This document shows, one piece after another, positions 1 through 64,000 of a stretch of 64,000 nucleotides of DNA. Each line of letters starts with the position of its first letter. Position 1 is the stretch's first letter. The position numbers and the translations under genes are program-made. The stretch spans positions 62,001 through 126,000 of the forward strand of contig JAEUSM010000007.1 in assembly GCA_016788785.1 (NCBI GenBank). The letters are read 5' to 3'. The stretch comes from Candidatus Kapaibacterium sp. (GTDB lineage Bacteria; Bacteroidota; Ignavibacteria; Kapaibacteriales; JAEUSM01). Under the pieces are notes generated by a model. The model had not been told where the DNA came from. It saw nothing but the letters and a program-made list of their open reading frames with translations, and did no database searches.

Positions 1-2377
1 TCTTTGCTTTTGTTGCTTTCGTTGTTTTAGCTTTCGAAGCAGATGCTTTTGAGTATTTTGCAGAAGGCGGTTTTGCTAAATGTGCTTCATACAACTCTAT
101 ACATTCTTGAAGTGTCAATTCAGCCGGTACCTTATCTTTTGGGATTTTCACATTCACTTTATCAACGGCGATGTATGGACCATATCTTCCATTTTTTACG
201 ACTACATCTGGGCGTTCATCGAAAGTTTTAATTTCAATATTTTGAGGTTGAGCTGAACGCATTTGTTCAATCACTTGTATTGCTTCTTCATATGTTACCG
301 TATATGGATCGTATTCTGGAGGCAAGGTATAAAACTTTTTGTTGTTCAACACATACGGTCCAACAGAGGAAATACCAATTTTGACTTCAGAATCTTCAAA
401 TGTACCAATGATTCGTGGCAAAATAAATAGTTGAATAGCTTCTTCTAAAGAGATAGTTTGAAGAGATTGACCTGGTCTTAAACTTGCATAGGATTTATCT
501 TCATCATCATTTTCCCCAATTTGCACATACGCACCATTTTTACCAAATCGTGCGTAAATGTTACGCCCATTAGATGGATGGGTTCCCAGATGACGCTCTC
601 CATTAACTCGTTCGCTACTTTTTTGAACTTTTTCGATTGTTTTTTTGAATGGCGAGTAAAATTCACCAATCATCTCAAACCAAATAGTTTTTCCCGTTGC
701 AATCGAATCAAATTCTTCTTCTACAGTTGCAGTAAAATTATAATCCATCACTTCAGGGAAATTTTTGGTAAGATAGTCAGTAATAATGATACCCAAATCT
801 GTTGGGAACAGTTTTTTCTTTTCTGCACCATAGATTTGAGGTTTAGTCAATGATAGAATTTCGTTGTTTTTTAACGTAACTAAGGTGATTTTTCGTTCTT
901 TCCCTGGTCTATCTTCTTGAATGACATATTCACGTTCTACCACGGTCTTAATAGTTGGAGCGTACGTAGAAGGTCGACCAATTCCTAATTCTTCTAATTT
1001 TTTCACCAATGATGCTTCGGTAAATCTTGCCGCTGGTTTTGTAAATGTTTCTTCTGCAACGACTGAATCATTTTTCAAAACATCATTGAGCTTCAAAATT
1101 GGAAGAACCGATGAATTCTCTTCATCATCTTCTTCGTCATCGTTACTATCAATATAGAGCTTTTTGAAACCATCAAATAACAATACTTCTCCGATTGCCT
1201 CAAAGAGTTCTGGTGTAGTAGAAATGGCAATAGTTGCAACAGTTTTTTCTATTTCAGCATCTGACATTTGAGATGCAACAGCACGTTTCCAAATAAGTGA
1301 ATACAATTTCTGCATTCTGTTATCACCGGAAATTGTTGCTTGTTTGAAGTTTGTAGGGCGAATTGCCTCGTGAGCCTCTTGAGCATTGGAGGATTTGGTT
1401 GTATAATTTCTTGGTAGGGAATATTTTGCACCAAACAATTCTAAAATTGCATCTTTTGCAGCGGCAATTGCACTGTCAGAAAGATTCACAGAATCGGTTC
1501 TCATATAAGTGATATATCCTTCTTCATACAATTTTTGTGCAAGTTGCATTGTTTGGGTAATTGAAAATCCCAATTTTCTACTTGATTCTTGTTGTAAGGT
1601 TGAAGTCGTAAATGGAGCCGGTGCAGACGAACGTTTTGGCTTAACATCTAAACTTTTGAGTGTAAATGTGGCGTTTTTACATCGTTCTAAAAATGACTCT
1701 GCATCTTGCAAGGTAGTGAGTTTTTTTTCTAACTCAGCTTTGAATGGCTTTTTTTGTGTTCCATTTGGAGAGAAGAAGTACCCATTTACTTTATATGAGG
1801 AAGATGGAACAAATGCCAAAATTTCATTTTCTCTATCAACCACTAAACGTACTGCAACCGATTGAACTCTTCCAGCTGAAAGTGATTGTTTACGATATTG
1901 ACGCTGTAATATAGGAGAAAGTTCATACCCAACCAAGCGATCTAAAATTCGACGAGCTTGTTGAGCATTGACCAAATTCATATCTATTGTACGTGGTTTT
2001 TCAATAGCCTTAAGAATTGCATTTTTTGTAATTTCATTAAATACAATTCTGTGTGTGGTTTCAGAATTCAAACCCAAAGCTTCTGCTAAATGCCATGAAA
2101 TAGCTTCACCTTCACGGTCCTCATCTGTTGCTAACCAAACAGTTTCCGATTCTGCAACGAACTTTTTTAATTCTTTCACTAAATCTGTTTTTTTATCACT
2201 AATGGTGTATTCCGGATGGAAATTATTAGCAACGTCTACACTGATTTTTTTGGAAGGAAGATCTCGTATGTGCCCCTGTGAGGACTTGACAATCCAGTCC
2301 TTTCCTAAATACCCTTCAATGGTTTTCGCTTTAGCAGGAGATTCTACAATAACAAGATTCTTTATCGATTTTGACAT
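1..2377 (-). CDS. topA: DNA topoisomerase I (3' end beyond window)
   Basis: Type IA topoisomerase that relaxes negatively supercoiled DNA by passing strands through a break covalently linked to a tyrosine. The reading frame starts at 2377 and is open to base 1, so about 792 residues are visible and the stop lies outside. The N-terminal Toprim domain has the catalytic glutamate in VESPAKAKTIEGYLG and the acidic TDEDREGE motif. The active-site tyrosine is Tyr291 in ITYMRTDS. GIGRPSTYA and two C-terminal repeats of the Toprim_Crpt type (GPYVLNN, GRYGPYIAV) follow. The visible end is a Lys/Ala/Ser/Thr-rich tail, and I saw no C-terminal zinc fingers, so this is the lysine-tail form rather than the E. 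coli form. Identification is secure. Confidence 0.97.
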   Translation of the reverse strand, partial: MSKSIKNLVIVESPAKAKTIEGYLGKDWIVKSSQGHIRDLPSKKISVDVANNFHPEYTISDKKTDLVKELKKFVAESETVWLATDEDREGEAISWHLAEALGLNSETTHRIVFNEITKNAILKAIEKPRTIDMNLVNAQQARRILDRLVGYELSPILQRQYRKQSLSAGRVQSVAVRLVVDRENEILAFVPSSSYKVNGYFFSPNGTQKKPFKAELEKKLTTLQDAESFLERCKNATFTLKSLDVKPKRSSAPAPFTTSTLQQESSRKLGFSITQTMQLAQKLYEEGYITYMRTDSVNLSDSAIAAAKDAILELFGAKYSLPRNYTTKSSNAQEAHEAIRPTNFKQATISGDNRMQKLYSLIWKRAVASQMSDAEIEKTVATIAISTTPELFEAIGEVLLFDGFKKLYIDSNDDEEDDEENSSVLPILKLNDVLKNDSVVAEETFTKPAARFTEASLVKKLEELGIGRPSTYAPTIKTVVEREYVIQEDRPGKERKITLVTLKNNEILSLTKPQIYGAEKKKLFPTDLGIIITDYLTKNFPEVMDYNFTATVEEEFDSIATGKTIWFEMIGEFYSPFKKTIEKVQKSSERVNGERHLGTHPSNGRNIYARFGKNGAYVQIGENDDEDKSYASLRPGQSLQTISLEEAIQLFILPRIIGTFEDSEVKIGISSVGPYVLNNKKFYTLPPEYDPYTVTYEEAIQVIEQMRSAQPQNIEIKTFDERPDVVVKNGRYGPYIAVDKVNVKIPKDKVPAELTLQECIELYEAHLAKPPSAKYSKASASKAKTTKATKAK

Positions 2378-2406
2378 AGATTTTCAATGGTGATAGGTAA
2401 TATAAT

Positions 2407-2904
2407 TTATTGGTTATGTTCGCAATGTCTTGGGTCTTTACACACTGCAAACAATTGGAGTGAATGTTCTATTGGTTCAAAACCAAATTGTTCACAAACT
2501 TTTTGTTGAATTGATTCAACTGATGGATCTCGAAATTCTATAATGTGGCCACATTCAATACAAATAAGGTGATCATGATGAGGAAGTCTCGAAGCTAATT
2601 CGAATTTAGCACTTTCACTTTGAAAACGATGTTTCATCAAGATACGACAATTCGAAAGCAAGTCTAAGGTAGAATAGACAGTAGCTCGAGAAATTTTATC
2701 ACCAGAATTAAGCATATAGACATACAATTCATCTGCACTAAAATGTTGATCTAATTCTGCAATTCTATCGAGAACTAAGTATCGCTCTAAAGTGTTACGG
2801 TACTTCTTTTTACGTAAATAATCAGAAAATTGTTTTTTTAGTTCCTCTACGTTAATACTCTCAGTCGTAGATTCTTTATTCATACAGGATTTGTTTATAT
2901 TCAA
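2407..2904 (-). CDS. Fur-family metal-responsive repressor
   Basis: A DNA-binding regulator of the Fur/PerR/Zur family, 165 residues. The N-terminal winged helix contains FSADELYVYM and SRATVYSTLDLL. The dimerisation domain holds the HHDH metal-ligand motif followed by CIECG, and a second cysteine pair (CKDPRHC) near the C-terminus would complete a structural zinc site. Family knowledge says such proteins sense iron, peroxide or zinc, and the sequence alone does not tell which. Met8 (base 2883) is an alternative start. A palindromic AT-rich element lies 28-57 bases upstream and could be an autoregulatory operator. The gene sits between a kinase pair and topA, with no obvious target gene beside it. 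Confidence 0.9.
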   Translation of the reverse strand: MNINKSCMNKESTTESINVEELKKQFSDYLRKKKYRNTLERYLVLDRIAELDQHFSADELYVYMLNSGDKISRATVYSTLDLLSNCRILMKHRFQSESAKFELASRLPHHDHLICIECGHIIEFRDPSVESIQQKVCEQFGFEPIEHSLQLFAVCKDPRHCEHNQ

Positions 2905-2931
2905 AAACAGAAAAGTTTCAAATTTGGTTCA

Positions 2932-2961
2932 GTATATATCTTGAGAATTCAAGTTTATATA
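2932..2961. promoter_or_regulatory. AT-rich inverted repeat between kinase and fur-like gene
   Basis: CTTGA (2940-2944) and TCAAG (2949-2953) flank a four-base centre, and the arms extend outward as imperfect TATATA runs. It begins inside the stop codon of the upstream receiver-kinase gene and lies just before the Fur-family start. It could be a weak terminator (no clear U-run) or a repressor operator. The palindrome is visible, but its role is inferred. Confidence 0.35.
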
Positions 2962-4178
2962 TCAATATCGATCGGTATAACAGGTAAAGACACAATAAAT
3001 GTAGAACCTTTTCCTAATTCGGATTCGACCCAAACTTTCCCATTATGCAATTCGACAATTTGTTTTACAATTGATAAACCAATTCCACTCGAAGATTCGC
3101 CACCAGTAGGTTGGGCAGATAGTCGTTGGAAATACCCAAACATTTTTTCTTTATCCTCATCCGAAACGCCTGGTCCTTGGTCTGTGACACTAACCAAAAT
3201 GTTTGATTCGTGACTTTTAATAGTAACTTCAATTGGTTTAGAAAATGGAGAATATTTTATAGCATTGGAAATAAGATTATCAAATACTTGAGAAAGACGT
3301 TTCGAATCTGCTTTGGTCATAAAATAGTTTTGGGCTGTATCAACAGAAGTAAGATGCAACTGCTGATCTTTCATTTCTGCAGTTGGTTTATTTTGCCATA
3401 CTGCTGCTTGAACCAAATCCTCAATACTGACAACATCGGTATTTAATTGAATTCTACCAATTTCTAATGCAGCAGAATCTAAAATTTCTTTCACCAAATC
3501 TAACATAGAAGTGGAGGATTTTTGCATCAAATCTAATGATTCTACTATATCTGCATATTTGGTTAATCTATCATCTGAAATTAAAAATGAAACTAATCCT
3601 TGAATACCACCTAAAGGATTTTTCAAATCATGTGCAACCATTGAAAGCATACGATTTTTCATCGAATTTGCGTTTTTCAATTCTGTATTTAACGATTCTA
3701 GGTTTTCATTGGATAGAACTAATTTTTTATTGGTTTCTTGCAGCAAATCTGTAGCTTTTTTTAGCGACAAGTGTGTATTGACTCTCGCAATCAATTCTGA
3801 TGAATTGAATGGTTTTGAAATATAATCTACTGCACCTAATTCAAAACCTCTGACTATATCTTCTGTTTCTACAAATGCCGTTAAAAAAATTACCGGAATA
3901 TCTTTAGTTAAAGGGTTTTCTTTTAATAACTTACACACTTTAAAGCCGTCCATCTCTGGCATTTGGATATCCAAAAGTATCAAATCTGGAGTTTGAGTTT
4001 GTGCCATTTCAAGTGCAATTGCTCCTGAAGAGGCAGGTGCGACTTCATATCCTTTTGATTGCAATAGCCCTCCAAGCATTTGTAAATTCAAAGGAACATC
4101 GTCAACGATTAGAATATAATTATGTTGCGTTGTTTGTTCATTTGAAACATCGCTTTCAAGTACAGAATTCGTCACCAT
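2955..4178 (-). CDS. Receiver-histidine kinase hybrid
   Basis: Cytoplasmic signalling protein of 407 residues with a reversed hybrid order: receiver first, kinase second. The receiver spans about 20-140, with acidic pair Asp26/Asp27, phosphoacceptor Asp70 (LLDIQMPEMDG), Thr100 and Lys122 (SKPF). A coiled coil covers about 140-175. The HisKA H-box is MVAHDLKNPLGG with His183, followed by an HATPase_c domain with DQGPGV and GIGLSIVKQI motifs. No membrane segment or DNA-binding output is seen. The gene starts 13 bases after the stop of the six-PAS kinase, so Asp70 is a natural target for that kinase (inference). Its own kinase output partner is not in the window. Confidence 0.92.
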   Translation of the reverse strand: MVTNSVLESDVSNEQTTQHNYILIVDDVPLNLQMLGGLLQSKGYEVAPASSGAIALEMAQTQTPDLILLDIQMPEMDGFKVCKLLKENPLTKDIPVIFLTAFVETEDIVRGFELGAVDYISKPFNSSELIARVNTHLSLKKATDLLQETNKKLVLSNENLESLNTELKNANSMKNRMLSMVAHDLKNPLGGIQGLVSFLISDDRLTKYADIVESLDLMQKSSTSMLDLVKEILDSAALEIGRIQLNTDVVSIEDLVQAAVWQNKPTAEMKDQQLHLTSVDTAQNYFMTKADSKRLSQVFDNLISNAIKYSPFSKPIEVTIKSHESNILVSVTDQGPGVSDEDKEKMFGYFQRLSAQPTGGESSSGIGLSIVKQIVELHNGKVWVESELGKGSTFIVSLPVIPIDIDI

Positions 4179-4191
4179 AAAAAATTACCAA

Positions 4192-7100
4192 TTAAAGTGT
4201 AGAGAGAATATGTTCGTATAAAGTAGAAAATTCAATTAAAACTTGCTGAGTATTTACAACATCAAAATTTCTGGAAACCATCTGAAGTTTTTCAGCATAG
4301 TCATTCAACGAAGTTATACAAAATTCATTGCCTATTAACAGCAATTGCAATGCAAAATCATGAACATGGGAAATAATCATAATCTTTTGAAGTTTTGAGT
4401 AACGTTCATTTGTCAATGCTACTAATGTAGATTTAAACTGATTCTTTTGTGTTTCATCTAAATTTCGAATTTCTTTTGCAAGTAATTGTTGATCAAATAC
4501 GAATCCGACATTTGAAGAAAGATTGTTCGAAAAATTATCATCAGCATCTGAATGTAAAGTAACATTTAGGAAATTCAGTGTAAATTTTGTACCACTATTG
4601 AGAAAGCTTTCCACTTCGATAGTGCCATTCATCATTTCCATTAAACGTTTTGATATGGTAAGACCCAATCCCGTTCCACCATATTTTCTGGTACTTTGCC
4701 CATCTTGCTGACGAAATGCTTGGAAAATTATATCCAATTGATCCTCTGGTATTCCAATTCCTGAGTCAATAACAGAAATATGCAAATCACTGGTCGAATC
4801 AGTATTTTTGATTGCATCTATTTGTACTTTGACAAACCCTTTTTCGGTAAATTTAACAGCATTTCCAATCACATTAAAGAGTATTTGTCTCAATCTCAAA
4901 GCATCTATTTCTATAGAAGTTGAATCTGGCACATTATTCATAAATTCTAAGGTGATACCTTTTTCATTTGCACGCAGTGAGAAAATTTGTACAATTTCTT
5001 GCATCAATGATTGCAAATGAACTTTTTCAGATTGAATAAGGAGTTTTCCAGCTTCAATTTTGGATAAATCTAAAATATCGGTTATTAAGTTCAACAAATG
5101 CTTCCCACTACTAGTTACTGCATCTAAGTATTCAAACTGTTGTTCAGATTCAAACGTAGATCGTAGTAATTCTGAAAAACCAATAATGGCATTCAATGGA
5201 GTTCGAAACTCATGAGAAATATTTGCCAAAAATTCAGATTTTGCTTTATTCGCTGAAATGGCTTCCTCACGAGAATGCAACAACTCATCTTCGAATTTTT
5301 TTCGGTCTGTGATATCTTGAAAAATAGAAAGAATTTGTATTGGACGATTATTCTCATCAAATGCAAATGGTAGGGAACGAGCAAGAATCCAAATAGTCTC
5401 ATTTTGTTTGTTCAAAATTCGAATTTCTTTTTCATGGAATAAACCATAACTTGACGGTTCTAAAATTCTTTGAATCAAATTGGTTGTTGAGTTTTCAATC
5501 TGAATATCGTTGAATTTTTTGGCATTAAAGAGCAATTCTTTTGGATCATATCCTAAAATTGAACGAATACCTTCTGAAATGAATATTGGTTCTTCACTTT
5601 GTATATCTATAATTATAATCACATTCGGAATTGTAGAAGCAATTCGCTCAATGAAGTAATTTCGTTCTCTTAACTGAGACAATGCTTCTTCACGTATAGT
5701 GATATCTTGTACAAAGACAGAAACACCTTGAACTGTTCTATTTTCACCCCAAATTGGATTAAAAAAGTATTCAAAATGATATTCTTTTGCATTTCGAATA
5801 AATGACAACGTTGAGTTGAAGGCTTTTCCTTGCAAACATAACTCTAAATCTGAGTATACTTTTTTGAATTCATTCGTTTTTGAATAAAAATCCTTGATAC
5901 TCATGCCAATTGATATCTCAATTCCTGTTTCTTTACGAACAGCTTGTTTGTGTTTTTTATTAAAAGACAAATAACACTGATTAACATCTATAGAGAATAT
6001 ACCATGGTTCGTCGATTCTAATACTGCCAACAACTGGGCATTGGTAAACTGAATAGCTGCTTCATTCAATTTTCGTTCAGATATATCTTGAATTGAACCA
6101 ATGATTTTAATGATTGAATTCGTAGAATCTGTTACTGGTCTAGCAGTGTGATAGATATATTTAATACCATCACTTGTTTGAATCCTATAATCCAATTCAA
6201 AATTGGTGAACGTCGATAACGCTGTTTTCCAAGCTTGATTTACTCTGTATTCATCTTCAGGAACGACAGTAGTAAACAAATCAAAATGAGGTTGAATCGA
6301 AGAATTTCCAGATATGGAAAGAATATTATAGGCTTCTGCTGAATAGTGTGACTCTCCAGTTTTAAAGTCAATTTCATAACTACCTAATTTAGCCAATTTC
6401 TGCGATTCAGAAAGAATTTGCTGACTTTCTCGTAACTCGTCCTCGATTTTTTTACTTTTAGTTATATCCCTAATTACCGTAGAATAAAACTCTACTTGAC
6501 CTAACAATGATTTATGAGCTACAATAACCTGTGAGCCAATTATCTGGTGTCCAAACCTATTGATAAACGAAATTTCTCCATACCATGAACCTTGTTCATC
6601 TGCCAATGGAATGACTGTTTTTTCAATAAGAATTTTATAGGAATCTGTACAAAACGAACTTAATGTTTGATTGGAAACTTCATCCTTCATTATTCCCAAA
6701 AACATTCGAAGGGAAGTATTCATATATACAAAGGCTCCTGTACGATCTGTAAAACCGATATAATCAGGAGCTTGCTCAAATAATACTTCAAATTTTCTTC
6801 GTTCTTGTTCTGCTAATTTTCCTAAGGTAATATCTGTGATTCTTATCAAACCAAGTGTTTGCTTTTCAATGATTATACTTGTTAAAGCGAGTGATCCCCA
6901 AAAAACTCTACCTTTTGATGTAATAAATTCTTTTTCTTGTAAAATTGAACCACCAAGTCGTAAAGTTTCAATATATTTTGTTGTATCACTAATGGTCACA
7001 GCTGACTTAAACAGAGAGAAACTAGCAGAACCAATAAGTGCTGTTTTGTCTTCTAATTCAAAAATTTCCAACGTTCTATTGTTGCAATCAACAACAGTCC

Positions 7101-7803
7101 CAACACGATCTATAAGAATAATCGCATCATAGGAATTATTATAAATCGCACTAAATTTACCTTCACTTTGCAAAAAAGCTAAGTGTTCTTCCCGATATTT
7201 GGTTACATCATGTGAAACACTTGCCAAAACAAATACTTCATTGTGAGAATTGAGTATTGGGATTAATGTTGTTTCCCATACTTTTTTTGAATCTTTTAAA
7301 TCAATAACTTGTTCAAATTGAATTGGCTTTTTATTGGCTACTGTGGCATCGTAATGCTCAATGACACGTTGAGCAATTTGTTCAGGTAATGCTTCTTGTG
7401 GAGTTTTACCCACTAAATAGTTCGGTTCAAATCCACTCATGGAAACGTGGGATGGATTGACATTCTCATACACATATTTCGAAGGACCAAGAACCTTAAT
7501 GAGCGTGATAGCATCGGGGATACTGGTAAAAATACCCTCAGATAATTCTTTTAACGATAATAGTTGTTTTATGTATTGTTTATACGATACTTTTGGTAGT
7601 GCATTTCCATTAGAACGAATAACAGTTTCAACTTCTTTTGAGGTTGATTGAAATGCTTGATCAACTTCTTGTTGTGGTGAATTTTTTGACAACAAAGACT
7701 CTAACAAATTTACAAACTCTGATTTTTTTTCAGCATGCAAGGAATCACTTTCTTGTAAAAAGGTGATAAGATTGGCAAGTGTTTCTTTTTCAGCAGTTTG
7801 CAT
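4192..7803 (-). CDS. Multi-PAS sensor histidine kinase
   Basis: Large soluble kinase of 1203 residues. After a short helical N-terminus there are about six PAS/PAC repeats between residues 90 and 840, each ending in a recognisable connector such as DITKSK, DISERK or DITDRK. The HisKA H-box follows (NISHEFRTPLNAIIG, His864), then HATPase_c with DSGIGI and GTGLGLTISKRL. The last 110 or so residues form a helical region resembling the degenerate Hpt-like tails of some hybrid kinases. There is no transmembrane helix, so the signal is probably cytoplasmic: redox, gas or small ligands are typical PAS cues. It is the first gene of a pair with the receiver-kinase, and a candidate promoter lies just upstream. 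Confidence 0.93.
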   Translation of the reverse strand: MQTAEKETLANLITFLQESDSLHAEKKSEFVNLLESLLSKNSPQQEVDQAFQSTSKEVETVIRSNGNALPKVSYKQYIKQLLSLKELSEGIFTSIPDAITLIKVLGPSKYVYENVNPSHVSMSGFEPNYLVGKTPQEALPEQIAQRVIEHYDATVANKKPIQFEQVIDLKDSKKVWETTLIPILNSHNEVFVLASVSHDVTKYREEHLAFLQSEGKFSAIYNNSYDAIILIDRVGTVVDCNNRTLEIFELEDKTALIGSASFSLFKSAVTISDTTKYIETLRLGGSILQEKEFITSKGRVFWGSLALTSIIIEKQTLGLIRITDITLGKLAEQERRKFEVLFEQAPDYIGFTDRTGAFVYMNTSLRMFLGIMKDEVSNQTLSSFCTDSYKILIEKTVIPLADEQGSWYGEISFINRFGHQIIGSQVIVAHKSLLGQVEFYSTVIRDITKSKKIEDELRESQQILSESQKLAKLGSYEIDFKTGESHYSAEAYNILSISGNSSIQPHFDLFTTVVPEDEYRVNQAWKTALSTFTNFELDYRIQTSDGIKYIYHTARPVTDSTNSIIKIIGSIQDISERKLNEAAIQFTNAQLLAVLESTNHGIFSIDVNQCYLSFNKKHKQAVRKETGIEISIGMSIKDFYSKTNEFKKVYSDLELCLQGKAFNSTLSFIRNAKEYHFEYFFNPIWGENRTVQGVSVFVQDITIREEALSQLRERNYFIERIASTIPNVIIIIDIQSEEPIFISEGIRSILGYDPKELLFNAKKFNDIQIENSTTNLIQRILEPSSYGLFHEKEIRILNKQNETIWILARSLPFAFDENNRPIQILSIFQDITDRKKFEDELLHSREEAISANKAKSEFLANISHEFRTPLNAIIGFSELLRSTFESEQQFEYLDAVTSSGKHLLNLITDILDLSKIEAGKLLIQSEKVHLQSLMQEIVQIFSLRANEKGITLEFMNNVPDSTSIEIDALRLRQILFNVIGNAVKFTEKGFVKVQIDAIKNTDSTSDLHISVIDSGIGIPEDQLDIIFQAFRQQDGQSTRKYGGTGLGLTISKRLMEMMNGTIEVESFLNSGTKFTLNFLNVTLHSDADDNFSNNLSSNVGFVFDQQLLAKEIRNLDETQKNQFKSTLVALTNERYSKLQKIMIISHVHDFALQLLLIGNEFCITSLNDYAEKLQMVSRNFDVVNTQQVLIEFSTLYEHILSTL

Positions 7804-7869
7804 TATAGTAGATGTGCAAAGTAAAAAGAGAAGTGTTTAATTAAAAAAACAGAATGTACACACAAAATA

Positions 7870-7903
7870 CAAAGTTACAAAAATACTTCTATATTTTATG
7901 CAA
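7870..7903 (-). promoter_or_regulatory. Candidate -33/-7 promoter for the multi-PAS kinase
   Basis: On the minus strand, TTG at 7903-7901 is followed after 23 bases by TAACTTTG (7877-7870). A second match, TATTTTTG, lies at 7885-7878. Both fit the Bacteroidota consensus TTG-N17-23-TAnnTTTG, and the start codon is about 67 bases downstream. This is a motif match only. Confidence 0.45.
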
Positions 7904-9029
7904 GTATTCGTTGAACTCTGTCGGAAATATTTGTAAGAATTTCGTACGATATCGTTCCCATGGAAGTAGCTAACTCATCAGCTGTGATTTGTTCACCACC
8001 TTGATTACCAATAAGAATCACTTCATCGCCAATTTGTACCGGTGTATCACCGACATCCACCATACAAGCATCCATACAAATTGAACCAACAATTGGAAAT
8101 TTTTTACCTTGAATTAGGCAATAAGATTTCCCTTCTAATAGCCGAGAATATCCATCTCCATAGCCAATTGGTATGGTTGCAATGGTAGTAGTTTTATTGG
8201 TAACATATCGTTGTGAGTATCCAACACTTGTATTGGTAGGGACTGTTCTCAAAGAAGAAACCATTGTCGCAAATGAAAGAACCGGTTGCAATGGCAAATG
8301 CGAAACTTCACCTAAAAATGAATGATACCCATACAAAAGCAATCCAGGTCGTACCAAATTTCCATGTGATTGTTTTGTTCGAACAATGGCAGCACTATTG
8401 GCACAATGAACTACAGGAAATTCAAATCCATTTGATTGTGCGAGATTGACGGTTTGTTGGAACGTAGAAAATTGTTCATCAAAGAAAGAAGAATTTGGAT
8501 TGTCTGCTGTAGCAAAATGCGTACAAATTCCAATTATAGAAATATTCGATAAAGGCTTGATTCGTTCAAGAAACTCTAAAACATTTTCAGGTTTTACTCC
8601 ATATCGTCTCATTCCAGTATCGATAAAAACATGTGCTTGAATAATGATACCACGTTTTTTTGCAAACCCATTTAATTTCGTGAGAATATCAATATCTACT
8701 GCAATAGTTTGTAATCCATACGAGCAAATATAGGGAAACATTTCTTCGGTTGGAGGCATTAATACTACTATTGGATTAGTTATTCCTTGTGAACGTAACA
8801 CAATTGCCTCTGTTACGAAAGCAACGCCAAAACTATGGATATATTCTTCATCTGTAAGCACACTCGCACATTCCACAATGCCATGCCCATAACCATTTGC
8901 CTTGAGCATCGGCATTATAGGTACAGAAGTGTATTCATAAACAGTACGAGCATTCTGCAATAATGCTTGTTGATTGATGATAGCAGAACTTTCCCGTAAC
9001 GATTTAATAGTGTGCGGTAGAGGTATCAT
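7896..9029 (-). CDS. alr: Alanine racemase
   Basis: PLP-dependent enzyme that interconverts L- and D-alanine for peptidoglycan, 377 residues, the usual length. The PLP lysine is Lys43 in MLKANGYGHG. The second catalytic tyrosine is expected in VGYSQRY, and IPIGYGDGYSRLL and GSICMDACMVDVG are further family motifs. The start overlaps the end of the preceding lipoprotein gene by 26 bases, which suggests translational coupling in an operon with the potassium uptake genes. No murF or other wall gene adjoins it. Confidence 0.97.
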   Translation of the reverse strand: MIPLPHTIKSLRESSAIINQQALLQNARTVYEYTSVPIMPMLKANGYGHGIVECASVLTDEEYIHSFGVAFVTEAIVLRSQGITNPIVVLMPPTEEMFPYICSYGLQTIAVDIDILTKLNGFAKKRGIIIQAHVFIDTGMRRYGVKPENVLEFLERIKPLSNISIIGICTHFATADNPNSSFFDEQFSTFQQTVNLAQSNGFEFPVVHCANSAAIVRTKQSHGNLVRPGLLLYGYHSFLGEVSHLPLQPVLSFATMVSSLRTVPTNTSVGYSQRYVTNKTTTIATIPIGYGDGYSRLLEGKSYCLIQGKKFPIVGSICMDACMVDVGDTPVQIGDEVILIGNQGGEQITADELATSMGTISYEILTNISDRVQRILA

Positions 9030-9330
9030 TTTGTATGATTTTTTTTGCTCTCACATTTGCAGAGTCAATAAGAGTACGAAGAATTTTTGGGTCTTGATTC
9101 ATATAACGGAAAAATTCTTGTTTAAAAGTTTCCTGTGTAAAACCATTATTTTTTATTACTTCCGCTATCTTACTATTTGCAATAGCAGTGTCAGTTGTTC
9201 TAAATCGTTCAACCAATATTTCTGTGTAGGTTTTTAAAAATCGTTGGTCTTCTGTACTTTGATCTTTTGAACAACTTACCACTAAAAGCACGAACGCACT
9301 AACCATCAATAATTTTACAATTTGTTTCAT
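9004..9330 (-). CDS. Small lipoprotein of unknown function
   Basis: A 108-residue protein with a type II signal peptide: positive N-terminus, hydrophobic stretch and lipobox LLVVSC with the lipidated cysteine at position 20. The mature part is about 88 residues, charged and predicted helical. I do not recognise the family. It overlaps the upstream RCK gene by four bases (ATGA) and the downstream alr by 26 bases, so it is co-translated with both. A periplasmic or outer-membrane location is inferred from the lipobox. Confidence 0.75.
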   Translation of the reverse strand: MKQIVKLLMVSAFVLLVVSCSKDQSTEDQRFLKTYTEILVERFRTTDTAIANSKIAEVIKNNGFTQETFKQEFFRYMNQDPKILRTLIDSANVRAKKIIQNDTSTAHY

Positions 9331-10040
9331 TCGGAACCTAACTCAGATAGTTTGAAAATATCTTTTTCTAAACCAAAGACAACTAAAATATCATTGGAAT
9401 AAATAATCTCAGAAGGAGTTGGTACCCCCAAAATACGTACAACATCTCGACGTTCACCCATTGTCAAAAGACCAGTATTTTTGGATTCTACACGCTTAAT
9501 TGTAACCAAATTGAGGGAATAATCATTTCGTAAATTTAATTCTAACACAGATTTACCTACAAATTGTGATGGAGCCTTGATTTCAACAATACTATAGTCT
9601 TTGGAAATTTCAAACGAACCCAAAACTCCTTTTATCATCATTCTATCTGCCAATTGAGCTGCGGCTATAGCCTCTGGCACAATCACATCAGTAATATTCA
9701 TCGCGTTAAGGATTCGTTCATGGGTAGGAGAAGTAACACGATTGATGATTTTTTTTACACCAATTTCTATGAGTAAGGCTGTTGTCAAAATAGATGCTTC
9801 GAAGTTTTCGCCAATTGCTACAATCACTCCGTCCATCTCTTTGAGACCTAATTTTCTCAACGACAATACATCTGTAGAATCCATTTGAGCAGAATAGGTG
9901 ATTTTATCGGTAAGAAATTGCACTTTCGACTCGTCAATGTCGATGCCGATAACTTCGGCTCCTTCTTCAACTAAACGTAAAGCTAAATTTACTCCAAAAT
10001 AGCCCAAACCAATAACTGCAAATTTTAAATTTTTTGCCAT
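9327..10040 (-). CDS. TrkA/KtrA-type potassium channel regulator (RCK)
   Basis: Cytoplasmic gating subunit of a K+ uptake system, 237 residues. The N-terminal Rossmann fold has the nucleotide-binding motif VIGLGYFGVNLALRL and the acidic end of beta-2 in GIDIDESK. RVTSPTHERIL and PEAIAAAQLA follow. A TrkA_C domain occupies roughly residues 150-237. The start lies three bases after the stop of the membrane subunit, the normal arrangement for this pair. The single RCK unit makes it KtrA-like rather than the double-unit enterobacterial TrkA. Confidence 0.93.
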   Translation of the reverse strand: MAKNLKFAVIGLGYFGVNLALRLVEEGAEVIGIDIDESKVQFLTDKITYSAQMDSTDVLSLRKLGLKEMDGVIVAIGENFEASILTTALLIEIGVKKIINRVTSPTHERILNAMNITDVIVPEAIAAAQLADRMMIKGVLGSFEISKDYSIVEIKAPSQFVGKSVLELNLRNDYSLNLVTIKRVESKNTGLLTMGERRDVVRILGVPTPSEIIYSNDILVVFGLEKDIFKLSELGSE

Positions 10041-10043
10041 AAT

Positions 10044-11813
10044 TTATCCTATGATTATTGTTTCCTTTGCATAAGAAATTCGAACATTTGGTTCTTGTTT
10101 TACAAAGGCAATAATTAATGTTAACACACCGACTCTACCAACGAACATAACGACTGTTATCAAAATTTTACCTCCATCACCCAAGAATGGAGTAGTATTT
10201 CTTGATAATCCAACAGTTCCCATAGCAGAAACAACCTCAAACAACAAATCTAACGTGTTTTTTGAAGGTTCTATAGCAGTCAAAACTACACTTGCTAACC
10301 CAATCACAAAAACAGAAACGATGATAGCAGAAAATGCCTTCCGAATGCTTTCATCGCTGATTTGACGATTAAACAATTCAACACGTTCTTTTTTTCGAAC
10401 AAAATTGTAAATCATTAATAATACAACAGCAAATGTAGTAGTCTTCACACCACCACCAGTAGAAGAGGGTGACGCTCCAATCCACATTAGAAACAACAAA
10501 ACAAGAACTGTTGAAGGATGATACAAATTCATAGCAACCGTATTAAAACCTGCGGTACGAGTTGAAATAGACATAAACAATGAATGAAACCATTGATCAA
10601 ACAACGACATATTGTTTATATGTGGAGAATTGACCATTTCCAAAAACCAAATAGAAATTGTCCCAAAAATCAACAAAAATACTGTTGTTATTAACACTAA
10701 TTTTGTGGTCATAGACAAACGGTTTATAACACCTTTTTGATTTCGATTTTTAAAATACGCCCATAAATTTGATAAAACTGGAAATCCCAGTCCACCAAAA
10801 ATAATCAACCAACCAATGGAAGAAAGATACACATAATTAGAATTTACCTGAGCATTCATCATTCCATCTGGATAGGTTGAAAATCCAGCATTACAAAAGG
10901 CAGAAACAGAATGAAAAATGCAACTATAAAACTTTTGGTGATCCAAAGGAAAAATTGTTCCTCCTAAGGACGTGTAAAGAAATAGGAATCCAATTGCTTC
11001 TATCACAATAGTAAATGTTGCAATTTTTAATAGTAAACCTGAAACTTCACCTATACTATTTTCACTCAACAAGTCAGACATAAACAACCGTTCTCGTACA
11101 CTCAACCCCCCTGCAAACAATAAGGCAAAAAAAGTAGAGAGCGTCATCACACCAAGCCCACCGATTTGGATAAGAAATGTTATGACAAAAAGTCCTAACG
11201 GCGTAAAAGTGGACGGTACATCAATTGTAGTAAGTCCTGTAACGCAAACTGCACTAGTCGAAGTAAACAATGCATCAACGACAGAAATCCCAGTTTTTGT
11301 TGCTTTTGGAAGAAGCAACAGCAACGTTCCGGTTATAATAATAAATGCAAAACTCAGTGCAAAAACAGCTCCAGGTTGAATTTTTACCTTTGTAAGAACA
11401 TGATTGTATCGCATTGCTCCAATGAGAAATGCCAAAAAAAACAAAATCTGTGAAACTGCAAGATAGGCTAAAGTAAGTTGTTCCGCATTAGAATTTGGAA
11501 TGAAATAATTGAAAAATTGTTGAAAAAATGGAGGGTAAGCAAATTGCAAAATTAATAAACAAACTAAGGTAATTTCAAACCATCGTTCTTTGAAAAACAC
11601 GTGTTTATTGGTATAGAGGATATAACGCAGTATTTCCTGTGCTATAAAAAACACAGAAATTGATTTGACAAAAACTTCTATGAGTGAAAATTGTTCCGGT
11701 GTTATGTAAAATCCAAATTCAAAAAGTAATGCACCTACAGATAAAATACCTGAAAAAATGAGAAGGAAATCAAGTGTAGAAATGATTCTTTTTTTAGTAT
11801 CGATCTTTATCAT
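10044..11813 (-). CDS. TrkH/KtrB-type potassium transporter subunit
   Basis: Integral membrane K+ translocating subunit, 589 residues. The four pore loops carry the selectivity glycines in CVTGL, CNAGF, RTAGF and GTVGL. A Ktr/Trk core normally has eight membrane segments. Here about 130 extra N-terminal residues add several more hydrophobic helices, an extension also known from Bacteroidota relatives. The regulatory RCK subunit is encoded immediately downstream, and pyk ends three bases upstream. Pyruvate kinases commonly need K+, but this adjacency may be coincidental. Confidence 0.93.
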   Translation of the reverse strand: MIKIDTKKRIISTLDFLLIFSGILSVGALLFEFGFYITPEQFSLIEVFVKSISVFFIAQEILRYILYTNKHVFFKERWFEITLVCLLILQFAYPPFFQQFFNYFIPNSNAEQLTLAYLAVSQILFFLAFLIGAMRYNHVLTKVKIQPGAVFALSFAFIIITGTLLLLLPKATKTGISVVDALFTSTSAVCVTGLTTIDVPSTFTPLGLFVITFLIQIGGLGVMTLSTFFALLFAGGLSVRERLFMSDLLSENSIGEVSGLLLKIATFTIVIEAIGFLFLYTSLGGTIFPLDHQKFYSCIFHSVSAFCNAGFSTYPDGMMNAQVNSNYVYLSSIGWLIIFGGLGFPVLSNLWAYFKNRNQKGVINRLSMTTKLVLITTVFLLIFGTISIWFLEMVNSPHINNMSLFDQWFHSLFMSISTRTAGFNTVAMNLYHPSTVLVLLFLMWIGASPSSTGGGVKTTTFAVVLLMIYNFVRKKERVELFNRQISDESIRKAFSAIIVSVFVIGLASVVLTAIEPSKNTLDLLFEVVSAMGTVGLSRNTTPFLGDGGKILITVVMFVGRVGVLTLIIAFVKQEPNVRISYAKETIIIG

Positions 11814-11816
11814 AGA

Positions 11817-13268
11817 TCATAAAGTTTCTATAGAAAGCATGTTAGTGCGAGACTTCTTTTGAAGCGGACGACCAATTGTAATCACAATATTTGTTCCTGC
11901 TTGATAGAATTTCCGTTTTACCAACATTAGCTTAATGTCTTCGATAGTTTGGTCTGTGGTAGTAACTTGTTCGATTAAAAATCCCGTAGTTCCCCAATAC
12001 AAACCAACTCGTCGAACAGTTTCTATTTTTTCCGAGAATGAAATTAATGGTGCATTTGGTCTACGTTTAGAAATCAATAATGCAGTCTCACCAGATAAAG
12101 ACAAAGTAGCAATACCTGAAATTCTTGGGTCAGAAGACATAGTTGCTGCCGCCGAGGCAATAGCATCTGTTTTGTGTTCTTTTGACGCTGTTTTATATTG
12201 AATCGTATGAAAATCTAAATGTAATTCACGTTCTGTTTCTGAACAAATCATTCGCATATAGGTTACTGCTTCAATAGGGTATGCACCAACGGAAGTTTCT
12301 GCCGAAAGCATTACAGCGTCTGTACCATCAAAAACAGCATTTGCCACATCAGATGCCTCAGCTCTTGTAGGACGTGGGTTTTGAATCATCGATTCTAACA
12401 TTTGTGTTGCCGTTATAACTGGTTTGAAATAGGCATTACACATTGAAATAATTTTCTTTTGAACAATTGGAACCAATGCAGAACTAATTTCTACGCCAAG
12501 ATCTCCGCGAGCAACCATTACTCCATCGGATACTTGAATAATTTTTTCTAAATTTACAATTGCTTCTGGTTTTTCAATTTTTGAAATTATAGGAATAGTA
12601 ACACCAAAATTTTGCATAAACTTACGGATACGCAAAACATCACTGGCTGTTCTTACAAAAGAAGCAGCAACGTAATCTACTTTATTTTCAATTGCAAATT
12701 TCAAATCAATCGCATCTTTTTCGGTCATGACAGATTGAGAAAAATTCGTATTTGGTAAGTTCATTCCCTTTCGAGATTTAAGCAAACCTCCATTGATGAC
12801 AACTACTTTTACCAATTCTCCTTCTTTTCCGATAACTTGTACTTTCAACAACCCATCATCAAAAAGAATTGCATCTTCAATTTTGACATCTTTTGCAACG
12901 GTTGGATAGGTAATAGGAATAACTTCATCATAGGAGAGTTTGTTTTGTTTGACATACTCAGTATCTGCAAGATACATTTCTCTACCTGGAATAAGATTTA
13001 TTCCTCCGTTAACTCCTAAATCAGCAACACGAAGCTTTGGACCTTGTAAGTCAGCTATAATGGGAACATAGTATTGCAATTGCTTTTCAGCTTCTCGAAT
13101 AATTCTGATTGATTCTAAATGAGTTTGATGACTACTATGAGACATATTCAATCGAAAAGCATTTGCTCCTGCTTGAATAAGTGCAACGATTTTTTCAACA
13201 GAAGAGATAGCTGGACCAACGGTACAAAGTATCTTTGTTTTATTATTTAAAGCTCTGGTAAAATTCAT
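11817..13268 (-). CDS. pyk: Pyruvate kinase
   Basis: Glycolytic enzyme converting phosphoenolpyruvate and ADP to pyruvate and ATP, 483 residues. Visible motifs are KILCTVGPA, FRLNMSH, ISKIEKPEA around the catalytic lysine, MVARGDLGVEI, TATQMLESM and PTRAEASDVANA. The C-terminal allosteric domain is present. It leads into the potassium uptake pair with a three-base gap. Enolase, the preceding glycolytic step, is elsewhere in this window (50574-51848). Confidence 0.97.
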   Translation of the reverse strand: MNFTRALNNKTKILCTVGPAISSVEKIVALIQAGANAFRLNMSHSSHQTHLESIRIIREAEKQLQYYVPIIADLQGPKLRVADLGVNGGINLIPGREMYLADTEYVKQNKLSYDEVIPITYPTVAKDVKIEDAILFDDGLLKVQVIGKEGELVKVVVINGGLLKSRKGMNLPNTNFSQSVMTEKDAIDLKFAIENKVDYVAASFVRTASDVLRIRKFMQNFGVTIPIISKIEKPEAIVNLEKIIQVSDGVMVARGDLGVEISSALVPIVQKKIISMCNAYFKPVITATQMLESMIQNPRPTRAEASDVANAVFDGTDAVMLSAETSVGAYPIEAVTYMRMICSETERELHLDFHTIQYKTASKEHKTDAIASAAATMSSDPRISGIATLSLSGETALLISKRRPNAPLISFSEKIETVRRVGLYWGTTGFLIEQVTTTDQTIEDIKLMLVKRKFYQAGTNIVITIGRPLQKKSRTNMLSIETL

Positions 13269-13285
13269 ACAGAAAATATAATTAG

Positions 13286-14110
13286 TTAATTTGTAATTTC
13301 TTCAACGGAACGTACAAGTCCTGGAGTCATAATTCTCTCAATCGAGATAGATTTCCCAGTTTCATAATCTACAACGAGGAATACTCCACAAACTTTTGGG
13401 TTAGTCTCTGCAGATTCATATTTATGAGCAGTTTGCAACAACATACGCTGCAAAGCAATATCTGTTTTGAGTCCCAACACTGAATCATATGGTCCTGTCA
13501 TACCTACGTCAGTGATATAACCAGTTCCTTTCGGTAATATTTGGTCATCAGCAGTTTGTACATGGGTATGTGTTCCCAAAATAGCACTAACAGAACCATC
13601 GAGATAGTGTCCAAAAGCAACTTTTTCGGCAGTTGCTTCTGCATGTAAATCAACTATAACTACTTTCGTTAGTTGACGTAATTTTGGTACTGCAAAATCT
13701 GCCGCTTTGAACGGACAATCAATTGGAGGCATATAGATTCTTCCTTGCAATTGCAATACACCAATAGTATAACCAGATTTGGTAGTAACAGTACAAAATC
13801 CTTTACCAGTATTTCCAGAAGGATAATTCAAAGGACGTAAAACTGGTAGATTCGATGCCAGTAACGGTTTTGATTTCCAATTTTCCCAAATATGATTGCC
13901 AGTAGTTATACAATCAACACCCAAAGAAAACAAGGTTTTTGCATCAGCTTCGGAAAGTCCTTTTCCATTCCAAATGTTTTCACCATTAACAATGGTGCAA
14001 TCTACCGAGTATTGTTGTTGCAAGATTGGTAAATTATCAACGACTGCTTTTAAACCGACGTCACCAACAACATCGCCAATAAATAAAATACGAACAGTAG
14101 ATTTTGTCAT
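13286..14110 (-). CDS. ymdB: YmdB-family metallophosphoesterase
   Basis: A 274-residue member of the YmdB (TIGR00282) family, dinuclear-metal phosphodiesterases that hydrolyse 2',3'-cyclic nucleotides in vitro and affect biofilm and RNA turnover in Bacillus. Metal-ligand motifs are visible: FIGDVVGDVG, NGENIWNGKG, TGNHIWENW, DLHAEATAEK and GTHTHVQTAD. Its ATG overlaps the parA stop codon (TAATG), so the two are translationally coupled. In many genomes ymdB follows rny, but rny is not seen here. Confidence 0.93.
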   Translation of the reverse strand: MTKSTVRILFIGDVVGDVGLKAVVDNLPILQQQYSVDCTIVNGENIWNGKGLSEADAKTLFSLGVDCITTGNHIWENWKSKPLLASNLPVLRPLNYPSGNTGKGFCTVTTKSGYTIGVLQLQGRIYMPPIDCPFKAADFAVPKLRQLTKVVIVDLHAEATAEKVAFGHYLDGSVSAILGTHTHVQTADDQILPKGTGYITDVGMTGPYDSVLGLKTDIALQRMLLQTAHKYESAETNPKVCGVFLVVDYETGKSISIERIMTPGLVRSVEEITN

Positions 14111-14904
14111 TATGATTTTTTCTTTGTAAATAGTGGTTTATTATTCATGACCACTTCTTTTGCTAACTCTATATATCGTTTTGCTCCAGTTGAATTTGGA
14201 TCATACAACAAAATTGGAAGACTATAACTTGGAGCCTCTGTCAAACGAATATTTCTCGGAATGATAGTCGAATACACTTTTTCTCCAAAATAGTTTTTCA
14301 CTTCATCGACCACTTGATTTGCCAAACGAAGCCTTGAATCAAACATTGTCATCACCACACCCTCAACTTCCAACTTCGAATTTAATGAAGAACGAACTGA
14401 TGAAAGAGTATTTAATAATTGTCCTAAACCTTCTAAAGCATAATATTCAGCCTGTACCGGAATTAGAAGAGAATCGGCAGAAACAAGTGCATTGAGTGTC
14501 AATAAACTTAAGGATGGTGGACAATCAATTATTATAAATGTAAATTTGTCTTTTACAGCCGAAAGGACATTTTTTAATACAAAATGTCGGATCTGTTCAT
14601 CCTTTTCTACTAATTCTACTTCTGCACCTGCTAAATTTATAGAAGAGGGTAATACTTTCAGTAGATTAATTGCTGTTGGAACAATAGCAGCGTTAATATC
14701 TGCCTCATTCATTAATACATCATAGATGGTTTCATTAATTTGTTCTTTTTGAACACCAACACCATTGGAAGCATTTGCTTGTGGATCAAGATCTACCAAC
14801 AAGGTAGAAACTCCAGCTTTGGCTAATGATGCAGCTAAGTTAATGGAAGTGGTGGTTTTCCCTACACCACCTTTTTGATTTGCAATTGCTATTATTTTTC
14901 CCAT
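14110..14904 (-). CDS. parA: ParA/Soj-family ATPase
   Basis: Chromosome-partitioning ATPase, 264 residues. The deviant Walker A motif is NQKGGVGKTTTSIN with the signature Lys11 and Lys16. Walker A' is LVDLDPQANASNG and Walker B is FIIIDCPPSLSLLTLNAL. Length and motifs match chromosomal Soj/ParA, which works with ParB on parS sites. No parB follows; a ymdB gene takes the usual place. No helix-turn-helix extension is present, which argues against a plasmid-type ParA. Confidence 0.93.
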   Translation of the reverse strand: MGKIIAIANQKGGVGKTTTSINLAASLAKAGVSTLLVDLDPQANASNGVGVQKEQINETIYDVLMNEADINAAIVPTAINLLKVLPSSINLAGAEVELVEKDEQIRHFVLKNVLSAVKDKFTFIIIDCPPSLSLLTLNALVSADSLLIPVQAEYYALEGLGQLLNTLSSVRSSLNSKLEVEGVVMTMFDSRLRLANQVVDEVKNYFGEKVYSTIIPRNIRLTEAPSYSLPILLYDPNSTGAKRYIELAKEVVMNNKPLFTKKKS

Positions 14905-14907
14905 TGT

Positions 14908-15453
14908 CTACTGTTTTTTTGCGAAGTACAACAAAAGTGCACTCATAATTATCGAATGATTTATTTCAGAATTTTGGATATTCTCCATAACTCTTTCTAA
15001 AGGAAGCGTTACTACTTCTATATCTTCCAGTGTATCTAAGGCTTGAGAAGATGTCAATGTACACTCTTTCCAAAGGAATGTGTGACATTTGTTATTCAAA
15101 AATGCTGGATTAGGGTAAGAATACCCCAAATACTCTGCTTCTAATTCTGAGCTGTATCCAGTTTCTTCTCTACATTCTCGTTCAGCCGCTATGCGGATAT
15201 CTTCGCCTACTTCGATTAAACCACCCGGGATTTCCGTTGTTATTGTCGAGGTTCCATGACGAAATTGCCTCACTAACACCAATTCATTATTTGTAGTTAT
15301 TGGTAATATGTTCACCCAATCTGCTGAATCTAACAAGACAAAATCGCCAATATGATTTGAGATTGGATGTTTTCTTTTCTCAATTGAAAGTGTAAACAAA
15401 CGATAATCTTTTTCGTAGTGAGTACCAAAACTTTCCCAATGATTTATAGCCAT
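14908..15453 (-). CDS. Nudix hydrolase (ADP-ribose pyrophosphatase-like)
   Basis: A 181-residue Nudix enzyme. The Nudix box begins at GLIEVGE and ends in REECRxE-type form as RECREETGY, satisfying the G-x5-E-x7-REUxEExGU pattern. The following ELEAEYLGYSYPNPAFLNNKCH resembles ADP-sugar pyrophosphatases of the NudF group, so ADP-ribose is the likeliest substrate, although the pattern does not prove it. It precedes parA with a three-base gap. Confidence 0.88.
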   Translation of the reverse strand: MAINHWESFGTHYEKDYRLFTLSIEKRKHPISNHIGDFVLLDSADWVNILPITTNNELVLVRQFRHGTSTITTEIPGGLIEVGEDIRIAAERECREETGYSSELEAEYLGYSYPNPAFLNNKCHTFLWKECTLTSSQALDTLEDIEVVTLPLERVMENIQNSEINHSIIMSALLLYFAKKQ

Positions 15454-15583
15454 TTTTTTGTAAGGTTTTTCATAATGGAATGCAATTTACGATTTTTTAA
15501 AGTACAATGTACGTTATTACTGTGAAATTATACTGCTCTTAGTTGAAAATTTAATAATTTAAGTGACTTTTGTGAACATTTAA

Positions 15584-17254
15584 TCACTCTAAGGGTAACG
15601 AAAATGAAAAGGTTGCACCCTTTCCTATTCTACTTTTTACCCAAATTTTTCCTTTGTGAGCATCAATCATTTTTTTCACTATCCACAAACTAAACCCTTT
15701 GACTTCTTTTTGTTGAGAACTCGAATTCAACTTTTCAGCTCCTTTGGTAAAAGCTGCGTATAAATCTTCTTTTGTTATTCCCGGACCTTGATCTTGGATT
15801 TCAACTATAACGTTTTTGTTTTCTATAAATGCCGAAACTGAAACAGCTGTTTTAGGGTAGGTATACGAAATTGCATTTTCTAATAAACTATCGTAGGCTT
15901 CAGTAATTCTTATTGGGTCAAATGCAAATTTGGGAATATTAGTTAACGCTGAAAATGTCAAAGCAATTTCTTTTTCTTTACAGTCTTTGTGGTATTTTTT
16001 ATGAACTTTTTGAATAATTTTTTGAATGTCATTTTGAGATGGTTCTAAATTGATTTCATCTGATTCAAGCATTAATACTTTTGTGATGTCTTTTGAAATC
16101 GCAGAAATTGAATTTGCTACATCCTTAATTTCGGAGGCTATGGATTTTTGCGTCATTGCGTTCAAGTCATAACCTTCTAAAACATCCATCATAAATGATA
16201 CTTCTTCATCGCTTGGTATCCATATCTCATCACCATGATACAATGAAGTCAACGATTCTTTTTGTGATTGGAGTTCCACTAACATTCTATCATTATCCTC
16301 AAACTTATCCAATGTCATATGCATATCATTATTACGTTTTGAAAGTTCATTGGTCTTTTTCGATAACAATGAAATTTCATTTTCTAACATAGTCACTTTG
16401 GCTTGGAGAATTTTTGCTAATTCATTAGATCTATTGTTCTGAGCTGTGATTTGTTTAATAACAGGTGTAGCAACCGCTTTAGTAACTTTTTGTTTTTTTG
16501 AAAATGAAAAAATTGATAACCATGAAAAAACACTTCTCAACGAAAATTTTGTCTTAGAAGATTTTGTGGAATTTTTATGTCTAAATGTGTGGAAATAAAA
16601 GAAAAAGAGTACTGCTAAAGATGTTAGTATTACTGAACCAATAATCAAATATATTAATACTTTTGTTGACTCCTCTTTTGCTTTTTCATATTTATCTATA
16701 GCAAGTTTTGATGTATCTGATAGTGTATCAATGGGAGTGGGTTTCGAGCCTTTATATTCTTTTGCTCTTTTATTATCAATGGTAAATTGTACAATAACTG
16801 GCTCAGATTGCCACTGAGATGGTACAAAACCTTGAATAATCATTCTGTAGGTTCCTTCAGCCAACCCAGTATACAGAACGGTACTACCTTGATAGGTATT
16901 GGTTATTTCGGTTGAATCTGTGCTATTTTTGAGGGTAATTTTGAATAAAGGTAATTCGTTTTCTTGCAATTGGCTTTGAACTGTCGAACCAATAATAAGT
17001 GAATCGTTTGAAGATGCGATAATTGAAGTAATCTCGCTTTCTGGTAAGACAAAGCCATTGATAGCAATAAACGCTAATTTTGTGATTCTTTGAGAAGAAA
17101 TAGTTGTTAGTGTTAGACTATCTTCCTTATTTTCCTTTATTGTTGATAGATTTTGTGAAAAAATTACATTACCACTCAACAAGAATGTACAAAAAAGTAG
17201 AAACACCTGGCTAATGGCATTTTTCAATGGAAATCCTATGGGTAATAATAGCAA
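15584..17254 (-). CDS. Membrane sensor kinase-like protein lacking the H-box histidine
   Basis: A 556-residue protein with an N-terminal signal peptide ending near FSQ. About 160 residues of extracytoplasmic domain contain a beta-rich segment (YTGLAEGTYRMIIQG). A transmembrane helix lies near residues 198-220, then a long coiled coil and a C-terminal HATPase_c domain with N-box LLENAISY, DQGPGI and a modified G2 box GFSLWIVKKM. In the expected dimerisation helix the H-box position reads IASEIKDVAN, with Ser374 where His is expected. I saw no alternative histidine in a proper context. It may be a pseudokinase or signal through a partner. Its start abuts the stop of the HAD gene. Confidence 0.8.
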   Translation of the reverse strand: MLLLPIGFPLKNAISQVFLLFCTFLLSGNVIFSQNLSTIKENKEDSLTLTTISSQRITKLAFIAINGFVLPESEITSIIASSNDSLIIGSTVQSQLQENELPLFKITLKNSTDSTEITNTYQGSTVLYTGLAEGTYRMIIQGFVPSQWQSEPVIVQFTIDNKRAKEYKGSKPTPIDTLSDTSKLAIDKYEKAKEESTKVLIYLIIGSVILTSLAVLFFFYFHTFRHKNSTKSSKTKFSLRSVFSWLSIFSFSKKQKVTKAVATPVIKQITAQNNRSNELAKILQAKVTMLENEISLLSKKTNELSKRNNDMHMTLDKFEDNDRMLVELQSQKESLTSLYHGDEIWIPSDEEVSFMMDVLEGYDLNAMTQKSIASEIKDVANSISAISKDITKVLMLESDEINLEPSQNDIQKIIQKVHKKYHKDCKEKEIALTFSALTNIPKFAFDPIRITEAYDSLLENAISYTYPKTAVSVSAFIENKNVIVEIQDQGPGITKEDLYAAFTKGAEKLNSSSQQKEVKGFSLWIVKKMIDAHKGKIWVKSRIGKGATFSFSLPLE

Positions 17255-17953
17255 TTATTCTTGCAAATATATTGCCATTCGTTGAGTAATTTTAGAATAT
17301 TTTGACTTTTTAAGGTTTTTTTTACTATGATGTTCCAAGAGGATTTGAACATCGAAAAATGATTTAAAAGGATAATACGAAATATGATTTTGAGCACAAT
17401 AAGTATCTAAGCTACCTTTTGCAAAAACTATATCAGCATAATGAACAGGACAAAAGTCAGAACGACCATCTCCAATATAAACAACAATATCATCTAACAA
17501 ATGATTTGATAACATTGCATTCCGTTTACAAGATGCACAAAAACAGTCACAACCTTCCACTGCAAATGGGAATACGGGTTCATATTTTGAACCGATACTT
17601 TTTAGTTGATTTGAAAGAACAGGAAGTTGAATTTGATACTTTTGTAAAATTTTGTCAATATATATTTGAAATCCATCACTAATAATAGTCAATGGTATTT
17701 GCTTTGTTGTGCAGTAATTAGTAAATCGAACAAAATATGGATCAATTTCTAAGGTATCGACAAATTTGTCAATTTCTGTATGTTCTAATGGATGTGGTAA
17801 GTGTTCAACCACAGATCGATAGTATTCTCTTACAGTAGTTTTGCCATCTAAAAGCATACTGTGGTGCGGTTCAAATTGTGAAAATGTCTGAAAAAATAGG
17901 TCACCACTATCTTTGAGAGTTACAGTTCCATCAAAATCACAGAATATTCTCAT
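17255..17953 (-). CDS. HAD-superfamily phosphatase, MtnX-like
   Basis: A 232-residue HAD phosphatase. Motif I is CDFDGTVT with nucleophile Asp6 and Asp8, motif II is TIISDGF, and motif III is YIGDGRSDFCP. The cap region has a cysteine cluster (CDCFCASCKR), which is typical of MtnX-like 2-hydroxy-3-keto-5-methylthiopentenyl-1-phosphate phosphatases. No other methionine-salvage gene is nearby, so a general small-phosphoester role remains possible. The start overlaps the preceding gene by 17 bases. Confidence 0.82.
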   Translation of the reverse strand: MRIFCDFDGTVTLKDSGDLFFQTFSQFEPHHSMLLDGKTTVREYYRSVVEHLPHPLEHTEIDKFVDTLEIDPYFVRFTNYCTTKQIPLTIISDGFQIYIDKILQKYQIQLPVLSNQLKSIGSKYEPVFPFAVEGCDCFCASCKRNAMLSNHLLDDIVVYIGDGRSDFCPVHYADIVFAKGSLDTYCAQNHISYYPFKSFFDVQILLEHHSKKNLKKSKYSKITQRMAIYLQE

Positions 17954-18809
17954 TTTGTGTTGTTGGATATGTAAAAAATCCCTGCCCTACAGATTTTCCA
18001 ACCCTACCTGCCCGAACTAACTGTTTCAAATAGACACAAGTTCTATAACGTTCTTGCTCGTATTCAACACTTAATGATTGTAATATAGCTATCACAACGT
18101 CAATGCCAATCATATCAGCCCATTCCAACAAACCATAGGGATAATTTACCCCTAATTTCATTGCATTGTCTATATCTTCCGCAGAAGCTACATTTTCCAT
18201 CACTGCAAATGCAGCCTCATTAATGAGAGTAGCTAAAACTCTTGGCGTTACTAAACCAACCCTATCTTGAACAACTTCTACAGAATAACTAAGACTTTCG
18301 AAAAATTCTTTTGCCATTGTAAGTGCTTCTGGTTCGGATTGTATTGAAGGAGCAATTTCCATTACTTTTTGGTTTGTTAAAAGAAATGGTGTTCCATTAA
18401 AACCAATGATTTTTTGATTGCTATTGTGTAAATACCCAGCTAATTCTGTAGCTGTTGTTGTTAATGTTGAGACCAATAACAAAGGATCACCTGGTGAAGA
18501 AAGTAACAAATCCAATACAGCAATTCTGTCATCTGTATCTTCAATACTAACATCGATAATTATATCAAATGGAGTAGTTATTGATTCAAAACTACGAATG
18601 ATCGTATTTCGATAATGTTCTAAAATTGAAGGAATAGATGGGTCTTGTGATTGTTCGGTAATTGCTTGTTCATGTTCTTCATCGATAGGTAACAATATAT
18701 TGAAAGCAATTTCATGTTTTTCCAAAAGTGATGCTACTTCAGTTACAGCTGCAGGATAGCCAAAAAGTAGAATTTTCTTTTGATCGTTGTTTATGTAGTA
18801 AACACCCAT
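17937..18809 (-). CDS. 3-hydroxyacyl-CoA dehydrogenase-like protein, probably inactive
   Basis: About 290 residues from Met at 18809. A longer frame to 18929 would overlap fmt and adds no family sequence. The C-terminal domain is clearly of the 3-hydroxyacyl-CoA dehydrogenase type (INEAAFAVMENVASAEDIDNAM, PYGLLEWADMIGIDVV, GQGFFTYP). The N-terminal half keeps the fold outline, but the dinucleotide-binding glycine motif is replaced by LLFGYPAAVTEV, and the catalytic-His segment normally read as GLHFFNP reads GFNGTPF. It probably cannot oxidise hydroxyacyl-CoA. A binding or regulatory function is an inference. Confidence 0.75.
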   Translation of the reverse strand: MGVYYINNDQKKILLFGYPAAVTEVASLLEKHEIAFNILLPIDEEHEQAITEQSQDPSIPSILEHYRNTIIRSFESITTPFDIIIDVSIEDTDDRIAVLDLLLSSPGDPLLLVSTLTTTATELAGYLHNSNQKIIGFNGTPFLLTNQKVMEIAPSIQSEPEALTMAKEFFESLSYSVEVVQDRVGLVTPRVLATLINEAAFAVMENVASAEDIDNAMKLGVNYPYGLLEWADMIGIDVVIAILQSLSVEYEQERYRTCVYLKQLVRAGRVGKSVGQGFFTYPTTQNENIL

Positions 18810-18876
18810 ATTGGTAAATTTTTGTAATTTTTTTTTGGTAATATTAGTTAGGTAACGGAATAAATGAAACGGAATT

Positions 18877-19836
18877 TTACTTTTTTTGAAATAAGGGGAA
18901 AGTACCATTTCGTTTACCCCGAAATCCACGAAGAAATTCTGATGTTTTCATTTTGCTTTTGTTCGGTAATTGTAATTTTTCGATAGAAATGACACCATCC
19001 GAACAACCTACAAAAAACTGAGTATCTGTCATGTTGTACTCATTCGGAGCTAAAGCCACATCTTTTGTACAAAATGAGATAGAATGTACTTTCATTATTT
19101 CACCTTCAAATTCTGTCCAAGCTACGGGGTATGGCGACAATCCACGTACAAAGTTGCTGATTTCCACAGTTGTTTGATTCCAATCAATCTGTGTATTTTC
19201 ACGAAAAAGTTTTGGTGCAGATGATGCTTCTTCATCATTTTGAGAAATTGGAGTAACATTCCCATCAATCAATTGTTTGCATGTTTCTATTGACAATTCA
19301 GCCGCATACGACATCATTGCATCATGCAAATCACCAGCAGTCCAATCGGATTCAATGGCAAATGAACGTTGTCCAATGATATTACCAGTATCGACGACAT
19401 CTGTAAGCAAAAAAGAAGTAACCCCAGTTGTTGTTTCACCCCGAATTATAGCCCATTGAATAGGAGCTGCACCACGGTATTTGGGTAGCAAAGAACCATG
19501 AATGTTAAAACTACCTAACTTAGACAATGAATATACTTTTTTTGGAAGGATTTTGAAAGCAATAACTACGATAATGTCTGGCTGAATCGATTCGATTTGA
19601 TGTACAAATTCATCATCCTTTAAGCTTTTAGGCTGAAGGATAGATGTTATTCCAAGTTCATTAGCTTTCTTTTTTACAGAAGACTCAGAAATTTTTAACC
19701 CACGTCCTATTGGTTTGTCTTCAATCGTAACAACAGTATGAATAGGATAAACCCTGTGAAGATGCTCCAAGCAATAGGCTGCAAATTCTGGAGTACCCAT
19801 AAATACAATTTTGGGTTGTAGGTTTTGGTTGTTCAT
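18877..19836 (-). CDS. fmt: Methionyl-tRNA formyltransferase
   Basis: Formylates the initiator Met-tRNA using 10-formyl-THF, 319 residues. Motifs are VFMGTPEFAAYCLE at the N-terminus, NIHGSLLPKYRGAAPIQWAI with the catalytic Asn-His, and GVTSFLLTDVVDTGNI. The C-terminal tRNA-binding domain is present (VSNFVRGLSPYPVAWTEFEG appears as ISNFVRG...). It overlaps dut by one base. Peptide deformylase, the common neighbour, is absent. Confidence 0.97.
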   Translation of the reverse strand: MNNQNLQPKIVFMGTPEFAAYCLEHLHRVYPIHTVVTIEDKPIGRGLKISESSVKKKANELGITSILQPKSLKDDEFVHQIESIQPDIIVVIAFKILPKKVYSLSKLGSFNIHGSLLPKYRGAAPIQWAIIRGETTTGVTSFLLTDVVDTGNIIGQRSFAIESDWTAGDLHDAMMSYAAELSIETCKQLIDGNVTPISQNDEEASSAPKLFRENTQIDWNQTTVEISNFVRGLSPYPVAWTEFEGEIMKVHSISFCTKDVALAPNEYNMTDTQFFVGCSDGVISIEKLQLPNKSKMKTSEFLRGFRGKRNGTFPLFQKK

Positions 19837-20279
19837 TACACTCCAGTGCTTCCAAATCCACCATCACCACGAGCAGTTTCATCCAAAGAATCTACTTCAT
19901 TCCAATTGATACTTTCATATTGGGCAATTACTAATTGAGCAATTCTATCACCAGTTTGAATGACAAATGGTTCTTTCCCAAAATTCGCCAAAATCACCTT
20001 AATTTCTCCGCGATAATCGGAATCAATGGTTCCAGGTGCATTGAGAGCAAAAATACCATTTTTTGCAGCTAAACCACTTCTCGATCGAACTTGGCACTCA
20101 TAACCTTTTGGCAATGCTATAGACAAATTTGTCGGCACCATCGCAATTGCTCCCGGTGCAATTTCAACATTTTTGTCTACTGTAGCATATACATCCATTC
20201 CTGCTGAACCTTCAGTTGCATACTGTGGCAGTGGAATGGAGGCAAATTCTTCGTTAATTCGTTTGATGGAGATGTTCAT
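19836..20279 (-). CDS. dut: Deoxyuridine triphosphate nucleotidohydrolase
   Basis: Trimeric dUTPase producing dUMP and pyrophosphate, 147 residues. All five motifs are visible: AGMDVYA, RSRSGLAAKNG, NAPGTIDSDYRGEI, QTGDRIAQLVI and a glycine-rich ARGDGGFGSTGV at the C-terminus. It overlaps the CDF gene upstream by 26 bases and fmt downstream by one base, consistent with one transcript. Confidence 0.97.
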   Translation of the reverse strand: MNISIKRINEEFASIPLPQYATEGSAGMDVYATVDKNVEIAPGAIAMVPTNLSIALPKGYECQVRSRSGLAAKNGIFALNAPGTIDSDYRGEIKVILANFGKEPFVIQTGDRIAQLVIAQYESINWNEVDSLDETARGDGGFGSTGV

Positions 20280-20955
20280 AATAGTCTTGTTGTTCTTGGA
20301 GAAAATCTTTTTCCTTTCTCAGGGTTGCTCTGTATAACTTCTGAGCATTGTACAAAAGAAATACAACGATAAAACTTGAAAGCACTTTATCAATCCATTC
20401 AATATGGGTCATCATCATTACCAATGTTCCAATGATAATAGACAATGACGACATTATATCGGCAATCAAATGAATATAAGCACCACGAGTTGCCAAGTTC
20501 GTTGTATTTCTCAGAAGAAAGGCGCTAATAAGATGGGCAACAATACCAAATATTGCAGCAAACAAGATGAGTATGTGTTCTTCATCGTGTGAATGTCCAA
20601 ATTCAGAATGGGAATGATGGTGGAATACAAACATTTCCAATAGTATCCACAGTGAAAAAGCAACTAATAAAATAGCATTAATTTTTGCTGTTATTAATTG
20701 ATTTTTTACGATGGAAAATTCTCTATTTTTTGTAAATGAATTCTGTTTTTGAAGTTTTTTTGAGATGGAAATAGAAATTAGGGCGACTGCTAATGAAGAA
20801 CAATCGATAAAGATATGAGCAGAATCTGTGAGTAATGCATAACTCCCTGTACTAAGACCAACGTACAATTTTACACAAAGAACCAATAGTGCTGTTGAAA
20901 TAGCAATCCATAATCCACGTATGTCAGGCAAAGAAATAAGAGGTTTTGTTGGCAC
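20254..20955 (-). CDS. Cation diffusion facilitator, short form
   Basis: A 233-residue inner-membrane metal/proton antiporter of the CDF family with about six hydrophobic helices. The intramembrane metal sites are represented by LTDSAHIFIDC in helix 2 and HLIADIMSS in helix 5. A His-rich loop (HHHSHSEFGHSHDEEH) sits between helices 3 and 4 and suggests zinc or a similar metal. The C-terminal cytoplasmic dimerisation domain of typical ~300-residue members is missing, replaced by a short charged tail. The first gene of the dut-fmt run; no regulator is visible. Confidence 0.88.
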   Translation of the reverse strand: MPTKPLISLPDIRGLWIAISTALLVLCVKLYVGLSTGSYALLTDSAHIFIDCSSLAVALISISISKKLQKQNSFTKNREFSIVKNQLITAKINAILLVAFSLWILLEMFVFHHHSHSEFGHSHDEEHILILFAAIFGIVAHLISAFLLRNTTNLATRGAYIHLIADIMSSLSIIIGTLVMMMTHIEWIDKVLSSFIVVFLLYNAQKLYRATLRKEKDFLQEQQDYYEHLHQTN

Positions 20956-21016
20956 GATAAGTAGAATTAATCTTGAATATCGCTTATGACGTATAAATAA
21001 TGCAAACTATTTGCAA

Positions 21017-21961
21017 TTAGAGAATTTGAAGCATTTTCCTTGCTTGAGGAACATAAGAACTTTTTGGGTAGAGTTCTATTAATCGTTCCATTGATTTTTT
21101 TGCTTCTTGTTTATTTCCTATTTTTTGTTGTGCCATCCCAATCATATACTGTGCATCATCGAGTTTTGTTCCGCCATAGACAGGGCTAACTTTTTGAAAA
21201 TGTTGTATTGCTTTGGAACTATTTCCTGAACGAAAGTAAGCTTCACCCAACCAATAATTGTACTGGGATAACAAGACAGGATTTTTCGTTGAATTCGCTA
21301 AACGTTGAAACTCTTGTATCGCTTCGGTGTATTTTTTTTGCCCCAATAAAGCGTACGGATCTTTTCCGTTAATTTGTGGAGTCGTTGAAGCAACTTCTTT
21401 TTTCGTTTCTTTTGGTGTTACTTCCGCTTTTTTTTCATCAGAAACAATGGTAGTTTTTTTCTTTTGTTGTTCTTTTTTTTCGGTTTTGTTGGCATTTTGA
21501 GACTTTCCAATTGATTCATCAGATAGAATAGTACTCTTTTTCCCTTTAGAACTATTTGTTTTGCTCGTATCGACTAATTGAGCCTCAGTTCCATCGGAAG
21601 ATGCCCCTTTGTCAGTTGTAATTCCTTTTTGTGGCGTTGGAACCTCAACGACTCCATTTTTGATTTGAAACTGAGAAAGAATATTTTTAATTTCCTCAAT
21701 ATCCTTTTTCATCGTCTCAGTATCTTTTGCTATAGTCGTAACCTTAGCTTCTAACGATTCTGTTTGAGCTTGCAAAGTGACAAGTTGTTCTTGAAGCGAC
21801 GGTAATTTGCCATTTTTTTTGGGTTGTGAAGCTTTTGATTTTGTTGAATCGCCATTTGTAAATGCTGAATCTTTTTGTAATTCATTCGACGAACTACAAC
21901 TACTCAAAGCTACAAAAGTAACAATAGGAAAAACTAAAAATATTGATAGAAACCGTTTCAT
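21017..21961 (-). CDS. YbgF/CpoB-like lipoprotein with coiled coil and TPRs
   Basis: About 314 residues from the Met that opens MKRFLSIFLVFP; a Met six codons upstream is less likely because it precedes a poorer signal peptide. The lipobox is ALSSC. A trimeric-type coiled coil (LVTLQAQTESLEAKVTTI) follows, then a low-complexity Lys/Thr/Ser linker, then three TPR-like units ending in YPKSSYVPQARKML. The architecture matches the Tol-Pal associated YbgF/CpoB family, which coordinates wall synthesis and outer-membrane constriction in proteobacteria. No tol or pal genes are adjacent, and the lipobox is unlike the soluble E. coli protein. Confidence 0.75.
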   Translation of the reverse strand: MKRFLSIFLVFPIVTFVALSSCSSSNELQKDSAFTNGDSTKSKASQPKKNGKLPSLQEQLVTLQAQTESLEAKVTTIAKDTETMKKDIEEIKNILSQFQIKNGVVEVPTPQKGITTDKGASSDGTEAQLVDTSKTNSSKGKKSTILSDESIGKSQNANKTEKKEQQKKKTTIVSDEKKAEVTPKETKKEVASTTPQINGKDPYALLGQKKYTEAIQEFQRLANSTKNPVLLSQYNYWLGEAYFRSGNSSKAIQHFQKVSPVYGGTKLDDAQYMIGMAQQKIGNKQEAKKSMERLIELYPKSSYVPQARKMLQIL

Positions 21962-22040
21962 AATGTCCTTTTCATTCATTCAATTGCTTTACTATCAATT
22001 TTCTAACCGTTTTTTATAATTTCAACTAATCAATGGAAAT

Positions 22041-22922
22041 TTAAGAATGAAATTCGTGCTTTTCTGCTTTTTCACATTCCGGAGAACAAGATCGTTTATG
22101 AGTAATTTCACATTCAGGGCAACATAAAAATAACTCGTGACATTCTTGATTAGCACAATTCAAATACTTTGGAGTTGGGGTTCCACAGTATTGACAATTG
22201 GTAATTACGGTTGCTTCTTCAGTATGATTAATCGGCACTGATATTCGCTCATCAAAGACATAACAATACCCTTCAAAGTTTTTACCTTCCATTTTTTTGC
22301 CGTAGTTAATAATACCACCATGCAATTGATTAACATCGGTAAATCCTTGGTCTAATAGAAATCCCGTAAATTTTTCGCAACGAATACCACCGGTGCAATA
22401 GGTCAAAACTTTCTTATCTTTATATTGAGATAATGTTTCTGCAGCCCATTGTGGCATGTCTTTGGACGTTTCAACTTCTGCTCTGATAGCATTTTTGAAG
22501 TGTCCCAAATCATATTCATAGTCATTACGAATGTCAAAAATAACGACATCTTCTTCGGTCATTGCTTTATAAAATTCTTCGGGGCTAAGATAGTTGCCAG
22601 TTTTCTTTAATGGGTCAATTTCATATTCGAATCGCCATGTAACCAATTCTTTTTTCGGTCTGACGATCATTTTTTTGAATGTATGTCCTTCTACTTCATC
22701 TATTTTAAATTCAATCCCAGAAAAAACAACATCATTAGCCAAAGCATTTCTGTAAATAGCTGTAGCCTCTTTTGTGCCAGAAACAGTTCCATTGACACCT
22801 TCTGATGCAATCCAAATTCTTCCTTTTAACCCCAAAGACTCACAAAATCTTTTGTGTTCTGCAGCAAAAAACTCTGGATCTTCTATGGTTGTAAATTTGT
22901 AATAGAGTAAAACTTCAAACAT
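22041..22922 (-). CDS. trhO: tRNA uridine(34) hydroxylase (rhodanese family)
   Basis: TrhO (YceA) makes 5-hydroxyuridine at tRNA position 34, an oxygen-dependent modification. The protein is 293 residues. An N-terminal acylphosphatase-like domain (GRIWIASEGVNGTVSG) precedes a rhodanese domain with catalytic Cys in TYCTGGIRCEKFTGFL. The C-terminus is cysteine-rich (CQYCG, CANQEC, CCPEC, CSPEC) and probably binds zinc, as in many family members. It stands alone between short intergenic gaps. Confidence 0.95.
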   Translation of the reverse strand: MFEVLLYYKFTTIEDPEFFAAEHKRFCESLGLKGRIWIASEGVNGTVSGTKEATAIYRNALANDVVFSGIEFKIDEVEGHTFKKMIVRPKKELVTWRFEYEIDPLKKTGNYLSPEEFYKAMTEEDVVIFDIRNDYEYDLGHFKNAIRAEVETSKDMPQWAAETLSQYKDKKVLTYCTGGIRCEKFTGFLLDQGFTDVNQLHGGIINYGKKMEGKNFEGYCYVFDERISVPINHTEEATVITNCQYCGTPTPKYLNCANQECHELFLCCPECEITHKRSCSPECEKAEKHEFHS

Positions 22923-22989
22923 TTGTAATTTGATATATCGTTGTTGACTATTTCGATTGTAACTATTTTAGTACGAAATTTAGGTCGAT

Positions 22990-24357
22990 TTATTGCTGAA
23001 TTGTCACACGTCTTGAATCAACTTCCATAGGAAATACTATCAATTTTGGGACTAAATGCGATAAACCTAATTTCCGTAAAAAGTATGGAGGGAATGCTCT
23101 AAACAATGTACGTACTGAAATGTTGAATTGTTTTGTGTTTTTTAAATTATTTGCCGGTATGGTGTAATTACAGTATACATGTCCATGTGGGGCAATGGTG
23201 CTATTTTGAACTGCTTCTGCTTCCCAGAAAAATTCTGTCGGCATACCATGTTTTTGAGCAGTTCCATTGAATAAATAGAGATTTGTATCCAAAGGAAACA
23301 ATCCACCTTTTACAAAGTCACTACGTTCATTTCTCAAATCCTTGTTTGGGTCTAAAAGTCCTGTAGAAAATAGCGTATCGTTTGTTTGAACATCTGTTGC
23401 CACGACCTCTACCCACATTTGGCGTTCGAAGATGGAACCAGAGGGAATATTATGCCCAGTAATTGAGTTTTCTACCAAAACTCTGAAATCAAACGGTTGA
23501 TCTTTTGGAACAGTATTTTTTATATCCAAACTCATTTGAATGGAATATTTCAAAAGAAATGCAACGAGTTCAATCGTTTTTTCTCTTCCCGGAAAATCAT
23601 CTTCAAATGGAACATCAACTCCCACCATGTGATGTTCGTGGAGTGTTCGGACTTTTCCATTCACTGCTGCTGGACCTGTCATAACTTCCATGTGGCAATC
23701 TTGACAAGGAATATTTCTACGTGGATAGGTGCTATTTTCCCATTCAGTATATGTTTTTTCCACCAATACTCCTCTTGGGTTACGAAAGTCATGGCATGGC
23801 TGACATACTTCTGAAGTAAGAAAACGTTTATCGTATTGAGATGTATGAAATGAATTTGGAACAGGATCTTCAATTGTTCCATATTTTACTCGGTTTGTGT
23901 GGTAAGTTGGAACGTTTTGACCAGGAATAACTTTATCAATGCTATGGCAAACGACACAACTTACACCATGGGCAGAGATGGAAGAAACGGTTTTCGGGTC
24001 AAAACCAGCAGGTGCTTCATTGAACATAGTAGCAAAAGGGCTATGACATTCAATACAAAATTGACCTAACGAATTATTGCTACGCTCTTGTCCGATTTTA
24101 TGCAGTGCATGAAAAACAGGGTCTTTGAAAGAATATGCGTGCATCGACATAGCCCATTGTTCAAAATGAATTGGGTGACAAGATTTGCATTGTTCTGGGT
24201 CATCAAAGACTAATCGAAGTTTGGCTATCGAATCAGCAGATAATGGGGCTTTTGTTGCAGAAGTGAATTGAATTACTTGTTCAGATTCGTTGCACCCAAC
24301 AATAACTACAAATAAAGTTAGTAGAATTCCAAATTTGAATAATAACTCTTTTTTCAC
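22990..24357 (-). CDS. Five-heme cytochrome c lipoprotein
   Basis: A 455-residue secreted lipoprotein (lipobox VIVGC, Cys22). Five CxxCH heme-attachment motifs are present: CKSCH at residues 57-61, then CIECH, CVVCH, CQPCH and CQDCH, all in the N-terminal half. The C-terminal half is beta-rich (NTVPKDQPFDFRVLVENSITGHNIPSG) and heme-free. It resembles cytochrome c554/multiheme families in heme spacing, but no electron donor or acceptor gene adjoins it. It starts three bases after the FGE-fold lipoprotein gene and is presumably co-transcribed. A periplasmic or outer-surface electron carrier is the most that can be said. Confidence 0.88.
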   Translation of the reverse strand: MKKELLFKFGILLTLFVVIVGCNESEQVIQFTSATKAPLSADSIAKLRLVFDDPEQCKSCHPIHFEQWAMSMHAYSFKDPVFHALHKIGQERSNNSLGQFCIECHSPFATMFNEAPAGFDPKTVSSISAHGVSCVVCHSIDKVIPGQNVPTYHTNRVKYGTIEDPVPNSFHTSQYDKRFLTSEVCQPCHDFRNPRGVLVEKTYTEWENSTYPRRNIPCQDCHMEVMTGPAAVNGKVRTLHEHHMVGVDVPFEDDFPGREKTIELVAFLLKYSIQMSLDIKNTVPKDQPFDFRVLVENSITGHNIPSGSIFERQMWVEVVATDVQTNDTLFSTGLLDPNKDLRNERSDFVKGGLFPLDTNLYLFNGTAQKHGMPTEFFWEAEAVQNSTIAPHGHVYCNYTIPANNLKNTKQFNISVRTLFRAFPPYFLRKLGLSHLVPKLIVFPMEVDSRRVTIQQ

Positions 24358-24360
24358 TTG

Positions 24361-25479
24361 CTATCCATTTCTTCCGATACGAAAACCAAAACTATAGTAT
24401 GCACTTTTCGAAAATCCTTGCACACGAGTATGGGATCTTGTAAGAATTGTACCAAATTCCCAACCACCTCCTCGAACAACCCTCATTTTAGAAGGTGTCC
24501 AAGTTGGGCCTGTTGGATTTATATTTTCATTTTTACTATAATATTCATAATCATGGTAATCCCAAACCCATTCTGATGCATTTCCGAGCATATCATATAA
24601 CCCAAAGGCATTCGGTTTTTTTTGTCCAACAGGGTGAGTCTTTCCACTCGCATTGGAGCAATACCAGGCTATCTCATCCATTCTTGGTTCAACTTCCGGA
24701 ATAACAGAAGAACAAAAATTACGGCGGTCTTGAAGATTGCCATTGTAAGTGTCTGTATTTGTACCAGATCTGCAAGCATATTCCCATTCTGCATCAGTGA
24801 GAAGTCTAAAGCCATTCGCATTTCGAGAAAATACGACTGAATCGCCAATTACTCTATAAACGGGAGTTAGACCTTGGCGAATTGACAATCTGTTACAATA
24901 ATCTATAGCTTCATACCAAGAAACCCGCTCAACAGGCATTTGTAAATCTCCCAAAAACCAACTTGGATTATAACCCATCAATGATAAAAATTGTCTTTGA
25001 GTGATTTCATATTTTCCGACTGAAAAGGGGCTTACTTTTACTAATCGCTGAGGTAACTCACTTGCATCGAATGCATCGTTTGAGCCCATTAAAAAAGTAC
25101 CTTGTGGTAAAGAAACCATTTCTGGAACCAAAACAGAATCTCGTATATTTACTGTAACAGAATTAATAGAAACAATTGTTCCTTTGTGAATTATTCTAAC
25201 AGAAATAAAGTAATAACCTTCTTTTGGGAATTGGATTGTAGCAATATTTGAAGCTGATTCTACATATTGTTCATTGGTATCTAAACGCCATTGATATCGA
25301 AAATCATTGTTTGATGGTGAAGTTACAAGCGTAAATGTATACAAATCTTTAGTCGAGCCTTCTATTCCGGGGGAAACTCGTAATTCAGAGAATAGGGTTG
25401 TAGGTGGTGAAATAAGTCCTGAATCACCACAAGAAATGAACATTATTAGAAGCAAAAGAAATAAACTTGTTTTTATCAT
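24361..25479 (-). CDS. FGE-fold (SUMF1) lipoprotein with PKD-like domain
   Basis: A 372-residue lipoprotein (lipobox MFISC, Cys17). Residues about 30-115 look like a PKD/Ig-like fold (FRYQWRLDTNEQ, FPKEGYYFISVRI). Residues about 120-372 are an FGE-sulfatase domain: GTFLMGSNDA, VGKYEITQRQF, PVERVSWYEAIDYCNRLS, RLLTDAEWEYACRSG, DMLGNASEWVWD, RGGGWEFG and SFGFRIGRNG. The two catalytic cysteines of true formylglycine-generating enzymes are absent from the RGGGW region, so enzymatic activity is unlikely. GldK/GldJ of T9SS also belong to this fold, but the PKD-like start argues against equating it with them. It lies between rsmH and the cytochrome. Confidence 0.85.
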   Translation of the reverse strand: MIKTSLFLLLLIMFISCGDSGLISPPTTLFSELRVSPGIEGSTKDLYTFTLVTSPSNNDFRYQWRLDTNEQYVESASNIATIQFPKEGYYFISVRIIHKGTIVSINSVTVNIRDSVLVPEMVSLPQGTFLMGSNDAFDASELPQRLVKVSPFSVGKYEITQRQFLSLMGYNPSWFLGDLQMPVERVSWYEAIDYCNRLSIRQGLTPVYRVIGDSVVFSRNANGFRLLTDAEWEYACRSGTNTDTYNGNLQDRRNFCSSVIPEVEPRMDEIAWYCSNASGKTHPVGQKKPNAFGLYDMLGNASEWVWDYHDYEYYSKNENINPTGPTWTPSKMRVVRGGGWEFGTILTRSHTRVQGFSKSAYYSFGFRIGRNG

Positions 25480-26402
25480 TTCATTTCAAAAACTCGTAGT
25501 TTTGCACTCCTTGCTCTTGGATTTGTCCGTAATTCTTCATTTGAAGGAACAATTGGCTTTTTTGTAACTATCGTCCCCAAATTTTGTTCTTTAAACGATT
25601 GAAATAATTGTTTAATAATTCTATCTTCTAAAGAATGATATGTCAATACTACAATTCGTGCTTTAGATGAAAGTACTGATGGAAGAGCGGTAATTGTTTT
25701 TTCTAAAACCCTCATTTCATCATTGACTTCTATTCGTATTGCTTGAAAAATTCTTGATAATACCGTTGGTAAATACTTTCCAGTCCCTACAACTTCCTCA
25801 ACAACTCTGCGTAAATCACCTGTGGTGGTTAGTTTTGATAATTTTCGACGTTGAACTATTTTCGCTGCAATAGCTTTTGATTGTGGTTCTTCTCCATATT
25901 CCCATAACATATCAGCAATTTCTTGTTCTGTAAATGTGGCTAAGACATCTTCTGCCGATAGTTCTTGCATATTAGAAAATCTCATGTCTAATGGTGCTTC
26001 CAATCTGTAACTTAGTCCTGTAAAGGGATAATCTATTTGAAATGAAGAAATTCCCAAATCGAACAACACTCCATCTAAAGCGATAGTATTTTCTTTGCAA
26101 TAATCAGCAATAGAAGAAAAGTTTTGTTCAACTAATATACTTTTTCCGTTTGCGATAAAATCCGCCAACAACAAATTAGAACGTTGAATTGCATTCGAAT
26201 CAGCATCAAAGGAAATCACCTTTCCTTCATCATTCACCATAGAAAGTAAATACTTAGTATGCCCACCACCACCTAAGGTCGCATCAACGTAGGTTCCGGA
26301 AGAATTTACTACCAAAAACTCACAACATTCCTTTAGTAAAACGGGAATATGATAAGGAATTGTTGTAAGTAATTCTTGTTTTTGCGTAGACTTATTGAGC
26401 AT
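25476..26402 (-). CDS. rsmH: 16S rRNA m4C1402 methyltransferase
   Basis: SAM-dependent methyltransferase RsmH (MraW), about 308 residues from Met at 26402 (MLNKSTQ). An earlier in-frame Met at 26444 lies deep inside yigZ and adds no family sequence. Motifs: HIPVLLKECCEFL, YVDATLGGGGHTKYLL, GVLFDLGISSFQID, GLSYRLEAPLDMRF and YHSLEDRIIKQLF. In many bacteria this gene opens the division/wall cluster after mraZ. Here it is away from any dcw gene, between yigZ (11-base overlap) and the FGE-like lipoprotein (4-base overlap). Confidence 0.96.
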   Translation of the reverse strand: MLNKSTQKQELLTTIPYHIPVLLKECCEFLVVNSSGTYVDATLGGGGHTKYLLSMVNDEGKVISFDADSNAIQRSNLLLADFIANGKSILVEQNFSSIADYCKENTIALDGVLFDLGISSFQIDYPFTGLSYRLEAPLDMRFSNMQELSAEDVLATFTEQEIADMLWEYGEEPQSKAIAAKIVQRRKLSKLTTTGDLRRVVEEVVGTGKYLPTVLSRIFQAIRIEVNDEMRVLEKTITALPSVLSSKARIVVLTYHSLEDRIIKQLFQSFKEQNLGTIVTKKPIVPSNEELRTNPRARSAKLRVFEMK

Positions 26403-27012
26403 GAATTGTTTTATAGATTGGTTCAAATACTTGAATCGAATCACATGAATATCGAATATCTTCTATTTGACGATGAATATTCTCCATTCGTTCAGTTGCA
26501 AAGAAAAACTGCATTGTGCATTGTTCCAACATCGAATAAGAAAACTCCTCAGCTATACTTTCAAATCTATGAATGACCGTCGATAATTCTTTGTAATCAC
26601 AAATAATTATTACAGGTGTAACTTGAATAATTTTCAATAGTTTTGCCGATTGTATTGCATCTTCGACTGCATCTGAATATGCTCTTACTAACCCTCCAAC
26701 CCCCAGTTTTGTTCCACCAAAAAAACGTGTAACAACTACTGAACAATTAGTCAATGAATACTTTTCCAATGTCATATCCATTGGTTTTCCTGCACTTCCG
26801 TGTGGTTCTCCATCATCAGAATACTTTTGAAATAAGGGATTTACTCCAATTCTCACCGCATAACAATGGTGATTTGCATCGTAAAACTCTTTTTGAATTG
26901 CATAATATTGATCTTGAAAATCATCTAATTTTTCTGTCGGATACAAATCTGTAATGAATTGAGAACTTTTTATTGTTATTTTTGTACGAATTTTTTCAAA
27001 AACAGTAAACAA
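26392..27012 (-). CDS. yigZ: YigZ/IMPACT family protein
   Basis: A 206-residue member of the UPF0029/IMPACT family. Diagnostic motifs are SSQFITDLYP near the start, HHCYAVRIG, SDDGEPHGSAGKPM and RFFGGTKLGVGGLVRAYSDA, followed by a small C-terminal ferredoxin-like domain. The eukaryotic relative acts in translational control; the bacterial role is uncertain. The start is 15 bases from that of divergent bshA, so any bshA promoter must lie inside this coding sequence. Confidence 0.93.
   Translation of the reverse strand: MFTVFEKIRTKITIKSSQFITDLYPTEKLDDFQDQYYAIQKEFYDANHHCYAVRIGVNPLFQKYSDDGEPHGSAGKPMDMTLEKYSLTNCSVVVTRFFGGTKLGVGGLVRAYSDAVEDAIQSAKLLKIIQVTPVIIICDYKELSTVIHRFESIAEEFSYSMLEQCTMQFFFATERMENIHRQIEDIRYSCDSIQVFEPIYKTIHAQ
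26977..26984 (+). promoter_or_regulatory. Candidate -7 element for bshA
   Basis: TATTTTTG matches the TAnnTTTG consensus and lies 43 bases before the bshA start, inside the 5' end of the divergent yigZ. A TTG at 26959-26961 is only 15 bases upstream, slightly short for the usual spacing, so support is partial. Confidence 0.35.
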
Positions 27013-27027
27013 ATTTCACCTAAAAAT

Positions 27028-28158
27028 ATGAATATAGGAATATTATGTTACCCAACCTACGGAGGTAGTGGAGTGGTAGCAACAGAACTCGGAAAGTCAT
27101 TAGCAACAAAAGGGCACACCGTTCATTTTATAACGTATGCAATGCCATTGCGACTTGAAAAGTTTCAAGATAACATTTTTTTTCATGAAGTAGAGGTTCC
27201 TCATTATCCTTTATTTGATTTTCAATCGTATGACATTGCTTTAGCAGGAAAAATAGTCGATGTTGCGCGGTTTGCACGTTTGGATGTTGTTCATGCTCAC
27301 TATGCCATCCCCCATTCTATTTCTGCGTATTTGGCGAACAATGCTGTTCACAATGTTTCTAAGAGATTTAAAGTAGTTACAACCTTGCATGGAACAGATA
27401 TCACACTCGTTGGTGTAGAACGGAATTTAAAACCGTTGGTGCGTTTATCTATCGAACAATCTCACGCTGTTACCGCTGTATCGGAGTATTTGCGAAATCA
27501 AACTTACGAAAATCTTTCTATCAATACACCAATTGATGTTATTCCAAATTTCATCGATCCGACAATTTATTCCAAAGTTCCATGCGAAAAAGTTAAACGA
27601 ATATTTGGAACAGATTGTAAGAATGTATTAATTCATGTATCGAATTTTCGACCTGTAAAAAGAGTTTTGGATACTATTCACATTTTGAATAAAGTCCGGG
27701 AAACACTTGACACACAACTAATTTTAGTTGGTGATGGACCTGATCGTACAAATGCAGAACGATTAACACGTGAATTGGGTCTTGAGGAGAATGTACTCTT
27801 TTTAGGGAAACAAAGTGCATTACCAGAGCTTCTTTCTTCGGCAAGAGTTTTCTTACTTCCTTCAGGAGAAGAGAGTTTTGGTTTGTCGGCATTAGAGGCA
27901 ATGAGTTGTGAAATTCCTGTTGTGGGTTCGAATATTGGTGGTATTTCTGAAGTTGTTACTCATGGAAGAAATGGATTTTTGGCACCAATGGGTGATATTG
28001 ATGCTATGGCTCAATACGTACTTAGATTACTCCAAGATGAGGCATTATACAATACATTCTCACAAAATGCTCGTCAAGATTCTATTGAACGATTCCACAT
28101 TGATTCCGTTGTTACGATGTATGAAGATTTGTACAATCGGGTTGTAGAACAGCAATGA
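27028..28158 (+). CDS. bshA: N-acetyl-alpha-D-glucosaminyl L-malate synthase
   Basis: GT4 glycosyltransferase that catalyses the first step of bacillithiol synthesis (UDP-GlcNAc plus L-malate). The BshA signature at the N-terminus is MNIGILCYPTYGGSGVVA, followed by GHTVHFIT, VEVPHYPLF, VHAHYAIPHSISAYLA and the donor-site motif EESFGLSALEAMSCEIPVVG. The start at 27028 gives 376 residues; a frame extending to 26959 overlaps yigZ and lacks homology. BshB and BshC are not in the window, and purN overlaps its end by four bases. Confidence 0.95.
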   Translation: MNIGILCYPTYGGSGVVATELGKSLATKGHTVHFITYAMPLRLEKFQDNIFFHEVEVPHYPLFDFQSYDIALAGKIVDVARFARLDVVHAHYAIPHSISAYLANNAVHNVSKRFKVVTTLHGTDITLVGVERNLKPLVRLSIEQSHAVTAVSEYLRNQTYENLSINTPIDVIPNFIDPTIYSKVPCEKVKRIFGTDCKNVLIHVSNFRPVKRVLDTIHILNKVRETLDTQLILVGDGPDRTNAERLTRELGLEENVLFLGKQSALPELLSSARVFLLPSGEESFGLSALEAMSCEIPVVGSNIGGISEVVTHGRNGFLAPMGDIDAMAQYVLRLLQDEALYNTFSQNARQDSIERFHIDSVVTMYEDLYNRVVEQQ

Positions 28159-28757
28159 AAATTCCGCCAAACATTGCGTTTTTCGCTTCAGGTGCTGGTT
28201 CAACTATGGAAGCTTTTTTAGAAGAGTGGAAAGCTGAAACGTTACCAATTGTTCCAAAAATACTTATCACTAACAACTCCAATTGTGGTGCTGTTGAATT
28301 TGCAAAGCGTTTTGGTCTTAATGTGTTCCATATATCATCGAAAACTCATCCGAATGAAGAGGAATTTGTAAAGGAATTACGACTGAAGTTACAAAATCAC
28401 GATGTCGATTTACTATTGTTGGTAGGGTATATGAAGAAATTACCTGCTGCTATAATAATACAATATCCACATCGAATTTTCAATACTCACCCTGCATTAT
28501 TGCCAAAATATGGTGGGAAAGGGATGTTTGGTTTGAATGTACACACTGCAGTAATAGAAAACAACGAAACAGAATCTGGAGCAACTATTCACTATGTAAC
28601 AGAAGAATATGACGAAGGCCAAATCATTGCACAATCTGTTGTTTCCGTTGAACCAAATGACACTCCTGAAAGCTTGCAAGAAAAGGTAAAAAAATCTGAA
28701 CGGAAGCTCTATATTGACACAATTAGAGCATTTATTTTGCAAGGTCAAAATAAGTAA
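28155..28757 (+). CDS. purN: Phosphoribosylglycinamide formyltransferase
   Basis: Folate-dependent GAR transformylase of purine synthesis, 200 residues. Motifs: AFFASGAGSTMEAF at the N-terminus, LITNNSNCGAVEFAKRFG, LVGYMKKLP, IFNTHPALLPKYGGKGMFG with the catalytic Asn-His, and SGATIHYVTEEYDEGQIIAQ with the catalytic Asp region. Its start overlaps the bshA stop by four bases. It ends two bases from the convergent GIN-domain gene, with no terminator between them. Confidence 0.95.
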   Translation: MKIPPNIAFFASGAGSTMEAFLEEWKAETLPIVPKILITNNSNCGAVEFAKRFGLNVFHISSKTHPNEEEFVKELRLKLQNHDVDLLLLVGYMKKLPAAIIIQYPHRIFNTHPALLPKYGGKGMFGLNVHTAVIENNETESGATIHYVTEEYDEGQIIAQSVVSVEPNDTPESLQEKVKKSERKLYIDTIRAFILQGQNK

Positions 28758-28759
28758 AC

Positions 28760-29482
28760 TTAACGGATTTCTTTGATAGACCCTTTGTCTAATAGAATTT
28801 TTTTCACAAAAACTTCTTTATCACTTCGTTGAGTATACTCTACTATTCCTTTGCCAGTACATTTTGCGAAGAGTGAATCCGTTGATGTTTTAATTATCCC
28901 ATATCCATTTGCATAGGCATAGGTTACCGTAGTAGGAAAATCTATAGCATGAATTTCACCAGAATTATCTATTTCAAACAAAGATTCCTTTGCTGAACCA
29001 TTGAGCGTTATAATACTCCCAGCCTTTTGATGAACAACCATTCTGTCGCAAATATTATTGACAGAAATGATACTTGAAGCCAAATTGACAATGGAATCAA
29101 TGGATGGGGATGTTATATGTATAACTGGTTCAGTTGAAGTAAAAAACGCATAAGAAGATTGTAAATAGAGAACTGAATCTTTCACGGAAACATCCAAGAA
29201 CCCTATCAAATTATCGTCAATTTCTATTCTGCAATGGGAAGTATCTGCTTTCGAAATACGGTAACGACAAGGGATGGCACAAACTATTGATGTAAATGGA
29301 GAAATAGGCAAAACTGATGAAACGACATTGCCATTTCCACGTTTGAAATTAGTATTCAAAGAAACAGAAATACAAGAATTTTGCAGTAACATCAAGCCAC
29401 AAATTATACTAACGAGAAAAAAAAACTGCAAACCTACTCGGCTTACAGTTTTCAAATTGGTATGTAAAACACCGTTTACCAT
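28760..29482 (-). CDS. GIN-domain (DUF2807) lipoprotein
   Basis: A 240-residue predicted lipoprotein: long N-terminus, hydrophobic helix, lipobox LLQNSC at about Cys37. The rest is repetitive beta-helix-like sequence with short strands ([54 protein letters not shown]), the pattern of the DUF2807 head-GIN family of Bacteroidota surface proteins. Its ATG overlaps the nuoK stop by seven bases, so it is translated with nuoK, though no functional link to complex I is evident. Confidence 0.75.
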
Positions 29483-29796
29483 TTCATTATATTCACTTGA
29501 TCAACATAAACTGTTTGTTTTGTACGGTATAACGCCAAAACAATTGCCAATCCAATTGCAGCCTCTGCAGCAGCAACGGCCATAACGAAAAACACAAACA
29601 ACTGCCCAACAATATCACCTCTAAATGCAGAAAAAGACACAAAGGTCAAATTCACTGCATTGAGCATGATTTCTATAGACATAAATATAATAATAGCATT
29701 TCTACGAGTAATAACGCCAACTACTCCAATAGTAAAAAGCATTGCAGAAAGTGCCAAATAGTATTCTAACGGTATTGATGTAAGTATTGAATTCAT
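29476..29796 (-). CDS. nuoK: NADH-quinone oxidoreductase subunit K
   Basis: Membrane subunit of complex I, 106 residues from Met at 29796 (MNSILTS), matching the normal NuoK length. A longer frame starting at 29844 overlaps nuoJ and adds a non-homologous N-terminus. Three hydrophobic helices are visible, with the conserved membrane glutamate in [14 protein letters not shown] and [11 protein letters not shown] in helix 3. It follows nuoJ with a short gap and overlaps the GIN-domain gene. Confidence 0.94.
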
Positions 29797-29806
29797 TGAT
29801 TTTTCC

Positions 29807-30313
29807 TTAAATTTTGCGTTTTGATAACAATACAGACCCAACAATTGCCACTAACAGCAACAACGAGATAGCCTCAAATGGGAATAAGAATTTAGTGAAC
29901 AACGAATCACCAATTGATTCTACCGTTCCAATAACCATCGCCTTTTGAGACATAGTAGAAAACGATGTTGGTTTCGCAAAAAACACTGTCAGCATTTGAA
30001 TTACAAACAATGTAGCAACCGAATAACCAATGATTTTACCAGCATTTACTTTTTCAGTAAGTTTTTCTTCATTTCCCAAATTTAAAAGCATGATCACAAA
30101 AACCACAAGTACCATAATTGCACCTGCATAGACCAAAATTTGCATAACCGCTACAAATTGTGCTTGTAACGACAAATACAAACCAGCTAACATAAAAAAG
30201 TGCATAACCAAGAACATGGCTGCAGATACAGGATTTTGACGTGTTATCATCAATATCCCACTAATGATAGCACCGAGTGCCATAATGAAGAACAAAACAG
30301 TATCTAATGTCAC
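29807..30313 (-). CDS. nuoJ: NADH-quinone oxidoreductase subunit J
   Basis: Membrane subunit of complex I, 168 residues with five hydrophobic helices. ARMFLV-type helix 2 ([21 protein letters not shown]) and the conserved pi-bulge helix VQ-like [22 protein letters not shown] are recognisable. It is followed only by nuoK. None of nuoA-I or nuoL-N is in the window, so the complex I genes are scattered in this genome. Confidence 0.93.
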
Positions 30314-30635
30314 AGTTTTTCTCTCTTTGAAATGAAAGTATTTACGAAGATATTATGTAAATTTACTAAATTTTTTCGAATCTATTCTCATTGTCTGTAG
30401 ATTTTTTTGTTTTCACCTTATTCTTTCAATAACTTTGAGAACTATTTCATTACTTTTTTCCATTCAACTTTCAAATTTGTATGCAATATTTGTTACTATT
30501 TTCGTTACCTATTGAACAACTACAAGCACCATTGTTGCTAATTACGTTGTAATCAAAATGAAATCAACGTATTTGTTGTTTCCATTTCCCCATTATTGTT
30601 TTTGCATAATTACATATTCTTCCAAAAACTAATAT
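30314..30635. other. Divergent intergenic region, no gene seen
   Basis: 322 AT-rich bases between the nuoJ start (minus) and the TPR protein start (plus). It must carry promoters in both directions, but I found no clean TAnnTTTG match on either strand, no convincing hairpin and no short ORF with a plausible start. Confidence 0.6.
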
Positions 30636-33600
30636 ATGTCCAAACTCTCACATCGGATTGTTGATACACTAAGAGTAGTTTCTCTCCTCTTGGCAATTAC
30701 ATTACTCCCTTTGCCTGTAATTTCACAAATTATACCGTTACCGTACTCTTATTCAGCAAAACAATTTCTTCAAGTATCTGCATTATTAGATCAATCGATG
30801 ATGCAAAAAGCCCGTATTGAGGCACAATCGATTTTAAAGTTACAACCCAAAAGTACTGTCTTCGATGCAACAATCATCGAAAAATCTCGCATTGAACGGT
30901 CTATTGGAAATTATCAAAATGCAGAAGAAGTTTTAAGTGAATTTATCGCAAAAAATACAACATCTCCTTTTGTTGCATACGCTTGGTTTGAACGTGCACT
31001 TTTGAATATTGAACTAAAAAATTATCCGATAGCAATTGAATATCTTCTTTCTGCTGCTCAAAATGCAGAATTAGATTTGCGTGACAGATCTGATTCTTCG
31101 TACACACAATTAGCTCATCTTTCGTGGTTTTGGAGTGGTTCTTTGTATGCGATACAAAATAACTATCCAAAAGCAATTCAATCCTTCAATCTGTGTATAG
31201 AGCGGTCACCAAATGGCGTTTATGCTGATGACGCACTGTTATTTAATGGTGTTATTTCTCAAATGGTTGGTAAAAACAGCGACGCCGCATTTTATTATGC
31301 AAAAAATATTGAAAAAGAGTATTACCCGCGAAATTCTACGTTAGCTCGGTTTTTATCAGCAGCACAATCCTCGTTAAATTCGAATTATGCAACAGACGCT
31401 CTTATTTTATTGGACAAAGCAAAAGAATGGTTAGCACGGTATAATTCTCTCGGTTCAACATTTGAATCACCTGATTATCTTTACAAACCTGAAGCATTAT
31501 TATTTTCACTTATTGCTGATGCTTTGTATTTGCAAGAGGATTACGAACGAGCAATAGTCCATTACGAAATGTCGTATGAAAAAGATTCTACCTCAAATTT
31601 GGCAATGAATGTTCTCAATCATCTTGCAACAGCGTACAAAAAAGTTGATAATCGTAAAGAAGCCAAACGACTTTTTGAAAAAGTATTATCAAAAACTCCG
31701 AATGATTCATACGAATATGCATTTGCTCGTTTTTATCGAAGTGTCCTTTTGTATGAAGAGAACAAAAAGAATGATGCAGTTCAAGAATTGACAATCCTTG
31801 TGAATAATCCTGATTTCCCTTTTTTGACAGAAGCACTTTTGACCTTGGGTCAGATTCAATACATTGATAAAACCTATGACAAAGCTCGAGCAACATTAGA
31901 AAGAACCGTTCGTACTGCCGAAACTCCTTTGTTGAAAATTCAATCGCACCTACTGTTGGGTTCTGTTTATATGCAAAACCAAAATATAACAAAGGCTCTT
32001 GGACAATATGAACAAGCACATACATTGATAGACAAACTCCCAAGCGAAATCAAATCAACAACATCCGTTCGATGGTTCCAAAAGGAATATCTTCTTCAAT
32101 ATGGAATTTGTCTTTCTCAATCGAACAAACAAATGCAAGCAATTGAATTGTTATCGCAATTTATTGCAGAAAATCCTGATGAATCTCGCGTTGAAGAAGC
32201 ATTGTTTTGGTTGGGTGAATCGTATTTTAAAGCTGAAAATCTTCAAGATGCATTAGTGCAATACCAATTAGTCGTCAAACGATTTCCATATTCTCAACGA
32301 TGTGAAGAGTCATTGTATGCAATTGGATATGTCTACTTCAAAATGAAAGATTTTGATAAAGCTGCTAAAGCGTTTACAGATTTTTTGAAAGATTATTCTT
32401 TCTCAAAACTCAAAACCGATGCTTTAGCTCGAAAAGGTGATGCATTGTATGCTCAAAACAAATTTCAAGAAGCATCACAATCCTACAAAGCATCCTCTGA
32501 CAATGACCCAAATTCTCCTGAGGCACAATATGCACTCTTTCAAAATGGACAAGCGTTATTCCAATTAGGGGAATTTGACCAAACTTCAAAAGAAATGTCG
32601 GAATTCATCAAACGATACCCCAAATCAGCAGTTGCAGATGATGCTACGTTTCTTATTGGTTTATCATCTCTCAAAACAAAAAACTACAAAGAAGCTCGTG
32701 CTACTTTCCAGCAATTACTTGATAAATATCCTTCTTCGGAATTATTACCAAGAGCACATTATTACATTGGCGATGCTTTTTACAGTGAAGGGGACTATGA
32801 ATCTGCAATTACTAAGTACAAATATGTCGTAGACAATTATCCAAATAGCCCTTTTATTGCTTCAGCAACAAAGAGTTGGTATCAATCACTCAATAATTTG
32901 GGTAGAAGTGAAGAGGCTTTAGTTATTTCACAACGATATATTACCAATACAACGACACAAGCATCAGAGGAATTTCGATTCATTAATGCTGATGTTTATT
33001 TTTCCAAACAACAGTATGCAAAAGTAATCGAAGAATTGCAGGAGTATTTACAATTATTCCCTGAAGGTTCTCGACGTTCAGAGGCATTGTTTTTACAGTC
33101 AAAAAGTTATATTTTGCTCGGCAATTCTTCTCAAGCAAAAGAAAAATTAACTGAATTACTAACGTTATATCCAAAGAGTGATTATGCTGAAGAAGCAGAA
33201 CTGTCTTTGGCAGAAGTTACACTATCAACTGGAGAATTAGAAAAAGCGAATGAATTATTCCAAAAAATCCAATTTACCTATTCTGGAACTCCATTAGCTT
33301 CAAAAGCAGCCTTCAAACGAGCAACAATAGCATTACTTCGTTCAGATACATTGGACTATATTGCAAAATTGACCGATATTCCTGTCCAATTTCCTCAAGC
33401 ATTAGAAGTACCAGAATCGTATATACTGTTAGGGAAAATTTTTGCTACAATAGATTCTACACAAAAGTCTTATAATGCTTTTGAACAAGCATATGCATTG
33501 ACAATTGAATCTAACCCACTCTTTGCTACTGAGGCATTGTACGAATGGGGTATGTTGTTGTATAAAAAACGTCAATATCGTCCAGCTGCAGAAAAATTTG

Positions 33601-33794
33601 CTATTATTCGAAATGACTATGAAGATGTTGTTGTGCAATGGGTAAATGCAACCTTTGCATTAGTCGAATGTTATGTTGATGTAGCCGATAAAAATGCTGC
33701 TAAAAAGTTATTACAAGAAATTATCACGAAATATCCCAATGAACCAGCAGGAATTAGAGCAACAGAAAGGATGAAAAAACTGAATGTACGCTAA
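30636..33794 (+). CDS. Large secreted TPR-repeat protein
   Basis: A 1052-residue protein with an N-terminal signal peptide or anchor (VVSLLLAITLLPLPVISQ) followed almost entirely by tetratricopeptide repeats, at least 15. Typical units are EEALFWLGESYFKAENLQDALVQYQLVVKRFP, and many repeats end in YPxS, as in Tol-Pal/BamD-like TPR proteins. No enzyme domain is visible. It overlaps the next gene, a barrel, by 11 bases, and a SPOR and a TonB-like gene follow, so a periplasmic scaffolding role at the outer membrane is a reasonable inference. Confidence 0.85.
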   Translation: MSKLSHRIVDTLRVVSLLLAITLLPLPVISQIIPLPYSYSAKQFLQVSALLDQSMMQKARIEAQSILKLQPKSTVFDATIIEKSRIERSIGNYQNAEEVLSEFIAKNTTSPFVAYAWFERALLNIELKNYPIAIEYLLSAAQNAELDLRDRSDSSYTQLAHLSWFWSGSLYAIQNNYPKAIQSFNLCIERSPNGVYADDALLFNGVISQMVGKNSDAAFYYAKNIEKEYYPRNSTLARFLSAAQSSLNSNYATDALILLDKAKEWLARYNSLGSTFESPDYLYKPEALLFSLIADALYLQEDYERAIVHYEMSYEKDSTSNLAMNVLNHLATAYKKVDNRKEAKRLFEKVLSKTPNDSYEYAFARFYRSVLLYEENKKNDAVQELTILVNNPDFPFLTEALLTLGQIQYIDKTYDKARATLERTVRTAETPLLKIQSHLLLGSVYMQNQNITKALGQYEQAHTLIDKLPSEIKSTTSVRWFQKEYLLQYGICLSQSNKQMQAIELLSQFIAENPDESRVEEALFWLGESYFKAENLQDALVQYQLVVKRFPYSQRCEESLYAIGYVYFKMKDFDKAAKAFTDFLKDYSFSKLKTDALARKGDALYAQNKFQEASQSYKASSDNDPNSPEAQYALFQNGQALFQLGEFDQTSKEMSEFIKRYPKSAVADDATFLIGLSSLKTKNYKEARATFQQLLDKYPSSELLPRAHYYIGDAFYSEGDYESAITKYKYVVDNYPNSPFIASATKSWYQSLNNLGRSEEALVISQRYITNTTTQASEEFRFINADVYFSKQQYAKVIEELQEYLQLFPEGSRRSEALFLQSKSYILLGNSSQAKEKLTELLTLYPKSDYAEEAELSLAEVTLSTGELEKANELFQKIQFTYSGTPLASKAAFKRATIALLRSDTLDYIAKLTDIPVQFPQALEVPESYILLGKIFATIDSTQKSYNAFEQAYALTIESNPLFATEALYEWGMLLYKKRQYRPAAEKFAIIRNDYEDVVVQWVNATFALVECYVDVADKNAAKKLLQEIITKYPNEPAGIRATERMKKLNVR

Positions 33795-35376
33795 ACAATT
33801 CTTTATCCTAATATTAACAGTTGTTACGTCAGTATCAATGTATGCTCAAGGCGAACAAACCCCTTTTGAACTTCCAGAATTTATTATTGAAGGTAAGAGG
33901 AAACCAACGACCATCAAGGTAACAAATGTTTCGAAAATTGCTCCGAGTATTTCAAAACCTCTCACCAAAGAACAATTGGATTCTTTGTTGCAAAAGGAGG
34001 AACATCGTAATGCTATCCGGTCAATTCCAACATTTATCCTACCAGAAAGACCAACAACACCATATGATGGTTTTTTACGTGGAGAATTTGGAAATTATGA
34101 AACTCCTTCTATTGAAGGTGGATATGCATTTTCCTTTGACCATTTTACTTGCTTTGCTTTGGGAAGTTATGAGCAATCGAGTGGTCATGTACCAAATGCA
34201 CAATTTTCAAAATTAGATGCATCCATTCGAACACAATACATTGCACCAGAAAAGTTCTATATTTTTGGTGGTTCACTTACTGAAACACAAATTCAGTTTC
34301 AAAATAAATCGTACAGCTTTTTTGGCTCTCCATTACGACAGAATAGAAGCGTAAACAATATGTCTGCGACTGTAGCAATCGAAGGTTCGTTTGAAGGCTT
34401 TCGTTATGACGGCTCTGCTTCTCTACAATCACTTGGACTTACAACTAACGGATTTGATGCTGGGAATACCTTATTGAATGGAAGTTTGGATATTTCTCAA
34501 CGATGGGAACATGCTATGGTGGGTGTTGGAAGTATTATTGACATTCAAAATCTTCAACAATCAACTTCTTCATTCATTGAAGCCTCAGGATTTATTAGTT
34601 TTATTTCCGATAAACTTACGCTCAAAGGTCGTGGTGGATTTCAAGTGGCATCTCCATCTGTTGCTTCAACTCGTACTGGACTTCTTTTGGATGGTTCATT
34701 GCAATACTCGGCGAATAAATTTTTCACCTTCCGTGCACACGGACGAAGTGGATTAGTTCAAAATACCTTTTCTCAATTACTTACTGCAAATCCATATTTG
34801 TTGGATACTTCAGCAATTGATTTTACCTATGACAAATTACGCTTGAATGCTGCTATTGAATTGCATCCTACAACTTCGGTTCAAATTCAATTGGGAACTC
34901 AATTTGCCTCTACTAATAGATCAATAATATTTCAACGAAATGCAAATTCGGAATTTACTCCAACGTATGAGGATGCAACAATTCTCTCACCATATGGTGA
35001 AATTTTCATTGCACTTTCGAAAAAAATACAACTTTCTTTACAATCATCGTATACAATTTCCTCTTTGGCAGATACAAGTGGCTCAATTCCATATTTACCA
35101 GAATTCAGGGCTTCATCAAGTTTGAATTTTTTTCCATTTGATGGCTTTCGAATTGGAACTACCGGTACATTTATGGGAGAAAGAATTGTGCAAAAAGGGA
35201 ATAATACCACAATACCATCATTCTTCGAATTACAGTTAGATGCTTCTTTTACACTCTTTAAAGGTGTACAAGCAGTGGCAAAAATTCAAAATCTTTTGAA
35301 TCAAGATATATTTCTTTGGGAAATGTATCGAGAAAGAGGTATTTTTGCTTCTGGTGGAATACAATGGCAGTTTTAA
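33784..35376 (+). CDS. Plug-less TonB-receptor-like outer-membrane barrel
   Basis: A 530-residue protein with a signal peptide (FILILTVVTSVSMYAQ), then LPEFIIEGKRKP, which resembles a TonB box (compare IVVTGSR). A linker of about 60 residues follows, then alternating amphipathic beta strands to a C-terminal phenylalanine (GGIQWQF), as in outer-membrane barrels. The ~130-residue plug of true TonB-dependent receptors is missing, and the barrel is shorter than usual, though the end (NLLNQDIFLWEMYRERG) resembles TonB receptor C-termini. A TonB-like protein is encoded two genes downstream. Confidence 0.75.
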   Translation: MYAKQFFILILTVVTSVSMYAQGEQTPFELPEFIIEGKRKPTTIKVTNVSKIAPSISKPLTKEQLDSLLQKEEHRNAIRSIPTFILPERPTTPYDGFLRGEFGNYETPSIEGGYAFSFDHFTCFALGSYEQSSGHVPNAQFSKLDASIRTQYIAPEKFYIFGGSLTETQIQFQNKSYSFFGSPLRQNRSVNNMSATVAIEGSFEGFRYDGSASLQSLGLTTNGFDAGNTLLNGSLDISQRWEHAMVGVGSIIDIQNLQQSTSSFIEASGFISFISDKLTLKGRGGFQVASPSVASTRTGLLLDGSLQYSANKFFTFRAHGRSGLVQNTFSQLLTANPYLLDTSAIDFTYDKLRLNAAIELHPTTSVQIQLGTQFASTNRSIIFQRNANSEFTPTYEDATILSPYGEIFIALSKKIQLSLQSSYTISSLADTSGSIPYLPEFRASSSLNFFPFDGFRIGTTGTFMGERIVQKGNNTTIPSFFELQLDASFTLFKGVQAVAKIQNLLNQDIFLWEMYRERGIFASGGIQWQF

Positions 35377-35379
35377 ACT

Positions 35380-36642
35380 ATGCAGTTAAAAGATACTTTA
35401 GAAATTGAAGAAACCCTTGGGGGATTTCAAGCATCGTTAGAAGATCAATTTCTTTTAAACGAATTGGAATCGTATCCTGGGGATACAAGTCGTTTCTTTA
35501 CAGGAATTCCTTCAGATTCTAATGATATAATTGTTAATTCAGAGGACTTTGAAGAAACATCAATCAGCAGCGAGGTAGATTCAATTCCATCATACCAAAG
35601 TGATATCTCCTTGGATGACGAATTTGATTTGTCATCAATACCAACTGGAAAACCCTCTGACTTTGCTTATGATGATGGTAGACCAACATCAAGCCCATTC
35701 AACGAAGATGGAGGAGATGCAGGTATGTTTGATTTATCAGGAATTGATGATTTTATTCATTCTGCAGACCAAAACCCAACTCCTATCGTAGATAATTCTC
35801 CAGCTGTAGAGCCAATTCGAATTCAATTGGATGAGCCACACTTTGATGATGAACCTCTTGCTAAGGCAGCAAAAGCACCAAAGGTAAAAAAACCGTCAAA
35901 ACCATTAGATAGAAATGTTGTTATCATTTTCACCTTACTTGTTTCTTCAATGATGGTAACAATGACGGTCTTGTTTCTTTTGTGGAAAAACAAACAAGAT
36001 AAAGAAGCATTGTATGCATTAAAAGCCACACAGCTTCATCATACTAATCCTCATGGTCAAAAAAATACTAAAGATTCTCTATCTCATGAAGTAAATGCCA
36101 ATACACACTTGGGTCATTCAACAGCAACTGATTCTAACAATTCTCATACACAAAGTAAGGATAGTTCTGCCGTTGCTCTTGATATTTCTAAGAAATCTTC
36201 TGATACAATGAGCAGAAAGATACATTCTTCTACTCATACTAATGATGCAACACATTCTAAGCCTCATGCGAAAGTTCATTCAACCTCCGTTTCAAAACCA
36301 TCAACAGAAGCTTCCGTTCCAAAAAAATCGAAGATAATCACTTCTAAAGATTCCGATAATAGCACTTCAAGTAGTAATAATCGCCTAACGGTATCGTCTA
36401 AATCATCAAAGACACCTGAGTTTGCATTGAAAGTACACTCTTCTTATTCAAAAGTTGATGCTTATTCAAAAGCAGAGCAATTACGAAAAGAAGGTATTGA
36501 AAATGTTACGGTAACCGAACAAAAAATACGCGATAGAACTATTTACAATGTTCGATTCGGTAAATTTTCTTCGTTCAATGAAGCTGAGGCAGCCTCAAAA
36601 AGAACTACTCTTCCATCTCGGTGGATAGATAGAACCAAGTAA
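35380..36642 (+). CDS. SPOR-domain membrane protein with acidic N-terminus
   Basis: A 420-residue bitopic protein. About 175 acidic, Ser/Asp-rich cytoplasmic residues precede one transmembrane helix (VVIIFTLLVSSMMVTMTVLFL). A periplasmic low-complexity linker rich in Ser, Thr, His and Lys follows. The last ~75 residues form a SPOR domain (FALKVHSSYSKVDAYSKAEQLRKEG, YNVRFGKFSSFNEAEAAS). SPOR domains bind peptidoglycan denuded of stem peptides at septa, so an envelope/division link is likely. It lies three bases after the barrel and 16 before the TonB-like gene. Confidence 0.85.
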   Translation: MQLKDTLEIEETLGGFQASLEDQFLLNELESYPGDTSRFFTGIPSDSNDIIVNSEDFEETSISSEVDSIPSYQSDISLDDEFDLSSIPTGKPSDFAYDDGRPTSSPFNEDGGDAGMFDLSGIDDFIHSADQNPTPIVDNSPAVEPIRIQLDEPHFDDEPLAKAAKAPKVKKPSKPLDRNVVIIFTLLVSSMMVTMTVLFLLWKNKQDKEALYALKATQLHHTNPHGQKNTKDSLSHEVNANTHLGHSTATDSNNSHTQSKDSSAVALDISKKSSDTMSRKIHSSTHTNDATHSKPHAKVHSTSVSKPSTEASVPKKSKIITSKDSDNSTSSSNNRLTVSSKSSKTPEFALKVHSSYSKVDAYSKAEQLRKEGIENVTVTEQKIRDRTIYNVRFGKFSSFNEAEAASKRTTLPSRWIDRTK

Positions 36643-36658
36643 CTGTAATGAACAAATA

Positions 36659-37441
36659 ATGACTCGATCACTCAGACATTCTGAACCAACTGGAATTTCA
36701 TTCCATATTCCCATTGCATGGGACGGAATTTCTGCTCGTTCACTCTTTTATAGTACTGCCATTGTTTGTGGTTTGTTACTTCTATTTACGACTGTTGATG
36801 TTACTGTTGACAAACGTGAATTTGCTCGTAATGATACTACCAAAATTGAATTAATGGAAATCAAATTTGGTCGTGGTAATGGCAAAGGTGCTTCCAAAGG
36901 TGATTTGGTCGAAGAAGGTGCTACAAAAAAGGGTGATCCAAAACTGTTAGCTCAACAACAATCGACAAATCCAATCAAAGGCTCTGCTACAATTGATCCT
37001 AGTCAATCGAATAAATTATTAGCAAAACAAAACGTTACAAACTCCAAAAATTCAGATTCGATTCGTGCAAAAAGCGGTACGCAAGTTTCGACAGCCGGTC
37101 TACTTGACGGAGTAGAAAATGCAACTGGAAAAGGAAAAACAGGCACTGGAGATGGTAAAGGCGTTGGATTAGGAAATGTTGATTGGGGTGGTGGTGGTAA
37201 TAGAATTGTTCTCTACAAACCAATGCCAAAGTATCCTGACGGTCAAACTGGAAGCCCAAAATTACGTTTCCGAATAGTCGTTACACCAGAGGGTTCTATC
37301 AATTCTGTTACTCCTTTGGACAAAGGAGAACCTGCATTTGAAACTGCGTCTATGAATGCGTTACGTAAATGGCAATTTAACAAAATAGATGCTCCTCAAA
37401 ATATGGTAGGAGTTATTACTTTTTCATTCCAACTTCGCTAA
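36659..37441 (+). CDS. TonB-family energy transducer-like protein
   Basis: A 260-residue protein with one N-terminal membrane helix (LFYSTAIVCGLLLLFTTV), a Gly/Lys/Thr-rich periplasmic linker instead of the usual Pro-rich one, and a C-terminal TonB domain (LRFRIVVTPEGSINSVTPLDKG, NALRKWQF). TonB proteins pass proton-motive energy from ExbB/ExbD to outer-membrane receptors. No exbB or exbD is present here, and the nearest barrel, two genes upstream, is plug-less. Confidence 0.85.
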   Translation: MTRSLRHSEPTGISFHIPIAWDGISARSLFYSTAIVCGLLLLFTTVDVTVDKREFARNDTTKIELMEIKFGRGNGKGASKGDLVEEGATKKGDPKLLAQQQSTNPIKGSATIDPSQSNKLLAKQNVTNSKNSDSIRAKSGTQVSTAGLLDGVENATGKGKTGTGDGKGVGLGNVDWGGGGNRIVLYKPMPKYPDGQTGSPKLRFRIVVTPEGSINSVTPLDKGEPAFETASMNALRKWQFNKIDAPQNMVGVITFSFQLR

Positions 37442-37447
37442 ACTACT

Positions 37448-37624
37448 ATGGAATTACTTACAACATTGCCTATTTGGGCTTATGGTGTTATTGCATTGGC
37501 TTTGATCTTTGTCGTTATTTCCATAGTCAAAAAATTATTTAAAATTGCATTAGCCATTGGTGTTGTTATTATTCTCTTTCTTGTTATTGCCAAATTAGCG
37601 AGTGGTTTTTTGCAACATCAATAA
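37448..37624 (+). CDS. Small membrane protein, 58 residues
   Basis: Short ORF with ATG at 37448 and TAA ending at 37624. The product starts MELLTTLPIWAYGVIAL and has two closely spaced hydrophobic helices separated by VKKLFK, ending GFLQHQ. It lies six bases after the TonB-like stop and 25 before the next start, in the same direction. The function is unknown. Position and membrane-protein composition make it likely to be real rather than chance. Confidence 0.6.
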   Translation: MELLTTLPIWAYGVIALALIFVVISIVKKLFKIALAIGVVIILFLVIAKLASGFLQHQ

Positions 37625-37649
37625 TTTTCTCATTATTTGATGAAACATA

Positions 37650-38153
37650 ATGAAAACATTCGTATTAGATGCAAACAATATCATTCACAAAGATTCTGAA
37701 CTGAAAAGAACTTTTGATACCACTCCAGCTGGTGCAACCGCAGCACTATTGCATTTGATTGAACAATATAATAGTAAGTACCCAAGTTACAAATTTTCAA
37801 TATTTTTTGATTCGCACCAAGAACTTTTTCCAAAATATTCTACTGTATCGTTGAAATGGTCAACGAATGGTGAAGATGCTGATACACTAATCAAAAAACA
37901 TTTGGAAACGACTTCAAAAGTATCTTCACTTATTGTTGTTTCATCTGATGGCGAAGTGATTTCGAACGCCAAAAGATACAACTGTTCTGTATTGACTTCG
38001 GAGGAATTTTTGGCAATACTCAAACCAAAAGCTGCTAAGAATAACATTCCTTCACAATCACAGTCGTTGCATTCAACATCCGAAAAACCTAATCGAATTA
38101 CAAAAAAAGAGATGTTGGAATTTAAAGAAATTTTTACTTCAAAAAAACCATGA
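37650..38153 (+). CDS. NYN/PIN-like (YacP-type) protein
   Basis: A 167-residue protein whose first 125 residues look like a NYN/PIN nuclease fold: FVLDANNIIHKD with the first acidic residue, FSIFFDSHQE, NGEDADTLIKKHLE with the second acidic patch and LIVVSSDGEVISNAKRYNC with the third. YacP-like proteins are presumed RNA nucleases. A charged C-terminal tail follows. It overlaps the desulfurase start by four bases. Assignment rests on motif spacing only. Confidence 0.7.
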   Translation: MKTFVLDANNIIHKDSELKRTFDTTPAGATAALLHLIEQYNSKYPSYKFSIFFDSHQELFPKYSTVSLKWSTNGEDADTLIKKHLETTSKVSSLIVVSSDGEVISNAKRYNCSVLTSEEFLAILKPKAAKNNIPSQSQSLHSTSEKPNRITKKEMLEFKEIFTSKKP

Positions 38154-39286
38154 TTTATTTAGATAATTCTGCTACTACCAAATTAGACCCTGAAGTTCTT
38201 GATGCGATGCTTCCTTGGTTTAGAGAAAATTATGGCAATGCTTCTTCCATTTATTCTATAGGAAGACAAGCACGTGTAGCAATAGAAAAAGCTCGTGGTG
38301 AAATTGCAGCTGCAATGAATGCTCATCCAGCTGAATTGATTTTCACCAGTGGAGGAACTGAAGCAAATAATTCAGTTTTGAAAAGTGTCGTACAAGAATC
38401 AAATCTTGCAGATACTATAGTTACTTCTGCTATTGAACACCATGCTATACTTCATCCTATTTCAGTCATTGAATCTTTTGGTAAACAATCCTATATTCTG
38501 CCAGTTAATAATAAGGGGATTGTTTCTCCAGAACAATTGGCTCCTTATAACAATCCTCGCACCTTAGTAAGTATAATGCATGTGAACAATGAAGTAGGAA
38601 GCATTCAACCCATCAAAGAACTTCGGGAAACGGTTCCTCATGCATTATTTCATACTGATGCAGTGCAAAGTTTTGGCAAAATTCCCATAGATGTTCAAAC
38701 ACTTGGTATTGATTTTCTTTCCGTATCAGCACACAAAATTCATGGACCGAAGGGCATTGGTGCCATGTTTATTCGTAAAGGAATAGATTACAAAGCACAT
38801 CAGCAAGGTGGTGCTCAAGAACGTAATAGACGTGCTGGAACAGAAGCGGTATCACTCATTGTTGGTTTTCAAGTTGCAGTGAAAAAAGCAATGCAAGAAA
38901 TGTCGCAACGAAATGAACATTGCAAGCATCTGCAATCACTTATGTTGTCATTGTTACAAGAGCAAATAGACTCTATTCGCATAAATAGCTACGTAGAAAG
39001 CTCAATTTCAACAATCGTGAATATTTCCTTTAAAGATACACATTTGATTGATGGTGAGTCTCTATTGCAACAATTAGACATCAATGGGATAGCCTGTTCT
39101 AATGGCTCAGCGTGTGTGAGTGGTTCATTGCAACCATCTCACGTGCTCGTAGCTATGGGATTACCTACTGATGAAGCAAAGGTAGCAGTTCGGTTTTCAT
39201 TTTCGAAAGAAACAACCATTGAAGATGTTACAACTGCAGTATCAACATTACGCGAGGTCGTTACTTCAATGCGTGAACGTCATTAA
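38150..39286 (+). CDS. Cysteine desulfurase, NifS/IscS family
   Basis: PLP enzyme that mobilises sulfur from cysteine, 378 residues. Motifs: YLDNSATTKLDPEVL, FTSGGTEANNSVLK, HVNNEVGSIQP, HTDAVQSFGK and the PLP lysine Lys196 in SAHKIHGPKG. The persulfide cysteine is Cys322 in NGSACVSGS. The active-site loop is the longer group I type. No iscU, thiI or mnmA adjoins it, so whether it serves Fe-S clusters or tRNA thiolation is open. Its end overlaps the convergent RsbW-like gene by four bases. Confidence 0.93.
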   Translation: MIYLDNSATTKLDPEVLDAMLPWFRENYGNASSIYSIGRQARVAIEKARGEIAAAMNAHPAELIFTSGGTEANNSVLKSVVQESNLADTIVTSAIEHHAILHPISVIESFGKQSYILPVNNKGIVSPEQLAPYNNPRTLVSIMHVNNEVGSIQPIKELRETVPHALFHTDAVQSFGKIPIDVQTLGIDFLSVSAHKIHGPKGIGAMFIRKGIDYKAHQQGGAQERNRRAGTEAVSLIVGFQVAVKKAMQEMSQRNEHCKHLQSLMLSLLQEQIDSIRINSYVESSISTIVNISFKDTHLIDGESLLQQLDINGIACSNGSACVSGSLQPSHVLVAMGLPTDEAKVAVRFSFSKETTIEDVTTAVSTLREVVTSMRERH

Positions 39287-39705
39287 GCAATCATCTCAAA
39301 AGTAAGAGAAAATTTTCCATTTGATGTATGTAATGACACTAATTCCATAGTTTCTTTTACCAACCGCAATCCTCTTCCACCTTCTTTGACCGTTGGATCT
39401 GACCTCATAATATTATCATAAACTTCCTTTGTAAATCCACTCCCTTCATCAGAAATAGTAATTAGTATTTTATCTCGTTCAATTTGAAGGTTGATTTGTA
39501 CTTTTTTTTCACTAACAAGTTTATTACCATGAACAATTGCATTCGTAGCTAATTCATGAAGAGATAGCTTTAGAAAGTATTGTTTGTCTTCTTTTAAGCG
39601 GCGTAAAGGAGGTATTTCATCGATAAAAGTAGGAATTTTTTGCAATTCTGCCAATGAGGAATGCAAATGGAGATTCCAATGATTTTGAGCAACAAGGGTT
39701 AGCAT
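39283..39705 (-). CDS. RsbW-like serine kinase/anti-sigma ATPase
   Basis: A 140-residue single-domain HATPase_c_2 protein. N-box LSLHELATNAIVHGN, G1 box ISDEGSGF and G2 region EGGRGLRLVKETM are typical of anti-sigma kinases such as RsbW/SpoIIAB and of partner-switching modules. No anti-anti-sigma (STAS), PP2C or sigma gene is nearby. It follows the 650-residue barrel gene with a three-base gap, so it is likely the last gene of the envelope operon, which is unexpected. Confidence 0.85.
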   Translation of the reverse strand: MLTLVAQNHWNLHLHSSLAELQKIPTFIDEIPPLRRLKEDKQYFLKLSLHELATNAIVHGNKLVSEKKVQINLQIERDKILITISDEGSGFTKEVYDNIMRSDPTVKEGGRGLRLVKETMELVSLHTSNGKFSLTFEMIA

Positions 39706-39708
39706 AGT

Positions 39709-41661
39709 CTAAAAACTAATTCGAGATAATAATGTAACATTCGGTAATTCACGCGTCAAGATACCGCTTGAACGTTGGAACTCATACCATCCAAATAATG
39801 AAATAAAAGAATTTTCTGAAAACGTATATCGAATATCAACTTCCGGTCCTGGCACAGTTTGAGAAATATCCGAAGAGATAGCATTCCTTTGTAGTAAGTT
39901 TTTTTGTTGCATACTATAGAAACGAGATCCAATACCAAGTTTACATTCTTTTGAAACAGAAGCAAAAAACAGTACCCGAAAAAAAGTTTCTAACGATTGT
40001 AACTCTGGCAATTCTGAGAAAGTTTCCCAATAAAGTCTTCCACGTTCAAAATATCGTATATATGCTCTTGCCTCAAAATAATACTTTGGCGACAATGCCA
40101 AAATTGTACTATCACGAAACAAGATTTGTCTAAAACTAAAACTACGAATTTGTTCTGGAATTTCAAAATCGTACACCGTATAATTGGCTAAGAGTTCTAA
40201 TGAAGTAACTGTTGAAAACTTTGCTGTGTTGACTAGAAAATTCGTCCCTAATTTTAAAATGGAATTTACATTATTTAAAGAACTTCGCTCTTTTTTTAGA
40301 TAGACAAGATGAGTAGATTGACCAGAAAAATAGTATTGAATTGCAGTAACATCATTAATCTTTTTACTGTAAAGTACGTTACCAATTATCGTTTGTTCGT
40401 CTCGATCATCTCGATTTATTTCACTTGGTGTATCATATCGCAAAATTCCAATGGAAGAACTAATTTGAAGTGTGTCATCGGAAAATATTTTTGATGTTAT
40501 ATCAGTTCCAACACGCAAACGAGATGTGCTATTATCTCGATTAAACTCACTTCTGCGTAATTCCGTTTCCTCAAAAGGCAAAAGAGGAAATGCTACCGAA
40601 ACCTGGTTTTCTTCTTTTCTTGAAACAAATTGCATCCAGAAACTTTGTCGATAATTATTTTTATTATATAACAAAGAGCCTTGAGTGGAAAATTGCAATT
40701 CATCTAAGGTTCGTATAATTGACGTTTGTGGTACTAATGCAATAGAACTCCTAAAACCTCGAGGGATTGCAGCTTGGTCAACGGAAATTTGGAATTGTGA
40801 TGAGAGAAAATCACCGAGTTGAATTTGCAAATCAGTCCCTAAAGAAAATCTATTTTCTACCCTTGTCTCAACAATTAGATCTTGAAAACCACTTCCAACA
40901 GGCGTAAAAAAATCTCGTTGCAATCTTCTATATCTTGTGAAAAATCGTGCTAGATTCCCATTAAAAAAATCTCGTTCAGAAACTATATCAACATTAACAT
41001 CACTATTTATTCGATTGGTGTCTAATTGCAAATATTCGCTTCTAATACCACCATACAGCAAGTACTCGTCAATTTTTATTGGTTGAAGAATTGAACTTCC
41101 TTCGAAAGCAAGTGCATTTGCAATGATGCCCAATTGATTATTACGTTCAAACCCGGTCAAAACAGAGGTAGTCCATTGCTTTATAGGCGTATATTCTATT
41201 CCCCCCATTGTTGTATTTCGTTCTAATTTGTTCAGTTCTATGGAGCGACTATCAGAGGACAATAACCACGAATGTTTGGCAATGGCTTTTAGGGTTGGGA
41301 TAAGTTCTTTATTATAACGAATAACTAGAAATTGGTCGTCACGAAAAGCAGTCGTGATAACTCGGATTCCAGTTCCAGAATACTGTTGTGAAATATTGAA
41401 ATCTCCGATAGAAGTATTGAGATTCATCAAACCATTACAAAAAAAGGTAATGGTATTTGCCAATTTTTTGAAACCGTAATCAATTGATTGGATATTTTGA
41501 GTTAAAGATGAGTCTGCTTGAGAAAAAACAGAAGAATATGACAACCCAATAAAGAGAAGAATACACGGTAATTTGAAAAACGAAAAAGAAAAATTATCTA
41601 CCGGTTTCGGTGATAATAATTTCTGTTCTTCTATTAAGACGTCTTCCAAATTCTGTTGCAT
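39709..41661 (-). CDS. Outer-membrane beta-barrel protein of unknown function
   Basis: About 650 residues. The signal peptide is FFKLPCILLFIGLSYSSVFSQ, and the rest is amphipathic beta strand ending in LLSRISF, the C-terminal Phe of barrels. I do not recognise the family. The start is uncertain: after the upstream VWA-OmpA stop (41594) no ATG precedes the signal peptide, so translation must begin inside that gene's 3' end in the +1 frame. Options are ATG at 41661, TTG at 41649, or a more distant ATG at 41718. All give an unusually long n-region before the signal peptide. Confidence 0.7.
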   Translation of the reverse strand: MQQNLEDVLIEEQKLLSPKPVDNFSFSFFKLPCILLFIGLSYSSVFSQADSSLTQNIQSIDYGFKKLANTITFFCNGLMNLNTSIGDFNISQQYSGTGIRVITTAFRDDQFLVIRYNKELIPTLKAIAKHSWLLSSDSRSIELNKLERNTTMGGIEYTPIKQWTTSVLTGFERNNQLGIIANALAFEGSSILQPIKIDEYLLYGGIRSEYLQLDTNRINSDVNVDIVSERDFFNGNLARFFTRYRRLQRDFFTPVGSGFQDLIVETRVENRFSLGTDLQIQLGDFLSSQFQISVDQAAIPRGFRSSIALVPQTSIIRTLDELQFSTQGSLLYNKNNYRQSFWMQFVSRKEENQVSVAFPLLPFEETELRRSEFNRDNSTSRLRVGTDITSKIFSDDTLQISSSIGILRYDTPSEINRDDRDEQTIIGNVLYSKKINDVTAIQYYFSGQSTHLVYLKKERSSLNNVNSILKLGTNFLVNTAKFSTVTSLELLANYTVYDFEIPEQIRSFSFRQILFRDSTILALSPKYYFEARAYIRYFERGRLYWETFSELPELQSLETFFRVLFFASVSKECKLGIGSRFYSMQQKNLLQRNAISSDISQTVPGPEVDIRYTFSENSFISLFGWYEFQRSSGILTRELPNVTLLSRISF

Positions 41662-42967
41662 TCGTGGTAATTGGTTTTGATTTTCCAAATCCTTTTGTAG
41701 AAATTCTATTTTGCTCAACGCCTTTTCGCACTAAATAATCTTTCACCGCTTTTGCACGCTTATCCGACAAAATCAAATTCGATCGATCACTTCCAATATT
41801 ATCGGTATGGCCTTCAATAAGAATTCTTACACCTTTTCTATTAACCATAAACTGGTGAAGAACTTCTAATTCCTTCACAGAATCAGGCAATACATTTGAC
41901 CCAGTAGGAAAGAGTAGATTTTCAATAATCAATTTTCGTTGAATTTCTAATACTGGAATTGTTTTACGTAAGAGTTCATTTCCAGAAGAATTTACAATAG
42001 CAACATTGATAGAATCAGGAATAGCTGGTTGAGCAGTAACATACGAAATTGCAAATAAATTAGTCAATTGCATCGCATACTGAGCCAAAATATTTGCAAA
42101 TGGTACTCGTATATCAAAAACACTTCCTCGCGAAGATGAAGTTAGTGTATCATATTCTTTTAACGGTAATGGTGAGATGCTAAATAAACGAAGGTCATTC
42201 TTTTTCAAATACTCCTTCATCGATTTAGTAGTATAATTGGTTTTTCCATTTCCATTGACTTCACCTCGTTGGTGATACGGTGCATCTGTAATGATGATAA
42301 TAACTTTATTCGCAGAAGGTCGAAATTGAATACGAGAAGTAGCATGTAAAGCCTCTAATGCATTTTCTTTCTCATCCATTCCACCTGCAGCCTTAATAAA
42401 AGACAGCCATGCCAAAAATGTTTTGATATTATCGGTTGGTTGATATACTTGTTCTACATTATCAGAGTAGGTGATAAGACCTAAACGACAATCAACTCCA
42501 CGTTGTTTTATTGCTTGTGTGAATTTTTCTATGTTGTTCCGGGTTTCATCAATATACTTTTGCATTGTACCGGTAACATCAATAACAAATACAAAGTCTA
42601 TCGGCAAAACCTGATTGATGGATATTTTTTTGATACTTAATATCTTTTGCTGTTTTCCACTTTCCAACAATGTCAAATCATCAGCATAGATAGTATCCAA
42701 AGGTTGTCCATTGGTTTTTATTGCTTCGATAATAAGAGAGACAACAGGATAATTTTTAATGTCAATGTTTTGAACAATCATAGTAAAGTACTCAGGATTT
42801 TTAGGCTTCAAATTAGCCATATCCATCATTCGACTCATACGTATTTTATTCGAATCTGCATCACTATAGTCCAAAGAGTCTTTTCCTGCTTTAGCTTGAA
42901 CCAAGGTAGGTGCTACTAACGCAGGAAATACTACAAATAAAATTACCAACAGAATTAAACGAAGCAT
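41594..42967 (-). CDS. VWA domain-OmpA fusion protein
   Basis: About 457 residues from Met at 42967, which directly precedes the signal peptide (MLRLILLVILFVVFPAL). An earlier Met at 43015 would place a terminator hairpin inside the coding sequence. A beta-rich N-terminal segment comes first, then a von Willebrand A domain with MIDAS-like DVTGTM (Asp130, Thr132, Thr134), and a C-terminal OmpA domain with IEGHTDNIGSDRSNLILSDKRAKAVKDYL and NRRTEI. OmpA domains bind peptidoglycan; VWA domains usually mediate metal-dependent protein contacts. The architecture parallels 61739-63298. Confidence 0.87.
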   Translation of the reverse strand: MLRLILLVILFVVFPALVAPTLVQAKAGKDSLDYSDADSNKIRMSRMMDMANLKPKNPEYFTMIVQNIDIKNYPVVSLIIEAIKTNGQPLDTIYADDLTLLESGKQQKILSIKKISINQVLPIDFVFVIDVTGTMQKYIDETRNNIEKFTQAIKQRGVDCRLGLITYSDNVEQVYQPTDNIKTFLAWLSFIKAAGGMDEKENALEALHATSRIQFRPSANKVIIIITDAPYHQRGEVNGNGKTNYTTKSMKEYLKKNDLRLFSISPLPLKEYDTLTSSSRGSVFDIRVPFANILAQYAMQLTNLFAISYVTAQPAIPDSINVAIVNSSGNELLRKTIPVLEIQRKLIIENLLFPTGSNVLPDSVKELEVLHQFMVNRKGVRILIEGHTDNIGSDRSNLILSDKRAKAVKDYLVRKGVEQNRISTKGFGKSKPITTNATEFGRRLNRRTEIIITETGR

Positions 42968-42984
42968 TATAGTATTATAGGAAC

Positions 42985-43038
42985 GAAAAACCCCTGCTAC
43001 TGACTGAGAATTCACTCATTCGATAGTGGGGGTTTTTC
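42985..43038 (-). terminator. Terminator-like hairpin between 472-residue protein and VWA-OmpA genes
   Basis: A 15-bp stem (two G-U pairs) formed by GTGGGGGTTTTTC and GAAAAACCCCTGCTA, followed on the minus strand by a short U-run. It lies 16 bases after the upstream stop and only 18 before the VWA-OmpA start, so it can act as terminator or attenuator between two genes of one run. Confidence 0.75.
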
Positions 43039-43053
43039 ATAAAATGTTGTTCT

Positions 43054-44472
43054 TTAAATTGTTAAACGAAGTACAGGAGAAATCATGAAAAAGTTTTTCA
43101 ATTCGAATGGTCTTGCTTCTCTTGTTAAAGGAGTAGAATATTTGCCTTCAAGATACAACCACTCACCAAATAACGGAACATATGCTGATCCCAAAAGAAT
43201 TTGATTAGAGTATTGAATGCTCATTCCAAAAGGAAAATCTTTTTGATTTCTATATTCTAATTTCAAATACAACCAATCTGCAAATTCATTTGGTTTGTAT
43301 GTTAATAGATTCGTAGCATCAAATCCTAAATAATCATCAAATCGATTTACTGGATTGCTAGATTTGAACATTGCAGCTTCTCGAACTTCAGCATAACTAA
43401 TACCAGCATCTGCACGGAAAAAGTTATCTGCTTTTTCGTCAATCCACCAGTTGTAGAATAATGTTACTTGACCAGTTGCACGTAATATCGGAACAACTTC
43501 ACGAACTCTATTCGCAGGAATAGTTGGGTCAACTATACCAGTTTCATCACCAATATCTTCTCTATCTTCTGAAATGAAATAAGAACGATAAGAACCAAAA
43601 TCAACTGTATTTGATCTACGAACAGGCTGCAAAGGCAATTCCAAATTGAAGTTAATACCAGCTTGTGGGTGGAATGGAGCAAACAACTCTAAACCAGCAA
43701 TAAATTTTCCACCTTGCGCAATACTCAATTGTCTATCTGGAATCACGTTCAAAAAGTCTTTAGTCGCTACCTCGTTATTCAATCTGTATCCATACCCTAA
43801 TTTAGCATTTACTAAAAATGGAATGGCAATTTTAGAATCTTTATCATCATTTTTAATCAAAGGTCTTTGTAGAATAGTTTTTGCTTCACCAGCTGACCAA
43901 AAGTGATAACCAACTTCATCGGTTCCTAATTTGTTGATAATCCAAAAACCAACATCTTCATTACCAATTTTTAATGCTTGTTCAAATCCAGACAACACTA
44001 TTGAGTGAGTTGTATTTGTTGGCATTTTATAGTTGATAATTGCATCACGTTGATCTTTATCAGGAAGTTCTGTCAAAGGAACATCTTTGTAACAATAGGT
44101 GCTTTTGTCAGTTAATTCTGTTGCAACTTTTCCAATTTTAGCGATATCAGCTTTTTTGATTGTTGCAGTTCCACACTGAATTAAAATGATTTGAGCGACT
44201 GAGCTGGATTGAGGGGCAGCAGTAATTGTAATTCTATTCAGATCCAAAGATGTTGCAGGAAATCCTAAACGAGTAAATGCTTGTTGAATTTTCACTTGCA
44301 TTTCTGGCTGACATACAGTCCAACGTGGGAAATATTTCAATATATCAGGATCAATAGTTTGTATCGATGATAATATAGTACTATCTGTTGCCATTGCAAA
44401 ACCAACAGATTTTGTCATTGGAAATAGCAAACAAACAGCAAATAATAATGTAAATAGTTTATATAACTTCAT
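43054..44472 (-). CDS. Secreted protein, probable outer-membrane barrel
   Basis: A 472-residue protein with a signal peptide (LFTLLFAVCLLFPMTKSVGFA). The N-terminal 180 residues form a mixed soluble domain with four Cys (VCQPEM, IQCGTA, TYCYKD) that could pair as disulfides. The remainder is strand-rich with aromatic-flanked segments (KLGYGYRLNNE, FYNWWIDEKADNFFRADAGISYAEV, YLKLEYRNQKDFPFGMSIQYSNQ) and ends SPVLRLTI, consistent with a barrel. I do not recognise the family. Layout resembles the neighbouring 569-residue protein (soluble N-domain plus C-terminal barrel), suggesting distant paralogy or partnership. Confidence 0.65.
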   Translation of the reverse strand: MKLYKLFTLLFAVCLLFPMTKSVGFAMATDSTILSSIQTIDPDILKYFPRWTVCQPEMQVKIQQAFTRLGFPATSLDLNRITITAAPQSSSVAQIILIQCGTATIKKADIAKIGKVATELTDKSTYCYKDVPLTELPDKDQRDAIINYKMPTNTTHSIVLSGFEQALKIGNEDVGFWIINKLGTDEVGYHFWSAGEAKTILQRPLIKNDDKDSKIAIPFLVNAKLGYGYRLNNEVATKDFLNVIPDRQLSIAQGGKFIAGLELFAPFHPQAGINFNLELPLQPVRRSNTVDFGSYRSYFISEDREDIGDETGIVDPTIPANRVREVVPILRATGQVTLFYNWWIDEKADNFFRADAGISYAEVREAAMFKSSNPVNRFDDYLGFDATNLLTYKPNEFADWLYLKLEYRNQKDFPFGMSIQYSNQILLGSAYVPLFGEWLYLEGKYSTPLTREARPFELKNFFMISPVLRLTI

Positions 44473-44521
44473 AGTTTCGTTTTTATAGTAATTGAATATG
44501 GTTAATTCAAATGATTCACAG

Positions 44522-46231
44522 TTAGAAATTCAGTATAAATCGAGCCGTTGGCAAGAACACACTTGAGCGTTCCCAAGAATATGCTTCACGAATAACAGGA
44601 GCAAAGAATCTACCATCTAAACGCAAATTAAATTCATCAGTAATTGGTATTTGTAACCACGCTGTTCCAGAAAGTGCCGCATCAAAAAATTGTAGAGAAA
44701 CCCCAAAAGGTGTAGATGCTGCTGTATTCATATATTCTACTCTACCAAGGATACCACCAATAAATTGGTTACGAGAATTGATACTTGTATCTTTTACTCC
44801 TCCACCACCGTCATCGATTTCAGTTTTATACCATGCTTCAACACCATAAAATGCACCACCAAGTCTAAAACGGAATAAATTCGTATTATCAACTTTGATT
44901 GCAAATGTATAGGATAATGCACCGTGTGAACGAATGAGGAAATTACGTAACTCACCACCTTCTTTTTGATTTGCTAACAACAATTCATCTTGGATGGTAG
45001 CATCACCAGAAACAAATGAAGCTGAAGCATTGAAAACACCAGTCTCGGAAGGAATCACTGGAATATTAAAATCAATAGATCCATTAACCCCAATTCCACC
45101 TGTTGTAAGTGTTCTTTTTGCTCCAAAATTATCCGAAACTCCTGCCCATCCAGAAGATGGCAGAACTACGCCCAATCTTGCACCACCCCAAATAGCATTT
45201 AAGGACATTCTATTTGACCATACGGAAGGATAGTTGATATCCTCAATACCGTATTTTAGCTCAACACCATATTTTGGCAAAGAACGGTTGTAGATGAGTA
45301 CTTCTTTTTCAACAGTTTCTTTTACCATTTTAGAAGAATCTGCATAATCAGGAACCATAACAGTTTCTTTGATTATTTTTTTAACGGGATCTCCATAGTA
45401 TAAGTAGCTAATTCCGTCAAAAGCACCCACAGTTAAAACGTGTGGATTGTAAAAATCAACTGGAGAACCTTCAGAGATTCTTATATATGTTTGAACATCA
45501 TTTTGAGAAATAGTATCAGCTACACCAATTGGTTTTGCTAAAAAGCCAGATCCCAAATCTTGAATGTCCGCTGTTTTATCTTCGTATGCCCCTTGTAGAA
45601 TTTGATTTTCGCAATATTCTTTAAGTGATAATGAAGTATTTGAAATTGACAGTTTGCTCAAATCATATACAGTGTAAGGATTCGAAACTTGAGAGATATT
45701 ATCCTCAATTCCACTACCACCCATTGCTGCTTTTACAGTAAGCAAGCCGATAATTTGAGGAGTTTCATTTCTATCGAAACGTTTGTCGTTGTAACGAACA
45801 GTTATAACATACGCATTGTCAAAAATTGCTTCTTCATACTCCTTCATTCGCTGAGTAAAGGTTATAAAAGCTTTACAGGGACCGCTTTTAGTTATTTGAC
45901 CATGTTCAGGTATATTTTGGTCAAATTCTCCACCTTCTTCATCAAATACTCTACGAATCTCATCTTGAAATTCTGTTTTACAATTACTTGCACCAGCAAA
46001 TTGATTGATATCTGGTTTTTTTAATGGAACCAACACATCAACTAAGGGTTGCAAATTTGACAGCTCCATTACAGATATATTTCCATAACGATAGTTCTGC
46101 AAATCTTTTAGCTCTTTACGAATAATAGGAGCATTTGGGTTTATTTCTGAATCTTCTGCAGTTAGTACTGTTGCTGACATTGTCATCGACACAGTTAACA
46201 CTGACAAGAATCCAAATTTCAAAACATTCAT
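44522..46231 (-). CDS. Secreted protein with probable C-terminal barrel
   Basis: A 569-residue protein with a signal peptide (FGFLSVLTVSMTMSATVLTA). An N-terminal domain of roughly 200 residues contains paired cysteines (SNCKTEF, GPCKAF). A barrel-like C-terminal half shows repeated strands (RMSLNAIWGGARLGVVLP, GIGVNGSIDFNIPVIP, NLFRFRLGGAFYGVEAW) and ends in ARFILNF. The family is not recognised. It lies 35 bases downstream of the GldM-sized gene and 49 upstream of the 472-residue protein, so the three form one transcription unit. Confidence 0.65.
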   Translation of the reverse strand: MNVLKFGFLSVLTVSMTMSATVLTAEDSEINPNAPIIRKELKDLQNYRYGNISVMELSNLQPLVDVLVPLKKPDINQFAGASNCKTEFQDEIRRVFDEEGGEFDQNIPEHGQITKSGPCKAFITFTQRMKEYEEAIFDNAYVITVRYNDKRFDRNETPQIIGLLTVKAAMGGSGIEDNISQVSNPYTVYDLSKLSISNTSLSLKEYCENQILQGAYEDKTADIQDLGSGFLAKPIGVADTISQNDVQTYIRISEGSPVDFYNPHVLTVGAFDGISYLYYGDPVKKIIKETVMVPDYADSSKMVKETVEKEVLIYNRSLPKYGVELKYGIEDINYPSVWSNRMSLNAIWGGARLGVVLPSSGWAGVSDNFGAKRTLTTGGIGVNGSIDFNIPVIPSETGVFNASASFVSGDATIQDELLLANQKEGGELRNFLIRSHGALSYTFAIKVDNTNLFRFRLGGAFYGVEAWYKTEIDDGGGGVKDTSINSRNQFIGGILGRVEYMNTAASTPFGVSLQFFDAALSGTAWLQIPITDEFNLRLDGRFFAPVIREAYSWERSSVFLPTARFILNF

Positions 46232-46266
46232 TGTTATTATAATTTATATTATAAAATTTTTTACGA

Positions 46267-48507
46267 TTAGAATCCTACTTGAACAGTATATTTTCTACTT
46301 TTATTAGATCTTTGACCATTTATGACACTAGCAGCTTTTACATTAACTCTAAAGCTACCTTTTAATCTTCCTGGTTTATATTTTGGTCCAACCAATTGGG
46401 CTTGTATAGTAAATTTACTTCCAGATTGTTTTGGACTACCAATAATTTTTAATGAGTATTTAGCATCTTTAGCATCTAAATTTACAATTTTCACATCTGA
46501 AGGATCAATAGCAAATTCTGGCGTGCCCTCTAATTGTCCTGTTTTTGTAGAACCGTCATCAGAACGAACAGATGGAGGTTCTACTTCAAAATTTGTTACA
46601 TCAAAAATTTGAGCAGTATTTGGAGAACCAACCACTGGCAAGCCACGAAGACGAGGCCCTGGAGGTCTAACAGGAAATGTTTTTTTATAAATTAATAACG
46701 GTGGATCTTTTTCATTGTAACGAGATTTCCAGAAAATTTCAAAGTCTAAACTTCTAGCACTTTCAGGAACATATTTAGCATCGGATGCATCAATACGTAA
46801 TTTTCCTTTTATTGAAGCATCTAACACCCCATTATCAGATTTGATAGTCATAGAGTATTCACTCGGCGAAATACCTGAGGCAGATGTTGCAGCTGCTGGA
46901 AGAAGTATCAAATCTCCCATACTCAAATCAAATGCACTTTCAATATCATCAGAGTTAGTTATACCCGTATAGCTGTCACCATTTTGTTTTGATGGGAATA
47001 CATTAACAGCTAATGGAACTTCTTCAGAAACCTTTCCATTACCTTCCCATGCAACCTTGATGTTATAATTTCCTACTGCAGTATTTGCGTTTTGTATAGG
47101 AATGTAAAGTATTTTTGAAACAAATCCTTCGCCAGTGGTTGCTGTAGAATTACCTGCACGAATTTCAGCACCAGCGATGTCTTTGACACTAAATTTAGGA
47201 TTTCCATTAGATGGGAACACTTGACATGGTACTTCGATATATCCTAAGGATTCGAACACACGTACTAAGTCTGTTTCCAACGTAATTTTTGGAGGAGCAG
47301 TAGGACGTGGAGGAGGATTCATTACGAAAACGTTGAACTCGATAGAACCTCTATTTTGATCAAAATCTTGAGACAAACCAGGAGCTAATAGCTTTGCAAT
47401 ATAACCATATAATTCGACACGATTTGCTAATGATGCTTTTTCTTGGTCATTTGGACCAGCTTGAGCAGCAACTTCAGCAGCTTTTGCTTTTGCATCAATA
47501 ATTCGTTTGTTGAAATCATCTAAGGTAATTTTTTTACCGCGTAAATCATCTGCAGTAGGAACGGAAAATGCACCTAATTTTTTACGTAATTCTTTTTCAA
47601 CTTTGATAAGGTCTTTTACTTTTAATTGTACAGTACCGATATTGATTTTCGCTTCAGGATTTAATTCTTTTGAAGAACCATCATCATCTGCAGAAGCAAC
47701 ACCTAATACTTTATTTGTACGAGAACTGAAACGCAATTTATACCATCCGCCTTTTGCAGGAGGTTGGAATCGTACCATAAACGCACGTTTTGTGATAGAA
47801 TTTCCATAATTTAGTTTCGCTAAATTATCTGTTTTTTCTTGCGAATACGTAAATGCAGAGTCATCAGTTTTACCAGGTGGAACAAAACTTGGACCTTTGA
47901 CTAACGAATATGGCTTATAAATTGGATTTCTATAGTCTTGAGTATTATTGACATCTAATTCAATTTTTCTCATTGATTGGAATTGCCAACCCTGATCACC
48001 AATTTGAGCACCTTCAGATAAATCAGCAAATTTCGTTTTACGAGCTTCATCATCCATTAAAAACACTGGAGCGTTATTAGGGTCAGAAGAAGCGTTGTAG
48101 AAGACTTGGTATTCAAGTTCTTGAACATTTGCTAACATTTTTCGTTTTTTCTCGAAGTCTTTTTTGTCTGCGGGTGATGCACTATTATCTATTTTCATAT
48201 TAGCAACATCCGTTACCCCAACTTCGATCACATAGGTTCTATCTTCCTTTATTTCAGGATCACCCGGCTCTTTAATGTACCCAGCAGGTTTTAGAGTAAT
48301 CTGGTCTTGCGGACGAGTGTTGATCCCTTCCGAACCAGCACCTGTTTGCATTTGACCCAGAATACTTTCAAGAATCTTCATCGATTCTTTTTGTTTAGCA
48401 AGTAAATGCTCTTCTGCCTCATCACGCTCAACGATAATGATGAGAAGTTCCAAAATTACTGCCAAATAGAGTACGAAGTATACCTTACCAGCACTTCCTG
48501 ATCCCAT
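46267..48507 (-). CDS. Membrane-anchored periplasmic multidomain protein, GldM-sized
   Basis: A 746-residue protein with a short N-terminus (MGSGSAGK), one membrane helix (VYFVLYLAVILELLIIIV), a helical/coiled segment, and then about 600 residues of consecutive beta-sandwich-like domains with a helical insertion near 330-390 (LRKKLGAFSVPTADDLRGKK). Repeated Pro/Gly-rich junctions suggest Ig-like modules. The layout, one N-terminal helix plus a string of periplasmic beta domains, resembles GldM/PorM, the T9SS rod, and T9SS cargo is present in this genome. I saw no sequence motif that proves homology, and GldL or GldN is not adjacent. An AAAGGA Shine-Dalgarno lies upstream. Confidence 0.6.
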   Translation of the reverse strand: MGSGSAGKVYFVLYLAVILELLIIIVERDEAEEHLLAKQKESMKILESILGQMQTGAGSEGINTRPQDQITLKPAGYIKEPGDPEIKEDRTYVIEVGVTDVANMKIDNSASPADKKDFEKKRKMLANVQELEYQVFYNASSDPNNAPVFLMDDEARKTKFADLSEGAQIGDQGWQFQSMRKIELDVNNTQDYRNPIYKPYSLVKGPSFVPPGKTDDSAFTYSQEKTDNLAKLNYGNSITKRAFMVRFQPPAKGGWYKLRFSSRTNKVLGVASADDDGSSKELNPEAKINIGTVQLKVKDLIKVEKELRKKLGAFSVPTADDLRGKKITLDDFNKRIIDAKAKAAEVAAQAGPNDQEKASLANRVELYGYIAKLLAPGLSQDFDQNRGSIEFNVFVMNPPPRPTAPPKITLETDLVRVFESLGYIEVPCQVFPSNGNPKFSVKDIAGAEIRAGNSTATTGEGFVSKILYIPIQNANTAVGNYNIKVAWEGNGKVSEEVPLAVNVFPSKQNGDSYTGITNSDDIESAFDLSMGDLILLPAAATSASGISPSEYSMTIKSDNGVLDASIKGKLRIDASDAKYVPESARSLDFEIFWKSRYNEKDPPLLIYKKTFPVRPPGPRLRGLPVVGSPNTAQIFDVTNFEVEPPSVRSDDGSTKTGQLEGTPEFAIDPSDVKIVNLDAKDAKYSLKIIGSPKQSGSKFTIQAQLVGPKYKPGRLKGSFRVNVKAASVINGQRSNKSRKYTVQVGF

Positions 48508-48572
48508 TGTATGATTCCTTTATAAAGAAAAATGTCCTAATTTTACTATAGTTTCTATTAATTTCGATAAAT

Positions 48573-48612
48573 GAAGACGGTCGATGAGCTTAAACTTCAT
48601 CAACCGTCTTTC
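48573..48612 (-). terminator. Hairpin terminator after the Cys-rich gene
   Basis: A strong 14-bp stem, AAGACGGTTGATGA pairing with TCATCGACCGTCTT (one mismatch), 15 bases past the stop of the Cys-rich gene. Only a weak U-run follows on the minus strand. It separates that gene from the GldM-sized gene. Confidence 0.65.
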
Positions 48613-48627
48613 TTACATAAAACGTGT

Positions 48628-48948
48628 TTACTTATTATCAGACACTGGTTTTGCGACAGCTTCTGTTTTTGTTTCAACAGTCTTAACGGCTTTTTTGGTG
48701 CTACAGCAACCTTCAGATTTTACGTTAGATACTTTTGTAGCTTTAGAAGAACAAGATTTTGCGTCAGAAGCTTTTGTTGCTTTTGATGCACAACATCCTT
48801 CATCAGAAACTTTCGTAACTTTTGCAGAAGTAGTTTTACTGCAAGAAGCTTCAGTTTTTGATGCTTTGTCACCACATTTTGCAAATGATGGTGATGTAAT
48901 TCCAAATGATAGACCTAATACGACTGCTATAGCGATAAGGTTTTTCAT
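48628..48948 (-). CDS. Small secreted cysteine-rich repeat protein
   Basis: A 106-residue protein with a signal peptide cleaved after SPSFA. The mature part is low-complexity Lys/Ser/Thr/Ala with seven cysteines as C, C, CC, C, CC, spaced by units resembling KVSDEGCCASKATKAS. The pattern suggests metal or disulfide binding in the periplasm, and I recognise no family. It has an AAAGGA Shine-Dalgarno eight bases before ATG and its own terminator, so it may be highly expressed as a single gene. Confidence 0.75.
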   Translation of the reverse strand: MKNLIAIAVVLGLSFGITSPSFAKCGDKASKTEASCSKTTSAKVTKVSDEGCCASKATKASDAKSCSSKATKVSNVKSEGCCSTKKAVKTVETKTEAVAKPVSDNK

Positions 48949-49146
48949 ATGTTTTCCTTTCTAAAAAGTGAATGAAATGGAACATATAATACTTTTACAT
49001 GTTCTTTGACGATGCAATTTACGGCAATTTCTGAATTTATCCAACATATTGCCAAAAAAAACAGTAATTAAAGGTTTTTTTTATTTTCCAACGTGTATAT
49101 ATCGTACTCTAAAGCTTTTGTTACTCTTTCTACTTTTTGTAGAAGT

Positions 49147-50547
49147 TTAACGCAATTTTCTACCTAATTGCACTAACTCTTCAGCTAGCTCTTTTGAAGA
49201 GGATTCTGCGTAAAAACGGATGAGTGGTTCTGTTCCTGATGCTCGAACAAGTAACCACGAACTTCCAATCAAAAATTTAAACCCATCTAATGTATTGCAA
49301 GAATCTACCGAATACTTTCCTATTTTTTTCGGCAATGCCTTGCATGCAGCAAGGATTGTTTCTTTTTCATTTTGGGAAACCTTTGCGTCGATACGTGCAA
49401 TATAGTGAGTTCCGAACTCATTTTCCAAATCTTTACACAGTTGAGACAAAGTTTTCTTCTTTTTTGCCATTATTTCTAACAGCAATAGTCCATTGAAAAT
49501 ACCATCTCGTTCTGGAATATGTAATGAAGTTCCAAGTCCTCCAGATTCTTCGCCACCAATAAGTATTTTCTCTTCAACCATCAATTTAGCTATGTATTTG
49601 AATCCTACTGCAGTCTCAAAAACAGGGATCGAATATTTTTCACAGAATTTATTAACCATTGATGTTAAGGAAACTGTTTTTGCTACGGCTCCTCGTAAAC
49701 CTCTGTCATGATAAAGATATTGCAATAGAATCATAAACAGTTTGTGTGAGTCTATGAAGATTCCATCAGAATCAAAAACTCCCAGTCTGTCGGCATCACC
49801 ATCTGTAGCCAAACCAATAGAATATTTACCATTCTTCAAGGTGGACTGAAGGGTTGGTAAACAACTTTCAATAGGTTCTGGATGATCAATTTCTCCAAAA
49901 GATGGATTGATTTCTCCATGAAGCATTGAAATTGATGGAAGTATTTGTTGGAATGTGACTAACCCAGCTCCATGCATTGCGTCATAAGCAATTTTGAATT
50001 TCGCTTTAGTAATAGCTTCAATATCTATTTTTTTCAAAATATTTTCTTGATAAAGCTTATTTGCGTCAAATTCCTTAATAAGTTTGCTTTTGACTAACTC
50101 TGCAAACGATTGTACCTCAGGAAGGGCTTTAGAAGGTTTATAATTTTTGACAAATTTTTCGATTTCTTTTATTTGTTCAGGTTTTGCAGGCCCACCAAAA
50201 CTTCCTTTGACTTTGAATCCATTATATTCAGGTGGATTATGGGAAGCTGTTATCACTATTCCTAACGTAGCTTTCTTTTTCAAGGTTGCCAAAGAAACTT
50301 GAGGAGTTGTTGAAATTCCGTCTGTTAATAACACAGCAATTCCACGTGATGCAAAAACAATTGCCGACTCTTCAGCAAATTTTCTTGACAAAAATCGAGT
50401 ATCATAACCAATTACAACGGATTTTTTTTCTTCAGTTTTTAACGATTCTATATAATCTGCTGTTGCATGAGATACACGCTGAACATTGTCAAAAGTAAAA
50501 TCTCGTGCAATCAGCCCACGCCAACCATCAGTGCCAAATACTATCAT
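49147..50547 (-). CDS. Phosphoglucomutase/phosphomannomutase family enzyme
   Basis: Alpha-D-phosphohexomutase, 466 residues, moving phosphate between C1 and C6 of a hexose. Motifs are FGTDGWRGLIA, the phosphoserine loop VITASHNPPEYNGFK, the Mg loop ATDGDADRLG, the sugar-specificity loop GGEESGGLG and the phosphate-binding loop RASGTEPLIRFYAES. The GEESGG loop favours glucose/mannose over glucosamine phosphate, but substrate is not settled. It follows eno by 26 bases. Confidence 0.93.
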   Translation of the reverse strand: MIVFGTDGWRGLIARDFTFDNVQRVSHATADYIESLKTEEKKSVVIGYDTRFLSRKFAEESAIVFASRGIAVLLTDGISTTPQVSLATLKKKATLGIVITASHNPPEYNGFKVKGSFGGPAKPEQIKEIEKFVKNYKPSKALPEVQSFAELVKSKLIKEFDANKLYQENILKKIDIEAITKAKFKIAYDAMHGAGLVTFQQILPSISMLHGEINPSFGEIDHPEPIESCLPTLQSTLKNGKYSIGLATDGDADRLGVFDSDGIFIDSHKLFMILLQYLYHDRGLRGAVAKTVSLTSMVNKFCEKYSIPVFETAVGFKYIAKLMVEEKILIGGEESGGLGTSLHIPERDGIFNGLLLLEIMAKKKKTLSQLCKDLENEFGTHYIARIDAKVSQNEKETILAACKALPKKIGKYSVDSCNTLDGFKFLIGSSWLLVRASGTEPLIRFYAESSSKELAEELVQLGRKLR

Positions 50548-50573
50548 TGTTTACAAATGAAAATTACTAAATT

Positions 50574-51890
<1,317 letters not shown>

Positions 51891-51901
51891 TCACAAAAAA
51901 C

Positions 51902-52201
51902 TTATGAATTTAGTACGAATGTATCTATTTTTTTTGCCAATGCAAAATCTAATTCTGTTAATCCACCTTTGTCATGCGTTGAAAGTATAATCCGCAACTT
52001 ATTCCACCCAAAAATATGCAAATCGGGATGATGTTCTATCACCTCAGCTTGTATAGCAATAGCGTTTACTAACCCTATAACAGCGACAAAGTTTTGTAAA
52101 GCAATTTCACGAACGATTGATTGCTCAACAATTGTCCACAAAGGGACATCTTTACAATGTTCTACAATTAACTCAGGCGATAACAATTGTGGTCGAGACA
52201 T
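51902..52201 (-). CDS. phhB: Pterin-4a-carbinolamine dehydratase
   Basis: A 99-residue PCD/DCoH-family enzyme that dehydrates 4a-hydroxytetrahydropterin. The signature EVIEHHPDLHI...WNKLRIILSTHDKGGLTELD is intact, with the catalytic His-His and the later His. Phenylalanine hydroxylase, its usual partner, is not in the window. In bacteria lacking it the protein has been linked to molybdopterin or folate metabolism. A trxA terminator lies upstream. Confidence 0.93.
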   Translation of the reverse strand: MSRPQLLSPELIVEHCKDVPLWTIVEQSIVREIALQNFVAVIGLVNAIAIQAEVIEHHPDLHIFGWNKLRIILSTHDKGGLTELDFALAKKIDTFVLNS

Positions 52202-52233
52202 AAAATTATAAGAGAAAATGATGGTATATAAAA

Positions 52234-52260
52234 AAGCAGGGTTTTTTTGAAACCCTGCTT
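52234..52260 (-). terminator. Rho-independent terminator after trxA
   Basis: An 11-bp perfect stem, AAGCAGGGTTT with AAACCCTGCTT, five-base loop, followed by a U-run on the minus strand. It sits 26 bases after the trxA stop and before phhB. Confidence 0.9.
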
Positions 52261-52286
52261 GACATTTAACCGTACTTTTCTACAAA

Positions 52287-52607
52287 TTAGTTCGCTTGAA
52301 TACGAGAAACTAATTCATTTTTAGAAACGGCTCCAACAATTGTATCTACTACTTCACCTTTTTTAAAGATCAAGATTGTTGGAATTGAACGGATTCCATA
52401 TTGCATAGCAACATTCGGACTGTTGTCTACATCTACTTTCCCAATTTTAACCTTACCTTCGTATTCTACGGCAAGTTCTTCAACAATTGGCTCAATCATT
52501 CTACATGGTCCGCACCATGCTGCCCAAAAGTCTACTAAAACTGGTTGTTCTGATTCTAACACTTCTTTGTTGAAAGAATCATCTGTGAAATGCAATGCTT
52601 GTCCCAT
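52287..52607 (-). CDS. trxA: Thioredoxin
   Basis: A 106-residue cytosolic thioredoxin with the active site AAWCGPCRM (Cys32, Cys35), a conserved DFWA strand before it and the cis-proline turn GIRSIPTILIFKKGE. It reduces disulfides with electrons from thioredoxin reductase, which is not encoded here. An unusually clear Shine-Dalgarno (AGGAGA) and a candidate promoter precede it, and a strong terminator follows, so it is likely monocistronic and well expressed. Confidence 0.98.
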   Translation of the reverse strand: MGQALHFTDDSFNKEVLESEQPVLVDFWAAWCGPCRMIEPIVEELAVEYEGKVKIGKVDVDNSPNVAMQYGIRSIPTILIFKKGEVVDTIVGAVSKNELVSRIQAN

Positions 52608-52612
52608 GGTTG

Positions 52613-52618
52613 TCTCCT
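52613..52618 (-). promoter_or_regulatory. Strong Shine-Dalgarno of trxA
   Basis: AGGAGA on the minus strand, five bases before the trxA ATG. It stands out because most genes in the window lack such a site. Confidence 0.75.
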
Positions 52619-52644
52619 ACGCTAATTCTTAAATGTATTTTTTG

Positions 52645-52677
52645 TAAAAATACGAAATTTTCGGTTCATTATCACAA
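52645..52677 (-). promoter_or_regulatory. Candidate trxA promoter
   Basis: TTG at 52677-52675, 22-base spacer, TATTTTTA at 52652-52645: one mismatch to TAnnTTTG with allowed spacing. It lies about 38 bases upstream of the trxA start. Confidence 0.4.
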
Positions 52678-52681
52678 TTTC

Positions 52682-52715
52682 TTGTTACGAAAAGAAAATT
52701 TGTTATTTACTTTTG
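52682..52715 (+). promoter_or_regulatory. Candidate promoter in the trxA/M48 intergenic region
   Basis: TTG at 52682-52684, 23-base spacer, TACTTTTG at 52708-52715. A second TACTTTTG at 52848-52855 is nearer the M48 start but lacks a TTG at the proper distance. Either may drive the protease gene. Confidence 0.4.
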
Positions 52716-52911
52716 CTTCAACTATATTGACGAATGAATGATAATGAATATTTGTAAAATATATAAATAATTCGCAGATATTATTGATTATTCAATTCAA
52801 GCGAAACATTTACAGTATATTCTGTAGGTTCACAAGGAAAAAAACCGTACTTTTGTGAGTATTCTTTGAAACTCGTAATTCTATAAATTATTCTTTTTGT
52901 AGAAAGTGGCT

Positions 52912-53922
52912 ATGGCAAATGCAGTAAGAAAATCAAAAAAAATTCTTTCTACTAGTTCCAGTAGAGAATGGGAGCATCCTACAGATAGAGCTGCATTGGA
53001 TTTTCTTCGTTCCATTCCTGGATTAGACTCTCTATTACAAACGTTGATGGGTGGTACAACAGAACGGTCGTTGCGTCAAGTTACCTTAGCTTCTGCAGTA
53101 AGAGTGACCCCAATTTCTTTTGGTAGAATACACAGAATGGTAGAAGAATCTTGTACAATCCTGAATGCTAAAGAACTACCTGAAACCTTTGTGTCCCAAA
53201 ATCCTTTTTTAAATGCTGGAGCAGTTGGAGTTTCTAAACCGTTTATAGTACTTAATTCTGCATTAGTCCAACAATGTAGTGATGAAGAGCTTTTAGCGGT
53301 AGTTGCCCATGAGGTAGGTCATATATTAAGTGGACATGTACTGTATAAAACATTGTTATCAATGTTATTGCGATTTTCATTTTCTGCATTTTCCATCCCT
53401 TTGGGGCAAACCGCTATGTTAGCTTTGGTAGGTGCACTTCGTGAATGGGATAGAAAAAGTGAGTTAACCGCTGATAGAGCAGGTCTATTGGTTGTTCAAG
53501 AGCCTATGATTGCGTATTCTGTCTTAATGAAATTAGCTGGTGGACCTTTTTTACAAGAAATGGATATAGATGAATTTTTCAAACAAGCACTCGAGTATGA
53601 ACAAGGTGATTCAATGAAAGATAGTTTTCTCAAATTGATGAACGAATTTGATGCAACCCATCCATTTCCAGTGACAAGATTAACACAATTGAAAACATGG
53701 GTGGATTCGGGTGAATATCAACGACTCTTAGATGGAACCTATGAACAACAATCATCATCTACCTTTGATTCGTTTGCAAAAGCAACTTCTTCGTATAAAC
53801 AAGATTTTTCTATGTCGAAAGATCAATTAACTTCCGTTGTGTCCTCAGTGTTATCGCAATTGGAAGATACTGCAACAAAAACTAAAAACTCTGTTCAAGA
53901 TTGGTTTACAAATTCTAAATAA
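52912..53922 (+). CDS. M48-family membrane metalloprotease
   Basis: A 336-residue zinc protease. The catalytic motif is VVAHEVGHILSGH with HExxH starting at about residue 133, and the third ligand is in KSELTADRAGLL. One or two hydrophobic segments (TLLSMLLRFSFSAFSIPLGQTAMLALV) follow the HExxH, as in HtpX/YggG relatives. An in-frame GTG two codons upstream (52906) is a possible alternative start. Family members degrade misfolded envelope proteins. It is followed after four bases by an SDR gene. Confidence 0.88.
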   Translation: MANAVRKSKKILSTSSSREWEHPTDRAALDFLRSIPGLDSLLQTLMGGTTERSLRQVTLASAVRVTPISFGRIHRMVEESCTILNAKELPETFVSQNPFLNAGAVGVSKPFIVLNSALVQQCSDEELLAVVAHEVGHILSGHVLYKTLLSMLLRFSFSAFSIPLGQTAMLALVGALREWDRKSELTADRAGLLVVQEPMIAYSVLMKLAGGPFLQEMDIDEFFKQALEYEQGDSMKDSFLKLMNEFDATHPFPVTRLTQLKTWVDSGEYQRLLDGTYEQQSSSTFDSFAKATSSYKQDFSMSKDQLTSVVSSVLSQLEDTATKTKNSVQDWFTNSK

Positions 53923-53926
53923 TACT

Positions 53927-54661
53927 ATGTCTCATATAAATTTACAAAATACTGTTGTATGGATAACTGGAGCCAGTTCAGGTATAGGTGAGGCACTTGC
54001 CAGACGTTGTGCTGAATATGGTGCAACTCTTTACATTTCTGCACGGTCAGTAGCAAAGTTACAATCTTTACAACAAGAATTATCCTCACTAACTTCCGTT
54101 ACTGCTATAGAATGTGATGTAACTTTTGAACAATCTGTACTTAACGCTAAAAAGATAATTTTTGCAACGACTGATTCTATTGATATTCTTATTAACAACG
54201 CTGGAATTGGTCGATTTGGATATTTTAGCGACCTAACTTCTCAAGATTTTGATGATGTATTTGCAACGAACACTAAAGGTCAATTTATGTGTACGCAAGC
54301 AGTTTTGCCTTCAATGATTGAACACAACAAGGGTACAATAGTGAATATCCTTTCTGTAGCAGCAGTTAAAACATTTACTCTTTCTTCAATATACGGTGCA
54401 TCTAAAGCAGCGAGTTTATTGATGTCTCGTTCATTACGTCAAGAAATGAGAGAACGCAAATTGAATATTCGGGTCATTGATATTCTCCCTGGAGCAACAA
54501 AAACTCCAATTTGGGGAGAAGAAAATTTACAAAAATTGGGGGAAGCGATGATGGATGCTTCTTCAGTATCTGAAGCAACTATTCAGGCAATTGCTCTCAG
54601 CATTCAAGACAAAATGATGATTGAAGAAATCATCATTCGTCCTCAAGGAGGAGATGTTTAA
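53927..54661 (+). CDS. Short-chain dehydrogenase/reductase
   Basis: A 244-residue classical SDR starting MSHINLQN; a frame back to 53837 overlaps the protease gene and adds unrelated sequence. Cofactor motif [12 protein letters not shown], structural NNAGIG, catalytic Ser (LSVAAVK) and YGASK with Tyr and Lys are present. The substrate is unknown; an acetoacetyl/3-oxoacyl reductase-like activity is possible. It overlaps the UXS-like gene by one base. Confidence 0.9.
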
Positions 54662-55608
54662 TGAAACGTGTTTTAATTACTGGTGGTGCTGGTTTTTTAG
54701 GTTCTCATTTATGTGATAAATTCCTTTCAAAGGGGTATCATGTTACCTGTATGGATAATCTCATTACGGGTTCTGTAGAAAACATTGCTCATCATATTGG
54801 AAATCAAAATTTTCATTTCATCCAACATGATGTAACTGAATATATGTACATTCAGGGTGAATTAGACTATTTACTCCATTTTGCTTCTCCAGCATCTCCA
54901 ATTGATTATCTGAAAGTGCCTATTCAGACGTTAAAAGTTGGTTCTTTGGGAACTCATAAAGCATTAGGATTGGCAAAAGCAAAAGGTGCAAGATTTTTAC
55001 TTGCATCAACATCTGAAGTATATGGTGACCCATTGATACATCCACAAAGAGAAGATTATTGGGGGAATGTTAATCCAATAGGCGTTCGAGGTGTGTATGA
55101 CGAAGCAAAACGATTTGCAGAGGCTATCACAATGGCATATCATCGTTACCATAATGTTGAAACAAGGATTGTTAGAATTTTTAATACCTACGGAACGCGA
55201 ATGCGTGTTGAAGATGGGAGAGCAATTCCAGCATTTGTTTCCCAAGCATTACGTGGAGAACCAATGACTGTTTTTGGTGACGGTTCACAAACTCGTTCCG
55301 TCTGTTATGTTGATGATTTGGTAGAGGGAATTTATAGGTTACTTTTAAGTGATTGTACCGACCCTGTCAATATTGGTAATCCTGATGAATTGACAATGTT
55401 AGAATTAGCACAGGAAATCAAACAATTAACAAATACTACTTCTGAAATTATCTTTAAAGAATTGCCTTTAGATGATCCAAAAGTTCGTCAACCGGATATA
55501 GCAAAAGCAAAAGAACTTCTTGATTGGACTCCATCCGTTCAACGAAAAGAAGGATTATTGAAAACAATATCGTATTTTGCACAAAAACTGAATATATCTT
55601 TTGATTAA
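54661..55608 (+). CDS. UDP-glucuronate decarboxylase-like NAD-dependent epimerase
   Basis: A 315-residue extended SDR close to UDP-xylose synthase (UXS). Motifs are [50 protein letters not shown] with catalytic Tyr and Lys, [18 protein letters not shown] and [12 protein letters not shown]. This set is characteristic of UXS enzymes, which turn UDP-glucuronate into UDP-xylose for surface polysaccharides. No glycosyltransferase cluster adjoins it. Confidence 0.9.
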
Positions 55609-55612
55609 GTAG

Positions 55613-56044
55613 ATGCAAGTTCTCGTTGACAAAAAAAAGTTGCAAGAAATTCATTCTGAAATTTCCAATAATATACCTATATTAGTATCGAAAATTCAAA
55701 ATACTTTGCAATGCAACGTAGAAGTTGCAACTGAAGCACTGATGGAAGTTCTTCGGTTTTTGTGGCTCATTGCATATTCTGGTACGTCATTAAGTCCTGC
55801 AATAAAAGTGGACAATACATGGCATGAGTTGATACTTTGTACTCGTGAATACGAACGAATATGTACACAATATTTTGGAAAATTCATTCATCATTCTCCT
55901 GGTGGAAATGAACAAGATAATCAAACAAAGTTTGTAAAAACTTTGACCCTTTATGCTTTACATTTTGGGAAACCACCAGAATTCTTTTGGGGAGATACTA
56001 CTATGTTTGATGTACCTGCTCAATGTGGATTTTGCTGTAACTAA
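55613..56044 (+). CDS. GRDP-like (glycine-rich domain protein-like) family protein
   Basis: A 143-residue protein with the motif VDNTWHELILCTREYERICTQYFGKFIHHSPG, which matches the family annotated as glycine-rich domain-containing protein-like (D-xx-WH-xx-L-x-T-xx-Y...FG-x-F-HH-P). The product ends AQCGFCCN, three cysteines. Function is unknown in bacteria. It starts four bases after the UXS-like stop and is 20 bases from the Ser/Cys-tailed protein, with which it seems to form a pair. Confidence 0.75.
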   Translation: MQVLVDKKKLQEIHSEISNNIPILVSKIQNTLQCNVEVATEALMEVLRFLWLIAYSGTSLSPAIKVDNTWHELILCTREYERICTQYFGKFIHHSPGGNEQDNQTKFVKTLTLYALHFGKPPEFFWGDTTMFDVPAQCGFCCN

Positions 56045-56064
56045 CACTAATCTTTTTTGCCAAT

Positions 56065-57168
56065 ATGATTTTACGTTCTACTATCGACATTACACCGTCA
56101 AGTAGTTCTTTTGTACAAGAACAACAACCTACGAATTTTTTCAAAAAATTATGGTTATCATTATCTGGAGCAAAAGGACCTGTCATTCAGTCATTTGCCT
56201 ATAATGCCGCTTCGGTGTTGCAAAATATCCATAGAGCAATGAAATCCAAACATATCAATAATATCATTCGATTGAGCTTGGACGATAGAGATATTTATGT
56301 CGATACAGAAGGTAAAACAGATGATATGGTTGAAGCGGTTGATAAATTTCGTTGGAATGTAGAAGATATTGAATCTGAGACTTTCAAACGCTTAGAATTA
56401 GTATTTGAGCATAATGAAGACACCTTGCATTATCTTTTAGAAGTGACAGTTAATAAACGTGCAAAAGTTGGTGTTGCTCCAATCAATATAGACATAACTG
56501 CTGTACTCAATACATTCAAAAAAGCACCGAATGAAACTACTGAAGAACTAAAGTCTCGTATGGAAGATATATTTTCTTCCCAAGAAAAATACGATGCTGT
56601 TGTTGATAAATCTAAGAGATATTTTCATGAGTTCTGTAATGGCGTATTGATGGCGTTAATGGCAAACAATATTGGAATGGCATTATTGAGAAATACCCCT
56701 GAAGTCTCTATAATTCGAAATAGAACTGCTTCAGCACTTTCAAAAGGAGCTCCAAGACGTTCTGAAACAGCTGGAAGAAGAGATTACCAACATTATGATG
56801 ATTATTATGGTTGGGATGATTTTTTACTCTATGCTTATTTATGGAATGATTTATCGTACCAAAATGCAATCCATTATCATGATGTTCAAATAATCGATGA
56901 GAACTATTCACCTTTGATGAACATTGACGCTAATGGAGTAGATGCTAGTCAATACGATGCATTTAATCCTAACGTCGATTATGCTCCAGTTAATGATGAC
57001 TCTATTTCAATTTTTTCAGAAGAAACGAGCAGACAATTAGAAGTGGATACTTCAGATTATCAAGACAATTCCAGCGATTCATGGGGAAGTTCTTCTGATT
57101 CTTCTTCTGATTCAAGTTCAGATTCTGGCTCATCTTGCTCAAGTTGCAGCAGTTGTAGTAGCGATTAA
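56065..57168 (+). CDS. Unrecognised protein with Ser/Asp/Cys repeat tail
   Basis: A 367-residue protein without a signal peptide. The first ~215 residues look like a mixed alpha/beta domain (NIIRLSLDDRDIYVDTEGK, LVFEHNEDTLHYLLEVTV) followed by helices. An Asp/Tyr-rich middle (YQHYDDYYGWDDFLLYAYLWND) comes next. The end is an extreme low-complexity tail of Ser-Asp repeats followed by Cys-Ser-Ser units. I know no family with this exact layout. Similar Cys- or Gly-rich tails occur beside GRDP-like genes in other bacteria (recollection, not checked). Confidence 0.7.
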   Translation: MILRSTIDITPSSSSFVQEQQPTNFFKKLWLSLSGAKGPVIQSFAYNAASVLQNIHRAMKSKHINNIIRLSLDDRDIYVDTEGKTDDMVEAVDKFRWNVEDIESETFKRLELVFEHNEDTLHYLLEVTVNKRAKVGVAPINIDITAVLNTFKKAPNETTEELKSRMEDIFSSQEKYDAVVDKSKRYFHEFCNGVLMALMANNIGMALLRNTPEVSIIRNRTASALSKGAPRRSETAGRRDYQHYDDYYGWDDFLLYAYLWNDLSYQNAIHYHDVQIIDENYSPLMNIDANGVDASQYDAFNPNVDYAPVNDDSISIFSEETSRQLEVDTSDYQDNSSDSWGSSSDSSSDSSSDSGSSCSSCSSCSSD

Positions 57169-57192
57169 GTTTTAATTGTTCAAATATTTTTG

Positions 57193-57200
57193 TAATTTTG
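57193..57200 (+). promoter_or_regulatory. Candidate -7 element for the CAP-domain gene
   Basis: TAATTTTG matches TAnnTTTG, 33 bases before the start codon. The nearest upstream TTG (57176-57178) is only 14 bases away, so the -33 box is doubtful. Confidence 0.35.
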
Positions 57201-57233
57201 TAGATATTTGTTATGTAAACTTAATATACTACT

Positions 57234-59414
57234 ATGAATTACAATCGTATTTTCACTATGGTCTTCACAGTTGTTTCTGTGATTTCTATGGTTTGTGGTT
57301 CTGCACAAGCACAGAGCCAACGTTCACATCAGTTTCCTCAGCCAAGTCCACCATCAATTTCACGTGTAGTTACCAACGTAGAAGATGTACCGTTGAAAAC
57401 AGGTGAAATTCTTATGGCTCCTTCTACTCCATACTCGCATGGTGACCCAACTGCGATGGAGCAGCTGAATTTGGAGTATATCAATCAAGCACGTGCTAAT
57501 CCTACCGAAGAAGGAAATCGATTAGTTAATACTCCTGATGGAGATGTTCAAGGAGCGATTTCATTCTTCAATATAAGTAAGTCTTTAGTTCAACAACAGT
57601 TTTCTACTTACCCTGCAAAAGGTCCTTTGGCGTTTAATGCACAATTAATTCAAGCTGCACGGAATCATTCCAATGATATGAGAACCAACCAATTTCAAGG
57701 ACATACTGGAAGTAATGGTTCGACAATGGATCAACGAATTAACCAAGCCGGTTATACAGGATGGTCTGGAGCAGGAGAAAATGTATTTAGTTATGCAAGA
57801 TCGGTATGGCATGCTCATGCTGGATTCAATATTGATTGGGGTGGGGATAACCAAGTAACTTTAGGTCACAGACAAAATATTATGAACTATACTGGTTCTC
57901 AATTTCGCGAAGTTGGTATAGGTATTTTAACTGTTCAACAACCTTCTCAAGTTGGTCCATTGGTAGTTACTCAAAATTTTGGACTAAAAGGTACAACGAA
58001 ATTCATCACTGGTGTTGTATACAAAGATTTAAATAACAACAATTTTTATGATATTGGCGAAGGTCTTGCTGGTGTTCAGGTTATGCCTACAACTGGGACT
58101 TTTTATGCAACGACTTCTACTTCTGGAGGATATGCAATTCCGTATACAGGTTCGGGTTCGATGACTGTAACAGCAAGTGGTGGAGAATTACCGGCTCCAA
58201 TTGTTCGTAATATTCAGTTATCAAATGAAAATGTCAAATTAGATTTCATTTTAGGACAAGGTAATTTCACTCCAAATGTTGTGTTAAATTTACCAATGAA
58301 TGGTGCTGAAACTGAAGATGCAGCTCAAACATTCCAATGGTTCCCTGGTCAAGGTGCAACTGAATATCAATTTGAAATTTCTACTTCTCAAACATTTGCA
58401 AACTTATTAGGTCAACCTACGGTAACTCAAGATACCTTTGCAACAGTTTCTGGCTTGGTGAATGGTCAAACCTACTATTGGAGATGTCGTGCAAATGGTC
58501 CTACAGGTTGGTCTGCATATTCAACTGTCTATTCATTCAAACGCTATTTGTTACCGAAAAAAGTTGTTTCTGTTTTCCCAATGGACAAAGAAACAGTTTC
58601 TGGAACATCTGTTTTATTAACATGGATGAAAAACCCAGTTCCAACAACACGTTATTGGGTAGAAGTTTCCAAAGATGAATTTATGGGAGACATTGTAGTT
58701 TCAGATTCCTCCAAAAATGATACAACAAAATTAGTAGAGAATTTACAACCCGGAACCTATTATTGGTGGATAAGTGCAAGAAATGAAATAGATTGGATGT
58801 ACGCAGGTTTTGATGATATCCAATCGTTCACTGTGTCTGCACCTGGCACACCAACAACATTGGTTGCACCACCAGATAAATTTACTTCTCAAAATGGGAA
58901 AGTTACGTTAATGTGGTCTGCTGTAACAGGTTCTTCAAATCCAGTTTCTTACAAGATATATATTGCTAACAATGAAGCATTTGCTGATGCTTTTACAGCA
59001 ACATTATCCTCAACACAGTTTTTATATGAAACTCAAACTAATGGAACATACTATTGGAAAATCGAGAACAATGCAAATGGTACAATGGGATCAGAAAGTC
59101 CAGTTCGCAGTTTTGTAGTAGATATTCCTACTTCTGTTGGAAATACGATTAGTGGTTTGAAAGTTGAAGAAGTAACACCAAATCCGTTTACTTCAATTTC
59201 AACAGTTCGATTAACTACAGAAGATGAATTTGAAGGTACTATTCAAATCATGGATCTACAGGGGAATATACGTTCTACAATTGGAACATCTAGATTTGCT
59301 ACTGGTGAACATACTATCAACATTTCTTCAGCAAATTTATCTTCAGGTGTATATTTCTTACGAATACAACATCCTCGTGGTATCATAATGAAGAAATTAA
59401 TCATCAACAAATAA
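57234..59414 (+). CDS. Secreted CAP-domain protein with T9SS sorting domain
   Basis: A 726-residue exported protein. Signal peptide ending around AQA; CAP/SCP domain about 75-260 with HSNDM, GHTGSNGS, GENVFS, HRQNIM and FREVGIG; an SdrD-B-like domain (VVYKDLNNNNFYDIGEGLAGVQV) with a calcium-type loop; about three Fn3-like repeats (YWRCRANGPTGWSAYS); and an ~80-residue C-terminal type A sorting domain (EEVTPNPFTSISTVRL, LSSGVYFLRIQHPRG, KKLIINK). The last domain directs export through T9SS, so the protein should be surface-attached or released. CAP domains occur in many secreted proteins of varied activity. A terminator follows. Confidence 0.92.
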   Translation: MNYNRIFTMVFTVVSVISMVCGSAQAQSQRSHQFPQPSPPSISRVVTNVEDVPLKTGEILMAPSTPYSHGDPTAMEQLNLEYINQARANPTEEGNRLVNTPDGDVQGAISFFNISKSLVQQQFSTYPAKGPLAFNAQLIQAARNHSNDMRTNQFQGHTGSNGSTMDQRINQAGYTGWSGAGENVFSYARSVWHAHAGFNIDWGGDNQVTLGHRQNIMNYTGSQFREVGIGILTVQQPSQVGPLVVTQNFGLKGTTKFITGVVYKDLNNNNFYDIGEGLAGVQVMPTTGTFYATTSTSGGYAIPYTGSGSMTVTASGGELPAPIVRNIQLSNENVKLDFILGQGNFTPNVVLNLPMNGAETEDAAQTFQWFPGQGATEYQFEISTSQTFANLLGQPTVTQDTFATVSGLVNGQTYYWRCRANGPTGWSAYSTVYSFKRYLLPKKVVSVFPMDKETVSGTSVLLTWMKNPVPTTRYWVEVSKDEFMGDIVVSDSSKNDTTKLVENLQPGTYYWWISARNEIDWMYAGFDDIQSFTVSAPGTPTTLVAPPDKFTSQNGKVTLMWSAVTGSSNPVSYKIYIANNEAFADAFTATLSSTQFLYETQTNGTYYWKIENNANGTMGSESPVRSFVVDIPTSVGNTISGLKVEEVTPNPFTSISTVRLTTEDEFEGTIQIMDLQGNIRSTIGTSRFATGEHTINISSANLSSGVYFLRIQHPRGIIMKKLIINK

Positions 59415-59422
59415 CTTTTAAT

Positions 59423-59446
59423 AGCCCCGTAATTGGGGCTTTTTTA
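59423..59446 (+). terminator. Rho-independent terminator after the CAP-domain gene
   Basis: AGCCCC and GGGGCT stem with a six-base loop and a run of six T, beginning nine bases after the stop codon. Confidence 0.9.
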
Positions 59447-59490
59447 TGGATTTTCCGAGAATCCAAAACAGATATAAGAGAAATTTTTCG

Positions 59491-59498
59491 TATTTTTG
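59491..59498 (+). promoter_or_regulatory. Candidate -7 element for yajQ
   Basis: TATTTTTG fits TAnnTTTG, 30 bases before the yajQ start. No TTG is found at the expected -33 distance. Confidence 0.35.
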
Positions 59499-59528
59499 TG
59501 ACTATTAATCATAATACAAAACAATACA

Positions 59529-60026
59529 ATGGCTTCAACATTTTCATTCGACATAGTTTCTGAAGTGGATATTCAAGAAGTTGACAACGCTGTCAATCAA
59601 ACGAAACGTGAGTTAGACCAACGCTACGATTTTCGTGGTTCTAATGCAGATGTTACCTTAGATAAAGCTAACAAAAAGGTATTTATCAAAGCTGATGGTG
59701 AGCACTTTGTGACAGCAGCTCAAGAGGCGTTTCATGCAAAATGTGTAAAACGAGGTATCTCAATTTTAGCCTTAGAAGATGGCGGAATTGAAAATACTGG
59801 CGGGAAAACAGTACGATTGACAATTACGATGAAAAATGGTCTTCAAAAAGAAGATGCAAAAAAAATCACAACACTTATTCGAGATTCAAAAATTAAAGTA
59901 ACTTCTCAAATTCAAGACGAACAAGTTCGAGTTACTGGGAAAAGTAAGGATGAATTACAAGAAATTATGAATTTAGTTCGTAATGCTAATCTTCCATTTC
60001 CAACACAATTTACTAACTTTAAATAG
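59529..60026 (+). CDS. yajQ: YajQ family nucleotide-binding protein
   Basis: A 165-residue protein with the family start STFSFDIVSEVDIQEVDNAVNQTKRE in outline, then YDFRGS and two RRM-like ferredoxin folds. DEQVRVTGKSKDELQEIM near the end is typical. Xanthomonas relatives bind cyclic di-GMP; the general role is unclear. It ends immediately next to the convergent barrel gene with no spacer. Confidence 0.95.
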   Translation: MASTFSFDIVSEVDIQEVDNAVNQTKRELDQRYDFRGSNADVTLDKANKKVFIKADGEHFVTAAQEAFHAKCVKRGISILALEDGGIENTGGKTVRLTITMKNGLQKEDAKKITTLIRDSKIKVTSQIQDEQVRVTGKSKDELQEIMNLVRNANLPFPTQFTNFK

Positions 60027-61031
60027 TTAGAATTCTACCCCTAATAAAAATCGAACTCCCCAAGGAAACTCTCTCCAGGAAGCATCTGTCAAGATGCTTC
60101 CATTGGGATATCCTGCATATAATTCCGTTTGTAATCGGAAGTTATCGACGGAAAAATCAATACCCCCACCAAAATGTAAATTAGTCCTAAACCTATTTAA
60201 AGTGGATAACTCATCTTTGAACTGAATAGTTTGTACGTCGGTTCCATTGTCATAACGAAGCTCTTGTTTCACATCTGCTAATTGAGCATATTGGTGGACA
60301 TCAATTGAGAAAACATATTCCATATCATATGCCCCAAACAGATAATAGACAGAGGATATTGATTGATCTTCTGTAATAGCATACAATCCATATATTGGGA
60401 TAACTAATCTAGGCGTGAAGAACAGTCTCCGTTCAAAAACATCTATTGTGGTAATCTCGGTAAAATTCTTCTTGTTTCCTGCTAATGTTAGATAGGAACG
60501 AGAGGTATCTAAGGAAGTAAGAACAGATTGAGATTCTCTGTATCCCGTTCTAAATTGTGCGTAGACTGGTATATATCCTTGTATGATATAGTCGATAGAG
60601 TATTCCGACTGGTATGGCGAAAGGAGAGATTGCTCTTCAGTAATTTCTGTGCTAAATGGATCGACAGTGTAAAAATAATCATCAGGAAATGCTCTGTATC
60701 TGTCTCTAAAAAAGACATTTCCTTGTAAGGGATTAGTTGTTGGGACAAACCCTGCTGAACGCATATTGCGAACTTCATCAATTTTTGATGAACCATTAAG
60801 TCCAACCAATACTGCTTGTCTTGGGAAAGGAGTGGGAAGCCAACCAGAAGACACATATTGAAAAAACTCTTTTTGAAAGTCAAAATCCTCAGGAAATTCT
60901 TCAGGAAAATCAATATCTTGGTCATTTTCTGTTGGAATTTTGGGAGGTCTTGTTGCCAAAAGTTCATTACTAATGAAAAAACAAAATGCCCCACTTAAAA
61001 TCAATACAACATACTTCACATAATTTCTCAT
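60027..61031 (-). CDS. Predicted outer-membrane beta-barrel protein
   Basis: A 334-residue protein with a signal peptide (YVVLILSGAFCFFISNELLA) and an acidic Pro/Glu/Asp segment. The remaining strands (RLFFTPRLVIPIYGLYAI, YYLFGAYDMEYVFSIDVHQYA, NFRLQTELYAGYPNG) end in FLLGVEF, with the C-terminal Phe of barrels. I do not recognise a family. Its start lies one base past the stop of the sorting-domain protein, which places it as the last gene of the second VWA-OmpA module. Confidence 0.7.
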   Translation of the reverse strand: MRNYVKYVVLILSGAFCFFISNELLATRPPKIPTENDQDIDFPEEFPEDFDFQKEFFQYVSSGWLPTPFPRQAVLVGLNGSSKIDEVRNMRSAGFVPTTNPLQGNVFFRDRYRAFPDDYFYTVDPFSTEITEEQSLLSPYQSEYSIDYIIQGYIPVYAQFRTGYRESQSVLTSLDTSRSYLTLAGNKKNFTEITTIDVFERRLFFTPRLVIPIYGLYAITEDQSISSVYYLFGAYDMEYVFSIDVHQYAQLADVKQELRYDNGTDVQTIQFKDELSTLNRFRTNLHFGGGIDFSVDNFRLQTELYAGYPNGSILTDASWREFPWGVRFLLGVEF

Positions 61032-61032
61032 G

Positions 61033-61758
61033 TTAGTTCCTAATATGAAGTGGTTGATAACGAGTTCCTGTCACTGTTTCGAACATCACCCAATAGTTAC
61101 CAGATGCCCAAAGAGGACCTGGTGTGAATTGGAATCTATGAACACCAAATGGCACATTTTTAAAATCACCTATTAAGGTTTGAGTTCCGTTGAGTGTTAC
61201 TGCATAAAATCGCACATCAGACGGAATATCGATTTGATAGGCAAAGGTGACAGTCTCTTGAGAAGAAATTGGATTTGGAAAACCAGGATCAAAAACGGAA
61301 AATCGTACATACGGTCGTCTCGTGCCTACAGATGTTGTAAGCAATCGAATTTCCAAATTATCTAAAGGATTATCATTTACTCGTAGGTCTGCTATTTGAA
61401 TTGTTGCTGTCGAATCATTCCCTGCTAATGCTGTTCCCCAAAGAAAGAAAGCAGTGTCTGAGGATTCATTAGCAGTTACCGTTGCTACCAACGAATAGGT
61501 TGAGTCAGTAATACGCGTTAATGAGTGGTTTGAAATAATTGACGTTGAAGTTTGAGACAAACCATCGGGGAAAAATACCGTTGGATTGGAAAGTTTTATT
61601 GTTGCGGAAAAAGAAAATTCTCCTGGAGCAAGTGATAACAGAATTGGAAGTTCGTATTGTTTACCCACTTCCAATACATACGATTGAGCAAAACCCATTT
61701 GAAACGATGAAACGAGCACTGCTAAAATAACGAGTATTTTATTTTTCGATAATAACAA
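61033..61758 (-). CDS. Secreted protein with cohesin-like and T9SS sorting-like domains
   Basis: About 242 residues from a proposed TTG start at 61758, which puts a good signal peptide first (LLSKNKILVILAVLVSSFQMGFAQ). The open frame extends to an ATG at 61827, inside the upstream OmpA domain, giving a poor N-terminus. Residues after the signal look like a cohesin-like beta-sandwich (VLEVGKQYELPILLSL, KLSNPTVFFPDGL). The last ~80 residues resemble a type A sorting/FlgD-Ig domain: PGFPNPISSQETVTFAY, FKNVPFGVHRFQF, ASGNYWVMFE. It could be T9SS cargo, or a shorter surface protein using the same fold. Confidence 0.65.
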   Translation of the reverse strand: MLLSKNKILVILAVLVSSFQMGFAQSYVLEVGKQYELPILLSLAPGEFSFSATIKLSNPTVFFPDGLSQTSTSIISNHSLTRITDSTYSLVATVTANESSDTAFFLWGTALAGNDSTATIQIADLRVNDNPLDNLEIRLLTTSVGTRRPYVRFSVFDPGFPNPISSQETVTFAYQIDIPSDVRFYAVTLNGTQTLIGDFKNVPFGVHRFQFTPGPLWASGNYWVMFETVTGTRYQPLHIRN

Positions 61759-63298
61759 ACTCTGTTCTCCTATTTTTAGCTCTGTTTTCGGGAGTCGTAT
61801 TTGGTACAATAGGTTTTGATTCGCCAAAACCTTTTGTTGTCATTCGATTAGGGTCAATCCCCATTGAAATGAGTACTTTTTTGACTGATTTTGCGCGTTG
61901 CTCTGAAAGATTTTGGTTGTCATCTTCAGATCCCACGTCATCGGTATGTCCGCGTATTTCTATTTTAATTGACTTGCTATTTTGTAAAGAAGTAGCTATC
62001 TTTTGAATCTCACCGAACGACTCTTGAAGCACATCAAATTTTCCGGTTTCAAAAAGAATATCTACAAAGGTAATACTATTCAAAGGCGTAAATTTATTAA
62101 AAACAGATTTATCATACATTCCATTATCGGTAAAGGTCGCATTGTTCATTTCAGGTAATTTCAACGACACATTGAGCGTATGAATACCTTCACATTCGGG
62201 TGCTTTATAGGTGAGTTTGTAATAACCACGTAACCTGCGATAAATATCCCCAAAGACAAAAGGAAATTCTCTGGTAGTGTAAATTCTATACAATCTTCCG
62301 GCAGTATAATCAGCCATAGATTGCAAAAAGCTTTCATCTGTTAATCCGTATGCAATGGGATAAATAGCAATGCCTTTTGATGATGCATAATTGATAATAC
62401 TATCTAATTTGACTTTGGAAGAGTTATCATCACCGTCGCTAAATAGCACAATAGATTTTTGTAAAGTATCCTTTGCATTTAAATATGAAGTATTTATCCC
62501 AAAAACTGTTGAGCCTTTTTTCTGATCTAAATGATTAATTGCCATGTGGACAGCATCAAATAAAGCAGTTCCACCCCCATGATTATCTAAACCATTTACT
62601 TGAAATTTTGAGCTATAAAACGTTCTGTCATTTGAAAGAGGAACTTCTAACTCAATATTCGTATCAAATTTAATGACACCGATATAATCGGACTTTTTGA
62701 TATATTTAAAATTTGCTTGGAGAGCTTCTTGTAGTTTAGTAGCACGTTTTGTACCCATTGAACCTGAATGATCCAACACAAACATAATCGCATGTGAATT
62801 GGCAGCGTCTTCACGAATCTCTTCGATTTTATAGTTCTCTACTTTTGTTGAAACACCATTACACGAATCAATTACAGAAAACCAATAATTTTTATAATCT
62901 CCAATTCCAGTAAATTTTGGAGGTGCTAATCCACTAATATATTTGCCATCTGCATCATAGAGAAATAATTTTGCTGTTACTTCCTTAGGATAATTATGTG
63001 CATCAACTGACAATACTTCAAAGCGAATTTGTTGGGAAAGAAGTTCTAATTCTTTTTTAACGGATTCTGGAAGATTGAGTCTTTCTGCGGGAGTAAGCTT
63101 CTTGTAGGCTTCAATTCGTTCTAACAACGAAGTATACTGTTGAGCCGATTTCAAATAGACAGGCTTATACCCTTTTGGAGGAAGCATTTTCTCCATTTGG
63201 TCAACCAATGTATGTGGGCAACCAAAGAGGAAAAACACTGGTAAAACCATCAACAATTGTATAACTACTTTACGAAATGAATTCTGTTGTTTTTTCAT
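61739..63298 (-). CDS. VWA domain-OmpA lipoprotein
   Basis: A 519-residue lipoprotein (lipobox LFGC, Cys27). An N-terminal domain with beta strands (VTAKLFLYDADGKYISGL) precedes a VWA domain with an intact MIDAS, LDHSGSMG (Asp176, Ser178, Ser180), and SDGDDNSSK. The C-terminal OmpA domain has GHTDDVGSEDDNQNLSEQRAKSV and NRRTEF. It parallels the 41594-42967 protein in domain order but is lipidated and has a perfect MIDAS. It starts four bases before the DUF58 stop. Confidence 0.9.
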   Translation of the reverse strand: MKKQQNSFRKVVIQLLMVLPVFFLFGCPHTLVDQMEKMLPPKGYKPVYLKSAQQYTSLLERIEAYKKLTPAERLNLPESVKKELELLSQQIRFEVLSVDAHNYPKEVTAKLFLYDADGKYISGLAPPKFTGIGDYKNYWFSVIDSCNGVSTKVENYKIEEIREDAANSHAIMFVLDHSGSMGTKRATKLQEALQANFKYIKKSDYIGVIKFDTNIELEVPLSNDRTFYSSKFQVNGLDNHGGGTALFDAVHMAINHLDQKKGSTVFGINTSYLNAKDTLQKSIVLFSDGDDNSSKVKLDSIINYASSKGIAIYPIAYGLTDESFLQSMADYTAGRLYRIYTTREFPFVFGDIYRRLRGYYKLTYKAPECEGIHTLNVSLKLPEMNNATFTDNGMYDKSVFNKFTPLNSITFVDILFETGKFDVLQESFGEIQKIATSLQNSKSIKIEIRGHTDDVGSEDDNQNLSEQRAKSVKKVLISMGIDPNRMTTKGFGESKPIVPNTTPENRAKNRRTEFVIIEK

Positions 63299-64000
63299 AA
63301 AGAATTCCGTTTCACCATATATTCTCTCAATGCTTTGTCGAATGGTTGATCAGTTGTTATCAGGTGATAGTCCACTTTTTGCTGTCGACAAATATTTCGA
63401 ATCGTATTGCAATGTTGCTCAATTGCATTTTTGTAGGAATGTTGAATTTGATTGGGAACTGTTGACATTTCCTCAGCAGTTTCCATATCTTTGAAGGCAG
63501 TAGCAAAACCAAATTTGAAATCAACTTCACGAGGATCTAACAGTTGTAATACAATCATTTCGTGATGATTGTGTCGAAAATGTCTGATTGATTGTTTGAT
63601 TTTATCTACATCGTCAAAAAAATCGCTAATAAGGATAACGATTCCACGTCGAGATATGCGTTCTACAAGCGAATGCAATGCAGAGGCAGTGTTTGTAGTG
63701 TTTGTAGGTTTAATAGCGTCTAAACGTTGCAAAAGTTCTTGTATATACGATATTTTTGCTCGAGATGGCAAATAGTCAACAACTTCATTGTGATATATTG
63801 CCAATCCACATGCATCTTTTTGTTTGATGATCAAATAACTCATTGATGCTGCCAAATACGTTGCATATTCTAATTTTGAGATATTTCCTTTTGATGCATA
63901 CCCCATAGAACCACTAACATCAACTGCTATTAATGCACGAAGATTGGTTTCTTCTTCAAATTGTTTCACGAAGTATTTATTCGTTCTCGCAAACACTTTC
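63295..64000 (-). CDS. DUF58 family protein (5' end beyond window)
   Basis: At least 233 residues of a DUF58 protein. The frame remains open to the right edge; the codon at 63996 that begins an ORF is a GTG encoding an internal valine (KVFARTNKYFVKQFEEET, a conserved DUF58 segment). A VWA-like motif VDVSGSMG and VILISDFFDD follow. DUF58 genes usually follow a MoxR-type AAA ATPase, whose position would be outside the window. It overlaps the VWA-OmpA lipoprotein start by four bases, so a MoxR-DUF58-VWA cluster is likely. Confidence 0.88.
   Translation of the reverse strand, partial: KVFARTNKYFVKQFEEETNLRALIAVDVSGSMGYASKGNISKLEYATYLAASMSYLIIKQKDACGLAIYHNEVVDYLPSRAKISYIQELLQRLDAIKPTNTTNTASALHSLVERISRRGIVILISDFFDDVDKIKQSIRHFRHNHHEMIVLQLLDPREVDFKFGFATAFKDMETAEEMSTVPNQIQHSYKNAIEQHCNTIRNICRQQKVDYHLITTDQPFDKALREYMVKRNSL

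Follow-up and report, generated by a model that had tools for sequence, protein, structure and literature searches.

Among described secretion machineries, the locus analysed here comes closest to parts of the type 9 secretion system (T9SS): the motor pair GldL-GldM (PorL-PorM), the PorV/FadL-fold outer-membrane barrels, the PorE/OmpA-family anchors and the SprF/PorG-GldK coupling. GldL carries a strictly conserved glutamate in its second transmembrane helix, E49, which the F. johnsoniae motor needs in order to work (PMC8986121). GldM has an all-helical first domain followed by the domain-swapped, all-beta domains D2 and D3 (PMC5790014), and the coupling of SprF/PorG with GldK at the outer membrane is disulfide-linked (PMC12635249). 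When secretion systems were surveyed with GldKLMN profiles, the T9SS was found in Bacteroidetes proper only (PMC4793230). The window studied here, 64,000 nucleotides of a Candidatus Kapaibacterium sp. genome (contig C7 of genome G000, positions 62001-126000), holds a four-gene operon, a good candidate for a component of the missing type 9 motor of Kapabacteria. No description of this cluster was found in the literature searched, a search that was not exhaustive.

The source genome measures 2.97 Mb and is 99% complete, and the statements on its content rest on profile searches. SprA is present on contig C18 (855 bits together with its neighbours in frame) and was detected in 60 of the 61 class genomes. 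A PorU-like C25 protease of 1897 aa with a weak sorting tail lies on contig C6, and about 140 places in the genome pass the cut-off for type 9 sorting domains, in line with the T9SS cargo that the first-pass annotation had read from the sequence. GldK, GldL, GldM and GldN were not found above cut-off in this genome or in the sampled members of its class and order. Over the 148 genomes sampled from the phylum they passed in 36, 36, 36 and 35 genomes, respectively, none of which belongs to this class. Matches related to GldK do exist below the cut-off, one of them in the window genome. A canonical gldLMN locus elsewhere in the genome, the observation that was to speak against a divergent T9SS core, was thus sought and none was seen above cut-off; the co-occurrence looked for at the same time was found for SprA, not for GldL and GldN.

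Three open reading frames of the cluster, for proteins of 746, 569 and 472 aa, were confirmed at the positions initially reported, all on the minus strand. A fourth gene beyond the interval 43054-48507, coding for a VWA/OmpA protein, belongs to the cluster as well. The features are as follows.

46267..48507, minus strand: operon gene 1, 746-aa single-pass periplasmic protein, GldM-like in plan, candidate axle (open reading frame, predicted model, conservation)
48343..48495, minus strand: residues 5-55 of the 746-aa protein, near-invariant predicted membrane helix and extension, with Glu20 in mid-membrane and E27-R28-D29 (model and alignment)
47308..48324, minus strand: residues 62-400, predicted mixed beta/helix periplasmic domain (model)
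46270..47301, minus strand: residues 403-746, three predicted serial Ig/FnIII-like beta domains (model and fold search)
44522..46231, minus strand: 569-aa secreted protein with an N-domain and a predicted FadL/PorV/BamG-like outer-membrane barrel, residues 246-569 (open reading frame, model, fold search)
43054..44472, minus strand: 472-aa secreted protein with an N-domain (motif YFPRWxVCEPDLQ, conserved Cys100) and a barrel homologous to that of the 569-aa protein (profile comparison)
41594..43015, minus strand: gene 4, VWA domain and OmpA peptidoglycan-binding domain, probable anchor (family match, synteny)

The intergenic gaps are 35, 49 and 38 bases. Since these gaps are short and the gene order is conserved, the four genes probably form a single operon. 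Just upstream of the 746 gene, a 106-aa secreted cysteine-rich repeat protein is encoded at 48628-48948 (minus strand), and similar-looking small cysteine-rich open reading frames occupy the equivalent site in the order relatives L023, L025, L026, L028, L029, L030 and L039. At the other end, a 669-aa open reading frame (39709-41718, minus strand) overlaps the 3' end of the VWA/OmpA gene and lies outside the conserved cluster; it has no family match and, judged by its sequence, resembles an outer-membrane protein. The 746-, 569-, 472- and 669-aa proteins gave no significant match in Pfam, NCBIfam or PHROGs.

Within the order of the window genome, 746 was present in 114 of 119 genomes, and in 98 of the 101 near-complete ones, which makes it a core gene there. 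The full series 746, 569, 472, VWA/OmpA was found in the same order and on the same strand in 35 of 36 informative loci read with their flanks, 34 of them in the order and one in the neighbouring family f11. As for incomplete loci, L030 and L205 stop at a contig edge and L152 is without the VWA gene. Identical order and strand in 35 loci, together with the presence of 746 in 114 of 119 order genomes, place this fixed arrangement far beyond chance. A search for related loci with the single 746 sequence returned no match; with the 746 alignment 139 relatives were retrieved, and most of the 80 listed were MAGs of Kapabacteria, Ignavibacteria or Bacteroidota. Family f45 (L160, L161, L207, L209, L211 and L213) has two 746 paralogues, one with the barrels and the second with a GldL-like gene; this second paralogue stands, without barrels, in six loci of the family.

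The AlphaFold2 model of the 746-aa protein (mean pLDDT 81) predicts one N-terminal helix of 51 residues (5-55). In this model residues 62-400 form a mixed domain and residues 403-746 three beta domains in series, each of Ig/FnIII-like type, a layout that agrees with the single-helix anchor and serial beta domains proposed at first. Residues 1-58 are strongly conserved across 38 orthologues; all 38 keep Glu20, which lies midway along the membrane helix, and E27-R28-D29, where the helix ends. The predicted model thus has the single N-terminal membrane helix and the serial periplasmic domains of GldM, but its first domain is mixed beta/helix and not all-helical, and three beta domains follow. No match was found for 746 in the PDB by sequence or with the GldM/PorM profile (TIGR03517), and alignment of 746 with GldM by hhalign gave 1.9%, that is, no sequence relation. 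The f35 746-like protein, the GldM-like B protein described below and the single-TM proteins of Ignavibacteria did not match GldM by hhalign either. In the fold search (Foldseek/VIA) the matches listed were generic beta-sandwiches (S-layer, fibronectin, cadherin), and GldM was not among them, a listing that excludes nothing and cannot decide on GldM. Of the structural resemblance anticipated by the first-pass annotation, the helix and the serial domains were recovered, GldM was not among the fold matches listed, and the profile-profile comparison did not bear out the name GldM. By the criteria tested, profile comparison places 746 outside the GldM family; the 746-type single-TM proteins may still share an ancestor with GldM. 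The connection to GldLM rests on the neighbours and on the GldL-like partner family, not on 746 itself.

The predicted model of the 569-aa protein (pLDDT 79) starts with a signal helix, continues with an N-domain and closes with a FadL-like barrel (246-569). The predicted barrel matched FadL/TodX best (Z 14.6), followed by chain 9n2d_B of a Bacteroidota BAM complex (12.3) and by chain 8gl6_F of a T9SS complex (11.3), which we take to be PorV. The likeness to PorV and FadL-fold barrels, the FadL-like Bacteroidota BAM component included, is one of modelled fold; unlike these, the 569-aa protein has an extra N-domain of about 215 residues and no sequence family match. The barrels of 472 and 569 are homologous (hhalign 96.8%, E 2.4e-10), so that both C-terminal ends are barrel-like as proposed, one by model and the other by homology. 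The Ignavibacteria-type barrels have an N-domain homologous to the one in 472 (97.7%, E 2e-12); this subtype appears sparse because its profile matched only four genomes of the class. A 73% hhalign match of the barrel N-domains to GldN came from the signal peptide alone and was gone once this was removed. PorP/SprF (TIGR03519) gave no NCBIfam match to 569 or 472 up to E 5, so that the suggested PorP-like identity has no profile support.

Cysteine-containing N-domains had been read in both proteins. This holds for 472, with C100 in 26 of 27 sequences and C54 and C127 each in 21 of 27, and not for 569, in which the cysteines are not conserved. An outer-membrane barrel with a conserved cysteine (C100 of 472) at a motor locus recalls SprF/PorG-GldK, but GldK is absent and the twin-cysteine motif was not seen. 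That the 106-aa cysteine-rich protein has a disulfide role with the cysteines of 472 is only a thought. In the product of gene 4 the OmpA domain is C-terminal, as in the PorE/OmpA-family anchors of the T9SS; unlike in PorE, a VWA domain precedes it, and the score of 61.7 bits is far under the PorE cut-off of 600. A second VWA/OmpA-like protein, at 61739-63298 (minus strand), scores 84 bits against the gene 4 product.

A GldL-like gene adjoining 746 inside the window was a first guess that the gene content of the window ruled out. By profile search, three GldL-like genes were located in the genome, all outside the window:

G000:C6:143641-144954: GldL-like A, 437 aa; the next gene downstream is the PorU-like C25 protease
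C6:146512-147414: GldL-like B, 300 aa, adjoining the gene for another single-TM protein (478 aa, GldM-like)
C15:350082-351017: GldL-like C, 311 aa

Judged by sequence, A and C have two additional hydrophobic segments at the N-terminus. GldL-like A stands directly upstream of the PorU-like gene in each of the seven order genomes examined, a statement on genomic context and not on interaction, and in most of the order genomes examined the B pair is located away from it. At locus L071 (G000:C6:134500-154400, positions 10574-12915) the B pair of 300 and 478 aa was seen beside GldL-like A and the PorU-like gene.

Pooled B-type sequences aligned with 25 GldL sequences at 95.0% (hhalign, E 3.6e-8) over 91 columns, which span the two membrane helices and the cytoplasmic helix that follows. 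Single-pair hhalign E-values are not database E-values, so the case leans on the controls: 3.5% for the reversed profile, 45.9% (E 2e-4) for the best of 30 profiles shuffled in windows, 0.4-0.5% for the N-terminal hairpins of A and C, and 0.0-0.4% for GldM and GldN. A, B, C and the GldL-like proteins of Ignavibacteria form one family (96-99%; B to the others 96-97%). A-type sequences alone reached 2.6-6.7% against GldL, no clear match, all types pooled reached 42%, and C alone also fell below this pooled value; the link of A to GldL therefore runs through B. GldL itself (TIGR03513) had no match in the window genome, nor did the GldL-like proteins match it by NCBIfam. A transmembrane glutamate is conserved in 15 of 15 GldL-like proteins and aligns with GldL E49. 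As far as profile comparison with these controls goes, the B-type proteins are distant homologues of GldL.

Gene neighbourhoods in relatives connect this family with 746. In six f45 genomes a GldL-like gene lies directly upstream of a 746 paralogue; for the two that were scored, the fit to the A type (312-316 bits) is much better than that to the C type (100-108 bits). Family f35 combines, in this order, GldL-like B, GldM-like B, GldL-like A, a 746-like protein (531-535 aa), two barrels and VWA/OmpA, and in f8 and f7 a GldL-like gene occurs with a single-TM protein and two barrels. Class relatives carry the N-terminal helix of 746 on proteins of about 200 aa, with a two-TM coiled-coil gene directly upstream and a secreted protein of about 360 aa plus two barrels downstream. 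The f35 746-like protein is homologous over its full length to the f35 GldM-like B protein (hhalign 99.4%, E 1.3e-21) and matches 746 at 98.6% over 46 columns, mainly at the membrane helix; because it links the two, 746 groups with the single-TM partners of the GldL-like proteins. A GldL-like gene thus lies directly upstream of the f45 746 paralogues and of the f35 746-like gene; in the window genome the GldL-like genes are at other loci. From the joint cluster of f35 and the pairing in f45 we infer that the operon of the window and the cluster on C6 are probably two halves of one ancestral cluster, and GldL-like A is probably the partner of 746, being the best candidate.

T9SS parts without GldKLMN, a core gene 746, its GldL-like neighbours and the adjacency to PorU together favour a motor. 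Our main reading, with a probability of roughly 0.6, is that the operon supplies a divergent, proton-driven 5:2 motor of the GldLM type with its periplasmic axle and with its receiver in the outer membrane, and that this motor most likely powers type 9 secretion instead of GldKLMN. Two copies of 746 would be enclosed, in the inner membrane, by five GldL-like subunits arranged as a ring, for which the 437-aa gene outside the window beside the PorU-like protease is the best candidate. Proton flow via acidic membrane residues (Glu20 of 746 and the transmembrane glutamate of the GldL-like protein) would make the 746 dimer turn or swing; its serial domains would cross the periplasm and push the N-domains of barrels 569 and 472, and the VWA/OmpA protein would tie the barrel assembly to peptidoglycan. 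Coupled to SprA, such a motor would energise the type 9 secretion of the lineage in place of GldKLMN. The 746 system probably works like GldLM: both have a GldL-like protein with a transmembrane glutamate and a single-TM protein with serial domains, here in a genome with SprA, PorU-like and sorting-domain genes. They differ in the sequence and the predicted first domain of the axle, in the two extra N-terminal hydrophobic segments of the A-type partner in the order and in the absence of GldK and GldN. Of the ideas put forward at the outset, an inner-to-outer-membrane conduit or divergent T9SS core is the best supported; the identities with GldM and PorP were not upheld by profiles.

Against this motor count the lack of sequence similarity of 746 or any GldM-like protein here to GldM, the predicted mixed first domain of 746, the want of a clear match between A-type sequences alone and GldL, and the presence of three GldL-like proteins and a second GldM-like protein, which gives several possible T9SS pairs. 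The window operon might be a second trans-envelope motor of the GldLM type with another task (surface motility, envelope constriction or a Tol-like function), the B pair of 478 and 300 aa driving the T9SS. The B type is indeed the one that resembles true GldL, and a genome with both pairs could conceivably run two motors for different tasks. We nevertheless hold this to be unlikely: f35 has both pairs and the barrels in one cluster, PorU is flanked in seven of seven order genomes by the A type, to which the partner of 746 belongs, while the B pair is mostly elsewhere, and the two pairs may work together.

A passive envelope complex, in which 746 is a strut linking the inner membrane, the two barrels and the peptidoglycan anchor, perhaps with some transport of small hydrophobic compounds, is in our view improbable. 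It would suit the FadL/TodX match of the 569 barrel, the tethering suggested by the VWA/OmpA protein and the generic beta domains of 746, but a near-invariant membrane helix with a mid-membrane glutamate is hard to square with a passive strut, GldL-like genes beside 746 paralogues and 746-like proteins are hard to explain, and chains of the T9SS and of Bacteroidota BAM have a FadL-like fold too. A genuine GldKLMN-PorP system that has diverged very far, with 746 as GldM orthologue and PorP-like barrels with fused ring functions, shares the plan of one TM helix and serial domains and has a partner family homologous to GldL, but is very improbable given that no profile links 746 to GldM, the barrel N-domains to GldN or the barrels to PorP/SprF.

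The GldLM-type motor for type 9 secretion can be extended to an evolutionary proposal, to which we give somewhat less than even odds: in Kapabacteria and some of the Ignavibacteria group an axle unrelated to GldM or diverged beyond recognition (746, with its own mid-membrane Glu) would replace GldM, the barrel pair, with periplasmic N-domains that take up the force directly, would replace the GldK/GldN ring, and the ancestral clusters would have held two such motors next to each other. SprA and sorting domains occur here in a class neighbouring Bacteroidetes proper, and a motor candidate would explain how secretion is energised. It would also show the GldLM design in a second set of sequences, independent of the first, by which essential features could be separated from accidental ones, and profiles made from the GldL-like/746 system would help to find it in uncultured genomes.

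The observation that weighs most against the main reading is that about half of the class has SprA and none of these GldL-like proteins or barrels (f6, f9, f36, f37, f40, f41, f42 and most of f7), so SprA in relatives does not require the 746 module; either these classmates have yet another motor, or SprA depends on something other than this module. The first seven of these families had SprA and no GldL-like proteins and, where sampled, no GldKLMN. The C-terminal domain of 746, about 130 residues, was seen to recur in several genomes of the order as short separate open reading frames (G105:C2:164267, G101:C7:155941, G101:C8:58505-59376 and G251:C51:30821).
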